Part shown: piece by piece, positions 1 to 44,684 of the stretch | Position numbering within the stretch: position 1 is the first letter of the stretch | Layout of the letters: the number at the start of each line of letters is the position of its first letter | Source: a virus | Length of the DNA stretch: 44,684 nt | Virus record (IMG/VR): IMGVR_UViG_3300019776_000836 | Location: 1 to 44,684 of that record | Reading direction: 5' to 3' (one strand) | The notes under the pieces: model-generated | What the model was told of the DNA's origin: nothing | Database searches by the model: none | What the model saw: only the letters and a program-made list of their open reading frames with translations | Position numbers and translations under genes: made by a program

Positions 1-50
1 AAAGCGCGGTGCGTGCGTATTGGGCAGGAGAACGCGATGAGCATCCGTAG
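1..50 (+). CDS. C-terminal end of a small unknown protein (continues from the right end if circular)
   Basis: An open frame enters the window at its first base and stops at TAG 48-50. Its last residues read ESAVRAYWAGERDEHP when the final G of the window supplies the first base of the opening codon. Joined to the gene that begins at 44501 it gives a 77-residue protein with no recognised domain. The strong ribosome-binding site of the next ORF (AGGAG at 26-30) lies inside its end, the usual spacing in this operon. If the contig is not circular, this is simply the tail of an unseen gene. Confidence 0.45.
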   Translation, partial: SAVRAYWAGERDEHP

Positions 51-72
51 GCAGGGCAAGCCCTATGCCTGA
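37..72 (+). CDS. Possible 11-residue leader peptide ahead of the DUF4326 gene
   Basis: A short ORF reading MSIRRQGKPYA begins at an ATG six bases after a good Shine-Dalgarno sequence (CAGGAG, 25-30). It ends at TGA 70-72, overlapping the next ATG at 65 by eight bases. The next gene has no Shine-Dalgarno of its own, so this mini-ORF may deliver ribosomes to it by coupling. It could equally be a remnant: the boundary CAGGAGAACG-CGATGA also occurs at 44340. Confidence 0.3.
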   Translation: MSIRRQGKPYA

Positions 73-409
73 GCCGCCGCGCCGCATCCAGCGCCAGCGA
101 GCGAAAGGTTGGCGCATGCCGCCGGGCGCCGTTTACGTCGGCCGGCCTAGCCGATGGGGCAATCCTCACACTATTGCCGACCTGCGGCGAAGCGGATGGG
201 AAGGAAGCGACAAATTCCTGGCGTCTGTAGCAACCGGCATGTTCCGGCATAAATTGGAGTTCGGCCTAGGGTTTTGCGAGCCGATCCTGGCCGCCTTGCC
301 GGAGCTTCGCGGGCGCGATCTGGCCTGCTGGTGCAGATTGGATCAGCCGTGCCACGCGGACGTGCTGTTGGAAATGGCCAATGCGCCAGCGGAGGCGTCG
401 AATGCCTGA
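65..409 (+). CDS. DUF4326 family protein
   Basis: This 114-residue protein carries the features of the DUF4326 family: a VYVGRPSRWGNP segment near residues 24-35, and a C-terminal block LRGRDLACWCRLDQPCHADVL at about 80-101 with paired cysteines and a histidine. The family is common in phages and plasmids; its biochemical role is not established. The gene sits at the promoter-distal end of the rightward early operon, two genes before the Xis-like protein. Its end overlaps the next ATG by eight bases (ATGCCTGA). It starts MPEPPR, the same opening as the two genes after it, because all three share a repeated boundary sequence. Family assignment is secure; function is unknown. Confidence 0.8.
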   Translation: MPEPPRRIQRQRAKGWRMPPGAVYVGRPSRWGNPHTIADLRRSGWEGSDKFLASVATGMFRHKLEFGLGFCEPILAALPELRGRDLACWCRLDQPCHADVLLEMANAPAEASNA

Positions 410-640
410 GCTGCCGCGCCCGCCGATCTACAAGCCGACCGACGCTGAATGCCGCTGTCAGGTCTGCGGCGACAAGATGATCGTCACATGGGTTGATACC
501 GTGCCGCCCGATCCGCGCTGCCGAGAAGGCGCGCAGGTCGTGACCGATTGCCCCGGCGCGATGAATCGAGCACTGATGCGCGCGAACCTGCTGAAAATAC
601 GGCAGCGGTGGGAGGCGTCGAATGCCTGAGCCGCCGCGCC
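391..640 (+). repeat. Direct repeat at two gene boundaries (30 bp, 29 identical), partial third copy at 65-83
   Basis: Bases 391-420 and 611-640 differ only at 412 versus 632. The unit starts GGAGGCGTCGAATGCCTGAG and spans the end of one gene, the overlapping ATGCCTGA stop-start and the first codons of the next. The last 19 bases of the unit also occur exactly at 65-83, at the start of the DUF4326 gene. Three successive small genes therefore share one boundary sequence, which can act as a ribosome-binding and coupling cassette and as a target for recombination. Confidence 0.85.
402..629 (+). CDS. Small cysteine-rich hypothetical protein
   Basis: This 75-residue protein starts at the ATG at 402, inside the end of the DUF4326 gene; a start 21 bases upstream is possible but lacks the shared boundary. 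It has a C-x-C-x-x-C cluster at about residues 17-22 and two more cysteines at about 40 and 51, so a small zinc-binding fold is plausible. I do not recognise the family. It ends in the residues EASNA, as does the DUF4326 protein before it. It overlaps the next gene by eight bases, so all members of this set are probably translated in a coupled way. Confidence 0.65.
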   Translation: MPELPRPPIYKPTDAECRCQVCGDKMIVTWVDTVPPDPRCREGAQVVTDCPGAMNRALMRANLLKIRQRWEASNA

Positions 641-861
641 CCGCCCTGCCGCCGCGCGTGCTCTCAACGGCCGATGCCGCGCGATACCTCGGCGTCTGCG
701 CAGGGACTTTCCGCAAGCACGTCGCCCCGCAACTGCGCCAGGTGCGAGCCGGCGCCCGGGTGGGCTACGATCGTCAGCAGCTTGACGCCTGGATCGAAGG
801 AGGCCCGCCCGCCGTGGCAGCCATGACCCGCCCCGACGCGAATCCCTGGCCGGTGGCATGA
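622..861 (+). CDS. Excisionase-like helix-turn-helix protein
   Basis: This 79-residue protein has a MerR/excisionase-type helix-turn-helix at about residues 14-60. The recognisable parts are LSTADAARYLGVCAGTFRKHV, a basic wing (RAGARVGYDRQQLDAWI) and a short Pro-rich tail. Small proteins of this type immediately before a phage tyrosine integrase usually bind attP to direct excision or control int expression. Its stop overlaps the integrase ATG by four bases (ATGA), so the two are translated together. The role as Xis is inferred from fold and position; it could instead be an AlpA-like activator. Confidence 0.7.
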   Translation: MPEPPRPALPPRVLSTADAARYLGVCAGTFRKHVAPQLRQVRAGARVGYDRQQLDAWIEGGPPAVAAMTRPDANPWPVA

Positions 862-1952
862 CGCTGGCCGACCTGCGCCATGTGCACCGGTTCAAGGACC
901 GGCACGGCAAGGTCCGGCACTATCTGCGCCTGCCCGGCCGGCGGGCCGTGGCGCTGCCCGGGGAGCCCGGGAGCGCGGCTTTCCTCGCCGCCTATCAGGC
1001 CGCCATGGTCGCGCCGGCGCCAGCCATATCGAACAAGGCCCCGACGCCGGGCACCTTCGATGCTTTGTGCGCCAGCTACTACCGCTCGCCGCAGTTCCTG
1101 GGGCTGAAGGCCACCACGGGCCACGCCTATCGGCTGGTGCTGGAAGAGGTCAGGGCCAAGCACGGCGACAAGCCGATTGCGCTGCTATCCCCCGGCGTGA
1201 CGCGCGGCCTGATGGCGGAGAAAGCCAGCGCCCCAGGCGCCGCGAACAACCGGCTGCGGGTGTTGCGCTCCATGGCCCGCCATGCGGTGGCGGCGGAGCT
1301 GCTGCCCGCCGACTTCACCGCCGGGGTCCGTAAGGCCCGGCTGGTGGACAAGGGCGGCTTCCACACTTGGACCGAAGACGAGATCGCGCAGTTCGAGGCA
1401 CGATGGCCGTCCGGCAGCAAGCCCCGGCTGGCGCTGGCGCTGCTGCTCTACACCGGGCAGCGCCGTGGCGACGTGATCACGATGGGCCGGCAATCCATCC
1501 AGGCCGGGCGGATCGAGGTCCGGCAGCAGAAGACCGGCGCGCGGCTGCTGCTGCCGATCCACCCGACGCTGGCGGCGGAGCTGGCGCATGTGCCGGCGGA
1601 GCAGCTGCTGTTCCTGATGAGCCGGGACCGGAGCTATTCGGCAAACGGCTTCTACCAGCAGTTTAAGGCCTGGGCGGAGGCGGCGGGCCTGCCGCACTGG
1701 TCGCCACATGGCGGCCGGAAGGCCTGCGCCCGGCGGCTGGCCGAGGCCGGCGCCACCACCCGGGAAATCATGGCCATGACGGGCCACGCATCGCTGGCGG
1801 AGGCCGAACGCTACACGCGGGCGGTCGATCAAGCGCGACTGGCGGAGAGCGCCATGGGGCGGATCGTTCCCCTTTCGCCCCTCCCCGCTCGCAAACCTAA
1901 GAGCAATGGCAAGCCGGGTTTGCAAGTTAGCGGCCGGAAAGTGGCGGATTAG
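858..1952 (+). CDS. int: Tyrosine recombinase (phage integrase)
   Basis: This 364-residue site-specific recombinase would catalyse integration and excision between attP and a host attB. After a short N-terminal arm-binding region (about 1-60) and a core-binding helical domain (about 65-160), the catalytic domain shows the family residues. They are Arg202 in TGQRRGD, a Lys near 225, His284 and Arg287 in PHGGRK, His310 in TGHAS and Tyr319 in ERYTRA. The box II motif reads HGGR where HxLR is usual. It overlaps the Xis-like gene by four bases and converges on the late operon 135 bp downstream. That gap, with repeated GCAAACC sites, is the likely attP. No tRNA gene is visible beside it, so the attB target is unknown. 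Confidence 0.95.
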   Translation: MTLADLRHVHRFKDRHGKVRHYLRLPGRRAVALPGEPGSAAFLAAYQAAMVAPAPAISNKAPTPGTFDALCASYYRSPQFLGLKATTGHAYRLVLEEVRAKHGDKPIALLSPGVTRGLMAEKASAPGAANNRLRVLRSMARHAVAAELLPADFTAGVRKARLVDKGGFHTWTEDEIAQFEARWPSGSKPRLALALLLYTGQRRGDVITMGRQSIQAGRIEVRQQKTGARLLLPIHPTLAAELAHVPAEQLLFLMSRDRSYSANGFYQQFKAWAEAAGLPHWSPHGGRKACARRLAEAGATTREIMAMTGHASLAEAERYTRAVDQARLAESAMGRIVPLSPLPARKPKSNGKPGLQVSGRKVAD

Positions 1953-2084
1953 CTGGGGATTTCGGGCGGTATGGTGAGCCGGGAGGGAGGAAATATTCCT
2001 CGGCGCCTCAATCGGATAGGCGCGCAAACCATGCCGGCAGGCTCAACGGTCGCGCAAGGGTTAGACGAGGCCGGGTTGCAAACC
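1891..2084 (+). repeat. Four GCAAACC sites: candidate integrase arm-type sites
   Basis: The heptamer GCAAACC occurs at 1891-1897, inverted at 1917-1923, at 2024-2030 and at 2078-2084. Two of the four copies extend to GCAAACCT. Four copies within about 195 bp across the integrase 3' end and the adjacent gap is dense. Repeated short sites flanking attP are the normal arm sites bound by the integrase N-terminal domain. No footprinting can be inferred from sequence alone. Confidence 0.5.
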
Positions 2085-2087
2085 TCG
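1953..2087. other. Intergenic region between convergent int and late operon: probable attP
   Basis: This is the only noncoding gap next to the integrase. Besides two GCAAACC sites it holds a small palindrome at 1987-2001 (GAGGAA, three bases, TTCCTC), which could be part of a core-type site, and the hairpin at 2065-2088. The GC content is lower than that of its surroundings. Two convergent operons end here, so it also has to stop transcription from both sides. The core crossover sequence cannot be fixed without the host attB. Confidence 0.45.
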
Positions 2088-2088
2088 T
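2065..2088 (-). terminator. Hairpin at the end of the late operon
   Basis: ACGAGG (2065-2070) pairs with CCTCGT (2083-2088) around a 12-base loop. The structure begins at the TAA stop (2088-2090) of the last leftward gene. No clear U-tract follows on either strand, so efficient intrinsic termination is doubtful. The hairpin contains one GCAAACC site, so it may instead be part of attP. Confidence 0.35.
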
Positions 2089-2321
2089 TACGCCCTACTC
2101 GCCCCCAGGTCCGGCTCCAAGCCGCCCGGATCAGCAGGATTATCCCGCACCGCCCGCCGGCGCTTGCACCCAGGGCAGGTGAACGTCTCGCGCGGGATCT
2201 GATACGTCACCGACCCTTCCCAGCCGCAGCCCAGGCAGATCAGGTCCGCCTCGAACACCGGCCCCGGCAGGTTGCGGGCCAGCCGTTTGGTTGTCGCGGT
2301 CACGCCGGGCCGCCGCGCCAC
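2088..2321 (-). CDS. Small zinc-ribbon protein
   Basis: This 77-residue protein has two CxxC knuckles, LICLGCGW at about residues 28-35 and FTCPGCKRRR at about 47-56, spaced as in a zinc ribbon. The C-terminus is Pro/Asp-rich. It is the last gene of the leftward late operon and begins two bases after the metallophosphoesterase stop. Phage zinc-ribbon proteins of this size may bind nucleic acid or partner proteins; nothing more specific can be read here. The fold is clear; function is unknown. Confidence 0.7.
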   Translation of the reverse strand: MARRPGVTATTKRLARNLPGPVFEADLICLGCGWEGSVTYQIPRETFTCPGCKRRRAVRDNPADPGGLEPDLGASRA

Positions 2322-2323
2322 GG

Positions 2324-3577
2324 TCAGGCCGCCTCGGCGGCTGCGATCTCATCTTGCAGGAACACCCGGATCGGGCTGTTCGCACCCCAGCGCGGATGGC
2401 TGAACCACAGCAGCTGCGATGCCGGCTCCCAGCCATATCGCTGCGTCCGGTCCCAGGCGGAGTAACCCCGCAGCGTGCCCCCGACGATGGCGCGCGGCAG
2501 CCAAAGCGTGGTGTGGTAGTGCCCGATGACCAGGATGTCGGCATCCTGGCCCAGGCTGCGATTGGCGCCACCGACCTTGACCGCGCCTCGGGTGATAGGC
2601 CCCAGCGCGCCGATAATGCCGTCGCCGCCTTTCACGCCCAGCTGGTGGCCGTGCATCAGGTGGTAGCGGGTGCCGGCCACCGGGACGATCTGCTCGCCGG
2701 CGTCCGGGGCGCTGACTTCGATGCTGCGGCGGTCCTCTGGCCGCTCGCGCAGAGCTTCGGCCACCAGGACATAGATCAGCCAGTCCAAGGCTTGGTGCGA
2801 GTGCCCGGCGCCTGGCGGTCGGCGGGTCAGGCGCCCATGGTTGCCGGGCACGCCGACCACGAACAGCCGCCCCCAGGCGTCACGCAGCGCCCGCAGCGCA
2901 TGGGTCAGGCGTGAGACACACCAGGCGACCGCCTGTAGCGGGCTGCAGTAATCGCCGCGGATAAGCTCATCATGCAGCCAGCCGGAGACGAAATCGCCGC
3001 CCAGGAACACCACACCGCCGCGCGCCTTGTCCACATGCTTCGCAGCGAGGGCAATGGCCCGCTTGATGACCCGTTCCGCCCGTTCCTCGGCGACCTCGGC
3101 GTTGAAGACGTTCCGATAGGCCACCTCGGCCGGCACTACCGTCTCGCCGATGTGCCAATCGGTCAGCAGCAGCACCGGCAGGCCAGCCGCGTCGCCCATC
3201 CGCTCCGGCTGAGCCGTCCAGCGGGGCGGGTTGATCGGCATGGCGGAGACCTTGCCGCGCGCTTCGAGGATTGCCGCCGCCAGCAGCGCCTCGCCATCGG
3301 TGCGGGCCTGCTCTTCCTTCACGCGAGCCAGCTCGGCTTTCAGCCGAACGATCTCCCGCCGCTCCCCTTCGGATGGCGGCACCGGCGAGCGAAGCGCAAC
3401 AGGACCGCGCGGCTTCGGGGCTAGGCCATAAAGGATCGCGGCGCTCCGCACTCGGCTCTGCAAGGTGCTGTTGACCAGCCCGAGCGCCTTCGCGGCGGCG
3501 GCCATGTTGCCGCTGGCAGCATCGACGGCGGCAATTGCCTCTTCCGCCAGCTTTCGGTCGAGGGGCTTGCTTGCCAT
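2324..3577 (-). CDS. Metallophosphoesterase with N-terminal helix-turn-helix
   Basis: This 417-residue protein belongs to the calcineurin-like metallophosphoesterases. Metal-binding motifs appear in order: DWH at 140-142, GGDF near 193-196, GNHG near 248, MHGH near 315 and GHYH near 358. The first 60 residues look like a Fis-type helix-turn-helix (ASGNMAAAAKALGLVNSTLQSRV), followed by a short charged coil at about 70-95, so the enzyme may be brought to DNA. Phage enzymes of this class may act as nucleases or phosphatases; the substrate is not known. It lies after the lysis genes at the distal end of the late operon, away from replication genes, suggesting late expression. Confidence 0.85.
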   Translation of the reverse strand: MASKPLDRKLAEEAIAAVDAASGNMAAAAKALGLVNSTLQSRVRSAAILYGLAPKPRGPVALRSPVPPSEGERREIVRLKAELARVKEEQARTDGEALLAAAILEARGKVSAMPINPPRWTAQPERMGDAAGLPVLLLTDWHIGETVVPAEVAYRNVFNAEVAEERAERVIKRAIALAAKHVDKARGGVVFLGGDFVSGWLHDELIRGDYCSPLQAVAWCVSRLTHALRALRDAWGRLFVVGVPGNHGRLTRRPPGAGHSHQALDWLIYVLVAEALRERPEDRRSIEVSAPDAGEQIVPVAGTRYHLMHGHQLGVKGGDGIIGALGPITRGAVKVGGANRSLGQDADILVIGHYHTTLWLPRAIVGGTLRGYSAWDRTQRYGWEPASQLLWFSHPRWGANSPIRVFLQDEIAAAEAA

Positions 3578-3586
3578 CGGGACCTC

Positions 3587-4738
3587 CTATGCGACGCCCA
3601 GCACGCGCTTGGCGCGGGCGGTCAGGATGCGGCGGTCGTCCAGGCCGTTCGTCCCGCCATTGATCGTGCGTGTGATGGCCAGGATGTCGTCCCGGTCGGC
3701 CAGGCGATTGAGGCCCCGGTCCTGCCAGTAGAGGCAGGCGGCTTCCAGCGCCGGGCCGGGCGTGGCAAGCAGCTCCGGCTGCTCGAGCAGCGGCAGGTTC
3801 AGCCGGATGGCGGCGCGATTGTAGTTCGCGCGCCCCGTCGTCTGAATCAGGCCGCGGCCCTTGAAGCGAACGCCATCGCCCTCCCGGATGTTTCCAAGGT
3901 CGCGCCGGCCTTCATAGCCCCGGCCGCTGGCATACTCTTCCAGCGTGCAGAACCGGTCGCATTCGTGCGCGCACTGAGCGAGGAAATGCGCCTGGCGCAG
4001 CGGCGTGTCGATCCCGTAGCGCGCCAGGGTCGGAGCCAGCAGCGGCCCAATGGCGGCGACAATCTCAGCCTGCCGGCCACGACGCTTACCGGCGATGGCG
4101 AGGAGCGTGGAAGCGTCAACCTTCGGGGCCGTCGCCGGGCCCAGCAATCCGAAAGGGCGGCCGGGGCCGGCCTCCACCGGAGCGGAGCGCCCGAGGTCGA
4201 TGGCGGCCTGGGCAATGATGCCGTCCCTGGCCCGCGAGCCGGCCGTGGTGCCCAGCCAGTAGGAGACCGCCTGCCCGCCCCAGGCCGCGACAGCGCCGGT
4301 CAGCACCATCGCCATCTGGGTCTCCGGCAGCGCGCCGAGGAACAGCGCCGCCATGGTGCCGCCGAAGATGGCCAGCACCGCCGCCGTCACGATGGGGGCG
4401 CCCCAGGCGATGGGCGAGCCGGACCGCGCGAGATCTACGGTCTGCGTCCGCGCGCTGGCGGTATCGGCCAGCTCGGCGCGCAGCTCGTCCAGGCCGGCCT
4501 GCCGCTCGGCCTGCCGCTCGGCGGCGGCAATTTCTGCCAGTCGCACCTGTAGCGCGGCAGCCTTGGCGGGGTCGGCGGCGATCGCGGCCTCGGCGGCGGC
4601 GGGGTCATCCGTGCCGGCGATTTCGCGCAGCACCGCGCCGGCCTTTTCGACCACGGCCTCGCCGCGGCTGCCGGCAATCCAGTTCGCCAGGTCGGGCAGA
4701 AACTTGATGAGGAGCGGAATCAGTAGTAGCGGCGGCAT
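3587..4738 (-). CDS. Holin-endolysin fusion: GTA-type 3TM holin domain plus GH19-like glycosidase
   Basis: One 383-residue ORF joins two lysis functions. Residues 1-165 match the 3TM holin family of gene-transfer agents: an N-terminal hydrophobic segment (3-22), a charged coil (28-100) and two membrane segments (about 110-136 and 141-164). After a linker, residues 210-383 form a GH19 chitinase-like muramidase. It has the AQCAHECDRF motif (Glu259 a likely catalytic acid), EEYASGRGYEGR at 267-278, and GVRFKGRGLIQ with TGRANY at 289-306. The gene overlaps the upstream holin by one base (TAATG). A single translated product would tether the muramidase to the inner membrane; internal initiation or cleavage could free it. 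Domain calls are solid; the physiological meaning is inferred. Confidence 0.85.
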   Translation of the reverse strand: MPPLLLIPLLIKFLPDLANWIAGSRGEAVVEKAGAVLREIAGTDDPAAAEAAIAADPAKAAALQVRLAEIAAAERQAERQAGLDELRAELADTASARTQTVDLARSGSPIAWGAPIVTAAVLAIFGGTMAALFLGALPETQMAMVLTGAVAAWGGQAVSYWLGTTAGSRARDGIIAQAAIDLGRSAPVEAGPGRPFGLLGPATAPKVDASTLLAIAGKRRGRQAEIVAAIGPLLAPTLARYGIDTPLRQAHFLAQCAHECDRFCTLEEYASGRGYEGRRDLGNIREGDGVRFKGRGLIQTTGRANYNRAAIRLNLPLLEQPELLATPGPALEAACLYWQDRGLNRLADRDDILAITRTINGGTNGLDDRRILTARAKRVLGVA

Positions 4739-5046
4739 TACTTCACCTCCTTGCTGAGCCGGCCCGTCACCGCGCGTTTCAGGCTTTCCCAGCCCAGCAG
4801 CCCGGCGGCGATGCCAGCGGCGACGGCGCCGTGCTCTTTCCAGCCCATCGCCATTGCTGCCTCGGCGGCGCCGAAGCCGACGAAGACCATGACCGCGCCA
4901 TCCGCCAAGACCGCCCGCCAGGGCCGCGGCGGGCCGGAGTAGGTCAGCAGCCGCACCGCAGCGGCGCCGATGCCTATGGCAAGGAAAGGCAGGTGCGCGG
5001 CGGCGCCCGCGGCCTCGCGGGCTGCGGTCTCAGCGGGATCGGTCAT
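4738..5046 (-). CDS. Phage holin (LydA / holin-3 like)
   Basis: This 102-residue membrane protein has hydrophobic segments at about residues 19-36 and 45-66 and an amphipathic third at 72-90, which contains HGAVAAGIAAGLLGWESLKRAV. It ends in a basic tail. That layout and the GWESL-type C-terminus fit the LydA/holin-3 group. It would permeabilise the inner membrane at the end of infection. It is translated immediately before the holin-endolysin fusion, sharing the A of TAATG, so the phage appears to make two holin-like polypeptides. No spanin (Rz/Rz1) gene was recognised nearby. Confidence 0.75.
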   Translation of the reverse strand: MTDPAETAAREAAGAAAHLPFLAIGIGAAAVRLLTYSGPPRPWRAVLADGAVMVFVGFGAAEAAMAMGWKEHGAVAAGIAAGLLGWESLKRAVTGRLSKEVK

Positions 5047-5096
5047 CGGGGCCTCCGGGGGATGCTGGCGGCGGCCGGGCGCGACCGCCGGGGCGG

Positions 5097-5375
5097 TCAG
5101 GGCAGGACGAAGGACGGCTTCACGCGCAGCTGCCCTTCGGCGGCCGCCTGCACGGCGCCGGTGCCGGCGAAGCGATAGGCGTAGACGCCGCTCTGCGTGA
5201 TGGAGAGATCGAAGTAGTAGCTGCCGACCGCCGATTTCGTGGCAGCGCCAGTCGTCACGGTATCGTCCGGCGCCTTGATCGTGACGGCCACCGCTGTCGG
5301 GTCTGCCGCAGCGCCGGCGGCATCGGTGAAAGCGCAGGTGAGCCGCACCAGGTCGCCGCGGTCATAGATGTTCAT
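5097..5375 (-). CDS. Small beta-rich structural protein of unknown function
   Basis: This 92-residue protein has no helix-forming stretches and alternates hydrophobic and polar residues as in an immunoglobulin-like or fibre-tip sandwich (IYDRGDLVRLTCAF; a GSYYFDLSI strand; GVYAYRF near residue 65). Such small domains often decorate tail tips or capsids, but no family is recognised with confidence. It starts four bases after the previous ORF and lies just before the lysis genes. Confidence 0.6.
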   Translation of the reverse strand: MNIYDRGDLVRLTCAFTDAAGAAADPTAVAVTIKAPDDTVTTGAATKSAVGSYYFDLSITQSGVYAYRFAGTGAVQAAAEGQLRVKPSFVLP

Positions 5376-5378
5376 CGA

Positions 5379-5807
5379 TCACCTCAGGGGGAAGGCGGCC
5401 AGCGTCGCGCGGCCGCGGGCGGCATCGGACAAGGCGGCGGCGGCCAGCGCAGCATCTGCCGCAAGGGCGCGCGGCGCGGCTTCGGCAAGGGCGGCGCGGC
5501 AGCGGGCCGCATCGGCCGCAGCCGCCGTCGCCAGGGGAGCATCGGCGGCCATCGCGCGGGCTTCGGCGGCGGCCAGAGCCAGCGCGTCCAGCAGCCGATC
5601 AGCGACCCTGGCTTCGGCCGCCACGGGCGCCAGGCTGACGCGCCAGCGCGGCGCATCGGACACGGCGGCATCGGCCGCCAGGGGCAGCAAGGCGGTCGAT
5701 GCCAACGCGGCATCGCCAGCCCTGGCCAGCGCCGGCCGTCCGGCCAGCGCGCCCCAGGCACGGCCCCAGGACCGGCCCCAGGATCGCGCCCAGCTCGCCC
5801 AGCTCAT
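5379..5807 (-). CDS. Trp/Arg-headed, Ala-rich repeat protein
   Basis: This 142-residue protein begins with a repeated S-W-x-R pattern (SWARSWGRSWGRAWG). It continues as an alanine-rich sequence in which a unit with ADAxLA followed by SDAARxRxxLA recurs about three times. It is probably helical throughout. Its reality is supported by tight packing: the start overlaps the upstream stop by four bases (ATGA), and the stop lies three bases before the next start. I do not recognise the family. Position suggests a late tail-tip, connector or lysis-associated accessory. The low complexity makes any homology claim unsafe. Confidence 0.55.
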   Translation of the reverse strand: MSWASWARSWGRSWGRAWGALAGRPALARAGDAALASTALLPLAADAAVSDAPRWRVSLAPVAAEARVADRLLDALALAAAEARAMAADAPLATAAAADAARCRAALAEAAPRALAADAALAAAALSDAARGRATLAAFPLR

Positions 5808-6307
5808 CCGGCGGGGCCCCAGGGGTCGTTATCGCTGCCGCTGCCGGCGACGGGCACGCCGTTCACCTGCGCCACATCGACCGGCGGCGGCGATGCAGCC
5901 ATGGCTTCCAGCACAGCGGCGGCATTGTCGGCCGCGCTGGGCACTGTGCCGTCCAAGCTGACGACCGTGGAGGCGGCCGATTGGATCAGGAGGATTGTGA
6001 CGCCGGGGGCGGGGGCGACGGGATCGGCTCCGGCGTATCCGACAAGGTTTCCGCCGGCGATGCGGGCGACATAGTCGCCGGGCCAGAAACGAAGCTGCCA
6101 GCCCCCCAATAGCGCGACGGTGATACCAACCGCGACCCCCGACCCGAGACTTTCTTTTCCGCTGGCGCTGGCAATTCTGGGAAACCCGATTCCGCGGGCT
6201 GTGGCCTGTTCTTCGGCGATTGCGTCATACAGCACCTGACAATCAATATCGGTTTGAGGTGACTGAACCTCGATCAGCCGGCTGAGGTAGTTGAACGCCA
6301 GGGCCAT
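5804..6307 (-). CDS. Hypothetical distal tail protein
   Basis: This 167-residue protein has a mixed N-terminal part with AIAEEQATARGIGFPRIA at about residues 29-46. A Gly/Ala-rich beta region follows, and the C-terminus (PVDVAQVNGVPVAGSGSDNDPW) resembles the collagen-free tips of phage fibres. It lies between a 546-residue structural-looking protein and an Ala-rich small protein, all joined by short or overlapping boundaries. A tail or baseplate accessory role is inferred from position only. Confidence 0.55.
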   Translation of the reverse strand: MALAFNYLSRLIEVQSPQTDIDCQVLYDAIAEEQATARGIGFPRIASASGKESLGSGVAVGITVALLGGWQLRFWPGDYVARIAGGNLVGYAGADPVAPAPGVTILLIQSAASTVVSLDGTVPSAADNAAAVLEAMAASPPPVDVAQVNGVPVAGSGSDNDPWGPAG

Positions 6308-6319
6308 GCGGCCGGCTCC

Positions 6320-7960
6320 CTACGCCGCGACCGTGTCGAGCGTGCGAATCGCCGCGACCGATGCGCCGCTGCTGCCGACCGTGCCGACGCTCTCGAAGGG
6401 CAGGATGGACCCGCCCAGGGCGACGTAGCGCCGCACCCGGACCACGACGGGAATATCGGCCGCATAGATCAGCGTAGTGGACAACGAAGCGCCCGAGGCG
6501 GCGGCATCCAACAGCGGCACGAAAGCGCCCCGGCCGTTGTAGTTCGCCGCCAGCGTGACGCCGGACGCCAGCGTAAAGGTCGAACCGGACCAGCTGCTGT
6601 AGGCGTAGCGGTCATAGGTGCCGGCCGCGTTCAGGACGCGAATGGTCCCGGTCTGCGGTTCATCGGCGCCGATGGTGCCGGAGACAGTGACGGTGCCCGA
6701 GCCGGCGGCATTGCCGCTGGCCGCCAGGGTGTATTGCGCCAGGTTGATCGTGGTGCTGGCGGCGCCGGTGGAGCGGGCGACCAGCACCTGATCGCCGGCG
6801 AAAAGGCCGGTGACAGCGACGGTGACGACGTTCGGCGGGATCTGCGTGGTGCCATCACTGGCGATGAGCTGGAACGCCTGCACATCGCGGCTGTCCATAC
6901 CTTGCACCCAGACGCCGCGGGCACCGAAGAACTTGCCGCCGGCGAAGCTGCCGAAGGGCGCGGCAGCGTTCGCTGCGTAGTTCGACAGGGCGAGGTAGAG
7001 CTGCCCCTGCGTGCCGTTCAGCAAGCCCGTTGCGCCGCGGCGAACCAGATATTGAAGGTACTCATAGACCTGATACATGCGGTTTCCGCCGCAGCTGACG
7101 ATCAGGTCATAGGACTTCGCGCCGTTGCCGTTGCCCAGGTCTTTGCTGACCGCACCGAAGGACAGGCTGATCCCGGAGAAGGCGGCGACGGTTGCGCCAC
7201 TATCGACGATCGACGCATCGGCGGTTGTCTGGAGCGGCACCGGGTTGCGGCCACCAGCCGAGAGGTCGATGGCGTAATAGGCGTAGGTATTGCCAAACTC
7301 GCGGGCATAGACCGCGGCCTGCCCGGCGTTGATGGCGACGCCCGCCCGCTTTACCGGCAGCAGCAGGTCGATCTGCCCGGCAGGCCAGTAGGAGGTCAGG
7401 ACCGAGTTCGCGCCCTGCGACACATAAAGCTGCGTCCCGGCTTGCAGCGTGCCCAGGGTGTAGAGGTTGGCGAATTCCGCCTCTCCCGTCGCCACCGCCG
7501 TGGTCGTGCCGGCGCCGGTGCCCGAGGTGATCGAGGTGCTGCCCGCCGCCAGCGTTCCGGTGCCGGCCCGCACCCACCACAGCTTCGCCGCGTTGTCATA
7601 ACCCAGCAGCGTGCCCGTCGCCGCGCCGACGGCGACCGTTTTGCCGATGTCACTGGCGACGGCGGCGGTATAGGTGCTGCCGAAGGTCAGCAGATAGATC
7701 GCGTTGGACCAGCCCGAGGTGGAAATGCCGCCGAGCCGCAGATATTGCAGATCAGCTTCCGACAGAAACCAGCCATTCACCATGGTGTAGTTCACCGGGG
7801 TGCTGGCCGACATCGGCACGGAGTATTGCATGTAGCTGGCGGTGGCGAAGACGCTTTCCAGCCAGGAATAGAGCGCGTTTACGGTGTAGACCGTGCTGCC
7901 GGCGGTGTGCGTCACCCGGCGGGTGACAGGGTCGATCGTCCAGTCGTCCTGGATGGCCAT
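6320..7960 (-). CDS. Large hypothetical virion protein
   Basis: This 546-residue protein is beta-rich, with many Gly, Ser and Thr residues and repeated short turns (GTLAAGSTSITSGTGAGTT near residue 135; AASGNAAGSGTVTVSGTIG near 430). The N-terminus reads MAIQDDWTIDPVTRRVTHTAG. No enzyme motif is seen. Composition and place after the fibre genes point to a fibre, tail-tip or capsid-decoration protein. It starts three bases after the preceding small ORF. It is unrecognised, so the structural role is inferred. Confidence 0.65.
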   Translation of the reverse strand: MAIQDDWTIDPVTRRVTHTAGSTVYTVNALYSWLESVFATASYMQYSVPMSASTPVNYTMVNGWFLSEADLQYLRLGGISTSGWSNAIYLLTFGSTYTAAVASDIGKTVAVGAATGTLLGYDNAAKLWWVRAGTGTLAAGSTSITSGTGAGTTTAVATGEAEFANLYTLGTLQAGTQLYVSQGANSVLTSYWPAGQIDLLLPVKRAGVAINAGQAAVYAREFGNTYAYYAIDLSAGGRNPVPLQTTADASIVDSGATVAAFSGISLSFGAVSKDLGNGNGAKSYDLIVSCGGNRMYQVYEYLQYLVRRGATGLLNGTQGQLYLALSNYAANAAAPFGSFAGGKFFGARGVWVQGMDSRDVQAFQLIASDGTTQIPPNVVTVAVTGLFAGDQVLVARSTGAASTTINLAQYTLAASGNAAGSGTVTVSGTIGADEPQTGTIRVLNAAGTYDRYAYSSWSGSTFTLASGVTLAANYNGRGAFVPLLDAAASGASLSTTLIYAADIPVVVRVRRYVALGGSILPFESVGTVGSSGASVAAIRTLDTVAA

Positions 7961-7963
7961 GGA

Positions 7964-8188
7964 TCAGGTCTCCGGGAAATAGGCGTCGAGCAGCTGCAGG
8001 CTGGCATAGCCGGCGATCTCGGCCGCGGTCAGATCGGCGCGGCGAATGCCGAAGGCGACACGCTCATCATCCGACAGCCAGCCGTAGCAGGCGATGACGG
8101 CGCGCAGCTCCTCTTCCGTCAGATCCTCTCGGCGTTTTCGGCAGGCCGTCTGAAACAGGTCGGCGGCGTCGGCGCTCGGGTGATACAT
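7964..8188 (-). CDS. Small hypothetical protein
   Basis: This 74-residue protein is mostly helical and mildly acidic: it opens YHPSADAADLFQTACRKRRE, then has LTEEELRAVIACYGWLSDDERVAFGI. Short helical proteins between fibre genes are often assembly chaperones, but no signature of such a family is visible. It is spaced one base from the upstream gene and three from the downstream one, consistent with one operon. Confidence 0.55.
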   Translation of the reverse strand: MYHPSADAADLFQTACRKRREDLTEEELRAVIACYGWLSDDERVAFGIRRADLTAAEIAGYASLQLLDAYFPET

Positions 8189-8189
8189 A

Positions 8190-8609
8190 TCAGGCTCCGA
8201 TGGTGTCAGGCTGCTGGGCGACGAAGATCGTGGCGCCGGCGCGGGTCAGATAGGCGTGCGTTTCGAAGGGCAGCCATTTTGTGGCGCCGTACGCGCGCAC
8301 CCGGAGGATCACGTCATCGGCCAGCGCCACGGCGGGAATGGCGGTCAGCACAATATCGGCTGCCGTTCCGCCTTGCGCCCCGGTGGCCAGCACGGCGCCG
8401 GTGGCCGAGCGGGCCAGCCAATAGTTACTGCCCGGCTGGACGTTCTGCAGGGTGACAGTCGCAAGGTAAAGCGTGTCGCCCGGCAACACTTGCAGCCCAA
8501 AGCTGGCGCCGCCCGCGATGGCGGTCGCCTTGACGGGCTCCACAATGACGCGATGGCCGGTCCGCGGGCCATAATGGCCGCGCTGGCGCACATGCAGCGC
8601 GGTCGCCAT
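8190..8609 (-). CDS. Hypothetical fibre-associated protein
   Basis: This 139-residue protein has a basic N-terminus (LHVRQRGHYGPRTGHRVIV) followed by a beta-rich domain with PGDTLYLATVTLQNVQPGSNYWLARS at about residues 43-68 and VILRVRAYGATKWLPFETHAYL near 101-122. The second half resembles short fibre-tip or carbohydrate-contact domains. Its start shares one base with the stop of the 659-residue fibre gene (TGATG), so the two are probably made together. No family is recognised. Confidence 0.55.
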   Translation of the reverse strand: MATALHVRQRGHYGPRTGHRVIVEPVKATAIAGGASFGLQVLPGDTLYLATVTLQNVQPGSNYWLARSATGAVLATGAQGGTAADIVLTAIPAVALADDVILRVRAYGATKWLPFETHAYLTRAGATIFVAQQPDTIGA

Positions 8610-10588
8610 CAGGTCACCGTCGGGTCTGGATGGATGAAGAAGCTGGCGTTGGCCGATTGCGGCGCGCCCTGATAGGCGACGATCGCCACCTCGATCTCGG
8701 TGTTCGCGGCCGGTAGGCCAGACAAAGTCAGGGCCAACTTCAGCGCGTTGAAGGTGGGGTAGCTGCTCTTCGTCCAGGCGCCGCTGCCGGCGGCAAGCGG
8801 CGAGCCGGCGCCGCGGTTGAACAGCCGGGCGTTTGTCGTCTCCATCACCGTCCGGTTCGTGGCGGCGCTGACATAGGAAACCTTCAGCCCCAGGTGCTGA
8901 TCGGTGACGTTCGCCACCGGGATCGCGGCATCCATCAGCAGATCGACCGTGACGGTGCCGGCGAGCCCGCCCGTGGAGGTGATCGTTTTCGTCAGCCGCG
9001 CCAGCTCCACCCCGCCTTGCAAGCCATGGATCGCGTAGCTTGACAGCGAGAGGTTCGACCCGGCCCAGAGGGCAAGGTAGGAGAACAGCGTGCCATCCGG
9101 CAGCGTGGCGGTCAGCGTCGGGTAGCCGGCGCCGGGCGCCCAGGCGATGGTGGTGCGCGGCGTCTCAAAGCGATATTGCCGAGTAGGCCCGACGCCCTGC
9201 TGCAGGATGTGCCCGACCTCTTCATGGCCGAACGCCTGGCCATTCAACCCGAGCAACCCGCCGGAGGCGTTGACGTTGAAGCCCGGGCAGTTTTCCGCGA
9301 TCAGCGCGTTGCCCGCGGCGATGGCGGCCAGCCCGGTGAACAGCGTCGGGGCGTTGCTGGCGCTGAACGAACCCTGCACCTGCGCGGTGCAGTTTCTGAA
9401 CACCACTCGATAGTTGGTGGCGGTGGACCAGTTCGCCAGATTGGCGAGCCCGCCGGATGCGCCAGACAGGCTTGGCCAAGAGAAAGTGCAGTTTTCGAAG
9501 GTCGTGACGGTGTTATTATTGGCCACCGCCTGCTGAGAAAGTATTGGATAGAAGAACGTCCGATTAAATGTAAAGGAGCAATTCAGAAAGGTTAGATCGC
9601 TTGCCACGTTGAAATAAGGGCTGGATACAAAGATTGCCGGATTGCTGCCGTTCGTGGAATTGTCCACGAACGAAATCCTGTCCAGCGTCATGCTGTTGGT
9701 AATATTTGACCCAGGCCCGCCGACATAATGCCCAAAGCTCTGCGTTCCGCAACCCGTGGTTGTCTGGAAAATGAACTTCCCCAGGGTGCGAGCGCCGAAA
9801 TAGACCTGCACGCCGCTGGCGGCGCCCCAGGTAGTTCCGTACCCCACCGCGGTTTGCCCCAGCGACCAGACGAAGGTGCCGGTGTCGCCGGCCCAGATCG
9901 TGCCGTCATCGACTACATAGAAGGCCGAGGCCGCGATGGCGAAGCTGAACTGCGTGGCGAAGGCGCTGTGCGTGATCGTCACGCCGTTCGCGCGAATATT
10001 GACCGTGTCGCCAAAGCCCTGCGGGCGGGGCCCGGCGATCTGCGTCGAAAGCAGCGGCGAATAGGTCCATTTCGCCAGCGCCGACGGCCACATCGTGCCG
10101 ACCGTGTCGTCATTGACGAAGTAGCCCCAGGCGCCCGAGGCGCCGCCGGCGAACTGCGTGGTCGGGAACCCCGCGATGGTGGCGGAGCTGATCTGCCAGT
10201 TCGGGTTGGCGTTATAGACCGCCGAGCCGGCCCGGGTGCGAACGGTCAGCGTAGCGCCGGAGGACGTGGCGTAGAGCGCGTTCCGCAGCTGCGGCTGGGT
10301 CCAGTTGCTGGCGGGATAGCCCGAGGGGATGGCGGTGGAAGACGCCTGGATCAGCGCGGCGATCGCGGCGGCCAGCGCGGTAGCGTCCGCCGGGGTCGAG
10401 CCCAGCGTCAGGGTGACGCCGCAGACGCTGATAGTGTTGCCCGAGACGGCGCCGAGGTTCGACGCGAAAGTGATGGACGCGGTCGCCCAGGTGGCGAGGC
10501 CCATCGCCAGCCCGTCTCCGTCCTGCGCCGCAGAGGGGGCCGCGACATAGGCCGGGTAGGCGCCGTGCTGCAGGTAGTAGGTGGCCAT
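8609..10588 (-). CDS. Large tail-fibre or tailspike-like protein
   Basis: This 659-residue protein is mainly beta-structured. Its centre (about residues 180-430) is rich in Asn, Phe and Thr with repeated short strands of the kind found in right-handed beta-helix fibres (SMTLDRISFVDNSTNG; FLNCSFTFNRTFFY; NTVTTFENCTFSW). The N-terminus and the C-terminal 200 residues differ in composition and could be the attachment and tip domains. The stretch of DNA at about 9480-9740 is clearly poorer in G+C than its flanks, as expected for an exchanged receptor-binding module. It follows the Tfa-like chaperone and the gp53-like fibre. Receptor binding is inferred. Confidence 0.7.
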   Translation of the reverse strand: MATYYLQHGAYPAYVAAPSAAQDGDGLAMGLATWATASITFASNLGAVSGNTISVCGVTLTLGSTPADATALAAAIAALIQASSTAIPSGYPASNWTQPQLRNALYATSSGATLTVRTRAGSAVYNANPNWQISSATIAGFPTTQFAGGASGAWGYFVNDDTVGTMWPSALAKWTYSPLLSTQIAGPRPQGFGDTVNIRANGVTITHSAFATQFSFAIAASAFYVVDDGTIWAGDTGTFVWSLGQTAVGYGTTWGAASGVQVYFGARTLGKFIFQTTTGCGTQSFGHYVGGPGSNITNSMTLDRISFVDNSTNGSNPAIFVSSPYFNVASDLTFLNCSFTFNRTFFYPILSQQAVANNNTVTTFENCTFSWPSLSGASGGLANLANWSTATNYRVVFRNCTAQVQGSFSASNAPTLFTGLAAIAAGNALIAENCPGFNVNASGGLLGLNGQAFGHEEVGHILQQGVGPTRQYRFETPRTTIAWAPGAGYPTLTATLPDGTLFSYLALWAGSNLSLSSYAIHGLQGGVELARLTKTITSTGGLAGTVTVDLLMDAAIPVANVTDQHLGLKVSYVSAATNRTVMETTNARLFNRGAGSPLAAGSGAWTKSSYPTFNALKLALTLSGLPAANTEIEVAIVAYQGAPQSANASFFIHPDPTVT

Positions 10589-10594
10589 CGACTA

Positions 10595-10999
10595 TCAGGC
10601 GCCCGGCCGCGCCAGGATCACGGCAGGATCGGCGCCGATGCCGCGCAGCAGCGTCAGCGCCTCCTCATCGTCATGCGCCACGCCCTGTTCCAGCGTGACC
10701 AGCTTCAGCATGGTGGCCGGCGTCGCCATGATCGCGGTCGCCGCGGCGGCCCATTTTCCGGCCATTTCCAGCCGCTGGCGCAGCAGCGGAACCGGCACAT
10801 ACCAGGACGCCGGCGGCGGCAACGGGGTAGGGTCCACAGCCTCGGGGCCATTGGGGCCGGCGACGATGCGCTTGCCGGCGGCCTGCGCGGCCATCAGCGC
10901 GGCATAATCGGCGGCGGACACATCGGCCGCGTCGTCCGGGATGTCGGCATGCAAGCCGCGCACGAAGAACCCGCCGGCGCTTTTCGAATAGACGTACAT
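10595..10999 (-). CDS. Tail fibre assembly (Tfa-like) protein
   Basis: This 134-residue protein shows the Tfa/gpG-type N-terminus: MYVYSKSAGGFFVRGLHADIPDDA, then VSAADYAALMAAQAAGKRIVAGPNG, corresponding to the family's short strand, the ADYxxLL-like helix and the GKxI loop. The C-terminal half is helical. Members help fibres trimerise or cap their tips. It lies between two fibre genes, six bases from the next and 12 from the previous, as expected. Assignment to the family is good; which fibre it serves is not known. Confidence 0.75.
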   Translation of the reverse strand: MYVYSKSAGGFFVRGLHADIPDDAADVSAADYAALMAAQAAGKRIVAGPNGPEAVDPTPLPPPASWYVPVPLLRQRLEMAGKWAAAATAIMATPATMLKLVTLEQGVAHDDEEALTLLRGIGADPAVILARPGA

Positions 11000-11011
11000 C
11001 GCGCGAACTCC

Positions 11012-11566
11012 TCAGTAGCCGATCACGAAGAAGCGGCCGGTCATGGCGGCACCGGCCGAACGGCAGGACAGCCCCAGGGTGCCGCCGGTGCGGCTAACCC
11101 AATGCGCCCACGCAGTTTCCTGCATCACGCCGTTTACATCGTTTGGCGTTACAAAAACCTGCAAGGCGGCAGTCGGAAACGCGATTGGCCAGGTCACCGA
11201 AATGGAAGCCTCCGCCACGCCATCGGTCAGCGAGCCGGCGACGGTGCCGGAGTAGCTGCCCCATTGCACGATCAGGCCGCCGGGGAAGACCTGCCAGCCA
11301 TTGGTGCCAAAGCTCGCACCGCTGGACGCCGAGGCGATCAGGGCCTGGATTGCAGGCAGCAGCTGGTGCGAGTTCGTCTTGCTGAGCGAGAGTCCGGCCG
11401 TCAGGATGACGTGAACCAGCTCTTCCTGCACCGCGTTCAGCCAATCGGCTGTTACCACCGTGGCATCGGCCACACCCGGGGACCCTTCGCTGAAATAGCC
11501 GAAGGTCCCGGTCGCGGCCGGGGTCGGCATGGTGCCCACGGCACCGGAGCTATCGATCTTGAACAT
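11012..11566 (-). CDS. Tail fibre protein with gp53-like C-terminal domain
   Basis: This 184-residue protein begins with the segment MFKIDSSGAVGTMPTPAATG typical of short phage fibre N-termini. It has a helical middle (WLNAVQEELVHVILTAGLSLSK) and ends in a gp53-like tip domain (GTNGWQVFPGGLIVQWG at about 97-113, IAFPTAALQVFV near 138-149, TGRFFVIGY at the end). It follows the last baseplate gene (gp48-like), the usual position of a fibre that attaches to the baseplate wedge. Confidence 0.8.
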   Translation of the reverse strand: MFKIDSSGAVGTMPTPAATGTFGYFSEGSPGVADATVVTADWLNAVQEELVHVILTAGLSLSKTNSHQLLPAIQALIASASSGASFGTNGWQVFPGGLIVQWGSYSGTVAGSLTDGVAEASISVTWPIAFPTAALQVFVTPNDVNGVMQETAWAHWVSRTGGTLGLSCRSAGAAMTGRFFVIGY

Positions 11567-11581
11567 AAGGCCCCTTTCGGA

Positions 11582-12256
11582 TCAGGTGAAAAGCGGCGCG
11601 AAGGTGTCGTCGGTCAGCACCGCGCCGCTATCGGCGGTGATGGCCGGCGCGCCGGTCGGGCCGGCAAAGAAAACCAGGGTGTGCGCAGGCTTCGCCCGCT
11701 GCATCAGGCAGCCCAGAACGCCGGCATGGACCACACGCAGGCGATCGCCGGCGCGAAGCGTGCCTGCCCGGGCCAGAAAGACGCGCGGGACATAGCCCTG
11801 CACCGCCCAGGCAAAGCGCCAGGCCGTGCCGCGGCAACGGGCGCCGGCGCGCATCACGCCGGCCTGCGCCGGACGAAATTCCAGAACGGTGATCGCGTAG
11901 CCGTAGCGCGCCGCCAAGGCGACGAAATAGGCTCGACTTTGCCCGCCGATATCGGCCATTCGCATCCGCAGAGCGGCGCGACGCTGTTCCAGCGGCTGGC
12001 CGGCGGGCGCGGGGCAGCAGATATCCGGCAGGCCGAACGCCCGTTCCCAGTCGGGCAGCAGCTCGGTGGCCGAGACCGGCAGGCTTTCCCGGCTGAGGAA
12101 GGCGGCGATGCGGCCCTCGATCCAGCCCAGCCGATCGGCGATGCCTGCCAGAACGGCGCCCTGCACGCCGTTCCAGACACCTGCCCAGGCCGCACCGCGC
12201 GGCAGCAAAGCGCGCAGCGCGGTCAGCCAATCGGTGGGACGAGGATCGGGCGCCAT
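11582..12256 (-). CDS. Baseplate protein gp48 / YmfQ family (DUF2313)
   Basis: This 224-residue protein matches the Mu gp48/YmfQ wedge family: LTALRALLPRGAAW near residue 11, LLPDWERAFGLPD near 66-78, RRAALRMRMADIGGQSRAYFVALAARYGYAITVLEF at about 91-126, and a C-terminal half with paired cysteines and beta strands. It would fill the outer part of the contractile baseplate wedge and contact the fibres. It shares one base with the stop of the gp47-like gene, and the order gp46-gp47-gp48-fibre is as in Mu. Confidence 0.85.
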   Translation of the reverse strand: MAPDPRPTDWLTALRALLPRGAAWAGVWNGVQGAVLAGIADRLGWIEGRIAAFLSRESLPVSATELLPDWERAFGLPDICCPAPAGQPLEQRRAALRMRMADIGGQSRAYFVALAARYGYAITVLEFRPAQAGVMRAGARCRGTAWRFAWAVQGYVPRVFLARAGTLRAGDRLRVVHAGVLGCLMQRAKPAHTLVFFAGPTGAPAITADSGAVLTDDTFAPLFT

Positions 12257-13317
12257 CAGACGAAGGTGACCGTTCCAGGCACAAAGATGGTGCCCGGCGC
12301 CGCGACCATATCGCCCGTCGGCAGGGTGATGACGTGATGCAGCTCACCCGTCGCGCGGCTGATCGCTTCGCCAAGCCGGCTGCGATAGATGGTGCCCGCC
12401 GGCGCGCCATCCAGCAGGATCTGCGCCGCCAGCTCTTGCCGGATGGCGGCCTGCACCGCTGCCGTGTTGTTCGCCAGCCCGGAAATGGTGACATTCAGCG
12501 GCACCCCGGACGGCGCCCAGACCAGCAGATCGGCGGTGACCGGCCGCAGCGCGTTCAGCGCCGCCTGCACCGCCGCGACGTCGCCACTGGCGGGAATGAT
12601 AGACCCCGGCAGGCGGCCATCCATGACGAAAGCCAGGTCCACCGTGCCGAGCCCGCGCGCGAGGGGATAGACCCAAGCGCGGGTGACGCCGGGCTGCGCC
12701 AGCGCCCAGGCCAGATAATCCGCCGCCGAGCCGCCCTGCGGCGGCGTCTGAATGCGCGCCAGCAGCCGGGCGCGATAGGCCGTGTCCGCCTCCAGGTCCG
12801 CTCCACCGGTCAGACCCGGCGCCGCGACCGTGGCAACGCCGACAATGCCCGCCACCGCGGCGGAAAGCGCCAGGCTGGCACCGGCATCGGTGTTGCCGGC
12901 CACGCCGGCCGTGCGCGCCAACACCGCGACAGAGGCGACACCGCCGGCAATGGTGGCGGCCGCCTGCGTGACATAAGCCGCGCCATCGGCGCGCGTCAGC
13001 ACCGCGCCAGCCGGCAGCGTGGCGCCATTCGTACCGGTGAGGGTGACAGTGCCGCCCGCAAAGGCGGCAGGCTGGCGAGACAGGCCGAAGATGGCGGCCC
13101 ATCGGTCGAGAAACTCGGTCTCTGCCGTATCGGGCAGCACCTGGCGCGCGATCCAATCGAGGTAGCCGAACAGAAGATGCCCGACGCCGGCGAAGAGCCG
13201 GGCCATGATGTTCAGATTGCTGACGCGCAGCAGCGGATCGGCGCCCGGCAGGCGGGCGGCCATGCTGGCCTGGGCGTCGCGGATCAGCGCGCCGAGCGTT
13301 GGACGGGTGAAGGGCAT
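12256..13317 (-). CDS. Baseplate protein J / Mu gp47 family
   Basis: This 353-residue protein is a baseplate J-like wedge component. The N-terminus (PFTRPTLGALIRDAQASMAARL), the TAETEFLDRWAAIFGLSR block at about residues 63-80 and the GGTVTLTGTNGATLPAGAVLTRADGAAYVT strands at about 87-116 are characteristic. Its middle is Ala/Gly-rich, and ITRATGELHHVITLPTGDM-like residues near 315 close the core. In Mu-type phages it forms the inner wedge with gp46 and gp48. It ends one base inside the next gene and starts two bases after the gp46-like stop. Confidence 0.9.
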   Translation of the reverse strand: MPFTRPTLGALIRDAQASMAARLPGADPLLRVSNLNIMARLFAGVGHLLFGYLDWIARQVLPDTAETEFLDRWAAIFGLSRQPAAFAGGTVTLTGTNGATLPAGAVLTRADGAAYVTQAAATIAGGVASVAVLARTAGVAGNTDAGASLALSAAVAGIVGVATVAAPGLTGGADLEADTAYRARLLARIQTPPQGGSAADYLAWALAQPGVTRAWVYPLARGLGTVDLAFVMDGRLPGSIIPASGDVAAVQAALNALRPVTADLLVWAPSGVPLNVTISGLANNTAAVQAAIRQELAAQILLDGAPAGTIYRSRLGEAISRATGELHHVITLPTGDMVAAPGTIFVPGTVTFV

Positions 13318-13318
13318 G

Positions 13319-13783
13319 TCAGGCAGCCTCGGTTCGCAGCCACAGAAGATCGAAGCGGCGGTCCCCGGCGGGGCCCTGAATCAGCAACCGAATGGCCAGC
13401 CGGTTCGCCGGGACGCCCTGCCATTCGGTGGCGACGGCCAGGCCGGTGGCGACCTTGTCGCGGATCATCCAGCCGAGCGATTCCCGAATGTAAAGCTCGG
13501 CCCGGCGCCGGGTTTCGTCATTCGCCGGGGCGCGCGACAGCAGCCAGAGACGCGAGCCGAGCGGCTCTTCCGCCTCCCCTTCCAGCGTCAGGTCGCCCCA
13601 CCAGCCGCGGCGGTCGGCGTCGCGTGGATCCGGCAGCACGTCATCGGCCGCGGCCCGGCGGTCCGTCAGCAGGGACAGCAGCACGGCGGTGGCCAGCGTT
13701 GCATCGTCCGCCAGGTCGCCGGCCGTCACCTGCCAGTCTCCCGCCGATCCGATACTGTCAAGGATGGTGGCGATGTCAGCCAT
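13319..13783 (-). CDS. Baseplate protein gp46 family (W/gp25-like)
   Basis: This 154-residue protein belongs to the Mu gp46 family. It has a first third around DLADDATLATAVLLSLLTDRRA, the family's RRGWWGDL block near residues 58-65, SRLWLLSRAPANDETRRRAELYIRESLGWMI at about 76-106, and a C-terminal strand pair. It is the sheath-attaching baseplate wedge subunit. Its ATG overlaps the TAA of the gp45-like gene (TAATG). Confidence 0.88.
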   Translation of the reverse strand: MADIATILDSIGSAGDWQVTAGDLADDATLATAVLLSLLTDRRAAADDVLPDPRDADRRGWWGDLTLEGEAEEPLGSRLWLLSRAPANDETRRRAELYIRESLGWMIRDKVATGLAVATEWQGVPANRLAIRLLIQGPAGDRRFDLLWLRTEAA

Positions 13784-14214
13784 TACTGCGCGAATACCTT
13801 CGTCGCGGCCGAATTATCGGCCAGCTTCACCGGCAGCACCGCGCCGGGCCCGCCGAGTTTCACCGCAGGCGCTTCCACGGTGACGACGGCCTGATGCTTC
13901 AGCGCGATGCCGGCGGCGGTCATGCGGACGCTGTTGCCGGCCACATCGGCCAAGCCGATTTCGCCGGGGGCAAGCCCCGAAATCCGCTGCCCGGTGCCGT
14001 CCGGCAGCAGGGCCACGCGATGATCGGCGGTGCCGCCGACCTGCAGGACCAGCACCTCCGACCCAACCGGCGGCAGATAGGTCAGGAACGCCGGCAGCAT
14101 CAGCTGTACCCGGCTGCGCTCCTCCCCGTGCCAAAGCGCCAGATCGAGCAGCACGCGCCCTTTCACCAGGGCGGCGCGACGGACGATGGCGCGGCTGATG
14201 GCGTCGCGGTTCAT
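13783..14214 (-). CDS. Baseplate spike protein (Mu gp45 / gpV-like)
   Basis: The start at 14214 gives 143 residues and the usual ATGA overlap with the upstream gene; the frame stays open further upstream, but that part is antisense-like Arg/Gly-rich sequence. The protein has an N-terminal helix (NRDAISRAIVRRAALVKG), an OB-fold region with FLTYLPPVGSEVLVLQVGG near 45-63, and a beta-helical tip region ending in TVEAPAVKLGG. It would form the membrane-piercing trimer at the baseplate centre. It is shorter than Mu gp45, so the tip may be reduced. Confidence 0.85.
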   Translation of the reverse strand: MNRDAISRAIVRRAALVKGRVLLDLALWHGEERSRVQLMLPAFLTYLPPVGSEVLVLQVGGTADHRVALLPDGTGQRISGLAPGEIGLADVAGNSVRMTAAGIALKHQAVVTVEAPAVKLGGPGAVLPVKLADNSAATKVFAQ

Positions 14215-15428
14215 TCGATGGGCACCACTTCGCCCCAGCTGCCGCCGCCTTCCGTACCGGCGCCGCCGGCCCGCAGCCGGCGCGGACGGGGCGCCCTGGG
14301 CACGGCGGCCGATTCGACGGCGGGCTGGGGCGCGAAGCATTCCTGCGGCGCCAGCTCGAGGTCCGTGGTTCGCCCGTTGGGGTCGATTTTGAACGTGACC
14401 CCGACGATCAGCATCTCTCTTACCAGCTGCAAGGCCGGCAGGTCGCAGGCGATCAGGCGGTTGATGCGCCACAGCGCGCCATCCGCATCGCGCCAGCCGC
14501 GCACGGTCACCTGCGCCCGGGCGCCCCGGCCGGCGGCGTGCTTGGCTTCCCAGATCGCCCGCGCCTTGGCTTCAGCCGGGGTCAGCGCGCGTTCCGCGAT
14601 GATGACCCGTTCCCGAAACCGGGGCACATTCGGGTCGCTGGCGCTGGCCGAGACCCCCGGGGCGACCACGTCGGTCGGATCGCCGGAAGCGTCCTCGGCG
14701 GTGTCGGCCACCAGGGCCGTCACCTCCGGCGGGGGCAGCTGCGCGAGGACCGTGACGGTCGAAAAGCGTTCCGCGCCGTCAAGCTCCCCGCTTGCCGCCA
14801 GCACGTTCTGGCCGATCATCAGAGCGCCCGGCGCGCGGTCCTGCGCCGCCTGGGCCAGCACCAGACGGCCCTGGCCATCATCGGTCAGCAGCACGCCCCG
14901 GGTGCGGGCCAGCTCCTCCAGCCATTGCCAGATCGGCTGATCGCGCGATGGCGCGGCCAGCGGGATGACCGCGCCGGCCTCGCCGATGGTTACCACTTCG
15001 ACGCCGAAGGGGGCGGCCGCGCTGCGGGCGATGGCTTCCAGCGTATTGCCGCGCAGCTCCCCCGGCACCGCCGTGCAATCGACCAGGTCCGCTGTCTTGC
15101 TGCGGCCGGTGATGGTCACCACGCGGCTGCGCGCGTCGATCTGCGCGGCGTAGCGATCGACGTAGCCGGTCAGCGTCACATCGCTGCCCAGCAGCACCTC
15201 CACCGGCCGGAACAGATCGATCTGCCAGGGCTGTTCCTGCCCGATCCAGCGCTCCACCACCTGGGCGGTGAAGGACGAGCAGCCCTGCTCCATGCTGCGA
15301 GTCACGGTCAGCGCCGTCCAGCCGGCATAGTCGCGGCCATCCACGCGCAGCACCGCCTCCTCGCCCGCGCCGATCCGATCGGCGGTGACGACGGTGGCAG
15401 GCAGCTCGGCTTCCGTCGTCTCGCTCAT
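14211..15428 (-). CDS. Baseplate hub protein (Mu gp44 / gpP-like)
   Basis: This 405-residue protein matches the Mu gp44 / gpP hub family: LRVDGRDYAGWTALTVTRSMEQGCSSF at about residues 28-54, LGSDVTLTGYVDRYAAQIDARSRVVTITGRSKTADLVDCT near 86-125, and IWQWLEELARTRGVLLTDDG near 170-189. It forms the trimeric hub between tape measure and spike. The C-terminal 60 residues are Pro/Ala/Gly-rich and probably unstructured. Both boundaries overlap neighbours by four bases. Confidence 0.9.
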   Translation of the reverse strand: MSETTEAELPATVVTADRIGAGEEAVLRVDGRDYAGWTALTVTRSMEQGCSSFTAQVVERWIGQEQPWQIDLFRPVEVLLGSDVTLTGYVDRYAAQIDARSRVVTITGRSKTADLVDCTAVPGELRGNTLEAIARSAAAPFGVEVVTIGEAGAVIPLAAPSRDQPIWQWLEELARTRGVLLTDDGQGRLVLAQAAQDRAPGALMIGQNVLAASGELDGAERFSTVTVLAQLPPPEVTALVADTAEDASGDPTDVVAPGVSASASDPNVPRFRERVIIAERALTPAEAKARAIWEAKHAAGRGARAQVTVRGWRDADGALWRINRLIACDLPALQLVREMLIVGVTFKIDPNGRTTDLELAPQECFAPQPAVESAAVPRAPRPRRLRAGGAGTEGGGSWGEVVPIE

Positions 15429-16765
15429 GCCAGCGGGTAAACCCCGATTGGCCGCATGAAGGCCGGGTGCGGCGCGCTGTTCAGCGCCACCAGTTCATCC
15501 GCCCGCCGGGCATCGCCCAGCAGGCGATGGGCCAGCGCCAGCGACGGCAGGGTGCCGGGCACGAGATAGGCCGCCAGCCGCGGCAGCGCCGGTTGGCGGG
15601 CGACATCATCGGCGATGACGGCGGCCAACAGCGCGCGCCAGCCGGCGTAAAGCGCATCCGCGCCCGCGTCGGCGGCTGCTTCCGTGCGGGTTTCGATTGC
15701 GGGGATCAGCGCCGCGCGGGCTGCGGCGGCTTCGGCCAGGGTTGAAAAGCCGGTGTAGGCGGCGAGCTGCGCGGCGGTGGCGGCGGCGGCATCCGCCACC
15801 AGGGCCGACAGCGCGGCCTGATTCGCCGCCTGCGCATCCTGCAGCGCGCCGGGCCAATAGGTGGGCCCCAGGCCATCGGCGGCGGTGCCGGCGGCCAGCA
15901 ACGCATAGCCGGGGCCGAAAGCCGCGCCTTCGCCAGCCGCGCGGCTGGTATTGGCCAGGGCGCCGATTGCGTCGCCGGCCGCGGCGCTGGCGGCGGAAGC
16001 CGGCAGGGTGACGGCGCCGGCCGTGGTGACCACGGCGCTGAAGCAACCGGTGACCGCCAGGGCATAGGGCGCGGCCACGGTCGGGTCGGTGGCGCGCATG
16101 TGGTTGATGGCATAGGCGATCTGCTGCACATCCAGCCCCGGCAGGCCGAGGAACTGGCCAGCGAAACGGTTGGCTAGGCCCGCGGCCATGCTGACCATCC
16201 CGCGCTGGACGAAATCGCCCAGGTTTCGGGTGGAATAGGCCAGGGCGAAAGCGTCCCGGGCATAGCCGAGGACCTTGCCGGCCATGCTCAGCAGGCCCGG
16301 CTGGCTGGCGGCGACGGTGAAAGGGCGGTCTTCCACCCCGGCTTCGACGAAGCCGAGCCGCAGCAGCGCCATGCCGCCGCTCTGGCTATCTTCCAGCAGC
16401 GCGACGTCGTCGCAGAGCACCTGCCATTCACCCAGGGTCGGGTGGATCAGCGCGCCGGGGCCGGGTTCATCGATGCAGGCGCGCAGCAGGGCATCGCGCT
16501 GCGCGGCGTAGTCATTGCCGAGGACATAGGCCTCGATCTCGAAGGTTCGGACGCGTCGGCCCAGGTCTTCGTTGAAGGGCGTGTCCCGCAGGGGGAATTC
16601 ATGCTGCGCGACCCGGCGGCCGGATTCGAAGCCGGCGCGAAGCACGTTGAAGGGCACCCCGCGGAAGCTGGCCGGCAGGATGTTCGCGCGCCATCCGGCG
16701 GCCCCGAACAGCGCGGACAGCGGCGGCGGGATATAGGCGCGGGCGGTCGAGATCAGATCGCTCAT
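15425..16765 (-). CDS. DNA circularisation N-like / Mu gp43-like tail protein
   Basis: The ATG at 16765 overlaps the tape-measure stop by four bases and gives 446 residues; the upstream continuation of the frame is a shadow of the tape-measure gene. The N-terminus carries the DNA_circ_N signature: SFRGVPFNVLRAGFESGRRVAQHEFPLRD near residues 30-58, then DLGRRVRTFEIEAYVLG and LHPTLGEW-like residues. The rest is Ala-rich and helical. In Mu this gene lies between tape measure and gp44 and contributes to the tail-baseplate connection. The family name is historical; a DNA-circularising activity should not be assumed. Confidence 0.88.
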   Translation of the reverse strand: MSDLISTARAYIPPPLSALFGAAGWRANILPASFRGVPFNVLRAGFESGRRVAQHEFPLRDTPFNEDLGRRVRTFEIEAYVLGNDYAAQRDALLRACIDEPGPGALIHPTLGEWQVLCDDVALLEDSQSGGMALLRLGFVEAGVEDRPFTVAASQPGLLSMAGKVLGYARDAFALAYSTRNLGDFVQRGMVSMAAGLANRFAGQFLGLPGLDVQQIAYAINHMRATDPTVAAPYALAVTGCFSAVVTTAGAVTLPASAASAAAGDAIGALANTSRAAGEGAAFGPGYALLAAGTAADGLGPTYWPGALQDAQAANQAALSALVADAAAATAAQLAAYTGFSTLAEAAAARAALIPAIETRTEAAADAGADALYAGWRALLAAVIADDVARQPALPRLAAYLVPGTLPSLALAHRLLGDARRADELVALNSAPHPAFMRPIGVYPLA

Positions 16766-18405
16766 GCGAAGATCGGCTGTTTGTTGAAGGCATAGCCGAC
16801 CGCGACGCGCACCGGCTGGGCGCCGCCGCGCGGCGGTTCCACCCGCATTTCGCGCGGCGCGTTGACGAAGCGCACGGTGACCTGCCCGCCGCCGGCGCGG
16901 CCGGCGCCGCCTGGCGCGTAGCCCATGCGCTGAGGCTCGATCGCCGGGAAGTTTTCCAGGCGCCCGCCGCCGTTCAGACCGCCGCGGCGCGGCACGGTGG
17001 GCTCCCCGGGCAGGCGCGGGCCGGAGCCTTCCATGGACCGGAACCGGTCGATGATCGGGCCAAGCGATTGCCAGGCGGCGGCGATGCGCTGCGCGGCGAC
17101 GATCAGCGGATCGACGACCGTCGCGCGGATACTGGCCCAGGCGGCGGTGAAGGCATCGGCGATGCCGCGCCAGAGATCCTCGAAGAAGGCTTTCACCGGG
17201 CGCCAGTGCTGCATCACCAGGTAGGCGGCGGCGGCGACCGCGGCGAGGCCGGCACCGGCGATGGGGTTGGCAAGGAAGGCCACGCCCAAGCCGGCCAGGG
17301 CGGAGACGACGCCGGCGATGGCGGCGATCCAGGGCCCGGCCAGCAGGGCGGTGAATCCGATCATCACGGTCCGCCAGCCGCCCAGCGAGACCACCAGCTG
17401 GCGAACGCCATCCAGCAGCCCGCGCAGGTCGGCCACCGTTTCCCGCAGGTTCCACTTGCCGATGGCAATGGCGATGTCGTCCACCCAGGCCTTGACCCGG
17501 CCGGCGATCAGTTCCCGATTCGCGGCGACCCAATGCGCCAGATCGTTCAGCAGCGGCGACAAGACCGGCGAAAGCTTGGCGCCGATGGCGTTGCGGACGC
17601 CGAGGATCGCCATATTCAGGTCGGCCCACCTATCACCGAACTCGTCCAGCGCGTCACTGTCCTCTGCGGTGAGCACTTTTCCAAAGGTCTTCAGTCGCTT
17701 TAGGTTTTCATTGTAAGCGGCGACGGCATTGATAAGGTCGCCACCGCTTTTCCCCATCAAAGCTTTTGCCATGCGCTCGCGCACGCCGGCATCTTCGTTT
17801 TTTTCGAACAGCGCGGCGATCTGTGGCAACAGATCGACGCCCGAGAGCTTTTCACCCTTGGGCCCGGTCAGTTTTATTTTGCCCTTTTGAAACAACTGCA
17901 TCGCTTCGGGGTTCGCGCCCGCCCGCGCTTCAGACACCACACGGTTCAGCCGCTGAAGACCCGCGCTGGCACTTTCAGCGTTTGACCCTTCTTGCTCTGC
18001 CGAGTAGCGGAACCCCGAAACCATGGCCCGCTGCGCTTCAGTGACAGCGCCAAGGCGCGCATAGAGGTCATGCAGACCCGATCCGGCGTCAGACGCAGCC
18101 TTCACAATGCTGAGCAGGCCGGCGACGGAGCCGGCACCTCCCAGCACGCCGAGCGGGGTAAGCACCCCGGAGACCTTGGCGGAGAGGGTTTCGAAGGCGC
18201 CGCGCGCGCTGCGCGCCGCATCCGCGATGCGATGCAGGCCGGAGACGCGGGCGAGCTCCTGCAGCTGCATCCCGGCGCGCCGAAAGCCGCCTTCCATCCC
18301 CGCCAAGGGCTGGCGCAGCGCGATAACCTGCGCGCGAATCGCCTTCAGCGGACCAGAAGCCTGGTCCACCGCCTGGATCACAGCCTGAAAGCGGGCCTGT
18401 TCCAT
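16762..18405 (-). CDS. Tail tape measure protein
   Basis: This 547-residue protein has an N-terminal coiled region (QAVIQAVDQASGPLKAIRAQVIALRQ), Ala/Gly-rich hydrophobic segments near 85-105 and 345-395, and an Arg/Gly-rich end. These are tape-measure features. At roughly 0.15 nm per residue it would set a tail near 80 nm, short for a myovirus. DNA at about 17650-18020, covering the Lys-rich section with GKIKLTGPKGEKLSG, is visibly lower in G+C than the flanks, suggesting that a segment has been exchanged. It starts directly after the frameshifted chaperone frame and overlaps the gp43-like gene by four bases. Confidence 0.88.
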   Translation of the reverse strand: MEQARFQAVIQAVDQASGPLKAIRAQVIALRQPLAGMEGGFRRAGMQLQELARVSGLHRIADAARSARGAFETLSAKVSGVLTPLGVLGGAGSVAGLLSIVKAASDAGSGLHDLYARLGAVTEAQRAMVSGFRYSAEQEGSNAESASAGLQRLNRVVSEARAGANPEAMQLFQKGKIKLTGPKGEKLSGVDLLPQIAALFEKNEDAGVRERMAKALMGKSGGDLINAVAAYNENLKRLKTFGKVLTAEDSDALDEFGDRWADLNMAILGVRNAIGAKLSPVLSPLLNDLAHWVAANRELIAGRVKAWVDDIAIAIGKWNLRETVADLRGLLDGVRQLVVSLGGWRTVMIGFTALLAGPWIAAIAGVVSALAGLGVAFLANPIAGAGLAAVAAAAYLVMQHWRPVKAFFEDLWRGIADAFTAAWASIRATVVDPLIVAAQRIAAAWQSLGPIIDRFRSMEGSGPRLPGEPTVPRRGGLNGGGRLENFPAIEPQRMGYAPGGAGRAGGGQVTVRFVNAPREMRVEPPRGGAQPVRVAVGYAFNKQPIFA

Positions 18406-18827
18406 CTATCCCCCGTCCATCGCGCGCGCTTCGGCGGCGGCGATGCGGTTGGCGTGTTGAACGGCGAGGCGAAGGCCTTGCGGATCGAGGCTGAAGACGT
18501 GTTCCGCGTCGCCCCAGAACCGCCAGGCGTCGAAATATCGGTCTAGGACGCCGCCGGGGTCGGCGGCGTCATAAAACCCAGGATCGTCATGCAGCCGGCG
18601 ATGAAATCGCCGGCGGCCAGCCGGTCGATCACCGGCGGCACGACGCCGGACAGCCGCGCCATCAGCTTCGCGCAGACCTCGGCGTCGAACTCGACACCAT
18701 TGCCGACGGTGTAGGGCAGGCCGCACTCCCGCAGGTCTTTGCCGACCGGCGGGCGCAGCGTCAGGGCGGTGATTTCGCCCTCCGGGCCCTGGACGGGCTG
18801 GGAAAGCGTGAGGGTCACCGGGTCCAT
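18406..18827 (-). CDS. Tail assembly chaperone, long form made by -1 frameshift
   Basis: The short chaperone frame (start 18827) and a second frame reaching TGA at 18406 are joined by a -1 slip at GGGTTTT (18579-18573). The long product would be 85 residues of the first frame followed by 55 of the second (YDAADPGGVLDRYFDAWRFW onward), about 140 in all. P2 gpE and E+E' are 91 and 142 residues, a close match in size and arrangement. The second frame has no good start of its own and its upstream part is Arg-rich shadow sequence. Family members bind the tape measure during tail assembly. Frameshifting is inferred from the motif and frames. Confidence 0.8.
18543..18827 (-). CDS. Tail assembly chaperone, short form (Mu gp41 / P2 gpE-like)
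   Basis: This 94-residue protein matches the Mu gp41/P2 gpE tail-chaperone family. It opens DPVTLTLSQPVQGPEGEITALTLRPP, continues GKDLRECGLPYTVGNG near residues 29-44, and has a helical segment LMARLSGVVPPVIDRLAAGDFIAGCMTILGFM. The gene sits between the tail tube and tape-measure genes, the invariant place for these chaperones. Translation in frame 0 ends soon after the slippery site, with residues TPPTPAAS. Confidence 0.85.
   Translation of the reverse strand: MDPVTLTLSQPVQGPEGEITALTLRPPVGKDLRECGLPYTVGNGVEFDAEVCAKLMARLSGVVPPVIDRLAAGDFIAGCMTILGFMTPPTPAAS
18573..18579 (-). promoter_or_regulatory. GGGTTTT slippery heptamer for -1 programmed frameshift
   Basis: On the minus strand the heptamer reads G-GGT-TTT in the chaperone frame, an exact X-XXY-YYZ motif. 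After slipping, the next codon is TAT and the -1 frame stays open to 18406. A GC-rich stretch just downstream (GCCGCCGACCCCGGCGGCGTC) can fold as a stem around ACCCC, about 6 bases after the motif, and could act as the stimulator. Confidence 0.75.
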
Positions 18828-18828
18828 G

Positions 18829-19194
18829 TCAGATCTCCACGCATTCCAGCCCCTCGAACCGCAGCTTCACGCTGCCTTCGATGGGGTTGATCTGCGTTTC
18901 CCCCGCGAACCAGGCGCCGCGCAGGGCATAGGTGACGCCGGTGGCGAGCTGCACCGTGACGGTGCTGTTGGTGACCGCGTCCAGCGCCTTCACGCTGAAG
19001 CCCTGGGCGGTCACCTCCGCTTCGATGTAGGGGACGATGGGCGTTTCCTTGTAGCCATGCGGCTTGCCATCGACGCCCATGACGGCTTCGCGCTGGATAT
19101 TCAGGGGTTGCACGGTGATGGACCCGCGCGCCTGATAGGGGGTGCCGTCGCGGGTCAGGAAGACGATGCCGGCGACGCGGTTCGGGGCGGCCAT
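18829..19194 (-). CDS. Tail tube protein (Mu gpM family)
   Basis: This 121-residue protein fits the contractile-tail tube family. It has an N-terminal arm (NRVAGIVFLTRDGTPYQARG), the GSITVQPLNIQREAVMGVDGKPHGYKETP segment near residues 24-52, and YIEAEVTAQGFSVKALDAVTNSTVTVQL strands near 56-83. It polymerises into the inner tube surrounded by the sheath. It follows the sheath gene after a 21-base gap and precedes the chaperone pair, the Mu order. Confidence 0.88.
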   Translation of the reverse strand: MAAPNRVAGIVFLTRDGTPYQARGSITVQPLNIQREAVMGVDGKPHGYKETPIVPYIEAEVTAQGFSVKALDAVTNSTVTVQLATGVTYALRGAWFAGETQINPIEGSVKLRFEGLECVEI

Positions 19195-19215
19195 GCTGGG
19201 GCTCCTTCAGCTCGA

Positions 19216-20688
19216 TCAGAGGCGGGGCTGGGCGAGGACGGCGAGCTCGTTCAGCCCGGCGATCAGGCGCGGGGCGAAGAGCACGTCCAGGCGGTTCGGG
19301 TCGGTCGCGTTGATTTCGACGATGGTGTTCGCCAGGAACCGGTCCATGTCGGTGACCAGGCCATCGGCCATCATCGAGGCATATTCCGCCGCCAGCTCCG
19401 CCTTGAAGCCGGACGGGGTGCAGACCGGCTGCCCGGGGCCATACCGGGTGCCGTCCGGCGCCAGCTTCGCGCGCGGGAACTTCGACAGCGCGCTGCTGCG
19501 CAGGCGGCGCACCACCTCCATCAGCGTGAACATGGTGATGGTCAGCAGATAGCTGCGGTCGGTCACGCCCGCGGCGTTCTTCTGATAGGTGGTCACCGAT
19601 TGCTGGATGGCCACAGAGCCATCCGCGCGGGCCACCAGGGTGGCGATGCCACCGCCCAGCAGGCCGTTGGCGGTGCCGATCGACCAGCGCGAGGCGACCG
19701 GGGGCGCCAGCACGGCATTCACGGTCAGGGTCTGCAACGGCCGGCCGGCGTCTGCGCGGATGGCCACGGCATGCACGCCGGCGATGGCGGCGGCAATGTC
19801 CGAAGCCCAGGACGGCGTGCCTTCCAGGCCGAAGATGCTGTGGTGCTGATCGTTCCGCGCGGCGCCCAGCGTGGTAAGCGCGGCGGCGTTGCCAGGCGCG
19901 AAGGTGAAGGCATGGCCGAAGGTCTGGCGCAGATAGCTCCAGCGGCCGGCGGTGTCGTTCAGCAGGCTCTTCACCACATCCAGCGGGGTGGCCGTGGCGA
20001 AGGGATGGGCGATGAAATCGTATTCCACATCGCCCAGCAGCGCGTCGATCCCGGACAGGCTGGGGTCGGTGGCGCCGCCCGACATGGCGGTGATGGCAAG
20101 GCCGACGCCTGTCGGCAGGGCTTCGCCCGCGCCGAGGCCGCGATAGTTCACCCGCAGGTCGATGGCGTTGCCCAGGGTGCCCTTGTGCGTTGCGGTCAGC
20201 GTGACCGTGCTGGTGCTGACCGTGGCGGTGACCGGCAGATAGGGGCTGGCGGCCAGGGCGGTATTGATGGCGGCGGCGATGGTGGCGGCGGTATCGCCGG
20301 AGGCGACCGGCACCGAAACCAGGCTGCCCGCCACATAGAGCGCAATCGTGCCGGCGGCGGTTGCCGGCCCGGTGACCGCGATGCTGCCGGTGGCGGCGGT
20401 GCCGCCGCTGACATCGGCATAGGGCAGGCACCAGAGCTCGCCCAGCGGGTCGTTCTGGCGATAATGCCAGACCATGCGGGAGATCATGGAGCGCGGGCCG
20501 AACAGGGTGCGGGCCTGATCGACGCTGAAGATCTGCACCGGCGCGTTGCTGACCGCGTTGATGGTCTGGCCGACCAGCAGGGCGCGGCGCGTCACCGCGC
20601 CATAGGCGGCCTGCGAGGCGTCGAAATCGACGTAGAAGCCGGGAACGAACAGCCCGGACGCCGGGATGTTCGGGAAGCTGATCGCCAT
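19216..20688 (-). CDS. Contractile tail sheath protein (Mu gpL-like)
   Basis: This 490-residue protein is a Mu-type sheath. The N-terminus MAISFPNIPASGLFVPGFYVDFDAS, the RALLVGQTINAVSN and IFSVDQARTLFGPRSMISRMVWHYRQNDP regions near residues 36-82, and the C-terminal YLLTITMFTLMEVVRRLRSSALSKFPR and FLANTIVEINATDPNRLDVLF near 400-470 are characteristic. The central part, about 90-210, is Thr/Ala-rich and variable, as in family members where an outer domain is inserted. Contraction of this sheath drives the tube through the envelope, so the phage is a myovirus. Confidence 0.93.
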   Translation of the reverse strand: MAISFPNIPASGLFVPGFYVDFDASQAAYGAVTRRALLVGQTINAVSNAPVQIFSVDQARTLFGPRSMISRMVWHYRQNDPLGELWCLPYADVSGGTAATGSIAVTGPATAAGTIALYVAGSLVSVPVASGDTAATIAAAINTALAASPYLPVTATVSTSTVTLTATHKGTLGNAIDLRVNYRGLGAGEALPTGVGLAITAMSGGATDPSLSGIDALLGDVEYDFIAHPFATATPLDVVKSLLNDTAGRWSYLRQTFGHAFTFAPGNAAALTTLGAARNDQHHSIFGLEGTPSWASDIAAAIAGVHAVAIRADAGRPLQTLTVNAVLAPPVASRWSIGTANGLLGGGIATLVARADGSVAIQQSVTTYQKNAAGVTDRSYLLTITMFTLMEVVRRLRSSALSKFPRAKLAPDGTRYGPGQPVCTPSGFKAELAAEYASMMADGLVTDMDRFLANTIVEINATDPNRLDVLFAPRLIAGLNELAVLAQPRL

Positions 20689-20704
20689 GGCAGAACCTTT
20701 CGGG

Positions 20705-21328
20705 TCAGGATGCGGGGAAGGTCAGGCGCAGGGCGCCTTCGGGGCGGCCATCGGGGCCGGAGGTGCGTGGCGCCGGGGCGGCTGGCGGCAGGCCATCCAC
20801 GGGCGGATAGGTGCCGGCGGCATCGAACGGCGTGATGGCATCGACGGTGATGCGGGCTTCCGCCAGCCGGCCGGTTACCAGGGGCTCAAAGGCTTCCTGC
20901 CAGCTCAGGCTGGCGGAGACGGTCAGCTGCGCGGTCGGGCGTTCGCCGCCCGGCTTGACCTCATAGCTGGTGGTCCAGCTGGTGACGTCTTCCACGCCGG
21001 CGATCCAGGTCGGGCTGCGCAGCAGCGCGTCCTCGATCCGCGCGGCGTACCCGTCCAGCGCGGCTTCGCAGGCCACCTCATCCTGCGCATCCAGCTTCAC
21101 ATGGATGGCCAGGGTGGCGGAGACCGCGAAGCGCGGCGCGGAAAAGGCGCCGAAGCTGCGCTTCGTTTCGTCGAACATATAGACCAGCACGGCCGGGGTG
21201 TTTTCCGCCTGCACCGGCCAGGCGCGGGCGGAGAAGATGCTGTCGGCCAGTTCCGGCAGGGCGGCGGCAAGGCGCTGGATGGTGGCGGCGCGGACGGCGG
21301 CGCGACCGGGGGCGGGCGCGTCAGGCAT
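20705..21328 (-). CDS. Tail terminator-like protein
   Basis: The start at 21328 (MPDAPAPGRAAVRAATIQRL) overlaps the upstream stop by eight bases; the frame extends further but is then antisense-like. The 207-residue protein has a helix near 8-30, strand pairs VLVYMFDETKRSFG and FAVSATLAIHVKLDAQ near 50-80, and ARIEDALLRSPTW near 97-109, the pattern of phage tail terminators. It precedes the sheath gene, as in Mu-like genomes. Its Pro-rich C-terminus (about 185-207) is unusual. Assignment is by pattern and place. Confidence 0.65.
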   Translation of the reverse strand: MPDAPAPGRAAVRAATIQRLAAALPELADSIFSARAWPVQAENTPAVLVYMFDETKRSFGAFSAPRFAVSATLAIHVKLDAQDEVACEAALDGYAARIEDALLRSPTWIAGVEDVTSWTTSYEVKPGGERPTAQLTVSASLSWQEAFEPLVTGRLAEARITVDAITPFDAAGTYPPVDGLPPAAPAPRTSGPDGRPEGALRLTFPAS

Positions 21329-21656
21329 GCAGCGAATCCTGGCGGTTGCCCAGCACCAGCAGGATGCCGCCCAGGCCGTCCGGCTGAAGGTCCACCACCT
21401 GGAAGATGGCGGACCGGGCTTCGACTTCATCGCCCGCCGCCGGCGCGACGCCGGCCGGGAAGGCGTTCAGCCGCGCGTAGAGCTGCGGCGCCAGGACCGA
21501 GGTGGGCGTGCCGCCCTGGTCGAAGACGACGCGGCTGGCGTGCCGATCCACCACCCCTTGCAGGGTGAAGGCCCGGGCATTGGCCGGGCGATAGATCACC
21601 GCCTCGCCGAAGGCGGCGAGGATCGGGCCATTCACCAGCGCATCGAAGGGGGTCAT
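21321..21656 (-). CDS. Head-tail joining protein (lambda gpFII-like)
   Basis: This 111-residue protein resembles lambda FII-type attachment proteins. The opening is TPFDALVNGPILAAFGEAVIYRP, a short beta core follows (GVVDRHASRVVFDQGG; VLAPQLYARLNAFP), and the end is IFQVVDLQPDGLGGILLVLG. FII-like proteins seal the finished head and give a docking site for the tail. Gene order (capsid, small ORF, this gene, terminator, sheath) fits. It overlaps both neighbours by a few bases. Confidence 0.75.
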   Translation of the reverse strand: MTPFDALVNGPILAAFGEAVIYRPANARAFTLQGVVDRHASRVVFDQGGTPTSVLAPQLYARLNAFPAGVAPAAGDEVEARSAIFQVVDLQPDGLGGILLVLGNRQDSLHA

Positions 21657-21892
21657 TCCTGCGGCTGGCCGTCCGGCTCGGGCACAATCGGGGCTTCCGG
21701 GACCACGGCGGCGACGACGCCGCGGTCGATCAGCGCCTGAACCTCCTCCGGCGGCAAAGCGGACAGGTCGCAGACCTCGCCGGGCCCGGAGACGCGGGCG
21801 GCCCCTTCGGAGTCCTGCCAGTAGACGGTGCCCCGGGCGAGCAGCACCGGGGCGGGCGCGGCGACGGGCGCCGGCGCGGTTGGCTTGGGCAT
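21653..21892 (-). CDS. Small head-region hypothetical protein
   Basis: This 79-residue protein has a Pro/Ala-rich start (residues 1-18), a middle LARGTVYWQDSEGAARVSGPGEVCDLSALPPEEVQALIDRGVVAAV, and a Pro/Glu-rich tail. Its core resembles the short beta-alpha proteins found between capsid and FII-like genes in lambda-type head modules. Function is unknown. It overlaps the FII-like gene by four bases. Confidence 0.6.
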   Translation of the reverse strand: MPKPTAPAPVAAPAPVLLARGTVYWQDSEGAARVSGPGEVCDLSALPPEEVQALIDRGVVAAVVPEAPIVPEPDGQPQE

Positions 21893-21916
21893 TTCGAGCT
21901 TCCCTGATGAGCGGCA

Positions 21917-21940
21917 GGCGGCGGGCCGAAGCCCGCCGCC
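21917..21940 (-). terminator. Stable UUCG hairpin after the major capsid gene
   Basis: GGCGGCGGGC (21917-21926) and GCCCGCCGCC (21931-21940) form a perfect 10-bp stem. On the transcribed strand the loop is UUCG closed by C-G, the exceptionally stable tetraloop. It starts seven bases after the capsid stop. No U-tract follows, so it may protect the capsid mRNA 3' end or reduce downstream transcription rather than terminate fully. Confidence 0.6.
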
Positions 21941-21947
21941 GCCGGGT

Positions 21948-22994
21948 TCAGACGACGGTGATCGCCGCCGCGGCGTTCACCTGGGTGGGGATCACCAGCG
22001 GCGCACTCTGCGTCAGCAGCCAGCGGGCGCCGGGGTTCTGGGTGGTGTAGGACTTCGGCGCGTAGGGCAGCGCGGCGTAGTTCACCTCCGGGTCGATGAC
22101 CGAAGCGAAGGCGCGCACGCCGTTCAGCGCCGAGGAGCCGAGGATGACGGTGCCGTCCGGGATCATCGGCTTTTCCACGCCATCGGTGGGGTCGATGTAC
22201 CAGTCGAAGTAGAGCCAGAGGTTGAACTGGCCCCAGCGGCCAAGGAACTGGCCGCCGACCTGCGGACGGACGCCGGCCGCCGCGAAGTCCGGATTGCCGT
22301 TCTGCGGGCTGAGGATGAGCTGCGACACGCGCGGGTCCTGCCGGAAGCCTTCCCAGGCGGCGGGGGTCATAATGACCGTATCGCAGGGGAGGCCGGAGGC
22401 CTTCAGCACCAGGGCGGACCAGGTGGTCAGGTTGGCGCTGGGGGTCGCCGCGGCGCCAATGGCCCCGCTGATGTTCCAGCGGGCGGTGCCGGTCAGTGCC
22501 ACGGTCAGCGCCGCATCCCGCTGATAGTCCACCCGCTGCGTCGGGTAGTTCTCACCGCTGATGTCCACATAGCCGTTCACCAGGGCCTGCGCCGCCATCC
22601 ATTCCAGGCGGCGGTCGATGGAGATGATCTGCTGCGCCAGCAGGCTGTCGAGGTTGACCTGCTCCCGCTCCTGCGGGGTCATCTGCAGGCCGCCGATCTG
22701 CTCACCGATCATGCGGCGGATGGGCTTGAAGGGATCGACGCGGTCCAGCGCCTTGATGTAGGCCGGCTTGAACTCGTTCGTCGCCACGCCGATCTGCTCG
22801 ACGAACTTCGCCTCGGCCAGCGGCGAGACGAAGGGCGCCATGCGGCGCTTGTTCACGAAGACGTCCACCAGGACCTTTTCGGTCTCCGACGTCTGGATCC
22901 CGGGGAAGAAGGTGTCCAGCAGGAAGCTGGAGGGCCGCTTCATCTGTTCGACGATTGCGATCAGACGGGCGGTATCGTAGAGACCGACTGCCAT
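21948..22994 (-). CDS. Major capsid protein (lambda gpE family)
   Basis: This 348-residue protein is a lambda E-type HK97-fold capsid protein. It shows TARLIAIVEQMKRPSSFLLDTFFPGIQTSETEKVLVDVFVNKRRMAPFVSP near residues 8-58, KPIRRMIGEQIGGLQMTPQEREQVNLDSLLAQQI near 90-123, and the P-domain strands toward the C-terminus (VNYAALPYAPKSYTTQNPGARWLLTQSAPLVIP). Length equals the lambda family (341). It assembles into the icosahedral shell with the gpD-like decoration protein from the gene before it. A stable hairpin lies just after its stop. Confidence 0.95.
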   Translation of the reverse strand: MAVGLYDTARLIAIVEQMKRPSSFLLDTFFPGIQTSETEKVLVDVFVNKRRMAPFVSPLAEAKFVEQIGVATNEFKPAYIKALDRVDPFKPIRRMIGEQIGGLQMTPQEREQVNLDSLLAQQIISIDRRLEWMAAQALVNGYVDISGENYPTQRVDYQRDAALTVALTGTARWNISGAIGAAATPSANLTTWSALVLKASGLPCDTVIMTPAAWEGFRQDPRVSQLILSPQNGNPDFAAAGVRPQVGGQFLGRWGQFNLWLYFDWYIDPTDGVEKPMIPDGTVILGSSALNGVRAFASVIDPEVNYAALPYAPKSYTTQNPGARWLLTQSAPLVIPTQVNAAAAITVV

Positions 22995-23062
22995 GGTTCT
23001 GCCTTTCAGGGCTGAGGGAGAGAGGCCTTGCCCAAGGGCCCCAGGGCGGGCGAATGGGCGAA

Positions 23063-23078
23063 CGGCGCCGAGGCGCCG
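23063..23078 (-). terminator. Hairpin after the decoration gene
   Basis: CGGCGCC (23063-23069) pairs with GGCGCCG (23072-23078) across a two-base gap, beginning one base after the decoration gene's stop in the 85-bp space before the capsid gene. No U-tract is seen. Like the hairpin after the capsid gene it may modulate mRNA ends or relative expression. Confidence 0.4.
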
Positions 23079-23079
23079 C

Positions 23080-23475
23080 TTACTTCGAGAGCGGCGTCTT
23101 CAGGTGAATGCTCGCATCACGGAGCGCATTGGTGGTCGCCACCGTGCTGGCGCTGTGGCCGGTGCCGAAGGTCAGCGCGTTCACGTTGAATTCGCCGGCG
23201 GCGTAGACCAGGCAGGCCTTGTCGCCGCCGCTGGCATCGGTGGCTTCGACCAGCACCGCGATCGGCGTCTGCGAGCCATCGGAGGCGGCGGCGAGGGAGA
23301 GGGTGAACTTGCCGGACGCGGTGATGCGGCCGAGCACCGCGCCGCGGACCAGGTTCTGGCCCGAGATCAGCGTGGCCGCTTCGGTGACCAGGAACTGGTT
23401 GCCGGCGATCAGGCTGTCCGGGGTGTAGCTGTCCGTGGCGCTGGAGGGCACCTGCGGGTTCAGGGTGTTCGCCAT
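23080..23475 (-). CDS. Capsid decoration protein (lambda gpD family)
   Basis: This 131-residue protein is a head decoration protein. It has ANTLNPQVPSSATDSYTPDSLIAG near the N-terminus, the LVRGAVLGRITASGKFTLS strand pair near residues 42-60, GSQTPIAVLVEATDASGGDKACLVYAAGEFNVNAL near 66-100, and a final helix. It binds at three-fold points to stabilise the expanded shell. The gene lies between scaffold-like and capsid genes, the lambda order. Confidence 0.9.
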   Translation of the reverse strand: MANTLNPQVPSSATDSYTPDSLIAGNQFLVTEAATLISGQNLVRGAVLGRITASGKFTLSLAAASDGSQTPIAVLVEATDASGGDKACLVYAAGEFNVNALTFGTGHSASTVATTNALRDASIHLKTPLSK

Positions 23476-23512
23476 GAGAGGATCCTTTCGAGGGTTTGCC
23501 GGAGGGGCGGGT

Positions 23513-24184
23513 TCAGACGTTCATGCCGAGCTTGCGCAGGCGATCGAGCCCGCTGGCGGCGCTGGCGCGCGCCTGCTGCGCGGGCGTATCCGGCGCGGCG
23601 GCGCCGGGCGGCTGGTCGCCGACCTGCACGGCCGGCACCGCCTGCATGCGGGAATGCAGCCCCGCCTTGCGCGCCGACAGCGCGCCGAGGCCGGCATGCA
23701 GCGTGGCGATGGCCGCAGCGCGCGGCATGGCGGTTTCGAAGGCCAGATGCGCGGCGAGCTCCGGCGCGGTGGCGGCGGCGGGATCGGCGAAAATCGCGGC
23801 GCAGCGGGCGCGTTCCCGGCGGCGCGCGGCGGCGGCGGGGCCGCTGCCGTTCATTTCCTCGGCCGAGTCTTCCTCTTCGGCCTCGGCGCCATCGGCGTCT
23901 TCGGCTTCGGGCTCGGCGGGGGCGGCGGCTTCGGGCTCGGCTTCCATCGCCGGCGGCGCCTCGGGCTCGGCCTCCTTCTCCTCTTCTTCCTTGTCCGGGT
24001 CGGCCGGATCGGGCTCGGCCTCGGCCACCGGCCCGGCGGCGGGCAGGCCCGCCAAATGCGCGAAGCGGTTGGCCGGCGGCGGGCCGTCCGGCAGCGTTTC
24101 ATCGGCGCGCGGCGCAGCGGCCGAACTGCGCAAGCCCATCAAAGACGCGAGCGGCAGGGCCGCCGCGAGATCGCGGAAGGACAT
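23513..24184 (-). CDS. Acidic scaffold-like head protein
   Basis: The start at 24184 (MSFRDLAAALPL) gives 223 residues; upstream the frame is open but antisense-like. Residues about 55-110 are a Glu/Ala/Pro-rich acidic tract, followed by RRRERARCAAIFADP at 121-135 and APELAAHLAFETAMPRAAAIATLHAG at 140-165. The last block resembles the C-terminal domain that in many phages is fused to the S49 head protease and acts like lambda Nu3 scaffold. Here it is a separate gene 20 bases after the protease. Scaffold function is inferred from place and composition. Confidence 0.7.
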   Translation of the reverse strand: MSFRDLAAALPLASLMGLRSSAAAPRADETLPDGPPPANRFAHLAGLPAAGPVAEAEPDPADPDKEEEEKEAEPEAPPAMEAEPEAAAPAEPEAEDADGAEAEEEDSAEEMNGSGPAAAARRRERARCAAIFADPAAATAPELAAHLAFETAMPRAAAIATLHAGLGALSARKAGLHSRMQAVPAVQVGDQPPGAAAPDTPAQQARASAASGLDRLRKLGMNV

Positions 24185-24204
24185 CCTTGTCTCCTGGTAC
24201 AGGG

Positions 24205-25068
24205 TTACTGAGGCAGGCTGGCCAGCAGCTCTCGGAAAGCCTGATCGGGCGGCATGACCGCATCGGCCAGGCCGCGATCCACCGCGGCCGCGCCATGGAA
24301 GCAGGCGGCCTGCTGGGCCCGGATATCGGCGGCGGAAAGACGGCGGTTGCGGGCGACGGTGGCGACGAACAGCTCGCCGACCGCGTCGATTTCCAGCTGG
24401 ATGCGCGCCAGCAGGTCCGGCGAGACGCCGTTGTATTGCGCCCGCGCCTCTTCGGCCTTCAGCGCGCCATAGGTGACGAAATGCACCGCGATTCCGTCCT
24501 TGCCCAGCGCGCGGGACAGGTCCGCCAGCATGGTGATGACGCCGATCGACCCGGCGCCGCCGGTGCGCGGCAGGGTGATGCGATCCGTGGCGCTGGCCAG
24601 GGCGTAGGCGGCGGAATAGGCGCCTTCGGCCAGAATGGCCCACATCGGCTTGACACCCCGAAGGGCGAAAATCTGGTCCGCCAGGTCGAAACAGCCGGCG
24701 ACCTCGCCGCCCGGGCTGTCGATATCGAAGGCCACCGCCCGCACCTGCGGGTCCGCCATCGCGGTCAGCAGGTTCTGGCGGATGCCGTCATAGCCTGTCA
24801 TCCCGCTGTCCGGCCGCAGCGCGCCGGTGCGCTGGACGAGGGTGCCCTGCACCTGGATCACCGCGACGCCGGCGACGATGTCGTAACCGTCCCGCACCAC
24901 CTGGCCGGGCTGCGACAGATGCTCCGCCGGCACGGCGGCAAGGCCGCTTTTGATTCGGCCAATGCCGAGACGCGCGGCCAGGGCCGCCATGATGACCTCG
25001 GCCTTTTCGGGCCGGATCATCAGCGGCGCGTTCAGCAGACGCTGCGCAAGGTGGGGGAAGGACGTCAT
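24205..25068 (-). CDS. S49 family head maturation protease (lambda gpC-like)
   Basis: This 287-residue protein is a phage S49 (SppA-type) serine protease that would degrade scaffold and mature the prohead. Conserved sections are VAGVAVIQVQGTLVQR near residues 66-80, VAFDIDSPGGEVAGC near 112-126, AEGAYSAAYALASATDRI near 147-164 and TGGAGSIGVIT near 169-179. Ser152 and Lys204 are the probable catalytic dyad; their 52-residue spacing equals that of Bacillus SppA. It lacks a fused scaffold tail. Its start overlaps the preceding small ORF by four bases. Confidence 0.93.
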   Translation of the reverse strand: MTSFPHLAQRLLNAPLMIRPEKAEVIMAALAARLGIGRIKSGLAAVPAEHLSQPGQVVRDGYDIVAGVAVIQVQGTLVQRTGALRPDSGMTGYDGIRQNLLTAMADPQVRAVAFDIDSPGGEVAGCFDLADQIFALRGVKPMWAILAEGAYSAAYALASATDRITLPRTGGAGSIGVITMLADLSRALGKDGIAVHFVTYGALKAEEARAQYNGVSPDLLARIQLEIDAVGELFVATVARNRRLSAADIRAQQAACFHGAAAVDRGLADAVMPPDQAFRELLASLPQ

Positions 25069-25265
25069 GCGCTGGCCGGCGCCGTTTCGGCGGCGGGCTC
25101 CGGCGCCGGCTCCTCCGGCGCGGGGGCCGGGTGCAGCTGCAGCAGGACGTTGCGCAGCGGCGCCATGTCGCGCGCGGCGACCCGACCGTCGAAGGTCAGG
25201 TCTTCCAGCATCCGCAGAATGCCGTTACGGGTTTCGACGGGAAGAAGAAATGCTTGCATGGTCAC
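25065..25265 (-). CDS. Small hypothetical protein between tailspike-like and protease genes
   Basis: A GTG at 25265 overlaps the upstream stop by four bases; an ATG two codons on, at 25259, is an alternative start. The product of about 66 residues has a helical N-terminal half (AFLLPVETRNGILRMLEDLTFDGRVAARDMAPLRNVL) and a Pro/Glu/Ala-rich tail from about residue 45. No family is recognised. Its overlaps on both sides show that it is part of the head operon. Confidence 0.6.
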   Translation of the reverse strand: MTMQAFLLPVETRNGILRMLEDLTFDGRVAARDMAPLRNVLLQLHPAPAPEEPAPEPAAETAPASA

Positions 25266-27016
25266 CCCACCAGCAGGCGGCGGGTGTTGCCGGCCGCATC
25301 CTTGATCGTGATGTAGCCAGTCGGGCTCAGCACCGTGGCGGTATAGGTGCCGAAGCGCAAGGCGCCCGCGCCGTTAGGCGCAAGAAGCAGGTCAGCGTTA
25401 GTCGCGCCCTTAGCCGATATGGCGGCCGAGCCCGTGCCGCTGTTGATTTCTATGAAGCTATCGGTTCCGGCGGCGCCGGCGATGTTCAAAAGCGGCGTCG
25501 CAAAGCTGTTGTTGCTGAACGAAAAGCCGCCGGTGCCCTGCGCATCGAAGTTCAAGCCGGCACTGGCACCGCTGCCGCGGGAGCGGAAGGTCGGCTGATA
25601 ATCGGTGCCGGACACGGTCGGGCCGCCCCAGGCCTCGATCCAGCGCTGCACATTGGTCTGATGCATCGCGCGCAGAGCTTCCCCGCCGGCCTTGCCGCCG
25701 AGGGACACGGACCCGTCATTGAACTGCGCCACCGGCTTCGGCTGATAGGCGCCCAGCGAGCCGTTGTAGACCGTGAGCGGGTAGTAGCTGCCGGGATCGC
25801 TGGGGTCGCTGCCGCCCGCGCCGACCCGGATTTCGTACTCATTCCATCGCGCCGAAAGGGTAAGGTTTTCTTCGACGCCCCCGCTGAGTTTTTGCAGGCG
25901 CAGCGTCGAAAGCTGCTGATTGATGTCCAGCTCCCACCGGAACAGATAGGCGCCGTTGCCGAACGCGGTCGCGGATGTCAGCGCGGAGTCGGAGACAAAG
26001 CCGGTAATCGTTCGCTGCGTCCAAGTACCGCCGCCATCGACGCTGGTATAGAACCGATAATACCCGGGATCGATGAACGGATTGAACGGCGTGCCATTGG
26101 TGCGGGCAATCGTGGTGCCCGTGACGACGCAGCTGCCTTCGCCCGTGGTCAGGCAGAAATGATAGGTCAGCCGCTCCGATGCGTTCCAGGAAACCGCCAA
26201 GCCGTTCAGCTGCCGCAGCCGCAAGGTATTATCGTCGATCCGCGCATCGACGATGAAGATGCCGAAGTTCAGCCCGATTGCGCGGCCAATCCAGTATTTC
26301 ACCCGATCCGCGGTCCAGACCGGGCCGCTGACCCGCGTGATAGTGTTGCCGCCGGCGGTGACGGTGCAGCGCCCGCTGGCCGCGCCGGAATAGATGTTCA
26401 CTTCCGTGGGGTTGTCGGTGCGGGCGGTTGTGAAGCTGAGCCAGTTTCCGTGCCCATCGGCCGCAGCGTAGACACCTCCGAGGCCCTCAGACGGATCGGC
26501 CCCGCCGATCAGCAGCGCCCCCTGCCCTGCGGTGCCGCGCTGGCCGCCGAATGCCCAGGCGACCGAACCGACATGGCGCTTCGCATAGGGATCGGTCCAC
26601 CATTCGGCGCGGCAGCGCAGCACCCCGGCGCCGGTGAAGCTGGCGCCCATGGCAATGCGAAACAGCGGAAAGCGGCCATTGTCGATGACGTCGGCGTTCA
26701 ACCGATAGAGGCCCGGCGGCACGTCGATCTGCACCCTTGCGCCGCTGGCCACGCTGGCAATCGCCGCGGCGAAGGCGGCGTCGCTGGCGGAGACACCGGT
26801 CGGGTCGCAGCCAGCGAAATCGGCGACACTGACGGTTTCCGCCAGGCGCCCCAGGACGGAGCGCGCGGCGCGGCCGGAAGGCTGAAAGCCGCTGCCATTG
26901 CCGATCACGCCAGCCGCGACGTCGGCCAGCGGGAACCGCCCGCCATCGCCGGCGACATCGTGGCCGGCAAGATGGGTGGCGCCGGCGAGAACCTGCAGCT
27001 CGGAAAGACGGGTCAT
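25262..27016 (-). CDS. Tailspike- or fibre-like protein lying in the head module
   Basis: This 584-residue protein has fibre-type features. It is beta-rich with frequent Gly, Asn and Thr. Its N-terminal part resembles pectate-lyase-fold proteins (GCDPTGVSASDAAFAAAIA near residue 69, then VPPGLYRLNADVI near 98). A middle region has YYRFYTSVDGGGTW near 321, resembling sialidase Asp-box-like turns. The end is GYITIKDAAGNTRRLLVG, a C-terminus seen in many phage fibre proteins. Receptor binding or polysaccharide attachment is inferred. It sits between portal and protease, overlapping each by four bases, where head genes are expected. Confidence 0.65.
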   Translation of the reverse strand: MTRLSELQVLAGATHLAGHDVAGDGGRFPLADVAAGVIGNGSGFQPSGRAARSVLGRLAETVSVADFAGCDPTGVSASDAAFAAAIASVASGARVQIDVPPGLYRLNADVIDNGRFPLFRIAMGASFTGAGVLRCRAEWWTDPYAKRHVGSVAWAFGGQRGTAGQGALLIGGADPSEGLGGVYAAADGHGNWLSFTTARTDNPTEVNIYSGAASGRCTVTAGGNTITRVSGPVWTADRVKYWIGRAIGLNFGIFIVDARIDDNTLRLRQLNGLAVSWNASERLTYHFCLTTGEGSCVVTGTTIARTNGTPFNPFIDPGYYRFYTSVDGGGTWTQRTITGFVSDSALTSATAFGNGAYLFRWELDINQQLSTLRLQKLSGGVEENLTLSARWNEYEIRVGAGGSDPSDPGSYYPLTVYNGSLGAYQPKPVAQFNDGSVSLGGKAGGEALRAMHQTNVQRWIEAWGGPTVSGTDYQPTFRSRGSGASAGLNFDAQGTGGFSFSNNSFATPLLNIAGAAGTDSFIEINSGTGSAAISAKGATNADLLLAPNGAGALRFGTYTATVLSPTGYITIKDAAGNTRRLLVG

Positions 27017-28674
27017 GGTGCGTCCTCGGCGGGCGGTTCCAGCGCATTCGCGCCGGCAGTCACGGTCGGCGGCGGGTTGCCCAGCAGCACCGGCGGAACC
27101 GGCAGGCCGCGTTCCTGGAACATGCGGATCTCAAGCGCGCGCTGATCGAGGATCTCCTCGATATCCATGCCGCCGGATTCGCCCGCTTCGTGCTGCAAGG
27201 TGGACAGCGCGCCGGCGATCTTCATCAAGGCGCCCTGCGGTTCCTTCACCGGATCGACCCAGCCGCGGCCGGGGCCGATCCAGCGGCAGCGGGCATATTC
27301 AGCCCTGGCTTGCATGAAGTCCGGCGCGCTGGCGGGCAGCGGCAGCTCGCCGCGGTCCATCGCTTCTTCCAGGAAGGCGCCATAGATGGGCGCGGCGAAG
27401 GCCTGGGCGAATTCGTGCCGGCGGCGCGAGAGGGTCTTCCAGGTCTCGATCAGCGCGGCGCGGGCGCTGCTGTAGTTCGACTGGCTGTAGTCGGCCGAAA
27501 GCTGTTCGTAGCTGGTGCCGAGCGCGCCGGCCAGATGGCGCAGCGCCGCGGCCTGGAAGGCCGGATAGTTGCTGGCGGGCCGGGCGGCGGTGACGGAGGC
27601 GATTTTCTCGCCGGGCGCCAGGATGGGGATGCGCGCGTTGTTCAGCCGGATGTTCGCCGCCGAATGGTAGCCTTCCCGCATCTGCTGGTAGGCGGAAAGC
27701 TCGCCTTCGGGCGCCAGGCTGTCGCCGACCAGGTCGCGGTCGAAGGGGCTTTCGATATAGGCGGCGAAGACGGCGTTCAGGACGGCGGCCTGCAGCTCCA
27801 CCTGTTCATACCGCGCCAGCATCTTGGCGCGGGACAGCACGGGCTTCAGGACGCCGCCGGCGCCGCGGTGCTGCCCGATGCGGTCACTCTCGAAGCAATG
27901 GACGACGATGGGCCGGCCCCAGGCGGTTTCCCGCTCGATCCTGTCCCATTGCACCGCACGACCGGCCGCCCACCAATCCCCCAGATGGGCGCGGCGGATG
28001 TGATAGGCGATGGCGGCCCCGTCATCGTCCACCTCCACGCCGCCGCGCAGCTCGGCGGTGTCCATCCGCTGCTGCGGATTCGACAGCCGATCGGGGTCGA
28101 TCAGCTGCACCGTGGTGGCGTAGCGGGCCCGGCCCGGCGCCATGCGGCCGGGGCGCCAGAGCAGCAGCGCCAGGGCATCGCCTTCGACCAGCAGGGTGCG
28201 GAAGGCCAGGCGGAAAACGCCGGCCATGGTCACACGGCGGCCGGCCTCGCACCACAGCCCCGGGTCATTCGCCCAGGACCGCCAGAGCGCCTCGGCGGTG
28301 GCCGAGAACTCCTTCGCCCAGGTGGCATCGAAGCCCTTGCCCCAGGCGCTGGCCAGGGCGCGGTAGTCCGGCACGCTGGAAAGGCGCAGATCGGCGCCGA
28401 TCACGGCATCCGTGATCTTCGTGATGCCGCCGGCGGCCCATCCGTCGTTCCGCACCACATCGCGGATGCGGGCGACGATGCGGTCCCGGTAGTAATTGGT
28501 ATCGCTATCGGCCGAGCCGAGATAGGGATGCCAGCCGTCCATTTCCGCCGATTGGCTATCGGCGGCATCCCAGGGCACCGCGCCGGTGCCGTTCAGCCCG
28601 GCCATGCGGCGGCCCTGGTCGCGGCGCTGCGCGGGTTGGCCATCCGGCCCGAGGATCTTCGAAGCGGCGGCCAT
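27013..28674 (-). CDS. Portal protein (lambda gpB family)
   Basis: This 553-residue protein is a lambda-type portal. Recognisable parts are TNYYRDRIVARIRDVVRNDGWAAGGITKITDAVIGADLRL near residues 59-98, ATTVQLIDPDRLSNPQ near 186-201, KPVLSRAKMLARYEQVELQAAVLNAVFAAYIESP near 277-310, and GTSYEQLSADYSQSNYSSARAALIETWK near 385-412. It forms the dodecameric ring for DNA entry and tail attachment. It shares one base with the gpW-like stop. Confidence 0.95.
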   Translation of the reverse strand: MAAASKILGPDGQPAQRRDQGRRMAGLNGTGAVPWDAADSQSAEMDGWHPYLGSADSDTNYYRDRIVARIRDVVRNDGWAAGGITKITDAVIGADLRLSSVPDYRALASAWGKGFDATWAKEFSATAEALWRSWANDPGLWCEAGRRVTMAGVFRLAFRTLLVEGDALALLLWRPGRMAPGRARYATTVQLIDPDRLSNPQQRMDTAELRGGVEVDDDGAAIAYHIRRAHLGDWWAAGRAVQWDRIERETAWGRPIVVHCFESDRIGQHRGAGGVLKPVLSRAKMLARYEQVELQAAVLNAVFAAYIESPFDRDLVGDSLAPEGELSAYQQMREGYHSAANIRLNNARIPILAPGEKIASVTAARPASNYPAFQAAALRHLAGALGTSYEQLSADYSQSNYSSARAALIETWKTLSRRRHEFAQAFAAPIYGAFLEEAMDRGELPLPASAPDFMQARAEYARCRWIGPGRGWVDPVKEPQGALMKIAGALSTLQHEAGESGGMDIEEILDQRALEIRMFQERGLPVPPVLLGNPPPTVTAGANALEPPAEDAP

Positions 28675-28928
28675 CAGAACCGCACCCCCAGCGCGCGCCG
28701 GGTGGGTTGCTGGCCGAGGGCGCGCTGCAATTCCGCGATCAGCGCGCGAATGGTGCCGGCGTCGGCGCCGCGATAGCTGACCGAGCGCTTGCCGTCGCCC
28801 ATTTCATAGGTGACCTGAACCACCTGCTTGCCAAGCATGAGCTCGAGCAGCGCCTGCTGCGCCGCGGCCAGGTTGGCCGAGAGCAGCGCGGGGGCGAGGC
28901 CCGAGAAGGCGTTGACGGTGCCGGACAT
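28674..28928 (-). CDS. Head-tail joining protein (lambda gpW-like)
   Basis: The start at 28928 gives 84 residues. The N-terminal half is helical (SGTVNAFSGLAPALLSANLAAAQQALLELMLG), followed by VVQVTYEMGDGKRSVSYRGADAGTIRALIAELQRALG, the GpW signature with the conserved VSYR element. It plugs the portal after packaging. Its place between terminase and portal is that of lambda W. The much longer upstream extension of the frame is antisense-like to the terminase gene. Confidence 0.9.
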   Translation of the reverse strand: MSGTVNAFSGLAPALLSANLAAAQQALLELMLGKQVVQVTYEMGDGKRSVSYRGADAGTIRALIAELQRALGQQPTRRALGVRF

Positions 28929-28945
28929 GGGATATCCCTGAAGGG

Positions 28946-31111
28946 TCAGGCGCGAGCGGCGAGACGGGCTGCCAGCCGGGCGCCGAGGCCCTGCGCGGCG
29001 GCGGCGACGGGCAGGCGGACCGGCGGCGGCGGCAGGGCGGCAACCGCCACCGCCGGCGCTTTCATGGCCGGCGGTGGCGGCGCCGACGGCGCCGGCGTGG
29101 GTGCGGCTATCGGGCCTTGCATGATCGAGGTATTGCGATCCCAGTCCGCCGCCCAGGCCGGCGTGGCCGACCAGTCCGTGATGCGGTGCAGACCATGCAG
29201 GCGCGCCGCGATTTCGGTCATCACCATCAAATCCCAGGCTTCGTTCCGCGCCGATGGCAGGGCTTTCGCCCAAGCGCCGCGCCGGTCCCGGCGTTCGGCG
29301 GCCAGCTGTTCGAACCACTGGTGCGGCGGTTCCGCCGACAGCAGCCCGGCGGGGAAATGCACCGCCCGCGGGCCGGGTTCCGTCCGGGCGAGCTGCGCGG
29401 CCAGCGCATCCTTGGCCGCGTTCGGGTTGAACACCGCCAGCGGCACCTGCCCCTGCGCGGCGGCCCGGCGATCGGCGCGGGCCCCGTCGGGGTAGCTGAC
29501 GATTAGCCGGGGCGCATTCAGGCCCGAGGCACCGCGGGCCGGCAACAGACTCCACGCATCGCGGCCGTTGATGCGACCATGCCGGACCACCTTCTTGTCG
29601 CGCCGCGCGCGCAGCCAGGCGGCATAGGCCTGTTCGGTGACGCCGGGCTGGCCGACCGCGTCGAAGACCGCGCAGCGCAGCTTCATGTGCCGGCCGCTGC
29701 CATCGGCCAGCGGGTAGGAAAGCCCGGCCAGCAGAGCCAGCAGCGCATCCCAGGCCGCGCCATCGGTCGCCGGGTCCGCCGGGATGGCGCGGGCGTCGAT
29801 CACCCAGCTTTCCATGCCCGGACCCCAGGCCCGGGTCAGCAGTTCGAACCGATTGCCCTGGATATCCACCGCGGCGGTCAGCACGCGGGCGCCTTCCGGC
29901 ACCTCTCGCAATTTCAGATCAGGCCGGGCCCGTTCGGCCAGCGCCGCCGCTTCGATGGTGCCGAGCTGCTGCAGGCGCGGCGCCGGCACGCCCCAGGACT
30001 TCACATAGGCTTCCCGCAAGCTGCGGTCATCGCCTGATACGGCGGCTTCCCGCTTCGCCTGTTCCACCGCCAGGGCGAGACCGCCGATGCCGCCGCGCAC
30101 GAAGGGCGACATGGCGCCGACAATCCAGAACCCGGCGGTGCGGCGGGCAACCGGCGTGCCGGTGATGCGGCCTTCTTCGTCGATCTCCTCCCCCTGCGCC
30201 ACCCAGCGGCCGGTGGGCAGCATCGCGCGGCGGTCGGCTTCATCGATCAGGCAGCCGGCCAGCGGGCAGACCAGCCGGGCCTTGGCCTCGATCTCCTCCG
30301 CCGGCGCGTCTTCCGGCCAGGTCAGCGTCATGTGTCGCAGCGTGCCGGGATTCGGCGAGGAGAAGCCGCCGCAATGCGGGCAGCGCCACCACCAGGTCCG
30401 GCGATCGCTGTCGGCGTAGAGGGCCATGATGCCGCGCTGCTGATCGCGCGGGGCGTTCAGCGGCGCGGCGCGGTCGGGGTGCGAGATCACCAGCATCCGG
30501 CTATCGGCGCCAGCCGCCTGGCGGCGCGGATTCAGCAGGGTGAGCGGGTCGCCCAGGGTTTCGTCGAAGGCGTCGTATTCGTCCGCGACGATGAACCGGA
30601 CATGCTTGTTCACGAGATTCGAGCGGGTGTAGTGCAGGAACTCCGCCCGGCCGCCGGTGAATCGCTTGAAGCCGATACTGTCCCGGTTGACGCGCTTGTC
30701 GCCGATCAGCCGGTCATGCGCCTCAAGCATCGGGTCGATGCGGCCTTTCACATAGCTATCGACCAGATCGGCGGTCGGCAGATACCAGAGCAGCGCGGCC
30801 GGGTCGGCGTCGATGGTGTGCAGCAGCACGTTTTCCGCGACGATCGTCTTGCCGCTGGCGGCCGGGCCGATGACGGCGACGGTATCGAACTGCTCGGCGC
30901 TCCAGGCCTCCATCGGCGCGGTCAGGTAGGGCGCGATGGCGGCGTCGTAGCGGGTGAGGTGCACGCCCGCGCTGGATGGCATCCAGCGGTGCTTTTCGGC
31001 ATGCTCCGCGACCGTGATCCGGGCCGGCGGGAGAAGGGCATCGAAGGTTTCCCGCAGCAGGTCTCGCGCGCTGGCATAAGGCGGGCGGGTTTCAGGCTGC
31101 GACGAGTTCAT
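28946..31111 (-). CDS. terL: Terminase large subunit (lambda gpA family)
   Basis: This 721-residue packaging ATPase/nuclease is of the lambda GpA type. Walker A is GPAASGKT at 82-89 and Walker B VRFIVADEYD at 171-180. A zinc-binding pair, CPHC, is near 243 with further cysteines downstream (CPLAGC). The nuclease domain begins around VLTAAVDIQGNRFE near residue 410, with the acidic residue expected in its active site. The C-terminus is Ala/Pro-rich and longer than usual. With Nu1 it cuts cos sites and drives DNA into proheads. It overlaps the small-subunit gene by 20 bases. Confidence 0.95.
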   Translation of the reverse strand: MNSSQPETRPPYASARDLLRETFDALLPPARITVAEHAEKHRWMPSSAGVHLTRYDAAIAPYLTAPMEAWSAEQFDTVAVIGPAASGKTIVAENVLLHTIDADPAALLWYLPTADLVDSYVKGRIDPMLEAHDRLIGDKRVNRDSIGFKRFTGGRAEFLHYTRSNLVNKHVRFIVADEYDAFDETLGDPLTLLNPRRQAAGADSRMLVISHPDRAAPLNAPRDQQRGIMALYADSDRRTWWWRCPHCGGFSSPNPGTLRHMTLTWPEDAPAEEIEAKARLVCPLAGCLIDEADRRAMLPTGRWVAQGEEIDEEGRITGTPVARRTAGFWIVGAMSPFVRGGIGGLALAVEQAKREAAVSGDDRSLREAYVKSWGVPAPRLQQLGTIEAAALAERARPDLKLREVPEGARVLTAAVDIQGNRFELLTRAWGPGMESWVIDARAIPADPATDGAAWDALLALLAGLSYPLADGSGRHMKLRCAVFDAVGQPGVTEQAYAAWLRARRDKKVVRHGRINGRDAWSLLPARGASGLNAPRLIVSYPDGARADRRAAAQGQVPLAVFNPNAAKDALAAQLARTEPGPRAVHFPAGLLSAEPPHQWFEQLAAERRDRRGAWAKALPSARNEAWDLMVMTEIAARLHGLHRITDWSATPAWAADWDRNTSIMQGPIAAPTPAPSAPPPPAMKAPAVAVAALPPPPVRLPVAAAAQGLGARLAARLAARA

Positions 31112-31667
31112 CGGCCGGGGCGGGCTCGGCGTCGGCCGGCAGCAGCTCGCCCAGCGTGGCGTGCGTGGAGCGCAGCTGCTGTTCGACGTAGCGGCGCATA
31201 TCGGCGACCACGGCGGCCGGCAGGTTGTGGCGGCGCGCCATGGCGCCGGGCATGGCGACGATGCCCTGCATCAGAGCGGACCAGGCGGCGCGCAGCTCCT
31301 GCCGCAGCTCGGTTTTCAGGACCAGGTGGCGGGCTTCGCGGGCGGTGGCCATTTCCACGCGCTGCGCCTGAGCGATCCGCAGCCGATCGAGGTTGGAGAG
31401 GCCGACCTGCTCGGGCGGAGTCAGCAGCTCTTCCGGCAGGGTGATCTGCGCCAGGGCTTCGGACCGGGCAAGGCGGCCCGCGGCTTCCTGGGTTCGCCGG
31501 TCACGCACGAAGGCGATCACCGCGTCGGGGTCCAGCTGCCACGGCACGCCGTTCCGGCCGCGCTCCACGATGGGAAACCCGTCCAGCTTGGTAAGGCCGC
31601 GCATGGTCGGGAGGCTGATATCCAGCTTCGCGGCCATTTCTTCGAGGTTGCAGAGAATCGCGTGCAT
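31092..31667 (-). CDS. terS: Terminase small subunit (Nu1-like)
   Basis: The ATG at 31667 gives 191 residues with the Nu1 winged-helix at the N-terminus: LEEMAAKLDISLPTMRGLTKLDGFPIVERG near residues 8-37, then GVPWQLDPDAVIAFVRDRR. A helical dimerisation region follows (EMATAREARHLVLKTELRQELRAAW, about 100-125) and a tail ending in DELVAA that contacts GpA in lambda. The frame continues upstream, but those residues are unlike the family. It binds cos DNA; the noncoding 115 bp before it is the likely location. Confidence 0.85.
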   Translation of the reverse strand: MHAILCNLEEMAAKLDISLPTMRGLTKLDGFPIVERGRNGVPWQLDPDAVIAFVRDRRTQEAAGRLARSEALAQITLPEELLTPPEQVGLSNLDRLRIAQAQRVEMATAREARHLVLKTELRQELRAAWSALMQGIVAMPGAMARRHNLPAAVVADMRRYVEQQLRSTHATLGELLPADAEPAPADELVAA

Positions 31668-31782
31668 TTCCGAATAGCAACAGAGGGCGCAACAGAAGCC
31701 GAGGTTTTCAGAAATAAAAATCAGTGGAAAACCGGGGTTCGAACTACTCGCGGTGGCGAGAACTCGGGGAAGGACCCGAGCC
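31668..31782 (-). other. 115-bp noncoding gap upstream of terS: candidate cos region or attenuator
   Basis: This gap holds two short GC hairpins, CTCGGG/CCCGAG (31763-31768 with 31775-31780) and CTCGC/GCGAG (31747-31751 with 31756-31760). It also has an A/T-rich stretch flanked by GGTTTTC and GAAAACC (31703-31709, 31727-31733). In lambda the cos site lies just upstream of Nu1, so cosN/cosB may be here. As transcribed, the hairpins are followed by U-rich sequence, so an attenuator controlled by the NusG-like protein is the alternative. Confidence 0.35.
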
Positions 31783-32505
31783 CTAGCGCTTGCTTGATGC
31801 CAGCGCGCGGGCCAGGGCGGCCGGCAGGTTCTTGTCGAGATTGGCGGCAATACTGCGGCGTGCGATGCCGAAAAAATCGAACCGCTTCGAGTAGCTGGGC
31901 GCGCCGCGCGCTATGGTGACGACTGGAATGGCGCGGCGGCCGGCCCGCTGATAGATGCCGACGGGCAGTCCGCCGTTACCCTTCCCCGGCGCGATGGCGA
32001 AGTACGCTTCTTTGCGCCGCTTCCCTTTGCCGCTGTTGCCCCGCGAAAATCCCAGGGTGCCCGGAGCGACGCGGGTCAGGATCGTGGTCATCTGGCCGCG
32101 GTTCGGGTTGCCGTAGGCGTCGAGCTGCGTGCGCTTGGCCGGCGCCAGGTAGACCGACCGGCCGATGGCGCTGGACAGTTTCCGTTCCATCGACTTCTGC
32201 CGGCGATTGCCACCTTCGATCTGCGGTTGCAGGTAGCGGCCGGCCGGCGTGCCCTTCGGCGCGTAGTCGCGGAAGTAGACGTTGGCCACCGGGGCGGCTT
32301 TGGTCGCCGGGCTGACGAAGAGGCTGTTCAGCGTGAAGGGCGTCGGCCGATCGAAGGACTGTTTCATGCCTTGCACCAGATCCGCTTTCACGTCCCGCGC
32401 GGTGGCGGTCAGCGCCAGGGCGGTGGCGAAAGGCAGCTGCTCACGCTCTGCCCGGGTGAGCATCGCGGCGAAGCGGTCGAAGTTATCGCGGACGACGATC
32501 TGCAC
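31783..32505 (-). CDS. Minor tail or head morphogenesis protein, possibly GPZ-like
   Basis: A GTG at 32505 starts a 240-residue basic protein with a helical N-terminus (MLTRAEREQLPFATALALTATARDVKADLVQGM). The middle is FDRPTPFTLNSLFVSPATK near residues 51-69, and the C-terminal third reads GLPVGIYQRAGRRAIPVVTIARGAPSYSKRFDFFGIARRSIAANLDKNLPAALARALA. The end resembles GPZ-type minor tail or HK97 gp10-like proteins. It lies unusually before the terminase genes, second in the late operon. The family call is tentative. Confidence 0.5.
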   Translation of the reverse strand: MQIVVRDNFDRFAAMLTRAEREQLPFATALALTATARDVKADLVQGMKQSFDRPTPFTLNSLFVSPATKAAPVANVYFRDYAPKGTPAGRYLQPQIEGGNRRQKSMERKLSSAIGRSVYLAPAKRTQLDAYGNPNRGQMTTILTRVAPGTLGFSRGNSGKGKRRKEAYFAIAPGKGNGGLPVGIYQRAGRRAIPVVTIARGAPSYSKRFDFFGIARRSIAANLDKNLPAALARALASSKR

Positions 32506-32513
32506 GGCGGGCC

Positions 32514-33152
32514 TTATGCGGCGGCGGGGCGGGCGATGACGGCGGCGAGCTCTATCACCTCGAGCTTGCGGGCCGGCACCATGACTTGCGTCGGCCGGCC
32601 GAACAGCGCCACCTGAACGATGACCTTGCCGCCATCGACCCGCAGCACCGGGCCGACCTGATCGGCGAAGGCGGTATCGGCGCCGATGCGGACCGTGGCG
32701 CCGGCCCGGAGGAGGCTGTCAGCGGGGCGATCCAGCGCGCCAGCGGCAGCGTGGTCGTCCTGCAGCGCCTCGATGACCCCACGCCGCACGGGCCAGGGCC
32801 GCTCCGCAGCGAGGAAGAACAGCCGATGGACGCCCCGGGTGGAACAGATGGCGCGCCAGCGATCCTGCGCCACATCGAACTGGACGAAGAGGTAGCCGGG
32901 GAAAACGGGGCGGAGGACTTCGGTGTCGCGCCGGGCGTGCCGAACGAAGGCGCGGCGCATGGGCCGCCAGACGTTCCAGCCTTGGGCTTCAAGCTCCCGC
33001 ATCGCGGTTTCCGCGCGGGCGGGCTGATGCTGAAGGACGTACCAGCGGGGGTCAGAATGGCTACCGCAGTCCAGGGTGAAATGCTCACCCGGGACTGCCC
33101 GCTGAGGAATGGTTAGACCCTGGTCGGCGGACCGGTCAACAGGATTCTGCAT
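32514..33152 (-). CDS. NusG-like transcription antiterminator
   Basis: The ATG at 33152 is preceded at eight bases by GAGAGG (33166-33161); an ATG at 33158 lies too close to it. The 212-residue protein has a NusG N-terminal domain at about 36-115 (RWYVLQHQPARAETAMRELEAQGWNVWRP; RPVFPGYLFVQF; ICSTRGVHRLFF). A KOW-type domain sits near 148-200 (AGATVRIG; FADQVGPVLRVDGGKVIVQVALFGRPTQVMVPARKLEVI). RfaH/NusG paralogues bind the elongating RNA polymerase and suppress pausing and termination. As first gene of the roughly 31-kb late operon, it would promote its transcription. The first 30 residues are not part of the domain. Confidence 0.85.
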   Translation of the reverse strand: MQNPVDRSADQGLTIPQRAVPGEHFTLDCGSHSDPRWYVLQHQPARAETAMRELEAQGWNVWRPMRRAFVRHARRDTEVLRPVFPGYLFVQFDVAQDRWRAICSTRGVHRLFFLAAERPWPVRRGVIEALQDDHAAAGALDRPADSLLRAGATVRIGADTAFADQVGPVLRVDGGKVIVQVALFGRPTQVMVPARKLEVIELAAVIARPAAA

Positions 33153-33164
33153 CGCCATCCCCTC

Positions 33165-33410
33165 TCAAACGCCTTGTCGTTTCCGTTTGATTTTTGTTTG
33201 AGCCTTTGTTTGCTCTAAGCCTTTGATATTAAACAATTCAAACAATCAAACGCAGATAATGGAGATTCGCGCGAGGCAATCGTACAGCCGGCCCTGTGCT
33301 TTTTCCCGCGCGCACGCGCGGGGGTGCGTTTGATTGTTTGAACCCTGCAAAAACAAGGGCTTGCGTCAAACAAACGTCAAACATTTTCCAAACAGCCGGC
33401 GATTTCAAAC
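33165..33410. repeat. TCAAAC repeat array (iteron-like), ten exact copies in both orientations
   Basis: TCAAAC lies at 33165, 33238, 33246, 33366, 33377 and 33405 (first bases) on the plus strand. GTTTGA lies at 33185, 33196, 33328 and 33336. Near copies occur at 33208 (GTTTGC) and 33388 (CCAAAC). Several copies are 8-11 bp apart, about one helical turn, suggesting cooperative binding of a protein on one face of the DNA. Confidence 0.75.
33237..33342. repeat. 18-bp perfect inverted repeat spanning the TCAAAC array
   Basis: TTCAAACAATCAAACGCA at 33237-33254 is the exact reverse complement of bases 33325-33342, with 70 bp between. Each arm contains two TCAAAC units. The arms may be paired protein-binding sites that hold a loop, or arms of a cruciform. 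A short GC hairpin (CCCGCGCG/CGCGCGGG, 33305-33322) lies inside. Confidence 0.8.
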
Positions 33411-33412
33411 GG

Positions 33413-35353
33413 CTAGCCCCCTGGCACGGCGGGCTGCACCGGCACGGTCGGATCGTCCTCCCGCGATCCGGGGAGCCGGAGGGCCGCTTCCGGGATGAAG
33501 ACCGCACGGTCCTGGCCGCCGCCGCGGAAATGGATGCTGCCGCCATCCCCCGCGCCCGGCAGGTCGCGCAGAGCCTGGCGCCAGACACGGTTCGCCCAGG
33601 TGGTGTTGTCGAAACAGCGGTTGATCTGCGGCGATGTGTTGCCGAGGTAGACGCCCTGGCCGTGCGACCACCTGATTTTCAGCATCCCGGCTTCTCTCGC
33701 CCGCCGCTTGGCGCGGCTGTCGATTTCGCCATAGGCCGGATCGGACGAGCCGGCCTGCTTCAGCCTGGCCAGCTCAGCGGCGAGGTCGCGCAGATCCTCG
33801 AGCAGCGCGGCCACGGTCATCATGCCCTTGCCGTCGATCCCCACGCGCACCGGGGAGGCCAGGAGGTGGGCGAGGGCGAGCCGACCGGCGTCCGTCTCCT
33901 CAGCCATCGAGGGCGTGACCATCTCCACCCCCAGCGCGTCGATCTCCTCCCGCGCCGCGGTCGGGTCGATCGGTGTGTCGTCGATCAGCGTGCGGTGCCC
34001 CGCCAGCAGCGCGGCGAACTGGTCCGCGCTGCGGCTGGTGGCCTCCGCCGCCAGCAGCGCGGCGCGATAGACCGCCAGGTTCGCCTGGAAGCGCGGCCAC
34101 CCGACCACCAGCCGGGAGAGGAAGGCCGGGTGCATTTCCTTCGCCCAGCCGACCCGCTCGGCGATCTCGGCCTCCTTCGCCGTGCCCCCGCGGCGGAGCG
34201 CGAGGACGGTGATGCGGCTGAGGTCCGCCGCCTCAAAATCTGGCGTGCTGATCGCGGCCAGCATGAAGGGCACATGCAAGTGATAGGTCGTCACCTGCCC
34301 GTCCATCAGCCGGCCGAAGCGGCCGTTGCTGGAAGCCGCGCGCATCAGCGCCAGCACCTCGTTCACGCCCTTGCTGTTCGGCTCCTTCTCATCCAGCACG
34401 ATCAGATGCGAGCGGCCGTTGTGGAGGTTGCGGACATAGGCTTCCGAGACATCCTCGGCCGGCGCGTCGGCGCCGCTGGCGGAGGTGACCAGGCGCAACA
34501 GGGTGCTTTTTCCCGCGCCGGCCGGGCCGCGCAGCCACAGATGCGGGCACCAGTCCAGCGCCGCGGCATAGACCCCGCAGGCAACCATGCCCGCCAAATA
34601 GACCGGTGCCGCCGGGGCGATGCCGGGGACGAAATTCCAAAGCCGGAAGGCATCCACCAGCCGCCGCGCTTCCAGGGCTGTGGCGGCTTTCGCCGCCGGC
34701 CGGGGCCGCTTGTTCGCGGCCAGATGGATGGCGTTATCGTGCTTCCAGCCCAGCGGCCGCTCCAGCGCGTCGGGCGCCGTCCAGACGGCATTCCCGACAT
34801 GGATCACCAGCCCGCCATCGGGCCCGGGCCAGATGCCGTCCTTCCGGTGATCCAGCAGGTTCGCCTGCCCCAGCCGAGTGCAGGCGGTGATGAGTTCATC
34901 GCCCAGGTCGCGGGCGGAGAAATCGCCGGTCGGCAGCATTTCCACCCGGCCGTCATCGTCCCGCACCACCCGGCCGGCGGAATCGCGCTTTGGCCGCATC
35001 TGCGGCCAGCGTTCCGCCATCCATTCCTTGCGCTCCCCGCCGCCGAAGAGGCCGGACAGTTCGGCCACCGTCTGCAGCTGCTTCGCCGTCATCACGACGC
35101 GGTCGCCGGAGGCAGCCAGCAGCACATAGACGATGCTGGAGGCGCGCATATCGGTGCCCAGCGGGATGACCGGACCGAACCGCCCGCCATCCGCACCCTG
35201 GCCGCCTGCGCCCGCGCCGGACCCGCCGCCGCCGCCCTTGCGGTCTTCTTCCTCCGGCCCCGGCTCGGGCAAAGGCGGGATGGATTCGTCGCCGCCGAAA
35301 TCGGCCGCCGGCAGGGCGGAGCCCTTCGGCCAGGGGATGACGGAACCGCTCAT
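33413..35353 (-). CDS. P-loop ATPase of the replication module (helicase-like)
   Basis: The start at 35353 overlaps the upstream gene by four bases and gives 646 residues. After an acidic and Gly-rich linker (about 22-58), the ATPase core shows Walker A GPAGAGKST at 276-284 and Walker B LIVLDE at 317-322. A probable sensor region follows (FMLAAISTPDFEAADLSRITVLALRR near 370-395). Together with the CHC2/TOPRIM primase two genes upstream it would supply helicase activity at the phage fork. The core resembles SF3/DnaA-like phage ATPases, but I cannot name the family. The TCAAAC region follows its stop at once. Confidence 0.75.
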   Translation of the reverse strand: MSGSVIPWPKGSALPAADFGGDESIPPLPEPGPEEEDRKGGGGGSGAGAGGQGADGGRFGPVIPLGTDMRASSIVYVLLAASGDRVVMTAKQLQTVAELSGLFGGGERKEWMAERWPQMRPKRDSAGRVVRDDDGRVEMLPTGDFSARDLGDELITACTRLGQANLLDHRKDGIWPGPDGGLVIHVGNAVWTAPDALERPLGWKHDNAIHLAANKRPRPAAKAATALEARRLVDAFRLWNFVPGIAPAAPVYLAGMVACGVYAAALDWCPHLWLRGPAGAGKSTLLRLVTSASGADAPAEDVSEAYVRNLHNGRSHLIVLDEKEPNSKGVNEVLALMRAASSNGRFGRLMDGQVTTYHLHVPFMLAAISTPDFEAADLSRITVLALRRGGTAKEAEIAERVGWAKEMHPAFLSRLVVGWPRFQANLAVYRAALLAAEATSRSADQFAALLAGHRTLIDDTPIDPTAAREEIDALGVEMVTPSMAEETDAGRLALAHLLASPVRVGIDGKGMMTVAALLEDLRDLAAELARLKQAGSSDPAYGEIDSRAKRRAREAGMLKIRWSHGQGVYLGNTSPQINRCFDNTTWANRVWRQALRDLPGAGDGGSIHFRGGGQDRAVFIPEAALRLPGSREDDPTVPVQPAVPGG

Positions 35354-35550
35354 GGGGAAGCCTCCGCACGCATCGACGGCCGCAGCCGCTCGAGCATTGT
35401 TTCCGCGTAGTCGGTGAAGCCGGCGTCCAGCAGCGCGATCGCCGCCGCGTGCTCCGGCGCTTTGTGGCGCAGCAGCCGCGCCGCTTCGCCGGTATCGCCG
35501 GCGCGAACCAGGGCCAGGGCGGCCTGGGCAATGGCGGAGGGCGAGGTCAT
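35350..35550 (-). CDS. Small hypothetical helical protein
   Basis: The start at 35550 gives 66 residues and a four-base overlap with the preceding gene. It is alpha-helical with a TPR-like look (AQAALALVRAGDTGEAARLLRHKAPEHAAAIALLDAGFTDYAETMLERL). Two helix-pair units suggest a protein-contact adaptor, perhaps between primase and ATPase, which flank it in the operon. Function is not known. Confidence 0.55.
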   Translation of the reverse strand: MTSPSAIAQAALALVRAGDTGEAARLLRHKAPEHAAAIALLDAGFTDYAETMLERLRPSMRAEASP

Positions 35551-35774
35551 CGGCTGGCTTCCAATCCGGCCTGCCGGGCCTTGGCCGAAGCCTGGGCGGC
35601 GGTGAGGCTGGGGAACCAATCGAGCTTGCGCATCGGCTCGCCGCCGACGCGGGCCAGCTGCAGGTTCGCCGGTTCGGCGCGCCACAGGCGCCAGCCGCCA
35701 TCCTCCGCGCGCAGCACCCATGGCCCCGCCCGCCAGGCGCCGGCGGCCTGCTGCTGCCAGACCAGCCCGGTCAT
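35547..35774 (-). CDS. Small hypothetical protein next to primase
   Basis: This 75-residue protein starts at 35774 with an ATGA overlap on the primase gene and ends with one on the following ORF. It has a Trp-rich beta part (VWQQQAAGAWRAGPWVLRAEDGGWRLWRA) and a short C-terminal helix. The pattern of paired tryptophans resembles small phage proteins found beside primases, but no family can be named. Confidence 0.5.
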   Translation of the reverse strand: MTGLVWQQQAAGAWRAGPWVLRAEDGGWRLWRAEPANLQLARVGGEPMRKLDWFPSLTAAQASAKARQAGLEASR

Positions 35775-36844
35775 GCCGCGACCTCCGCCCGCTGGCGCAG
35801 CCACAGATCGGCGTAGTCGCCGCGTTCCTTCGGCGCCCGCACATCCACCGCCACGGCGGCGGCGGCCTGCCGGCGGGCCAGCATGCGTGCGTGGAAAATC
35901 CCCGCGCCTTCGGGCATTTCCTGCCCGCGATGCCCTTCGGCCCGCAGGCGCGGCTTGTCCCGATCGGCGAAGATCACCAGCTCGGCGATATCGAAGGGCA
36001 GCTCCACCGCCGCCAGCGCGCCGGCGTTCAGGCAGGACCAGGTCGGCACGCCGGAGAGGAAATAGGCCGCCAGCGCGGTCTCGATCCCTTCCGCCACACC
36101 CAGCCGCTCCGCCACCGGGAACAGCCGAATGGCGTTGCCCTTCAGCGGCCCCAGGCTCAGCCGCGGATCGCCGACGCCGCCGAGCTTGCCCCAGCCGGCG
36201 CTGCCGCGACCCAGCCAGGTGCGATGGACGCCCCGGAAGGTGCCGTCCGGCCCGTCGATCCGGGCCAGCAGAATCGGGTGCGCGGCGTGCGAGGCTTCCG
36301 GGTGCGGGCCGCAGCCGGCGCGCAGCACCGCATGGCAGGCATCCGGCAGCGGCCACAGCCCGCGGCCGGCCAGATAGGCGGCCTGGGGCGAGCCTTCCAG
36401 GATGGCGGCGCCGGCTTTCCAGATCCGTGCCGCCCGCGCCGTCCGCTGCTGCACGTCGCCATCATCCGGGCGCGCGGCGGCGACCGCCGCCGGCTTCCTC
36501 GGCTGCCAGGGGGCGGGCGCGGGTTCCGCCTGCCAATCGGCGGCCATGCCGGCTTCGGCCGCGCAACGCCGGGCCGCTTCCGGGAAGGAAAGCCCTTCGA
36601 TCTGCGCCACGAAGCGGATGACGTCGCCATGGGCGTTGCAGCCGAAGCAATGGAAGTTCCTGCGGTCCGGCCGCACCGCGAAGCTGGGGCGATTCTCGCC
36701 ATGGAAGGGGCAAAGCCCCATGTGCCAGGAGCCTTTCTTGCGCAGATCCACATGCCGGCCAACCACGGCTTCGATCGGCAGCCGGGCGCGAATCTCATCC
36801 AGCACCGAATCAGGGATGCGGCCGAGCCGCTGCCGGGCCGTCAT
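35771..36844 (-). CDS. DNA primase with CHC2 zinc finger and TOPRIM domain
   Basis: This 357-residue DnaG-like primase has a CHC2 zinc finger (CPFH at 45-48, FHCFGC at 64-69) in the setting GLCPFHGENRPSFAV. A linker rich in Ala/Pro follows (about 104-130), then a TOPRIM domain with RLGVAEGIETALAAYFL near 247-263 and VIFADRDK at 290-297. It lacks a long C-terminal helicase domain; the neighbouring ATPase probably provides it. It makes primers for phage DNA synthesis. Overlaps on both sides are four bases. Confidence 0.9.
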   Translation of the reverse strand: MTARQRLGRIPDSVLDEIRARLPIEAVVGRHVDLRKKGSWHMGLCPFHGENRPSFAVRPDRRNFHCFGCNAHGDVIRFVAQIEGLSFPEAARRCAAEAGMAADWQAEPAPAPWQPRKPAAVAAARPDDGDVQQRTARAARIWKAGAAILEGSPQAAYLAGRGLWPLPDACHAVLRAGCGPHPEASHAAHPILLARIDGPDGTFRGVHRTWLGRGSAGWGKLGGVGDPRLSLGPLKGNAIRLFPVAERLGVAEGIETALAAYFLSGVPTWSCLNAGALAAVELPFDIAELVIFADRDKPRLRAEGHRGQEMPEGAGIFHARMLARRQAAAAVAVDVRAPKERGDYADLWLRQRAEVAA

Positions 36845-38391
36845 GCCGCGCGCCCTGCCCCGCGGAGTTCGCCCTGGAGGCGGAACACCTCATGCGCCGG
36901 CAGGCCGACCCGGGCGGCGATGCGCAGCGGATCGGCACCCCTTTCCCGCAGCGCGGCCAGCGCCGCGTCGCGCTTGCTGGCCTGGCGCTGTTCCACCGCC
37001 GCCATCTGCTGCTCCACCGGCAGCCCGCTAGGGGCGAAGACCCGCACCCGGCGACCGCTTTCGAACTCGACATACCGGGCGGGCCGGGCCGGCGCGGCGG
37101 CAGGCGCCACGCGGGTTGCCACCGGCTTGCCTTTGCGGCGCGCCAGCTTCGGTTGCGGCGCCTTCACCGCCGGCGCGCGCCGGATGGGCGCCGGCTTCGG
37201 CCGCGGCGCCGCCATCTGCGCCGGCTGCGGCGCGGTGCGCCAGGACCCGTCGGGCGCGGCCACAACCCGCCAGCGGGCGCCGCGCTCCACCACGATCAGC
37301 CCCAGATCCTGCGCCCGGGCGACCATGAAGCGGACGGAGGATTCATGCCGGGTGCCCAGCACGGCGGCGAGCTGCGTGGTGGAGGGCGCCGGCTTGCCCG
37401 CCAGGGCGGCCGCGCGGAAGGCGGCCGCCACCAGATGAGAGGACCAGGCCGGGCATTCCTGCCGCAGCGCCGCCACCAGCACAGGCACCGAGGCTTCCAG
37501 CGCGGCCGCCACCGCCGGCAGGGGCTGCCCGGCTTCCAGCAGCGGCATGGCGCGGACATGCAGCGCCGCCAGTTCCACCGGCGTCACCGCGCCCCGGCCG
37601 CCGGCCAGCGTCTGTTCGAACAGCCGCTGACGGCACCGCACCGGCAGGGTCAGGCCATGCTTCGCCGCCAAATTGTAGAGCGTGCGGCGCGAGAGGCCAT
37701 GCGCCGCCGCCACCGAGGTGACCGTGGCGCGCGGCGCGGCCAGGGCCGCCCGCAGCGCGTCCAGATCGTAGTGGTGGCGCTTGCCATCCTGGGGCCCGGC
37801 GGCGCCGGGGCGGGCGATGGGCAGGGCCAGACCGTGCCGGCCGCCCAGGTAGTAGACCGCCGCGCGGCTGATGCCGAAGGCCGCCGCCACCGCGCGCACC
37901 GTGGCGCCCGGGGCGGCCAGGGCCCGCTGCAGGGCTTCGATATCATGCGCCCGCTTCGGCGCCGGCGCGGGCTTCGCCGGCGCGGGCTTCGCCGTGACGA
38001 TGCCGTGCTTGCGGCAGATGAACAGCAGCGTGCCCCTGTCGATCTGCAGCTTCGCCGCGACGCCGCGGGTGGTGGCGCCGGGTTCGGCCAGCGCGGCGCG
38101 AATATCATCCAGCGAATAGACCCCGCGACGGTTGCCGTGCGGCAGGGACAGACCGTGCCGCGCCGCGATTTCCCGGACATAGGCGCGGGACAGGCCGGTG
38201 GCGCGGGCGATCTGCGGCGCTGTCATGCCCTGCCCCGCGGCGTCCAGCACCCGCTGGATATTGCGGCGGGCGCGGCGCGGCCGGCGGCGGGCGGAACGGG
38301 AGTGGGAGGCCGGGGCGGCGGTGCCGGACACCACCCCAGCCTCCCGCGCGGCGGGGAGGAGTGCGCCGCGCATGTCGTCGGGGGCGGTCAT
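36841..38391 (-). CDS. Multi-helix-turn-helix repeat protein of the replication module
   Basis: This 516-residue basic protein contains at least four related HTH units. They lie at about 44-85, 92-133, 149-192 and 208-251, each ending near a (R/K)HGL-type motif (ARHGLSLP, RKHGIV, GRHGLALP, AKHGLTLP) and containing SR-x-x-(V/L)Y at the recognition helix. Further HTH-like parts lie near 271-312, at 333-377 (winged) and near 474-510. The middle section, 380-440, is Pro/Ala/Arg/Lys-rich and likely disordered. It overlaps the primase gene by four bases. It could bind a repeated origin such as the TCAAAC array, or act as a regulator. No comparable family is known to me. Confidence 0.75.
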   Translation of the reverse strand: MTAPDDMRGALLPAAREAGVVSGTAAPASHSRSARRRPRRARRNIQRVLDAAGQGMTAPQIARATGLSRAYVREIAARHGLSLPHGNRRGVYSLDDIRAALAEPGATTRGVAAKLQIDRGTLLFICRKHGIVTAKPAPAKPAPAPKRAHDIEALQRALAAPGATVRAVAAAFGISRAAVYYLGGRHGLALPIARPGAAGPQDGKRHHYDLDALRAALAAPRATVTSVAAAHGLSRRTLYNLAAKHGLTLPVRCRQRLFEQTLAGGRGAVTPVELAALHVRAMPLLEAGQPLPAVAAALEASVPVLVAALRQECPAWSSHLVAAAFRAAALAGKPAPSTTQLAAVLGTRHESSVRFMVARAQDLGLIVVERGARWRVVAAPDGSWRTAPQPAQMAAPRPKPAPIRRAPAVKAPQPKLARRKGKPVATRVAPAAAPARPARYVEFESGRRVRVFAPSGLPVEQQMAAVEQRQASKRDAALAALRERGADPLRIAARVGLPAHEVFRLQGELRGAGRAA

Positions 38392-38618
38392 GCGCCGTGC
38401 CCCGCATCAGGTGCCGCCGCGGCGATGCGCGACGGCTGATCTTCCGGCCGGGCCGGGCCCAGGGCGGCGAAGAGCCGGGCGGCGGTTTCCGCCTGGATCT
38501 GCGCCCGGTCCGCCGCCGCGTGCTGGCCGGCCTGGCGCAGCTGCGCCGCGTGCCTGCGCATGCCGGCAAGGCTGCCCCGCATGGCGACGTGATCGATCGG
38601 CGGAAGACGACGGAACAC
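38388..38618 (-). CDS. Small hypothetical helical protein
   Basis: This 76-residue protein overlaps the multi-HTH gene by four bases. It is helical and Ala/Arg/Gln-rich (HVAMRGSLAGMRRHAAQLRQAGQHAAADRAQIQAETAARLFAAL), perhaps a short coiled coil. No family is recognised. It is separated from the GapR-like gene by five bases. Confidence 0.5.
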   Translation of the reverse strand: MFRRLPPIDHVAMRGSLAGMRRHAAQLRQAGQHAAADRAQIQAETAARLFAALGPARPEDQPSRIAAAAPDAGHGA

Positions 38619-38623
38619 CGCGC

Positions 38624-38932
38624 CTACATCCCCAGCGCTTGGCGATAGAGATCGAGCAGCGTTTCGTGCTCTTGCACCGCCGCCGGTTCCTGCCGGCGGA
38701 TGGCCAGCAGCGCGCGCAGCACCTTCACGTCGAAGCCGGCCGACTTGGCTTCGGCGAACACGTCGCGGATATCGCCGCCCAGCGACTTGCGCTCTTCCTC
38801 CAGCCGCTCGATCCGTTCGACGAGGCTGCGCAGCCGATCGGCGGCGATGCCGCCCGGGTTGGCGGGCGGGTCTTCCACATCGGTCTGGCGCGGGTCGGCG
38901 ACCAGCCGGATGGCGGCAATGTTGCGGGCCAT
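38624..38932 (-). CDS. GapR-like DNA-binding protein (DUF2312)
   Basis: The start at 38932 gives 102 residues. The C-terminal 75 match GapR: AADRLRSLVERIERLEEERKSLGGDIRDVFAEAKSAGFDVKVLRALLAIRR, then QEHETLLDLYRQALG. GapR in Caulobacter encircles overtwisted DNA and assists replication and transcription. The N-terminal 26 residues are extra. Here it lies in the replication operon, so a role in phage DNA topology is plausible. The family is essentially alphaproteobacterial, which supports the host assignment. Confidence 0.88.
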   Translation of the reverse strand: MARNIAAIRLVADPRQTDVEDPPANPGGIAADRLRSLVERIERLEEERKSLGGDIRDVFAEAKSAGFDVKVLRALLAIRRQEPAAVQEHETLLDLYRQALGM

Positions 38933-39099
38933 CAGCCGCGCCCCCGCATCTGCCGTTCGGCGCGCTGCTGATAGGCGATGACCCAGTGCTTCACCGCGAA
39001 GCGTTCCAGCCTTTCGGCCAGGGACACGCGCCAGCGCGCGGAATGGCCCAGCAGGCCGACGACGAAGAAGGCTGTCCGCGACAGCAGAAGATGCCACAT
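38932..39099 (-). CDS. 55-residue protein with one membrane segment
   Basis: This small ORF starts at ATG 39099, sharing a base with the upstream TGA (TGATG), and ends in a TGATG overlap with the GapR gene. The N-terminus WHLLLSRTAFFVVGLLGH is hydrophobic enough to be a membrane anchor, followed by a basic helix (RWRVSLAERLERFAVKHW) and an Arg-rich tail. An early single-span protein of this size may be a host-takeover, superinfection or membrane-docking factor. No family is recognised. Confidence 0.55.
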   Translation of the reverse strand: MWHLLLSRTAFFVVGLLGHSARWRVSLAERLERFAVKHWVIAYQQRAERQMRGRG

Positions 39100-39452
39100 C
39101 AGCGCGCCCCCATGCGTGCCTGCAACGCTTCCAGATCCGCCATCACCCGTTCGCGCAGCGCGCGGTCCCGGGCGAGCATCAGCAGCAGGGTTTCCCCATC
39201 CGGCAGCGCGCGGCCGGCCACCCAGCGTTCCGCCGTGCGGTGCGAGGTTTCGGCCAGCGCGGCGACGCGCTTCGCCAGGTGACGCGGGCCCAGGCTTTGA
39301 AGGGCCTCACAGAAAGTTGTGAGTACGCACCGATGCGTAGCCTGGGCGGTGGCGGTTGCCCGGGCGGCTGCGTAGGGTTCCGGCATGCAGCCGCTCAGCC
39401 CCGCCGACCGCGAATGGTCAGCAAACGCACCGACAGAATGGGCTATAGCCAT
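39099..39452 (-). CDS. HTH regulatory protein, second leftward early gene
   Basis: This 117-residue protein has an HTH near residues 55-80 (LGPRHLAKRVAALAETSHRTAERWVAGRALP), followed by a helical C-terminus. The first 45 residues are low in structure and an internal start is possible. The ATG at 39452 has GGCGGAG about 6 bases upstream. It follows the Cro-like gene by six bases. Its position in the early lytic operon suggests a CII- or replication-type control function; the true target is unknown. Bases 39306-39323 in its gene hold a CTCACA/TGTGAG inverted repeat. Confidence 0.6.
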   Translation of the reverse strand: MAIAHSVGAFADHSRSAGLSGCMPEPYAAARATATAQATHRCVLTTFCEALQSLGPRHLAKRVAALAETSHRTAERWVAGRALPDGETLLLMLARDRALRERVMADLEALQARMGAR

Positions 39453-39458
39453 GGCCGT

Positions 39459-39689
39459 CTACTCCGCCGCCGGCAGGGCCGCGATGCCGACCGCAGGCGC
39501 CGGGTCCGGCATGAAATCGGCGGCGGTCACCTTGTTCCCGGTCTCGGCAGCGACGCGCGAGATCATTGGCCAAGACGGACGCATTGCGCCGCTGCACCAC
39601 TTACTGACGGTGACCGAATGAACGCCGAGCCTTTGCGCGAACGCCTCTCGGGTGAGCTTCTGGGCGGCGAGGTAATCGGCGAGCTTCAT
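39459..39689 (-). CDS. Cro-like repressor
   Basis: This 76-residue protein has a compact HTH at residues 12-32 (LTREAFAQRLGVHSVTVSKWCSGAMRP) and a short C-terminal extension. It is divergent from the Xre repressor and first in the lytic operon, which defines a Cro role. The proposed promoter places transcription start only about three bases before the ATG, so translation may be leaderless; no Shine-Dalgarno is present. The operator palindromes O1 and O2 lie in its promoter. Confidence 0.75.
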   Translation of the reverse strand: MKLADYLAAQKLTREAFAQRLGVHSVTVSKWCSGAMRPSWPMISRVAAETGNKVTAADFMPDPAPAVGIAALPAAE

Positions 39690-39698
39690 GGTAAGCCG

Positions 39699-39728
39699 AC
39701 GTTAGCGGTATTCGCTAATTCACGTCAA
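39699..39728 (-). promoter_or_regulatory. Leftward early promoter, covered by operators O1 and O2
   Basis: On the minus strand a TTGACG -35 (39728-39723, five of six matches) and a TAACGT -10 (39704-39699) lie 18 bp apart and face the Cro-like gene. O1 covers the -10 and O2 overlaps the -35, so the repressor would block it. Confidence 0.55.
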
Positions 39729-39742
39729 GCGTCATTCGCTAA
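39702..39742. promoter_or_regulatory. Operator pair O1 and O2 (TTAGCG-N5-CGCTAA)
   Basis: O1 at 39702-39718 is a perfect TTAGCG / CGCTAA palindrome with five bases between. O2 at 39726-39742 has CAAGCG and CGCTAA, so its left half is degenerate. Centres are 24 bp apart, just over two helical turns, permitting cooperative contact between repressor dimers. The same motif recurs after the repressor gene. Confidence 0.75.
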
Positions 39743-39785
39743 TGTCGTGATCACACATGAGCCGGCTTTAGGTCATCTTCGGCGA

Positions 39786-40163
39786 ATGCCGAAACAGCGC
39801 CGCCGCCCCGGTCACCGCATGCAACACCTTCGCGCCTGGCGAGAAAGTCTCGGGTTGTCACGGCAGAACGTCGTCGATAAGATGGGATTACTTTCTCCCG
39901 CCGCCGAAGGCATGGACCAAGCTACGCTGGCGAAGTGGGAGAGCGGAGAGAGCCGCGTGACCACAGAAGACCTCGAACTGCTTGCGCAGGTGTACGGCGT
40001 TCGCACCGATAGGTTGTTTTTCCAGCCCGGCGACAAGGAGACGCCAAAGCTGCTTGAGGCAGCGCACGAAATCATCGTCGGGCGAGACCCCGAAGCGGTC
40101 CGCGCATGGCTTAACAGCGGAGCGTTTTTGCCGCCGGCGCCTGAAAAACCGAAAAGCGACTAG
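39786..40163 (+). CDS. Xre-family phage repressor (CI-type, no peptidase domain)
   Basis: The ATG at 39786 gives 125 residues; one at 39819 is possible, and neither has a strong ribosome-binding site. The HTH domain occupies about 12-75 (LRAWRESLGLSRQNVVDKMGLLS; DQATLAKWESGESRVTTEDLELLAQVYGV), and a short helical tail follows. There is no S24/LexA-type cleavage domain, so RecA-stimulated self-cleavage is not expected. Palindromic operator pairs lie on both sides of the gene, controlling the divergent lytic promoter and the downstream rightward promoter. It is the best candidate for the immunity protein. Confidence 0.8.
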   Translation: MPKQRRRPGHRMQHLRAWRESLGLSRQNVVDKMGLLSPAAEGMDQATLAKWESGESRVTTEDLELLAQVYGVRTDRLFFQPGDKETPKLLEAAHEIIVGRDPEAVRAWLNSGAFLPPAPEKPKSD

Positions 40164-40199
40164 CGATATCCGCTAGACACGGTTAGCGACTACCGCTAG
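40160..40199. promoter_or_regulatory. Operator pair O3 and O4 (YTAGCG-N5-CGCTAG)
   Basis: O3 at 40160-40176 is CTAGCG / CGCTAG, a perfect palindrome that overlaps the repressor's stop codon. O4 at 40183-40199 is TTAGCG / CGCTAG. Centres are 23 bp apart, as in the O1-O2 pair. Both cover the rightward early promoter. Confidence 0.78.
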
Positions 40200-40202
40200 G
40201 GT
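40174..40202 (+). promoter_or_regulatory. Rightward early promoter within O3 and O4
   Basis: TAGACA at 40174-40179 (five of six -35 matches) and TAGGGT at 40197-40202 lie 17 bp apart. Transcription would begin near 40209. The strong ribosome-binding site GAGAGGGAG (40212-40220) precedes the ATG at 40227. Operator overlap predicts repression in the lysogen. Confidence 0.55.
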
Positions 40203-40226
40203 TTTCCCGCTGAGAGGGAGAACCCG

Positions 40227-40805
40227 ATGCCCGAAGCCCATCCCACACCCGCCGCTGAGGCGGCAAAAAGCCCGGCGCCGCCGGCGAACCCAGCCCTGTT
40301 GTTCGCCGTGCAGCACAACGCCCTGCACCTGATGGGCCAGCTGAACGCCGCGCATGCGGACGTGCAGAACATGGCCGAATGGGACGAAGTCGCGAATGCC
40401 GCCGGCCGGCTGGCGCGGCTGGCGCGGCAGGTGGAAGACGCGGCCTGGACGCTGGCGGCGAAGGATGGCGCGCCGGCCCCTGCCAGCAGCCCGGCGCCGA
40501 CCGCCGCCGAAGCCATGGCCGCGTTCTGCGGCATGAACTTCGCCGAGACCGACCCGCAGCAGCTGCAGCAGACGGTGGCCGCGCTGGCCGCCGATGTGCA
40601 GACGCTTCGGCAGGCGCTGATCGCGGCGCGCATCTTCGGCGTGCCGGGGATGGTGCTGGAAAGCGCCCCCAGCTGCGCGGCGGCGCGGGCGGCGCTGGGC
40701 AGCTGGATTGATGCAGGCGCGATCGGCGCGCCGGCGCTGAGCCCCTGGGCGCGCGGCCTGATGCTGCGCGCCGCCGGCCGCGCGGTGATGGGGCCGGCGG
40801 CATGA
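40227..40805 (+). CDS. Hypothetical protein, first gene of the rightward operon
   Basis: This 192-residue protein opens with a Pro/Ala-rich stretch (1-25). Helices follow (LLFAVQHNALHLMGQLNAAHADVQNMAEWDEVANAAGRLARLARQVEDAA at about 25-74), then a spacer and a Gln/Ala-rich coiled region (QQLQQTVAALAADVQTLRQALIAARI). No family is recognised. It has the best ribosome-binding site of the operon, so should be made early and strongly. It overlaps the next gene by four bases. Confidence 0.65.
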   Translation: MPEAHPTPAAEAAKSPAPPANPALLFAVQHNALHLMGQLNAAHADVQNMAEWDEVANAAGRLARLARQVEDAAWTLAAKDGAPAPASSPAPTAAEAMAAFCGMNFAETDPQQLQQTVAALAADVQTLRQALIAARIFGVPGMVLESAPSCAAARAALGSWIDAGAIGAPALSPWARGLMLRAAGRAVMGPAA

Positions 40806-41110
40806 TCGCGCCCCACCCCGAAGCCATGGCCCTGTTGCGGCGGGCCGCAGAGCGCGGCGCGGCCGCCGTGCTGCGCCGGCAGCTGGAAGCCGAACGCTGG
40901 GCGGCGCGGCGCGTCACCTATACCCAGGCCGCCCAGGCCCTGCGGCCGGACTGCCCGCTGGCGCGCCGGGCCACGCACCTGGCCGCCATGGCCGCCTGGC
41001 GCAGCGCCGCATGGACGGCGCTGGCGGCCGGGGAAGCCGGGCTGGCGTGGCGGTCCCGCGCCATGGCGGTGCCGCACGCGGTGGCGGCGCTGGCGGAGCC
41101 GCGGGCATGA
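40802..41110 (+). CDS. Hypothetical basic helical protein
   Basis: This 102-residue protein is rich in Arg and Ala (LLRRAAERGAAAVLRRQLEAERWAARRVTYTQAAQAL), with a middle CPLARRATHLAAMAAWRSAAW. A DNA- or RNA-binding helical protein is possible from charge alone. It overlaps neighbours on both sides by four bases, so translation is coupled. The family is unknown. Confidence 0.55.
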   Translation: MIAPHPEAMALLRRAAERGAAAVLRRQLEAERWAARRVTYTQAAQALRPDCPLARRATHLAAMAAWRSAAWTALAAGEAGLAWRSRAMAVPHAVAALAEPRA

Positions 41111-41202
41111 CCGGGCGGCCCGTCCTGGGCCTGGCCTGCGCCATCGCGGCCTGGCTGCTGGTGATTGCCAGCATGGCCCTGGTGGAAGGGCTGACGCGAT
41201 GA
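41107..41202 (+). CDS. 31-residue single-span membrane peptide
   Basis: Between coupled genes lies an ORF whose product has a basic start (MTGRP), one membrane span (VLGLACAIAAWLLVIASMALV) and a short charged end. Start and stop overlap its neighbours by four bases each (ATGA). Coupling on both sides supports real translation. Early phage membrane peptides of this type often block superinfection or alter host membrane proteins. Confidence 0.55.
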   Translation: MTGRPVLGLACAIAAWLLVIASMALVEGLTR

Positions 41203-41453
41203 CCCAGCACGTCATCGGGCTGATGACCCTGCTGGAAGCCTACCAGCAGCGCGCCCTGAAACTGGCGGCCGGCAGCAGGTTCGGTTCCGACATCCTGCTG
41301 CTGTTCGCCGATGCGCTGACGCTTCGCGCCGACGACGCGGAAGCAAGCTGGGATTCCCTGGTGGCCAGCGCCTTCCGCGACTGCGCCAACACCCTGCGGG
41401 ATGAAGCCCGCGCATTCACCGGCGCCGCAGCGCGCACGGGCACGGAGGCATAG
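41199..41453 (+). CDS. Hypothetical helical protein
   Basis: This 84-residue protein is helical and mildly acidic (VIGLMTLLEAYQQRALKLAAGSRFGSDILLLFADALTLRADD). No motif is recognised. It overlaps the preceding membrane peptide by four bases and abuts the next gene. Confidence 0.55.
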   Translation: MTQHVIGLMTLLEAYQQRALKLAAGSRFGSDILLLFADALTLRADDAEASWDSLVASAFRDCANTLRDEARAFTGAAARTGTEA

Positions 41454-42137
41454 ATGGCTGGATTCGTGACGGTGGCCACGGAAGACGTGGTGCACATGGC
41501 GGAAACCATGCGCCAGACGCACGGCACCGCGGCAGCGCTGCAGATGGTGCTGGGGCTGCTGCGCATGGGCGACGTCAGCGCCGCAGAGGCAGCGCTGGCG
41601 CTGGAGGAAGAGGCGGCGCCGGAGGACGACGGCGCCGAGGCTTCGGAGCACAATGCCGAGGCTGAGGCCGAGCTCGAGGCGGAGCCTGAGGCAGAGCCCG
41701 AGGCCGCCGAGGAGCCGGCCGAGGTGCCACCCGCCGCCGAAGCCGCCGAGCCGGCCGGGAAGCGGCCGCGCACTTGGTGCCTGCCGCGGCAGCAGAGCGG
41801 GCTGTTCAGCGAGGAGCGCAACGCCTTGCTGCGGCGGCTGTGGCAGCAGCCGGGGCTGAGGATCCGGGACATCCTGCTGGCGCTGAACGAGCTGCCGGGG
41901 ACGGCGATACTGCACGATGCCCGGGTTTACGCCCAGGCGAAGCTGCTGGACCTGGGCGTGCGGAACACGAAACCGGCGCCGGCTTCGGCGGACGAGACGA
42001 AGGCCGAAGACCTGCGCGAGGCCGAGGAAATGATCCGCCGCGGCGATGGCGCGCGGGCGGTGGCTGAATACTTCGGCTGGCCGCTGGCCGAGGCGCAGGA
42101 TCTGGCGAAGCGGGTGCGGGCGGAGGGCGGCGCATGA
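41454..42137 (+). CDS. Acidic-linker protein with HTH-like C-terminal region
   Basis: This 227-residue protein has a helical N-terminus (1-50), then a very acidic tract at about 50-100 with repeated EAEPEAE-type units. A basic hinge (KRPRTW) comes next, then two HTH-like parts: FSEERNALLRRLWQQPGLRIRDILLALNELPG near 118-149, and AEEMIRRGDGARAVAEYFGWPLAEAQDLAKRV near 190-221. The acidic tract could mimic DNA or separate two binding modules. A regulatory or anti-restriction role is possible; the family is unknown. Confidence 0.6.
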   Translation: MAGFVTVATEDVVHMAETMRQTHGTAAALQMVLGLLRMGDVSAAEAALALEEEAAPEDDGAEASEHNAEAEAELEAEPEAEPEAAEEPAEVPPAAEAAEPAGKRPRTWCLPRQQSGLFSEERNALLRRLWQQPGLRIRDILLALNELPGTAILHDARVYAQAKLLDLGVRNTKPAPASADETKAEDLREAEEMIRRGDGARAVAEYFGWPLAEAQDLAKRVRAEGGA

Positions 42138-42307
42138 AGAGCAGGCGAACCGTGGATCTAATGCAGGCATCGGCGCTGCTGGCCGCCGTCTGCACGCTGC
42201 TGGAAAAGCACGCGATTGACGTTCGAGTGGCCGATGCGCTGCGCAACACCCGCGACCAGCAGGCCGCCATCGATGCCGTGCTGCGGGGAGAGGAAGAAGT
42301 GTTATGA
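42134..42307 (+). CDS. 57-residue hypothetical protein
   Basis: This small ORF starts at ATG 42134 with a four-base overlap and ends with one on the next gene. The product is helical (DLMQASALLAAVCTLLEKHAIDVRVADALRNTRDQQAAIDAVLRG) and acidic at the end. Its coupling supports expression; no family is recognised. Confidence 0.5.
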   Translation: MKSRRTVDLMQASALLAAVCTLLEKHAIDVRVADALRNTRDQQAAIDAVLRGEEEVL

Positions 42308-42549
42308 GCAGCGATCCGCTACTGACCGCAAGACAAGCTGCGCCCGTGGTCGGCCTGTCTGTCGCGGCCTTCTACAAGAATGTGAAGAGCGGCCGGTTGC
42401 CGTGGCCGCTCTATCCGGCGCCGCGAGCGGCGCGGTGGCGGCTATCCGAACTCAATGCAGCCATCGAAGCGACGCGCGCTTCGCCGTCTGAAGCACAAGC
42501 TGGACGACGCGCTGCGGCAGAGCGCGTTCGAAAAGCGGAGTCCACATGA
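42304..42549 (+). CDS. AlpA/excisionase-type HTH protein upstream of methyltransferase
   Basis: This 81-residue protein has a MerR/AlpA-like HTH at about residues 7-50 (LTARQAAPVVGLSVAAFYKNVKSGRLPWPL; RWRLSELNAAIEA) and a basic tail. Such proteins bind DNA as regulators or recombination directionality factors. It is coupled to the methyltransferase by a four-base overlap, so it may control it or the operon. A second protein of this fold precedes int. Confidence 0.7.
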   Translation: MSSDPLLTARQAAPVVGLSVAAFYKNVKSGRLPWPLYPAPRAARWRLSELNAAIEATRASPSEAQAGRRAAAERVRKAEST

Positions 42550-43463
42550 AAGCCATCGACCTCTTCGCAGGCGCGGGCGGCTTCACCGAGGGCGCGCGGC
42601 AGGCCGGCGTCTCCGTCGTGTGGGCCGCGAACCACTGGCAGGCGGCGGTGGCAATCCACGCCGCCAACCACCCGGAGGCTGCGCACATCTGCCAGGACCT
42701 GCACCAGGCCGACTGGTCGCGGGTGCCGGCGCATGACGTGCTGATGGCCTCGCCCTGCTGCCAGGGCCACACCCTGGCGCGGGGCACGAACCGGCCGCAC
42801 CATGACGCCAGCCGCAGCACGGCGTGGGCCGTGGTCTCGGCTGCCGAGTTCCACCGGCCGGCCGTGGTGGTGGTGGAGAACGTGCCGGAGTTCCGGGGAT
42901 GGCTGCTGTTCCCCGCTTGGGCGGCGGCCATGCGGGCGCTGGGATACACGCTGGCGGAGCATGTGCTGGATGCCGCGGACCGCGGCGTGCCGCAGCACCG
43001 GGAACGGCTGGTGATCGTGGCGACCCGCAGCCGCGCGCCGCTGCAGCTGACCCTGCCGCGTCGGCGGCGGGTGCCCATCGCGCGGGTGCTGCGCTGGGAT
43101 GCGGGCGCTTGGTCGCCGGTGGAGCGCCCCGGGCGCGCGCCGGCCACTCTGGCGAGGATTGAGAGCGGGCGGGCCCGGTTCGGCCGGCGGTTCGTCATTC
43201 CGTACTACGGCAGCGGCAGCGGTCTGACCGGCCGCAGCCTGGACCGGCCGATCGGCACGATCACCACGATAGCCCGCTGGGCTGTGGTGGACGGAGACCG
43301 GATGCGGATGCTGACGGTGGACGAGACGCGCGCCGCGATGGGTTTCCCCGAGGGCTATCACCTGCCGCGCCAGCAGCGCGCGGCGATCCAGATGCTGGGC
43401 AACGCGGTGCCGCCGCCGCTGGCCAGGGACGTGCTGGCGGCGAAGGAGACGGGCAATGAGTGA
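42546..43463 (+). CDS. DNA (cytosine-5) methyltransferase, orphan
   Basis: This 305-residue protein has C5-methyltransferase motifs: I DLFAGAGGFTEG near 5-16, IV SPCCQG with catalytic Cys71, VI ENV at 111-113, VIII QHRERL at 150-155, and IX/X GNAVPPPLA near the end. The PCC in place of the usual PPCQ is unusual. The target-recognition region between about 175 and 235 is short. No restriction endonuclease lies nearby, so it probably protects phage DNA or marks host DNA. It follows an HTH gene by coupling. Confidence 0.9.
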   Translation: MKAIDLFAGAGGFTEGARQAGVSVVWAANHWQAAVAIHAANHPEAAHICQDLHQADWSRVPAHDVLMASPCCQGHTLARGTNRPHHDASRSTAWAVVSAAEFHRPAVVVVENVPEFRGWLLFPAWAAAMRALGYTLAEHVLDAADRGVPQHRERLVIVATRSRAPLQLTLPRRRRVPIARVLRWDAGAWSPVERPGRAPATLARIESGRARFGRRFVIPYYGSGSGLTGRSLDRPIGTITTIARWAVVDGDRMRMLTVDETRAAMGFPEGYHLPRQQRAAIQMLGNAVPPPLARDVLAAKETGNE

Positions 43464-43791
43464 TCTTACAAGCGAGACGCTGATTAAAGCGGTGGCGCGG
43501 GCGATAGACCCCGAAGCGTTCAAGCCGCTGCCGCGAAACGCAGACGATGAACGCGATGAAGTGCGCTGTCAGATACTTGAGGCGGCCATGCAAGGCCCCG
43601 CGCGACACAAAGCCCACTCTGTGCTTGCCGCCATCGTGCAGGCAGCGGGGCTTGAGCCAGAGACGCTGCTGGACGCAGCTCTCATCTTGAGGCCTCTTCA
43701 AACCCCAGACGAAGATACGCCACTTGAGCAAGGCTGCCGCCGCGCATGTGCGCTCCTTCGCGCGCTGGCGAAGGAGCCGGGCAATGAGTGA
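43443..43791 (+). repeat. Duplicated gene-boundary sequence (21 bp, 20 identical)
   Basis: The boundaries at 43443-43463 and 43771-43791 share AAGGAG, one variable base, then CGGGCAATGAGTGA. Each provides a ribosome-binding site, an overlapping stop-start and the first residues (MS) of the next gene. This is the same phenomenon as the repeat at 391 and 611, with a different sequence. Confidence 0.8.
43456..43791 (+). CDS. Hypothetical helical protein
   Basis: This 111-residue protein starts MSDLTSETLIKAVARAIDP and continues helical (EVRCQILEAAMQGPARHKAHSVLAAIVQAAGLEPETLLDAALIL). The end, LAKEPGNE, closely repeats the methyltransferase's AAKETGNE because the gene boundary is duplicated. No family is recognised. 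It overlaps both neighbours by eight bases. Confidence 0.6.
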   Translation: MSDLTSETLIKAVARAIDPEAFKPLPRNADDERDEVRCQILEAAMQGPARHKAHSVLAAIVQAAGLEPETLLDAALILRPLQTPDEDTPLEQGCRRACALLRALAKEPGNE

Positions 43792-43996
43792 GCGCGTCGA
43801 GACTATCCCTGACGTGTACGACGAGCGCGGCACCATTAGCCGCGCCGCGTGGAACATGCTTCGGCGAAAAGTGCTGCCCCCGACAGGAGCCCGGCTGGCT
43901 TTTCTGCCGCCGCCCGCGAAGCCCCGCAACCCAAACCGCGCCGCACAGGCAGCGCAGCGCAAGGCGCGCAAGGTAAGGAGGAAGCACGATGGCTGA
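43784..43996 (+). CDS. Small basic hypothetical protein
   Basis: The start at 43784 gives 70 residues within the repeated boundary. The N-terminus (SERVETIPDVYDERGTISRAAWNML) is acidic, while the last half is strongly basic and Pro/Ala/Lys/Arg-rich (PAKPRNPNRAAQAAQRKARKVRRKHDG), so it may bind nucleic acid or be disordered. No family is recognised. It overlaps the next gene by eight bases. Confidence 0.55.
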   Translation: MSERVETIPDVYDERGTISRAAWNMLRRKVLPPTGARLAFLPPPAKPRNPNRAAQAAQRKARKVRRKHDG

Positions 43997-44360
43997 GCCG
44001 GATACCAGCGCGGAGGCGGTAAAGGTGGCGCTGCGGAATGTCTCCGCTTCTCCGACACTGCACGCATTTATCCGCGCCCTCGCCGCCGAGCGCGACGCCG
44101 CCATCGCCGAGCGTGACCGGCTGCGGGAGGCGGCAGCGTGGCAACCGATTGAGACTGCGCCGAAGGATGGGACGCGGGTGCTGGTTTACCCAGCGTGGCT
44201 TGGCGAAAATGGCATTCCGCAATCCGGCGATGCGCACTGGTCGTCGTTCAGGCGGAAGTCTGGAGGGCGATGGGAGTCTGGCGCTTTTCCAATCCAGTAT
44301 CAGCCTACTCACTGGCGCCCGCTCCCCCAGCCGCCCGCACAGGAGAACGGCGATGACTGA
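43989..44360 (+). CDS. DUF551-like protein
   Basis: This 123-residue protein has a good ribosome-binding site (AAGGAGGAAG). It carries a coiled N-terminus (LHAFIRALAAERDAAIAERDRLREAAA) and the DUF551 element WQPIETAPKDGTRVLVY near 51-67, with the closing YQPTHWRPLPQPP near 103-115. DUF551 is common in phages of Gram-negative bacteria, function unknown. It overlaps the next gene by eight bases. Confidence 0.75.
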   Translation: MAEPDTSAEAVKVALRNVSASPTLHAFIRALAAERDAAIAERDRLREAAAWQPIETAPKDGTRVLVYPAWLGENGIPQSGDAHWSSFRRKSGGRWESGAFPIQYQPTHWRPLPQPPAQENGDD

Positions 44361-44508
44361 CGCTCCGCAATTCATTCGGTGCTCGATTTGCAAAGGCAAG
44401 GGCGGCTGGCCGGGAGGGCCTGGTCAGGGCTGGCTTACCTGTCAGCGGTGCGGCGGCGTTGGCGCAACGGTAAATCAGCCGCCCGCAAAGGAGGCCCGCA
44501 ATGACTAA
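44353..44508 (+). CDS. 51-residue zinc-knuckle protein (DnaJ-like CxxC pairs)
   Basis: The start at 44353 follows CAGGAGAACGGCG. The product has CSICKGKGGWPGGPGQG followed by CQRCGGVG, two CxxCxxxG-type knuckles as in the DnaJ zinc-binding region, and a short tail. Phage proteins of this kind may bind nucleic acid or act as chaperone-like adaptors. The fold is convincing; function is unknown. It overlaps the next gene by eight bases. Confidence 0.65.
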   Translation: MTDAPQFIRCSICKGKGGWPGGPGQGWLTCQRCGGVGATVNQPPAKEARND

Positions 44509-44684
44509 CCCCGCGATCCGCGCCGCGCTGCGAAAATCCGATGATGTTGTCGGCGACGAGCTTATTCGCCAGTACGGCAATTCGCGCTGGGAAACCGCGA
44601 AAGAAATTGTCGAAGAATTGGACGGCGCACGTGTTGCCGCCGCCGCTATCGCCGCGTTCCTGTACCACGTCGCAGACGTTCATG
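44501..44684 (+). CDS. Small hypothetical protein, cut at the window end
   Basis: The gene begins after a perfect AAAGGAGG ribosome-binding site and runs open to the window end (61 residues: TNPAIRAALRKSDDVVGDELIRQYGN, then a helical section). If the contig is circular, it continues at base 1 and stops at 50, giving 77 residues. No family is recognised. Confidence 0.6.
   Translation, partial: MTNPAIRAALRKSDDVVGDELIRQYGNSRWETAKEIVEELDGARVAAAAIAAFLYHVADVH

Follow-up and report, generated by a model that had tools for sequence, protein, structure and literature searches.

Gene neighbourhood and composition of the array

The sequence examined was the IMG/VR record IMGVR_UViG_3300019776_000836 at its whole length of 44,684 nt (in the following, the window). 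It contains a dense array of the hexamer TCAAAC with the gene for an ATPase on one side and a NusG-like gene and the late operon on the other, in agreement with the initial annotation, which had placed the array at the junction of the replication and late operons. The elements of this region are:

35771–36844, minus strand: DnaG-type primase (CHC2 zinc ribbon and Toprim), upstream partner of the ATPase
33413–35353, minus strand: putative initiator, an AAA+ helicase of 646 aa with the Walker A motif GPAGAGKS and a predicted fold like that of SCCmec Cch and MCM
33165–33410, no strand assigned: whole iteron array, putative replication origin, with 10 exact TCAAAC sites in both orientations
32514–33158, minus strand: NusG/RfaH-like antiterminator (PF02357), first gene of the late operon after the array

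All genes flanking the array are co-oriented, on the minus strand. For the ATPase gene, the assignments were PHROG 21086 and primase PHROG 35358, and its stop codon is separated by 2 bp from the nearest iteron (33405). At the other end, 7 bp separate the last site of the array from the nusG start codon, the array being the leader of the nusG/late operon. Transcriptionally downstream of the array follow the NusG-like gene, a tail-like protein, and the small and large terminase subunits, the terminase genes lying about 1.5 kb beyond the array. On the replication side, 36841–38391 (minus strand) encodes a protein with four or so repeated HTH units that is not conserved with the array, and the start of the replication operon is occupied by a GapR-like DNA-binding protein (38624–39097, minus strand; PF10073, E 1.6e-30). 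A search of the 84 array loci gave no relative of the GapR-like protein, but a locus with a different helicase (L005, see below) encodes a protein that resembles it in its C-terminal sequence.

All ten exact copies of TCAAAC or GTTTGA that had been reported in both orientations within 246 bp were located, at 33165, 33185(−), 33196(−), 33238, 33246, 33328(−), 33336(−), 33366, 33377, and 33405. The initial annotation had added two near matches; the number of one-mismatch sites is five (33208, 33221, 33229, 33370, and 33388). Counted over the window, as had been suggested, TCAAAC occurs 13 times, with 10 of the 13 copies inside the 246-bp array, compared with a mean of 6.8 copies in the shuffled whole window. 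A raw maximal-hexamer count was too unspecific in GC-rich coding DNA, and therefore a composition-corrected score was used instead. By this score, the hexamer excess of the array is 10^-12.4 versus the first-order Markov expectation, which makes it the top 400-bp stretch of the 44.7-kb window, with the runner-up at 10^-6.5. The GC content is 0.47 in the array versus 0.70 in the window. The 18-bp inverted repeat formed by 33237–33254 and 33325–33342 is indeed perfect.

Conservation and layout of the array in related phages

Searches for close relatives with the ATPase and NusG protein alone gave no matches. Viral and bacterial collections yielded 102 loci containing an ATPase relative, and, after addition of the earlier loci and removal of duplicates and cut-off genes, 106 loci were scanned. 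These loci were selected only by their ATPase relative, so that the presence of the ATPase in all of them is by design. In an unsupervised scan, 71 of the 106 loci had their strongest composition-corrected hexamer excess close to the end of the ATPase gene, from −200 to +500 bp relative to the stop codon. Two-orientation arrays directly after the stop codon account for 70 of these, and the 71st (L151) is a one-orientation tandem repeat (coding). In 13 further loci, the strongest array lies 0.8–3.3 kb downstream of the ATPase, among other genes; two loci (L102 and L118) have their strongest excess more than 4 kb upstream of the ATPase, and 20 are without a strong array. As the repeats of L118 and L151 are in tandem in one orientation, both were dropped as arrays. 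The arrays had a mean strength of 10^-13.6, compared with a mean of 10^-5.2 for the second-strongest place in these loci.

As a check independent of the ATPase-based selection, a terminase-selected set of loci was analyzed, in which an array was found in 6 of 6 loci with the ATPase versus 3 of 37 loci without it (Fisher, 1.4e-5). Among the exceptions, L021 encodes a different primase-helicase (weakly DUF5906-like), followed by a GTCCG array, whereas L005 and L006, which have a related terminase, encode an AAA_25-type (RepA-like) helicase, followed by an GCCCCGAA array without the GT step described below. Thus, also where the replication gene has been exchanged, an origin-like array comes after it. 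The GCCCCGAA array comprises 14–15 copies at positions 7600–8000, the matching place. More distant named phages with fused primase-helicases mostly have no array right after the gene. Acinetobacter phage Acjo_20 (L181) contains 12 copies of GTTACA at 1500–1900, upstream of its primase-helicase gene and not downstream.

In the close relative L003 (large terminase 89% and ATPase 66% identical), eight copies of TCAAAC occupy the same intergenic place; here the iterons have been retained, and the intervening DNA has in large part diverged. In more distant relatives, that place is taken not by TCAAAC but by an array of another word, for example TGTGAG in Synechococcus phage MinM1 (L070), TGGGACA in L004, TGAGACA in L009, and CGTGAG in L037 and L052. 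The conservation in related phages on which the initial annotation had made its proposal depend is thus strong, but only if the hexamer is allowed to change between phages. Altogether, the 85 arrays fall into 39 motif classes, and a GT/AC step is present in 38 of the 39, more than any other dinucleotide; with a chance of about 0.52 per class, the joint probability is about 5e-12. The idea that the GT step has one polarity throughout with respect to the layout was rejected: most arrays agree, but about ten motif classes are reversed, as judged by eye. In two natural swap pairs (L074/L075 and L104/L120), 77–82% of the AAA+ core is shared, whereas the word and the C-terminal domain differ; the words of the first pair are GTTCCA (L074) and GTTACC (L075), at a core identity of 77%. 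Two prophages of a single strain, Rhodovarius crocodyli CCP-6 (L163 and L165), have nearly the same word (AGGGGAC), and therefore one host can hold two prophages with the same word. Named lysogens among the loci include Pseudoroseomonas cervicalis ATCC 49957 (L153) and Stella vacuolata (L158).

Layout statistics were obtained over 59–68 distinct arrays. The typical array has a median of 11 sites and a span of 247 bp. Its core of about 71 bp is bordered on either side by an inner group, and beyond each inner group come a gap and then an outer group, the first gap being about 31 bp and the second about 32 bp long. The sites are spaced by 8–9 bp in the inner groups and mostly by 11–12 bp in the outer groups. 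The inner-to-outer spacings follow the helical phase (Rayleigh p ~2e-6 and 2e-5), but the core does not. In the window, the corresponding parts are:

33165–33213, no strand assigned: outer iteron group on the late side (A'), with sites at 33165 (+), 33185 (−), and 33196 (−) and a near match at 33208
33202–33236, no strand assigned: AT-rich gap between outer and inner groups (GC 0.34), putative strand-opening site
33216–33228, plus strand: constant element, copy 1, TAAGCCTTTGATA
33238–33251, plus strand: inner iteron pair (B'), TCAAACAATCAAAC, with 8-bp spacing, within the inverted-repeat arm 33237–33254
33252–33327, no strand assigned: central core, flanked by the two inner pairs and without AT enrichment (GC 0.66)
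33328–33341, minus strand: inner iteron pair (B), within the opposite arm 33325–33342
33351–33363, minus strand: constant element, copy 2, CAAGCCCTTGTTT
33366–33410, plus strand: outer iteron group on the ATPase side (A), with sites at 33366, 33377, and 33405 and a near match at 33388

The two gaps are not equivalent. Across 59 arrays, the GC content of the late-side gap is 0.31, versus 0.46 for the other gap and 0.56 for the core (Wilcoxon ~1e-10), and in 86% of the arrays the late-side gap has the lowest GC of the three parts. Both gaps carry a constant element, approximately TAACCCATTGATA with the core TAANNNNYTGA, which is the same whatever the hexamer. Its score is 537–557, versus about 370 for shuffles, and when cross-validation sets were divided according to motif class, 36 of the 52 gaps kept out of training scored at p ≤ 0.05 (2.6 expected), with similar results for three further splits. 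Within the 44.7-kb window, copy 1 is the best match and copy 2 ranks fourth, and on these ranks it bears that the window array is one of the 59 training arrays for the element.

The putative initiator and known replicons

The structural model of the ATPase (pLDDT 87.7, 55 sequences) has its best PDB match in SCCmec Cch (5dgk_B; Z 17.4 over 416 residues, rmsd 6.8, model residues 63–631), and this match spans the AAA+ core as well as the C-terminal part, with 14% identity. The next PDB matches are MCM helicases, with Z of about 14 over about 240 residues. Over nearly the whole ATPase, the best structural match is thus the Cch/SaPIbov1 Rep type (DUF927, an MCM-like self-loading helicase). The window ATPase gave no match to Pfam DUF927, and 1 of 57 relatives gave a marginal one (E 0.00098).

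The C-terminal domain comprises residues 476–646, and its model (AlphaFold, pLDDT 87) ends in a helix-helix-beta hairpin. When this domain alone was compared with the PDB, no match was significant; the top weak match was a relaxosome protein of the winged-helix type (5vfy/5vfx, Z 4.5). The P4 origin-binding domain is absent from the PDB match list for the C-terminal domain, an absence that excludes nothing. Motif similarity tracks C-terminal identity beyond that of the AAA+ core (partial r 0.27, permutation p 0.002, for pairs with a core identity of at least 0.4). However, the N-terminal domain tracks the motif equally well, and for this reason the identification of the C-terminal domain as the reader by correlation was rejected. 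In a scan of single columns, residue 606 in the wing was the best position, with N-terminal columns also high. From the precedents of SaPI and P4, the reader domain would most likely be the C-terminal, winged-helix-like one.

The C-terminal domain of SaPI Rep recognizes short iterons directly downstream of its own gene, and the primases of SaPIbov1 and SaPI5 are of the AEP type (PMC7581432). In PICI origins, two iteron sets flank an AT-rich region 3' of rep, and one such origin has been shown to be functional (PMC6092414). The organization described here is similar in that an initiator helicase gene is directly followed by short iterons around an AT-rich stretch, with the primase gene adjoining. 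The array lies directly 3' of the putative initiator gene, with the first iteron 2 bp from the stop codon, a likeness in position only, and groups B' and A' flank the gap with a GC content of 0.34 (average 0.31). The differences are that four iteron groups are present, B and A being extra, that the AT-rich part is in the late-side gap and not in the middle, that the primase is of the DnaG type rather than the AEP type of SaPIbov1 and SaPI5, and that the phages are full-length and temperate and encode terminase, capsid, and tail proteins themselves. The window itself encodes terminase, and portal, capsid, and tail proteins were read from the translations; because of these genes of its own it was not filed as a PICI.

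Phage P4 was used as a positive control. The same scan, run blind, ranked the annotated crr first and ori second, and the constant element is matched in all three P4 gaps (p 0.007, 0.0005, and 0.013 versus shuffles). The P4 iterons, TGTTCACC (GGTGAACA), contain the GT/AC step, and GTTCAC is also the hexamer of L085 and L162. Half of the layout is alike as well, with two sites at a distance of 9 bp, followed by a 43-bp step across an AT-rich gap and then by oppositely oriented sites. The P4 iterons are spaced by 9–11 bp, and the related arrays share this kind of spacing together with an AT-rich spacer. In contrast, ori and crr of P4 lie several kb from each other and share the function between them, and the P4 alpha protein fuses primase and helicase. 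An hhalign comparison of the ATPase with P4 alpha aligned 64 columns around the Walker A motif only, with a probability of 14%.

Taken together, the array and the ATPase very probably work like a replicon of the SaPI/PICI/P4 type, in which an initiator gene is followed by an iteron origin, but in full-length temperate phages. The plan as such is known already from these elements; new here are its occurrence in dozens of phages with structural genes, the four iteron groups, the asymmetric putative opening site, the constant element, and the freely exchanged word. We found no account of such origins in phages with this ATPase in a search of the open-access literature.

Proposed origin function and alternative explanations

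We consider it highly probable that the array is the replication origin of the phage and is bound at its GTTTGA iterons by the product of the adjacent Cch/SaPI-Rep-like ATPase gene. Judging from conservation and analogy, the self-loading AAA+ helicase from the neighboring gene would bind its own iterons, most likely through the C-terminal winged-helix-like domain. The two oppositely oriented half-sites would load helicase rings facing each other, the DNA would open in the AT-rich late-side gap (33202–33236) that carries the constant element, and the neighboring DnaG-type primase would start synthesis. The initial annotation had named the ATPase and the multi-HTH protein as candidate binders of an origin. 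Conservation of place and layout, the P4 control, and the similarity to Cch argue for the ATPase, whereas the multi-HTH protein finds no support, with no relative in any of the 84 array loci, a test limited by short flanks.

GC skew does not add to these arguments. A skew minimum had been sought at the array, but the minimum of the window is at 4,919. On the ATPase-sense strand, the skew falls across the array from 0.046 to 0.018 over 53 loci (p 0.002), and in the window from 0.045 to −0.054. Both in the window and in the average of the 53 loci, the change is opposite to that of a bidirectional origin, and skew was therefore rejected as support. Phage skew also reflects transcription and the late replication mode, and therefore this result weakens the case for an origin only slightly.

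The position of the array as the nusG leader, among genes that are all co-oriented, would also suit a regulatory region of the late operon through which nusG and the late genes are controlled, its sites serving as repressor or activator operators or as the place where the NusG-like antiterminator is loaded. We regard this as improbable: the array is kept although just 5 of the 84 array loci have a NusG relative; a dozen phages have the array at 0.8–3.3 kb from the ATPase, among other genes; a crude scan found no sigma-70-like promoter; and the layout matches the P4 origin and crr. A role in both processes, with the array acting as the origin and initiator binding also shutting off or timing late transcription, so that replication would be coupled to late expression, is a better candidate, even if its probability is well short of even. 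The iterons extend as far as the start region of nusG, the succession of initiator gene, array, and late operon recurs in L003, MinM1, and others, and iteron initiators often autoregulate; however, the first gene downstream of the array differs in several phages.

Short repeats in two orientations occur at centromere-like sites too, and the terminase genes begin not far beyond the array, as might be expected of a partition (parS-like) or packaging (pac/cos) site. Such a function is very improbable, since no ParA/ParB-like gene is among the genes beside the array, and since a hexamer that changes between ATPase relatives, an AT-rich gap, and a match to P4 ori/crr would not be expected. As for a chance or functionless low-complexity repeat, the AT content of the region exceeds that of the genome, and this raises the counts of A-rich hexamers; but the local excess stands after correction for base composition, and the array is kept in L003, where the flanks have diverged, as well as in dozens of relatives, so that this explanation, already refuted by conservation, has practically no probability left.

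Beyond the origin itself, we tentatively propose, at a likelihood only a little below even, a large phage replicon family with one fixed origin blueprint consisting of four iteron groups, a constant TAANNNNYTGA-like element, and an asymmetric AT-rich opening site. Only the iteron word, an invariant GT step plus about four hypervariable bases, would be exchanged. A variable surface of the initiator would read it, and each phage would thereby be restricted to replicating its own DNA; all copies of the word would change together, possibly driven by satellites, rival prophages, or iteron-targeting nucleases.

If these interpretations are true, they would provide an origin and an initiator for a large, mostly uncharacterized group of temperate phages (of Acetobacteraceae, Stella, and others, as well as cyanophage MinM1) and a simple rule to find such origins in raw sequence. 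An origin plan described as unique to phage satellites would also be used by full-length phages, and the roughly 39 natural initiator/iteron classes on one layout would make an origin-recognition code of Rep helicases testable by swaps. Elsewhere in the window, the gene at 42546–43463 (plus strand) reads like a C5 cytosine DNA methyltransferase, with PCC and ENV motifs recognized by eye in the translation.

Follow-up and report, generated by a model that had tools for sequence, protein, structure and literature searches.

What is the role of a phage protein in which helix-turn-helix (HTH) units follow one another in tandem, and whose gene lies among genes for replication? The protein, P0001, is encoded by a tailed phage known from an IMG/VR viral record (IMGVR_UViG_3300019776_000836), and the whole record of 44,684 nucleotides is referred to here as the window. 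A preliminary description of this DNA had pictured P0001 as at least four tandem HTH units, placed it in origin binding or helicase loading, and connected it with an array of TCAAAC motifs a few kilobases downstream. The features considered are listed in Table 1.

Table 1. Features of the P0001 locus, in window coordinates.
Feature	Position	Strand	Evidence
516-aa multi-HTH protein P0001	36841..38391	-	ORF and translation, codon-position GC
HTH unit 1, residues 40-84, ends RHGLSLP	38140..38274	-	HTH_23 3.2e-5 (unit alone); similarity to units 3, 4; AF2 three helices
HTH unit 2, residues 91-134, KHGI	37990..38121	-	similarity to units 3 (z 14), 4 (z 17); AF2 three helices, pLDDT ~80
HTH unit 3, residues 148-191, RHGLALP	37819..37950	-	HTH_23 4.2e-5 (unit alone); unit-to-unit similarity; AF2
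HTH unit 4, residues 207-250, KHGLTLP	37642..37773	-	HTH_23 6.2e-4 (unit alone); z 23.8 vs unit 3; AF2
Helical segment, residues 271-312, proposed further HTH	37456..37581	-	not supported
Winged-HTH module with PDGSWRTA tail, residues 314-392	37216..37452	-	~47% identical to N-terminal part of L006/L007 GcrA-like protein
C-terminal three-helix HTH-like domain, residues 459-515	36847..37017	-	pLDDT ~90, single-sequence model
Cro-like HTH gene, operon head	39459..39689	-	HTH_3 6.9e-7; phrog_35 repressor 9e-11
GapR/UPF0335 gene	38624..39097	-	PF10073 1.6e-30
76-aa gene overlapping P0001 start by 4 bases	38388..38618	-	ORF call
CHC2/Toprim primase, first 4 bases shared with the end of P0001	35771..36844	-	PF01807 1.5e-29, Toprim_3 4.2e-11
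Helicase-like ATPase	33413..35701	-	phrog_21086 1.9e-76 (function unknown); phrog_35358 DNA primase 5.4e-25; phage tblastn
TCAAAC array, not tied to P0001	33165..33410	.	motif count; conserved in sister L004 (P0001 absent from that genome)
Two operator-like palindromes AGCG-N5-CGCTA, between divergent Cro-like and repressor genes	39703..39741	.	sequence scan

The gene, its operon and its phage

The reading frame of P0001 opens with ATG, and its codon-position GC (0.80/0.61/0.90) is like that of the neighbouring genes. The plus strand also holds a 515-aa ORF, with the mirror image of this pattern, which identifies the minus frame as coding; that the gene is real is near certain. P0001 shares four bases with the upstream 76-aa gene (38388-38391) and four with the downstream primase gene (36841-36844), and these overlaps at both ends place it in a leftward operon that reads Cro-like, 117-aa gene, GapR, 76-aa gene, P0001, CHC2/Toprim primase, helicase-like ATPase, NusG-like, and then the terminase genes. 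GapR and primase genes therefore flank P0001 as first described, with one previously unmentioned gene in between, the 76-aa gene, which has no significant match among Pfam and PHROG profiles.

Genes for a tail sheath and an integrase are present in the window. The nearest terminase matches in host genomes come from Neoroseomonas and Roseococcus, others from Acetobacter, Gluconobacter, and Saccharibacter, so that the host group is, by sequence comparison, very likely the Acetobacteraceae. The early right region encodes a C5 cytosine DNA methyltransferase (42546-43463, plus strand; PF00145, 2.1e-44).

A sister phage, G001, has a terminase 89% identical to that of the window, a primase 64-71% identical by segment, and a helicase ~60% identical; a 123-base direct terminal overlap indicates that its assembly closes as a circle. 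G001 keeps the Cro-like and 117-aa-like genes, and from there to the primase only small ORFs are found: GapR, the 76-aa gene, and P0001 are all absent from the circular assembly. P0001 thus appears to be an accessory, dispensable-looking gene of the early operon. Elsewhere in these phages there is possibly a second multi-HTH gene. A 312-aa sister-phage protein (L073:11130-12068, minus strand) has apparent multiple HTH segments by eye and an HTH_24 match at 152-182, and the C-terminal part of a window protein (41454-42137, plus strand) is similar to it, also by eye.

Domain organization of P0001

The whole protein matches the Pfam families HTH_23 (E=5.4e-13; 48.8 bits against a cut-off of 24.6) and HTH_28 (5.4e-11), each over three stretches. 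Searched singly, units 1, 3, and 4 each match HTH_23, and unit 2 alone has no Pfam match. In Smith-Waterman comparisons the unit pairs 1/3, 1/4, 2/3, 2/4, and 3/4 score above all 300 shuffles (z 8.8-23.8), and the similarity of units 1 and 2 is marginal (19/300 shuffles). HMM-defined unit starts fall at residues 43, 93, 150, and 209, a spacing of 50-59 residues that agrees with the 50-58 originally given, and each unit closes with the (R/K)HGL-type motif that had been noticed (RHGL, KHGI, RHGL, KHGL). The DNA identity among the four units is 56-69%, and the duplications are therefore not recent.

From the sequence without an alignment, AlphaFold2 (AF2) predicts a three-helix fold for every unit at a pLDDT around 70-85, and a two-unit model has a mean pLDDT of 81; the low pTM of the whole protein (0.22) fits flexible linkers and conveys no domain arrangement. 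Foldseek returns mostly HTH proteins as best matches, at modest E values (0.05-0.5), among them the bipartite DNA-binding SETMAR/Hsmar1, PAX-6, and Mos1, and the CRISPR-repeat-binding 2LVS. Profile searches, unit-to-unit similarity, and structure prediction bear out the central claim of the preliminary description, and units 1-4 are almost certainly four HTH folds made by duplication. P0001 has a pI of 11.7, a predicted charge of +49, and a long, very basic linker; its membership of the HTH superfamily makes it very probable that the protein binds DNA.

Up to three more HTH-like segments had been suggested, of which two stand. One is a winged HTH at residues 314-392, which has relatives in other proteins; the other, at residues 459-515, folds into three confidently predicted helices, with no family match and no sequence relationship to the units. 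The third, residues 271-312, was rejected, being mostly of low pLDDT and having no significant similarity to the other units.

Relatives of the winged HTH occur in several settings: in L006/L007, where they are ~47-51% identical and a GcrA domain comes next; in L093, where a cysteine-containing tail comes next; at the C terminus of HerA-like ATPases; and in further alphaproteobacterial proteins. In L220 the module is joined to a GcrA-like tail whose PF07750 match (0.00096) is below the cut-off, and in L204 a GcrA-like tail is recognized by eye only. In Alphaproteobacteria more generally, phage regulators and GcrA-like fusions share with HerA-like (DUF87) ATPases a winged HTH that carries a PDGSW-type tail (L006:3803-4744, L093:1225-1863, L204, L220, L094, and L192).

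Search for relatives

Single-sequence searches found no full-length relative of P0001 among INPHARED phages (E 0.01), PLSDB plasmids, viral contigs, and GTDB genome contigs, or in 35 genomes of the nearest genus; in 299 Acetobacteraceae genomes they found the winged-HTH module only. A two-unit profile built from the array returned just single HTHs and one IS630-like transposase from 200 genomes of the family, one weak single-unit match from 385 genomes of the class, and nothing from 40 further genomes or the viral contigs. These negatives are limited in reach, since for each genome the larger searches scored no more than the top candidates, and the contig scans depend on exact peptide patterns. 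HTH matches at the C-terminal ends of response-regulator-type proteins were set aside, since they reflect HTH resemblance in general and the set had been preselected by profile. The PHROG family phrog_9129, which spans two units, matched only the control genome of Sulfolobus acidocaldarius, perhaps through Cbp1 (see below).

Searches of an open-access library for papers on phage proteins with tandem, multiple, or four HTHs turned up no description of this architecture. All searches agree with the earlier statement that no described family has this architecture, the three-HTH Cbp1 being a described analogue. Judged from its sequence, P0001 would be an HTH DNA-binding protein of a familiar sort, distinguished by the unusual length of its duplicated array and by a shuffled winged-HTH module. 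Few bacterial or phage proteins appear to carry an array of four or more duplicated HTHs, and P0001 offers a natural tandem-HTH scaffold for studying how linked HTHs specify long sites.

As an accessory, variable gene in an early operon, P0001 could also serve in host takeover or counter-defence, by blocking a host promoter or by masking sites on DNA. A PADLOC match to mad1 (1.2e-12) points the same way; the 60-position model covers only an HTH, however, and the match was judged to be generic HTH similarity. With no enzymatic or inhibitor domain found and no specific tie to a defence system, this role is very unlikely.

Replication or transcription

The TCAAAC array was confirmed: of the 13 TCAAAC copies in the window, 10 lie within 33165-33410, as inverted TCAAAC/GTTTGA motifs with a 50-nt imperfect inverted repeat, directly before the NusG-like gene. 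It occupies the same place between helicase and NusG-like genes in G001 and is well conserved (L004 ~3520-3760), and it is a candidate origin, promoter, or antitermination-type site for a conserved factor. Because the sister that lacks P0001 carries the array too, the proposed connection between the two was dropped, and the array was rejected as the P0001 target. The adjoining gene (32514-33158, minus strand; PF02357, 5.4e-17) is a phage-encoded NusG paralogue between the helicase and terminase genes, found also in L004, L003, and L080.

The same comparison bears on the suggestion that P0001 is an origin-binding or helicase-loading protein, whose tandem HTHs would recognize iterons and bring the downstream helicase and primase onto the DNA. 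The gene does overlap that of the primase within a replication operon, and L079 and L080 carry, after GapR, proteins that by eye are possible winged-HTH initiators; these have no Pfam match to a replisome organiser, however. An initiator would be expected to be conserved with the primase-helicase module, but G001 combines orthologous primase and helicase genes with only small ORFs at the position of P0001, so the protein is probably not needed to start replication with this primase-helicase pair. Nor is an HTH protein apparent at that place in Synechococcus phage MinM1, which has a related primase, and Pfam detects no AAA+ or helicase-loader domain in P0001. With the array, too, kept where P0001 is missing, the initiator role does not stand up well and is unlikely.

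Operon position and the modules shared with GcrA-like regulators favour a transcriptional role instead. The L006/L007 protein combines the winged HTH found in P0001 with a GcrA domain (PF07750, 1.5e-12), and its gene lies upstream of GapR. In L107, a viral contig with a primase 53% and a helicase 43% identical, a 265-aa GcrA-family protein (PF07750, 1.2e-20) with two tandem HTHs is encoded in the early operon upstream of the primase; the same protein (L107:6676-7473) carries the GcrA C-terminal motif. A PF07750 search found GcrA domains in G003, G004, G005, and G716 and none in the window or G001. Phages of the phiCbK type encode GcrA homologues (PMC3556154), and GcrA has been described as a sigma70 cofactor (Haakonsen et al. 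2015).

P0001 is judged to be an accessory DNA-binding protein with several HTHs, assembled by duplication and shuffling of modules and probably transcriptional in role. It would act from the early operon of a temperate, contractile-tailed phage of Acetobacteraceae. Four homeodomain-like HTH units, derived by internal duplication and separated by flexible linkers, are followed by the winged-HTH module known from phage GcrA-like regulators, the very basic linker, and the C-terminal helical HTH-like domain. The tethered HTHs may line up along a long composite site, and P0001 might thereby repress or activate phage or host promoters from an operon in which related phages keep their GcrA-like regulators. 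The operator-like palindromes lie at the operon head beside the divergent repressor gene, which makes expression of P0001 on induction or infection probable. Every exact match to these palindromes in the window (39703-39741 and 40155-40198) is at one of the two ends of this presumed lysogeny repressor gene.

Counting against a regulator, P0001 has neither a GcrA match nor the GcrA C-terminal motif, which makes the case from operon and modules an indirect one; replication genes flank it, and the possible winged-HTH initiators of L079 and L080 also weigh on this side. Taken as a whole, a sequence-reading regulator of the early operon is the best explanation, with about an even chance of being correct, against the low probability of an initiator. 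Together with its operon relatives, the one- and two-HTH GcrA-like regulators and winged-HTH fusions, P0001 suggests how phage regulators may evolve within one operon, through duplication and exchange of the modules that read DNA.

Comparison with known systems

HerA-like (DUF87) ATPases have a C-terminal winged HTH that aligns with P0001 residues 314-392, but P0001 is without their ATPase domain. Transposases of the Tc1-mariner and IS630 groups, with paired or bipartite HTHs, place two tethered HTHs on each DNA site and are among the best Foldseek matches. P0001 differs from them in having four units and a winged HTH and no catalytic domain; its matches to these proteins are confined to the HTH, and it scores 19.3 bits against 100 for NF033545.

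The GcrA family (PF07750), including its phage-encoded members, shares with P0001 its location in the same early operon of related phages and, in L006/L007, the winged-HTH module. The GcrA HTH itself resembles the P0001 units: for units 2, 3, and 4 against the L006 GcrA, at most 1 in 500 shuffles was as good. Unlike GcrA, P0001 yields no PF07750 match, and the conserved Cys/Trp/His C-terminal motif is absent from its sequence.

The closest described functional analogue is Cbp1 of the Sulfolobales (NF040595, structure 2LVS), like P0001 a duplication-derived HTH chain with short linkers. Its profile matches P0001 weakly over units 1-2 (E 0.0016), and 2LVS is matched by Foldseek. Cbp1, a chain of three duplicated HTHs, forms chromatin-like complexes (PMC10883916), and P0001 could similarly be a DNA-coating or architectural protein, Cbp1-like or nucleoid-like, whose HTH chain occupies many sites, possibly together with GapR. 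The strongly basic character of the protein, its long basic linker, and the nearby GapR gene are consistent with such a role; on the other hand, no DNA repeat array to match it was found, and the Cbp1 score of 18.3 bits is far under the curated cut-off of 140. An architectural function is accordingly quite unlikely, and P0001 does not belong to the Cbp1 family. Cbp1 is archaeal, has three HTHs, and binds CRISPR repeats, whereas P0001 has four duplicated units, a winged HTH, and a C-terminal domain, and a tandem-repeat scan of the window found no CRISPR-like array. A bolder reading can be entertained at low probability: a string of at least five HTH modules, four of them duplicated and one acquired, each diverging independently, which together would read a long composite sequence. 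Such a protein would be the counterpart of Cbp1 in a bacterial virus and would have replaced a GcrA-type regulator in the early operon.
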